5,592 nt of DNA from Erysipelotrichaceae bacterium. Lineage in GTDB: Bacteria > Bacillota_I > Bacilli_A > Erysipelotrichales > Erysipelotrichaceae. Location of the stretch: contig DMBB01000270.1 of NCBI GenBank assembly GCA_003446295.1, positions 1-5,592 of the forward strand, given 5' to 3'. The notes below the pieces were generated by a model. It ran no database searches, had not been told where the DNA came from, and saw only the letters and a list, made by a program, of their open reading frames with translations. Of this stretch, positions 1-5,592 are shown one piece after another. Position 1 is the stretch's first letter. Each line of letters starts with the position of its first letter. The position numbers were made by a program, and so were the translations under genes.

Positions 1-13
1 CTGAAAGCAGATT

Positions 14-19
14 TATAAT
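14..19 (+). promoter_or_regulatory. Possible -10 box ahead of first binding-protein gene
   Basis: A perfect TATAAT lies 33 nt before the first start codon. A partner -35 would fall before the window edge, so the promoter cannot be confirmed. The 52 nt visible upstream contain no terminator hairpin. The riboswitch platform seen before the paralogue at 2399 is therefore absent from the position directly upstream of this gene. Confidence 0.35.
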
Positions 20-38
20 ATTCTATTTTCATCTCAAC

Positions 39-44
39 AGGAGG
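39..44 (+). promoter_or_regulatory. Ribosome-binding site of first binding lipoprotein
   Basis: AGGAGG with 8 nt to the ATG at 53. It is a near-ideal Shine-Dalgarno site and fixes this start. The lipoprotein signal peptide beginning at the same ATG agrees. Confidence 0.85.
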
Positions 45-52
45 ACAAAGAG

Positions 53-1753
53 ATGAAAAAAGCATTAAGAACAATGGTCAGTGTTGTTCTTGCTGCTGGC
101 ATGGTAGGATGTTCATCCGGATCACCTTCCGGAACAACACCATCTGCCGAAGCAGGATCAAGCGCACCGGCCGAAACAGCACAGTCTGCAGAGACTCACC
201 ATTCTTCAACAGTAACGATCGCAGTATTCTCACAGTTCACAAGCATGGATCCGGCAACCAACGGCGAGCTGGTCAACGGTTACCTGCTGCACCACATGTA
301 CAGAGGCCTGTACAGAATGGATGAAAATTCACAGCCGCAGATGGAACTGGCGACTGCGCACGATATATCAGAAGATGGTCTAATACACACATTTACGCTA
401 AGAGATGATGCAAAGTGGAGTGACGGAACTCCTGTTACAGCTTCAGACTTTGTCTATTCGTACCTACGAGCTCTATCTTACGGCGTGGATGCTTCCAACC
501 CGATATACAACATGACAACGTTCATTGCGGGTGCGGAAGAGTATTCATTGAATGCGCTGGAGGTAGGAGACTCATTTGACTGTACAACCGAAGACCACAG
601 CTCCGTCGGTATTGAAGCGACGGATGATCATACACTGGTTCTCACACTGAAGAAACCGTGTACATATCTGAATACACTGCTCTGCTCAGGCGCATGGCTG
701 CCGGTGCATCAGAGCACTCCCCAGCATGAGTCTGCGTGGGCACTGCAGGGCGGATATCCGTGCGACGGCGACCACAAGCTGACGGAAATGAATCCGAACG
801 ACAAGGCTGTCATGGTCAAGAATGAGTATTTCTACAATGCTGATCAGATCACGATGGATGAGATCGTATGGCAGGTCGTGCCTGATACGGAATCCCAGCA
901 TCTTGCATTCCAGGCAGGCGATATTGACATCGCTACCAGCATTACCAGTGATGTTGCCAAGAGCTATAAAGGCACAGATGAACTCTGGGTCGGCCTGCAG
1001 ACAAATACATACTGTCTGACATTCAATTCCGGTGCGACCGGACCTGAATGGGCACAGAACCTCAATCTGAGAAGAGCAGTCGCAATGGCGATCGATCAGA
1101 AAGCAGTAGCCGATGTCGTCGGCGGCGAAGAGTTCTATCCCGTACTGAGCAGCTTCATGCCGCTGGGTCTGGAAGGCGTTGACGGAGACTTCCGTGAAGA
1201 ACGTGACTCAGAGGGCGGATATACACTGGTTTACAACCCTGAAGAATCCAAGCGTCTGCTTGCAGAAGAAGGATATGATGAATCCAACCCGCTGAAGATC
1301 GAATATTATTATTCAACCAACTCCATTCACAATGACGTTGCGACATGCCTGCAGCAGATGTGGTCTGCAGTCGGCATTGAAACAACATTCAAAGCTGTTG
1401 AATCAGGTGTCTACTATGAGGCATGGTATAACGGTGACTTTGAGATCTCACGTTATGGCGTCGCTCTGAGCCACCCTGTAACAGCGCTGAACACCTTCAC
1501 GACACAATATCAGAGAGTCGCCAGGATCGGTGATGCGACATATGACGCTATGGTAGAGGATATCCAGGCTACGATCGATCCGAAAGAAGCGCTCAGGAAG
1601 TGTCATGAAGCTGAAGACTATCTGGTAGATGAAATGGCATACATCGTTCCAATGTTCCAGTTCACGCTCCCGATGCTGAAGAACCCTGCTCTGACAGGAC
1701 AACAGATCAACGGTGCATACCTGTACTTCGGCGAAAGCACATGGGCTGAATAA
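53..1753 (+). CDS. ABC transporter substrate-binding lipoprotein, family 5 (OppA/DppA-like)
   Basis: Extracytoplasmic binding protein of an ABC importer of the peptide/nickel type (SBP_bac_5, cluster C). Seen: a signal peptide with Lys2-Lys3, a hydrophobic core and the lipobox M-V-G-Cys20. This is followed by a Ser/Ala/Glu-rich tether to about residue 52 and then the binding domain. Family signatures include D66-P-A-T-N near the domain start and the W122-S-D-G-T-P...D-F-V-Y block typical of OppA proteins. The length of 566 aa is normal for the family. Cys20 should be lipidated and hold the protein on the outer face of the membrane. No permease or ATPase gene is adjacent, and a terminator follows at once, so it is a monocistronic orphan binding protein. 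It is a close paralogue of the protein at 2399-4093. The enteric OppA motif containing the Asp that binds the peptide amino terminus is replaced here by G-V-A-L-S-H-P (469-475), while the preceding Arg467 is kept. The ligand cannot be named from sequence; peptide-like is the default. Confidence 0.93.
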   Translation: MKKALRTMVSVVLAAGMVGCSSGSPSGTTPSAEAGSSAPAETAQSAETHHSSTVTIAVFSQFTSMDPATNGELVNGYLLHHMYRGLYRMDENSQPQMELATAHDISEDGLIHTFTLRDDAKWSDGTPVTASDFVYSYLRALSYGVDASNPIYNMTTFIAGAEEYSLNALEVGDSFDCTTEDHSSVGIEATDDHTLVLTLKKPCTYLNTLLCSGAWLPVHQSTPQHESAWALQGGYPCDGDHKLTEMNPNDKAVMVKNEYFYNADQITMDEIVWQVVPDTESQHLAFQAGDIDIATSITSDVAKSYKGTDELWVGLQTNTYCLTFNSGATGPEWAQNLNLRRAVAMAIDQKAVADVVGGEEFYPVLSSFMPLGLEGVDGDFREERDSEGGYTLVYNPEESKRLLAEEGYDESNPLKIEYYYSTNSIHNDVATCLQQMWSAVGIETTFKAVESGVYYEAWYNGDFEISRYGVALSHPVTALNTFTTQYQRVARIGDATYDAMVEDIQATIDPKEALRKCHEAEDYLVDEMAYIVPMFQFTLPMLKNPALTGQQINGAYLYFGESTWAE

Positions 1754-1775
1754 AACAAAAAACGAATCCGACACT

Positions 1776-1806
1776 GAAGTCCGGCTGTTATGACCGGGCT
1801 TCTTTT
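1776..1806 (+). terminator. Intrinsic terminator after first binding-protein gene
   Basis: A 9-bp stem pairs GAAGTCCGG (1776-1784) with CCGGGCTTC (1794-1802), with one G-U pair and a 9-nt loop. The run TTTT (1803-1806) follows. It lies 22 nt after the stop codon and should end the transcript before the GIY-YIG gene. Confidence 0.85.
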
Positions 1807-1810
1807 CTGC

Positions 1811-1816
1811 TATCAT
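1811..1816 (+). promoter_or_regulatory. Possible -10 box for a leaderless GIY-YIG transcript
   Basis: TATCAT (5 of 6 to consensus) lies exactly 6 nt before the ATG at 1823. Transcription would then begin at or next to the start codon. The matching -35 position (1788-1793, TTATGA) is poor and falls in the loop and stem of the upstream terminator. No Shine-Dalgarno site precedes the ATG, which favours a leaderless start. Confidence 0.4.
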
Positions 1817-1822
1817 ATCGGC

Positions 1823-2074
1823 ATGAAATATTATGTTTACATACTGATATGCACAGACGGCACGCTGTATACCGGTTTCTCAACCGATCCTGAAAAACGC
1901 CTGCAGACACATAACAGGGGAAAGGGTGCGAAATATACCCGCAGCAGGCGTCCGTGCAGTCTTGTTTACACGGAAGCCTTTGATGACAAAAGAGAGGCGT
2001 TGAGCAGAGAGTGGCACATCAAACATGAACTTTCGCATGCTGAGAAGGAAAAACTGATCAATGAAAGAAAATGA
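1823..2074 (+). CDS. GIY-YIG domain protein, YazA/YhbQ (UPF0213) type
   Basis: An 83-residue protein made of a single GIY-YIG nuclease fold. Seen: the first strand Y3-Y-V-Y-I-L, then L15-Y-T-G (the YIG half of the motif), Arg26, H30-N31, the G33-K-G-A-K-Y-T-R stretch highly typical of YazA/YhbQ, and R57-E-A-L-S-R-E63-W-H-I-K, where Glu63 is the expected metal-binding catalytic glutamate. These match the active-site set of the GIY-YIG family, so it is probably an active DNA nuclease or repair-type enzyme. The biological role of these small stand-alone members is poorly defined. An upstream in-frame ATG at 1790 would add 11 residues, but it lies inside the terminator hairpin. The ATG at 1823 begins right at the family's first strand and is preferred. 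There is no Shine-Dalgarno site. It sits alone between two paralogous binding-protein genes with no obvious functional tie. Confidence 0.9.
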
Positions 2075-2103
2075 AACATTTTTTCAAACATGTGAAAAAT
2101 GTT
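2075..2103 (+). other. AT-rich stem-loop after the GIY-YIG gene
   Basis: Directly after the stop codon, 2075-2086 (AACATTTTTTCA) pairs with 2093-2103 (TGAAAAATGTT) around a 6-nt loop with one bulged T. No U-tract follows, so it is a weak terminator at best. It may mark the 3' end of the GIY-YIG mRNA or protect it. It lies just upstream of the riboswitch promoter. Confidence 0.4.
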
Positions 2104-2123
2104 CAGGAAAATGAAAAAAGGTG

Positions 2124-2152
2124 TTGACGCAGAAAAAAGTATTGTTGATAAT
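2124..2152 (+). promoter_or_regulatory. Sigma-A-type promoter for the riboswitch-controlled lipoprotein gene
   Basis: TTGACG (2124-2129, 5 of 6) and GATAAT (2147-2152, 5 of 6) are separated by an ideal 17 nt. Transcription should start near 2159, giving a leader of about 240 nt that begins about 10 nt before the P1 helix of the lysine aptamer. That placement is what a transcription-terminating riboswitch needs. Confidence 0.82.
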
Positions 2153-2168
2153 AAGCACATGAAAACTG

Positions 2169-2333
2169 AATCGATAGAGGTAGCGGTGCAGATGAGTATG
2201 ATCGCGAGCCGGCAGGCTGTGAACGATCAGAAAGGCAACCACCGCCGAACGGTATCCGCCGGCAGGCAGGTTCCGTGGGGATGCGGATAAGATCCGTATC
2301 ACTCCTTCGCTTATTGAAGTGGCGCTATTGCTT
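2169..2333 (+). promoter_or_regulatory. Lysine riboswitch aptamer (L box)
   Basis: The sequence and helices match the lysine riboswitch class. P1 pairs 2169-2177 with 2325-2333, with one mismatch and one G-U. The core AGAGGT follows P1. The P2 base GCGGTG (2183-2188) pairs with CACCGC (2240-2245). The conserved GATGAGTA (2191-2198) lies opposite AGAAAGGC, the family's internal-loop and kink-turn region. Upper P2 is TGATCG (2199-2204) with CGATCA (2224-2229). The conserved junction GCCGAA is at 2244-2249. P3 pairs 2249-2256 with 2269-2276, with one T-T mismatch and one G-U. P4 pairs 2281-2288 with 2292-2299. P5 is CTTC (2305-2308) with GAAG (2316-2319). Loops L2 and L3 both carry GCCGGC (2208-2213, 2258-2263), which can form the family's kissing interaction. 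In known members lysine binds the five-way junction and stabilises P1. It controls the lipoprotein gene at 2399. Confidence 0.95.
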
Positions 2334-2357
2334 ATGGATGATTGCCGTATGTAATAG
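2325..2357 (+). promoter_or_regulatory. Antiterminator of the lysine riboswitch
   Basis: 2325-2337 (CTATTGCTTATGG) can pair with 2345-2357 (CCGTATGTAATAG) across a 7-nt loop. Twelve of 13 positions pair, two as G-U, with one T-T mismatch. The 5' arm contains the whole 3' strand of P1, and the 3' arm contains the whole 5' strand of the terminator. The hairpin is therefore incompatible with both ligand-bound P1 and termination, as expected for a lysine-OFF switch. Confidence 0.85.
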
Positions 2358-2373
2358 CATACGGTTTTGTTTT
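2345..2373 (+). terminator. Riboswitch-controlled intrinsic terminator
   Basis: A perfect 7-bp stem pairs CCGTATG (2345-2351) with CATACGG (2358-2364) around the loop TAATAG. TTTTGTTTT (2365-2373) follows. It ends 26 nt before the ATG at 2399 and well before the ribosome-binding site, so termination here removes the whole coding region. Confidence 0.92.
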
Positions 2374-2382
2374 CGGGGAAAA

Positions 2383-2388
2383 AGGAGG
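2383..2388 (+). promoter_or_regulatory. Ribosome-binding site deciding the second lipoprotein start
   Basis: AGGAGG with 10 nt to the ATG at 2399. It decides against the in-frame TTG at 2342, which lies at the base of the terminator stem and would put 19 hydrophobic and polar residues ahead of a normal lipoprotein signal. Confidence 0.85.
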
Positions 2389-2398
2389 AAATTATTCC

Positions 2399-4093
2399 AT
2401 GCATCACCATTCACGTTTCGGACTCAGTCTGGCAGCTGCAGCACTCCTGCTTGCAGGATGCTCATCCGGCTCACCTTCAACAGACGGAGCTCCTACTTCC
2501 GCCGCAGAATCAGCAGCAGCTGAAACCACACCCGCAGAAACAGCTTCCAAGGATTCCATGACTGTAGGCGTATTCTCACAGTTTACAGATATGGATCCCG
2601 CCACAAACGGAGAACTGGTCAACTCATATGTGCTTCACCACATGTACGCAACAATGTTCCGTACAGATAAAGAAGGCCAGCCTCAGAAAGAACTGTGCAC
2701 AGACTATACAGTCTCTGAAGACGGTCTGACACATACCTTCAAGATCAGAGAAGACGCTGTCTGGTCAGACGGCACACCTCTGACAGCGAACGATTTCGTA
2801 TATGCATACCTGCGTGCGCTGAGCTATGGCGTTGACGCATCCAACCAGATCTATAACATGGTGGTCTATATTGAAGGCGCTGAAGAGTACAACCTTCACG
2901 CGATCGAAGTCGGTGACAGTTTTGACTGCACAACAGAAGACCACAGCACTGTCGGTATCGAAGCACCGGATGATTACACGCTCGTGCTGACACTGAAGCA
3001 GCCCTGCACATTCCTGCCGCTCCTGATGAGCAGCGGTGCATGGATCCCGCTGCCTCAGAACACACCTCAGCATGACAACCAGTGGGCATTCACACCCGGT
3101 TATCCGGTCAGCCACGGTTACAACCTGACTGAGATCAACATCAATGACAAGTGCGTCCTGCAGAAGAACGATTCATTCTACAACGCTGACGATATCACAA
3201 TGCCTGAGATCGTATGGCAGGTAGTACCGGATTCTGAAGCACAGCACCTTGCATTCGAAGCAGGCGACCTGGATGTCGCTACTGAAGTTTCCTCCGATAC
3301 AGCACGTTCTTATGAAGGTACGGATTCCCTCTGGGTAGCTATGGATCCTTCCACATACTGCATCATCATCAACACGGGTGAAAAGGGACCTGAATGGGCA
3401 AAGGATGTCAGAGTCAGAAGAGCTCTTGCAATGGCTGTTGACCAGACTGCTGTCACTGAAGTTATCGGCTCCACATTCTATCCTGTACTGAAGTCCTATC
3501 TGCCGTTCGGTCTGGAAGGCATCAACGGAGACTTCCGTCAGGAAAGAGATGATGAAGGCGGATATACACTGGTATACAATCCTGAAGAATCCAAGCGTCT
3601 GCTTGCTGAAGCAGGATATGATGAATCCAACCCGCTCCACATCGAATACTACTATTCCACAAACTCCATGCATGGTGATGTTGCAACAATGCTGCAGCAG
3701 ATGTGGGGAGCAGTTGGTGTAGATGTTACATTCAAGGCAGTTGAAGCAGGCGTCTACTATGACGGATGGTATGCAGGTGACTATGAGATCGCTCGTTATG
3801 GCGTTGCTCTGTCACACCCGATCACAGCTATGAACAGCTGGACAACAGCTTACCAGCAGGTAGCTACAGTTGCTGACCCGGTTTATGACCAGATGATGGC
3901 TGACATCCAGGCAACAACAGATGCTAAGGAAGCTCTGCAGAAGACACATGATCTGGAAGACTATCTGGTCGACCAGGAAGCACACCTGATCCCGATGTTC
4001 CAGTTCACAATGCCGATGCTGAAGAACCCGGATCTGCAGGGATATGAAATGCATGTTTCCTATCCTTACTTCGGATACGCTTCATTCAAATAA
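2399..4093 (+). CDS. Lysine-riboswitch-controlled substrate-binding lipoprotein, family 5
   Basis: A second OppA/DppA-type extracytoplasmic binding protein, 564 aa from this start. Seen: an unusual n-region M-H-H-H-S-R, a hydrophobic core, and the canonical lipobox L-A-G-Cys21. A Ser/Ala/Glu/Thr-rich tether runs to about residue 53. The binding domain carries D-M-D-P-A-T-N-G, W122-S-D-G-T-P...D-F-V-Y, and a G-Y-P-V-S-H-G-Y block resembling the family's V-x-N-G-P-Y element. It is collinear with the 53-1753 protein and about two-thirds identical by eye. Arg466, equivalent to the OppA carboxylate-binding Arg, is kept, but the amino-terminus-binding Asp motif is replaced by G-V-A-L-S-H-P (468-474). 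The gene is preceded by its own promoter, a lysine aptamer and a terminator, and followed by another terminator, so it is monocistronic and predicted to be off when lysine is abundant. By inference it feeds lysine, a lysine-containing peptide or a relative to a transporter encoded elsewhere. The ligand is unproven. Confidence 0.93.
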   Translation: MHHHSRFGLSLAAAALLLAGCSSGSPSTDGAPTSAAESAAAETTPAETASKDSMTVGVFSQFTDMDPATNGELVNSYVLHHMYATMFRTDKEGQPQKELCTDYTVSEDGLTHTFKIREDAVWSDGTPLTANDFVYAYLRALSYGVDASNQIYNMVVYIEGAEEYNLHAIEVGDSFDCTTEDHSTVGIEAPDDYTLVLTLKQPCTFLPLLMSSGAWIPLPQNTPQHDNQWAFTPGYPVSHGYNLTEININDKCVLQKNDSFYNADDITMPEIVWQVVPDSEAQHLAFEAGDLDVATEVSSDTARSYEGTDSLWVAMDPSTYCIIINTGEKGPEWAKDVRVRRALAMAVDQTAVTEVIGSTFYPVLKSYLPFGLEGINGDFRQERDDEGGYTLVYNPEESKRLLAEAGYDESNPLHIEYYYSTNSMHGDVATMLQQMWGAVGVDVTFKAVEAGVYYDGWYAGDYEIARYGVALSHPITAMNSWTTAYQQVATVADPVYDQMMADIQATTDAKEALQKTHDLEDYLVDQEAHLIPMFQFTMPMLKNPDLQGYEMHVSYPYFGYASFK

Positions 4094-4101
4094 GCTTGAC
4101 T

Positions 4102-4128
4102 AAGGAGGGCCGCGAGCTCTCCTTTTTT
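4102..4128 (+). terminator. Intrinsic terminator after second binding-protein gene
   Basis: A 9-bp stem pairs AAGGAGGGC (4102-4110) with GCTCTCCTT (4116-4124), with one G-U pair, around a 5-nt loop. A run of six T (4123-4128) overlaps the end of the stem. It lies 8 nt after the stop codon. The AAGGAGG in its 5' arm resembles a ribosome-binding site, but no start codon follows at usable distance. Confidence 0.9.
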
Positions 4129-4132
4129 CGTC

Positions 4133-4161
4133 TTGACGCATGAACGGTATTATTAGATGAT
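4133..4161 (+). promoter_or_regulatory. Likely promoter of yaaA, possibly leaderless
   Basis: TTGACG (4133-4138, 5 of 6) is followed after 17 nt by GATGAT (4156-4161, 4 of 6), which lies 6 nt before the ATG at 4168. An alternative -10, TATTAT (4148-4153), has a better match but no suitable -35. Either choice gives a leader of fewer than about 10 nt, consistent with the missing Shine-Dalgarno site. The promoter starts right after the upstream U-tract. Confidence 0.5.
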
Positions 4162-4167
4162 GACAGC

Positions 4168-4911
4168 ATGAAGATCATACTGTCACCGGCAAAAAAGATG
4201 ATCCCTGAGGATACAGTCCTGTACAGAGGACTGCCGTGCTTTATCGAAGAAGCGGAATATCTCAGAGACCTGATGAAACAGATGAACAGGGAACAGCTGA
4301 AAGAGCTCTGGAAGTGCTCAGATAAACTGGTCCTGGAGAATCTGGAACGTCTTGAACATATGGACCTGAGAAGAGGCCTTTCACCTGCAGTCCTGACTTA
4401 CTCAGGACTTGCCTACCAGCATATGGCACCGGACGTCATGACAGATGATGAAATGGAGTACCTGGATGAACATCTGCGCATCCTGTCGGGACTGTACGGC
4501 GTACTGAAGCCATTTGATGGTGTCCGTCCGTACCGTCTGGAAATGCAGGCAGGACTTCTGAACAGAAACGGCAGAGACCTGTATGCATTCTGGGGAGACA
4601 GACTGTACAGGCAGGTATGCTCAGAACATGAGCTGATCGTGGACCTTGCCTCAAAGGAATATTCTTCAGCAGTGACCCCGTATCTCACGCAGGATGATCA
4701 ATACGCTGAATGCGTGTTCGCTATTGAAAAGAATGGAAAACTGATCGTCAAAGGAACCCTTGCCAAAATGGCCAGAGGCAGTATGGTCAGATGGATGGCA
4801 GAGACAAAAGCAGAAAACAAGGAAGATCTGAAGAAGTTTGACAGAGGCTGGACATTCAGCCCTGAGCATTCCTCAGACACATCCTATGTGTTCCTGAATC
4901 AGGATCAATGA
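4168..4911 (+). CDS. yaaA: YaaA family peroxide-stress protein (DUF328/UPF0246)
   Basis: A cytoplasmic protein of 247 aa, close to the 258 aa of E. coli YaaA. Family landmarks are all visible: the N-terminal I4-L-S-P-A-K, the central H102-L-R-I-L-S-G-L-Y-G-V-L-K-P-F-D block followed by R120-P-Y-R-L-E-M, D137-L-Y-A-F-W-G-D, D159-L-A-S-K-E-Y, the basic K200-M-A-R-G-S-M-V-R stretch, and the closing F224-D-R-G-W-T-F with the S-Y-V-F end. In E. coli YaaA is OxyR-induced, limits free intracellular iron during hydrogen peroxide stress, and has a DNA-binding-type fold. Its exact activity is not settled. The start coincides with the family's N-terminal motif even though no Shine-Dalgarno site precedes it. 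A small membrane protein follows after 29 nt and probably shares the transcript. No peroxide-regulator box is evident in the short upstream gap. Confidence 0.95.
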   Translation: MKIILSPAKKMIPEDTVLYRGLPCFIEEAEYLRDLMKQMNREQLKELWKCSDKLVLENLERLEHMDLRRGLSPAVLTYSGLAYQHMAPDVMTDDEMEYLDEHLRILSGLYGVLKPFDGVRPYRLEMQAGLLNRNGRDLYAFWGDRLYRQVCSEHELIVDLASKEYSSAVTPYLTQDDQYAECVFAIEKNGKLIVKGTLAKMARGSMVRWMAETKAENKEDLKKFDRGWTFSPEHSSDTSYVFLNQDQ

Positions 4912-4928
4912 AAATATCTGCATGATAT

Positions 4929-4935
4929 AAGGAGG
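4929..4935 (+). promoter_or_regulatory. Ribosome-binding site of the small membrane protein
   Basis: AAGGAGG with 5 nt to the ATG at 4941. The site is strong although the gene is short, and is a main reason for accepting the 64-codon ORF as real. Confidence 0.8.
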
Positions 4936-4940
4936 ACAAC

Positions 4941-5135
4941 ATGGTAAATAAAGATGATATTATCCGCTGGGTCATATTCGCTGCAGTATTCATTACGATC
5001 TGGATCGTTCTGGATTTTGTGTTCAGCATCCTGCGTGCAGCAGTGTTCGTATTTGCAAGAGCATTCAAGACAGCTTTGTACAGTGCGGTGATCGCAACGA
5101 TCATTTTCGCTGTCATGGATATCAAAAGAAGATAA
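4941..5135 (+). CDS. Small two-helix membrane protein, function unknown
   Basis: A 64-residue protein that I do not recognise. It has a short charged N-terminus (K4-D5-D6), a long hydrophobic segment at about residues 10-31 carrying one buried Asp25, and a basic connector with Arg32, Arg40 and Lys43. A second hydrophobic segment follows at about 44-59, and the end is D-I-K-R-R. This reads as a two-pass (hairpin) inner-membrane protein. If both basic patches follow the positive-inside rule, one transmembrane segment may be short or re-entrant instead. There is no signal peptidase site. It follows yaaA by 29 nt with its own strong ribosome-binding site and no promoter or terminator between, so the two are probably co-transcribed. 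A terminator lies 32 nt after its stop. A functional link to YaaA is possible but rests on position only. Confidence 0.75.
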   Translation: MVNKDDIIRWVIFAAVFITIWIVLDFVFSILRAAVFVFARAFKTALYSAVIATIIFAVMDIKRR

Positions 5136-5167
5136 ACGGATACAGAAAAAAACACGAAATGTAATCT

Positions 5168-5195
5168 GAGGATGGGTGAAAGCTCATCTTCTTTT
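5168..5195 (+). terminator. Intrinsic terminator ending the yaaA transcript
   Basis: A 9-bp stem pairs GAGGATGGG (5168-5176) with CTCATCTTC (5183-5191), with two G-U pairs, around a 6-nt loop. TTTT (5192-5195) follows, with a further TTTT a few bases later. It closes the yaaA and small membrane protein unit. Confidence 0.8.
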
Positions 5196-5245
5196 GATAT
5201 TTTGCCAGGCAATATACAGATCACAATGATGATCAGGAGGCTGAC

Positions 5246-5278
5246 ATGAACTGGATAAAACTGCGAACCTGTGAATAA
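5246..5278 (+). CDS. Ten-codon ORF with strong ribosome-binding site; possible gene start remnant
   Basis: AGGAGG (5235-5240) stands 5 nt before this ATG. The reading frame gives M-N-W-I-K-L-R-T-C-E and then stops. The start signal is as good as that of any gene in the window, yet the product is only 10 aa. It may be the surviving 5' end of a gene whose body was frameshifted or partly deleted (see 5284-5418), or a true small ORF. No convincing promoter is visible between it and the terminator at 5168-5195. Confidence 0.3.
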   Translation: MNWIKLRTCE

Positions 5279-5283
5279 GCCTG

Positions 5284-5418
5284 ATGATGGCGCTCAATAC
5301 TATGATGTCTGATGTGACAGTGTTTGCGTAAGGCAGGGAAGAACCTGCTGCTGAAGAACCGGCAGAAAAAACTGAATCTGAAGCTGAAAATGAAGCAGGA
5401 TCGAAACGTTCAGAATGA
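5284..5418 (+). pseudogene. Possible broken reading frame with Glu/Ala-rich tail
   Basis: One frame reads M-M-A-L-N-T-M-M-S-D-V-T-V-F-A, then a TAA at 5329-5331. It continues as G-R-E-E-P-A-A-E-E-P-A-E-K and further Glu/Ala/Ser-rich codons to a TGA at 5416-5418. The GAA/GCT/GCA codon pattern looks like a real acidic tail, but no ribosome-binding site serves this frame and a stop splits it. The Shine-Dalgarno-led start at 5246 is in a different frame. The simplest reading is a decayed small membrane or secreted protein gene, but low-complexity sequence by chance is possible. I do not recognise a family. Confidence 0.25.
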
Positions 5419-5440
5419 CCGCAGGAGCATTCTGAACGTT
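5405..5440. repeat. Perfect 13-bp inverted repeat
   Basis: AACGTTCAGAATG (5405-5417) and CATTCTGAACGTT (5428-5440) are exact reverse complements around a 10-nt spacer. No T-run follows on either strand, so it is not a normal intrinsic terminator. Its 5' arm overlaps the TGA that closes the Glu/Ala-rich frame. It could be an operator, a palindromic repeat element or an RNA 3'-end hairpin. Confidence 0.7.
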
Positions 5441-5592
5441 ATACCCGAACAGAAGCAGTTTCTTATGACAGCTTCCAGATTGAAAAGAATGAAAAGTTTT
5501 GCGTATGAGCATATCAGGCCCTGCAGAATTGATGAGAAGCGTTTCGCTGAGATGTCTTTTTTGAAGTATACTTTATTACGGCACATGCTATT
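5441..5592. other. Distal region without a supported gene
   Basis: I see no ribosome-binding site, tRNA, terminator or recognisable protein here. The minus-strand ORF across 5300-5512 lacks a ribosome-binding site and looks like antisense shadow. A TTGAAG at 5561-5566 has no acceptable -10 before the window ends. Confidence 0.5.

Follow-up and report, generated by a model that had tools for sequence, protein, structure and literature searches.

A lysine riboswitch precedes the gene for a family-5 binding lipoprotein in Erysipelotrichaceae, within a subfamily wired to basic amino acids

The window analyzed here, a stretch of 5,592 nucleotides from an Erysipelotrichaceae bacterium (contig DMBB01000270.1), carries a lysine riboswitch directly before the gene for a family-5 substrate-binding lipoprotein (SBP5). 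As a full explanation, it appears probable that the lipoprotein is a lysine-repressed bait for bound lysine, its presumed ligand, and that it feeds a shared importer. When lysine is plentiful, the riboswitch would terminate the one-gene lipoprotein mRNA prematurely; when lysine is scarce, the lipoprotein would be made and would capture extracellular bound lysine, in peptides or in other forms. It would pass this cargo to a shared OppBC-type ABC importer whose genes lie elsewhere, and intracellular peptidases would free the lysine.

The aptamer lies at 2167-2335 on the forward strand, where the Rfam model RF00168 is matched over its full length (model positions 1-182) at 74.8 bits (E = 9.3e-19; gathering score 30 bits). 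No other Rfam match with E ≤ 1 occurs in the window. An earlier note on this DNA, made by eye, had drawn the helices of a lysine aptamer and proposed the covariance search, and both the search and our own inspection of the sequence bear it out. P1 pairs 2169-2177 with 2325-2333 with one mismatch (T2171/C2331), P2 is formed by 2183-2188/2240-2245 and 2199-2204/2224-2229, and the core segments GATGAGTA, AAAGGC and GCCGAA are at their expected places (all by eye). In the RF00168 alignment, five helices (P1-P5) surround the conserved junction core, with P5 being the least certain owing to its lower posteriors. A loop-loop contact between L2 and L3 is a feature of the class. Here, L2 (2208-2213) and L3 (2258-2263) on the forward strand both read GCCGGC by eye, and since this motif is self-complementary the two are mutually pairable and the contact is able to form. 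A chance riboswitch was set aside in view of the E-value (9e-19) and of conservation; within its class, the window riboswitch is unexceptional.

Downstream of the aptamer, folding predicts an expression platform that competes with P1. An intrinsic terminator hairpin (2344-2365) followed by a T-rich tail (to 2373) faces an antiterminator in which 2324-2337 pairs with 2345-2358 at 13 of 14 positions, thereby overlapping both the 3' strand of P1 (2325-2333) and the 5' arm and loop of the terminator. The calculated folding energy of the nascent tail is -14.5 kcal/mol with the antiterminator, compared with -12.3 for the terminator alone. When the whole leader is folded without constraint, the terminator is kept (-78.2); enforcing the antiterminator gives -75.2. 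The alternation of P1, antiterminator and terminator is present in all 15 leaders folded, nine before SBP5 and six before SBP3 genes, and both arms of the terminator vary together across lineages (CCGTATG/CATACGG, CCGCGTA/TACGCGG and CCGTGTA/TACACGG). In lysine riboswitches, bound ligand stabilizes P1. Because the 3' strand of P1 lies within the antiterminator, lysine should end transcription, and the switch is thus predicted to be an off-switch. The remaining signals, likewise on the forward strand, are a promoter-like site (TTGACG-17 nt-GATAAT, 2124-2152), which is a consensus match only, and a ribosome-binding site recognized by eye (AAAGGAGGAA, 2381-2390).

The controlled gene (2399-4093, forward strand) starts at ATG 2399, the mechanical open reading frame beginning at TTG 2342, and encodes 564 residues. 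Its product scores 234.6 bits against PF00496 (cut-off 32.4), carries by eye the lipobox LLLAGC, and in an AlphaFold model (pLDDT 90.6) adopts the cluster-C fold with DppE as the best fold match, so that the riboswitch does precede a family-5 binding lipoprotein gene, as had been claimed. A scan for hairpins found a terminator-like one behind the gene (4102-4124, with its T tail reaching 4130; forward strand), and the unit therefore looks monocistronic. For the same reason, read-through into the following gene, for the peroxide stress protein YaaA (4168-4911), was set aside; both this gene and that of a small GIY-YIG domain protein on the other side (1826-2074) are ordinary neighbors. Further upstream, in the same forward orientation, lies a paralogue 64% identical to the controlled protein (53-1753). 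Its control by the riboswitch was rejected, as the gene is upstream of the promoter, and no RNA leader of its own was found within the 52 window bases that precede it or in its relatives.

Most of the family-5 proteins nearest in sequence and fold bind peptides (DppE, MppA and OppA). In OppA, an aspartate (Asp419 in Salmonella, Asp445 in E. coli) is described as bonding the N terminus of the peptide (PMC5736914). The window protein has ALSHP where OppA has ADY, the DY anchor motif occurs in none of 65 aligned homologue rows, and ADY anywhere within residues 400-520 is found in one of 120. SADY is kept in 15 more distant homologues of the set but not in the subfamily of the window protein. Together with a score of 149.8 bits against the NCBIfam OppA equivalog (cut-off 947), the missing anchor means that the label 'OppA-type' given in the earlier note was overstated. 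Judging from these sequences, either peptides would be held in another way or the ligands may be without a normal N terminus. No residue pattern sets the lysine-controlled proteins apart from those under arginine or histidine control; only Leu530 is common to both lysine-controlled lineages (see below) and absent from the Arg/His proteins, and it is uninformative.

The arrangement recurs in relatives of the window's source, to which all genome-level counts given here refer rather than to the source genome itself. The nearest loci are in Solobacterium metagenome-assembled genomes from cattle, goat and rumen-type samples, with proteins 92-94% identical to that of the window. Riboswitch places were crossed with those of homologues of the window protein, first for 244 family genomes and next for a selection of 15. 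An orthologue at least 75% identical occurs in four genomes (G001-G004), and in all four the riboswitch lies directly before it; G001, G002 and G004 are the Solobacterium genomes, and G003, at 75%, is more distant. The only other lysine riboswitch in each of these four genomes stands before an SBP_bac_3-type gene (Pfam was run on one such locus, L014). In four further genomes (G039, G082, G108 and G130), reading of the downstream genes placed a lysine riboswitch before an SBP5 with 43-44% identity to the window protein.

A tree of 57 homologues divides the nine lysine-controlled proteins into two groups, the second of which is sister to arginine-T-box proteins of the same genomes. A single clade for the nine is rejected by 458 log-likelihood units (p-AU 1.2e-42), and the computation thus shows two origins of lysine wiring within the subfamily. 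The SBP5 aptamers are 72-82% identical to the SBP3 aptamers of their own group, hence each lineage may have copied a resident leader. A third case (L308 278-2162, G298:C148) has a lysine riboswitch before a different lone SBP5 (PF00496, 289.8 bits), which shares 22% identity with the window protein along the BLAST alignment and adjoins genes resembling those of a different, unrelated ABC importer.

Downstream genes were read for 116 riboswitches of the family and classified by BLAST to one reference each, several of the class names being our assumption: SBP3 (47), LysA (28), YfcC-like (12), SBP5 (8), DapA (5), AGCS (5), another permease (4), NhaC-like (3), DapB (3) and unclassified (1). All eight SBP5 cases are among the 26 riboswitches from genomes picked for kinship. 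The other 90, comprising the best-scoring (L021-L050) and the next (L181-L240) among the matches listed in the 244-genome search, hold none, but L181-L240 left out G044:C20 and the matches covered in the 15-genome cross, some of which are SBP5. That search, with its stricter filters, missed the second riboswitches of G001, G002 and G004, which another RF00168 genome search found. Of 65 matches listed for 60 genomes sampled across the class, 64 were read, a number that omits L014 as already counted and in which L261 repeats L184; one precedes an SBP5 (L308) and 16 are unclassified. Some 450 bases downstream of nine of the class-wide riboswitches (L250, L253-L255, L267, L293, L295, L300 and L301) is a MEKLIITAAICGAEVTKEH-type protein that looks like a lysine-fermentation cleavage enzyme. 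Rfam at gathering thresholds missed the lysine riboswitches in L001, L002 and L004, which the other RF00168 genome search found. We take this as filter loss, worth knowing in surveys, and as the leader and T-box scans of the paralogues and of the Opp operons used the same setting, they may have lost other leaders.

Sixteen SBP5 paralogues stand behind T-boxes (L009-L011, L081-L086, L089-L092, L095, L096 and L099), and all 16 specifiers encode a basic amino acid: 12 are CGC (Arg) and four CAC (His). The T-box of L082 is below threshold, at 84.1 bits. To calibrate the specifier rule, T-boxes from the same genomes that precede metS (ATG), serS (TCC), valS (GTC), alaS (GCC or GCT) and tyrS (TAC) were used, with the codons read by eye and one synthetase of each kind confirmed; the specifiers of L081, L084 and L090 were taken from T-box alignments. 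Several of these proteins are mutual orthologues, so the 16 represent about five lineages and not as many independent events. Among the 42 members of the subfamily in the tree, nine have a lysine riboswitch, 12 an Arg T-box and four a His T-box, and three are second genes behind an Arg T-box. No leader was found for the other 14, the 53-1753 paralogue included, with a Rfam filter that loses real leaders. In the 25 members with a directly preceding leader, the amino acids sensed are only Lys, Arg or His. SBP_bac_3 importers also stand behind Arg (L126, L149) and His (L145) T-boxes in the same genome set. With sensors distributed in this way over related proteins, the capture proteins may form a set whose members are each specialized for a single basic amino acid.

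A candidate for the importer is present throughout. All eight genomes with a riboswitch-controlled SBP5 encode an OppB that is 64-66% identical to that of L008, which sits beside a binding protein of the same clade; G003 has another at 61%, and more distant OppBs occur in all eight. The surroundings of OppB were read in six of the eight. In G082 and G130, the operon consists of an Arg T-box, two SBP5 genes, OppB, OppC and two ATPases, and in G039 of a T-box, SBP5, a shorter SBP5 piece, OppB and two ATPases; this second SBP5 of G039 (L178 7581-10105) is only a piece of 245-267 residues in a draft genome. In G001, G003 and G004, OppB, OppC and one ATPase lie between an S9 peptidase and an M20 amidohydrolase (L175 4075-10184, L176 309-6438 and L179 42-6158; families determined on L175), and this operon has no binding protein; a leader scan of the surroundings other than L180 found no leader for it. 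The S9 protein is nearest to 7ep9, an S9 family peptidase (545.6 bits), and the M20 protein to HmrA (126 bits) and then to Xaa-Arg dipeptidase (107.9 bits). We infer that the lone lipoproteins dock to this shared OppBC. Since other members of the subfamily answer to arginine or histidine through T-boxes, it appears that several baits for basic amino acids, each under its own regulation, serve a single importer.

Whether these bacteria need external lysine was judged from their biosynthetic genes. LysA (TIGR01048, curated cut-off 297.9 bits) is above the cut-off in none of the eight SBP5-riboswitch genomes (G039 reaches 148.4 bits, and G242, which lacks the pair, 284.1). Among nine relatives without the pair, it is above in five and below in four, so that its absence does not mark out the genomes with the pair. 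Scores for dapB exceed the cut-off in none of G001-G004 and in all of G039, G082, G108 and G130. One genome (G224) has lysA and no dapB match, showing that draft genomes miss genes. Given the low lysA scores in four of nine relatives and the dapB of the second group, a need for lysine is suggestive only.

The earlier note had linked the lipoprotein to lysine supply and offered this as a hint at its substrate. The link has gained support from the four orthologue genomes, the second origin, the third case and the sister proteins under Arg and His control; the substrate stays inferred. It could be that the switch is real and that the lipoprotein binds lysine (or basic amino acids) in free form, forming a second importer beside the SBP_bac_3 one. 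The lack of the N-terminus anchor in the subfamily and its control by sensors of single amino acids are in keeping with this, but the nearest proteins are mostly peptide binders, the OppBC operon of G001, G003 and G004 carries a peptidase and an M20 hydrolase, and the SBP_bac_3 importer is already under a lysine riboswitch of its own; we consider uptake of the free amino acid unlikely. That the protein recycles lysine-type cell-wall peptides (for example L-Ala-gamma-D-Glu-L-Lys) in place of dietary ones is very unlikely, given that OppA matches score nearly equal (152.8 bits), that G039, G082, G108 and G130 have dapB, and that Arg and His paralogues do not fit a cell-wall role.

A broad-range peptide scavenger into which a lysine leader was merely copied, giving general nutrient control without a preference for lysine, would account for two lineages that share no lysine-specific residues and for the likeness of their leaders to SBP3 leaders of related genomes, which is consistent with local copying. 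Repeated origin of the same wiring and the restriction of sensing to Lys, Arg and His make such a scavenger quite unlikely. The bait for bound lysine fits best; its extension to the whole subfamily, as dedicated baits for bound basic amino acids that bear RNA address labels and use one OppBC, is a rather unlikely possibility. On that reading, as the anchor is lost and an S9 peptidase and an M20 protein similar to Xaa-Arg dipeptidase are encoded in the operon of G001, G003 and G004, their ligands may lack a normal peptide N terminus, as N-acylated or beta-alanyl conjugates of Lys, Arg and His do.

Sequence seldom allows the ligands of the many family-5 binding proteins to be guessed. RNA leaders that label paralogues with Lys, Arg or His would give a short list of testable ligands. 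If the explanation holds, these gut Erysipelotrichaceae use one kind of RNA sensor to control the uptake of both bound and free lysine, and a class of target unnamed in the target section of a 2017 survey (PMC5584792) joins the lysine regulon. The novelty lies in which gene is controlled and in how its subfamily is wired to basic amino acids; the riboswitch class is already known. A literature search found no description of a lysine riboswitch before a family-5 binding protein, which does not establish its absence from print.

Compared with known lysine riboswitch (L-box) leaders of transporters, the aptamer class and the control of transport are the same. The survey, of 468 lysine riboswitches, gives lysP/gabP, lysW, yvsH and lysX-lysY as transporter targets in Firmicutes, whereas the target here is a family-5 peptide-type protein, unnamed in its target section (PMC5584792). 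The nearest case there is oligoendopeptidase F in Mycoplasma, and 'peptide' begins no word of the main text. With cluster-C proteins such as OppA and DppE, the window protein shares family, fold and best match, but it is without the DY anchor, falls far under the OppA cut-off and is encoded alone, outside an opp operon. Amino-acid importers controlled by T-boxes have counterparts in its paralogues and in the SBP_bac_3 importers, with Arg and His T-boxes; for lysine, a metabolite-binding riboswitch replaces the T-box. Finally, the Opp system of Borrelia combines several peptide-binding proteins with few permeases (PMC5736914), much like the sharing of one importer proposed here, but in the subfamily of the window protein the candidates are sorted by amino-acid-specific RNA leaders.
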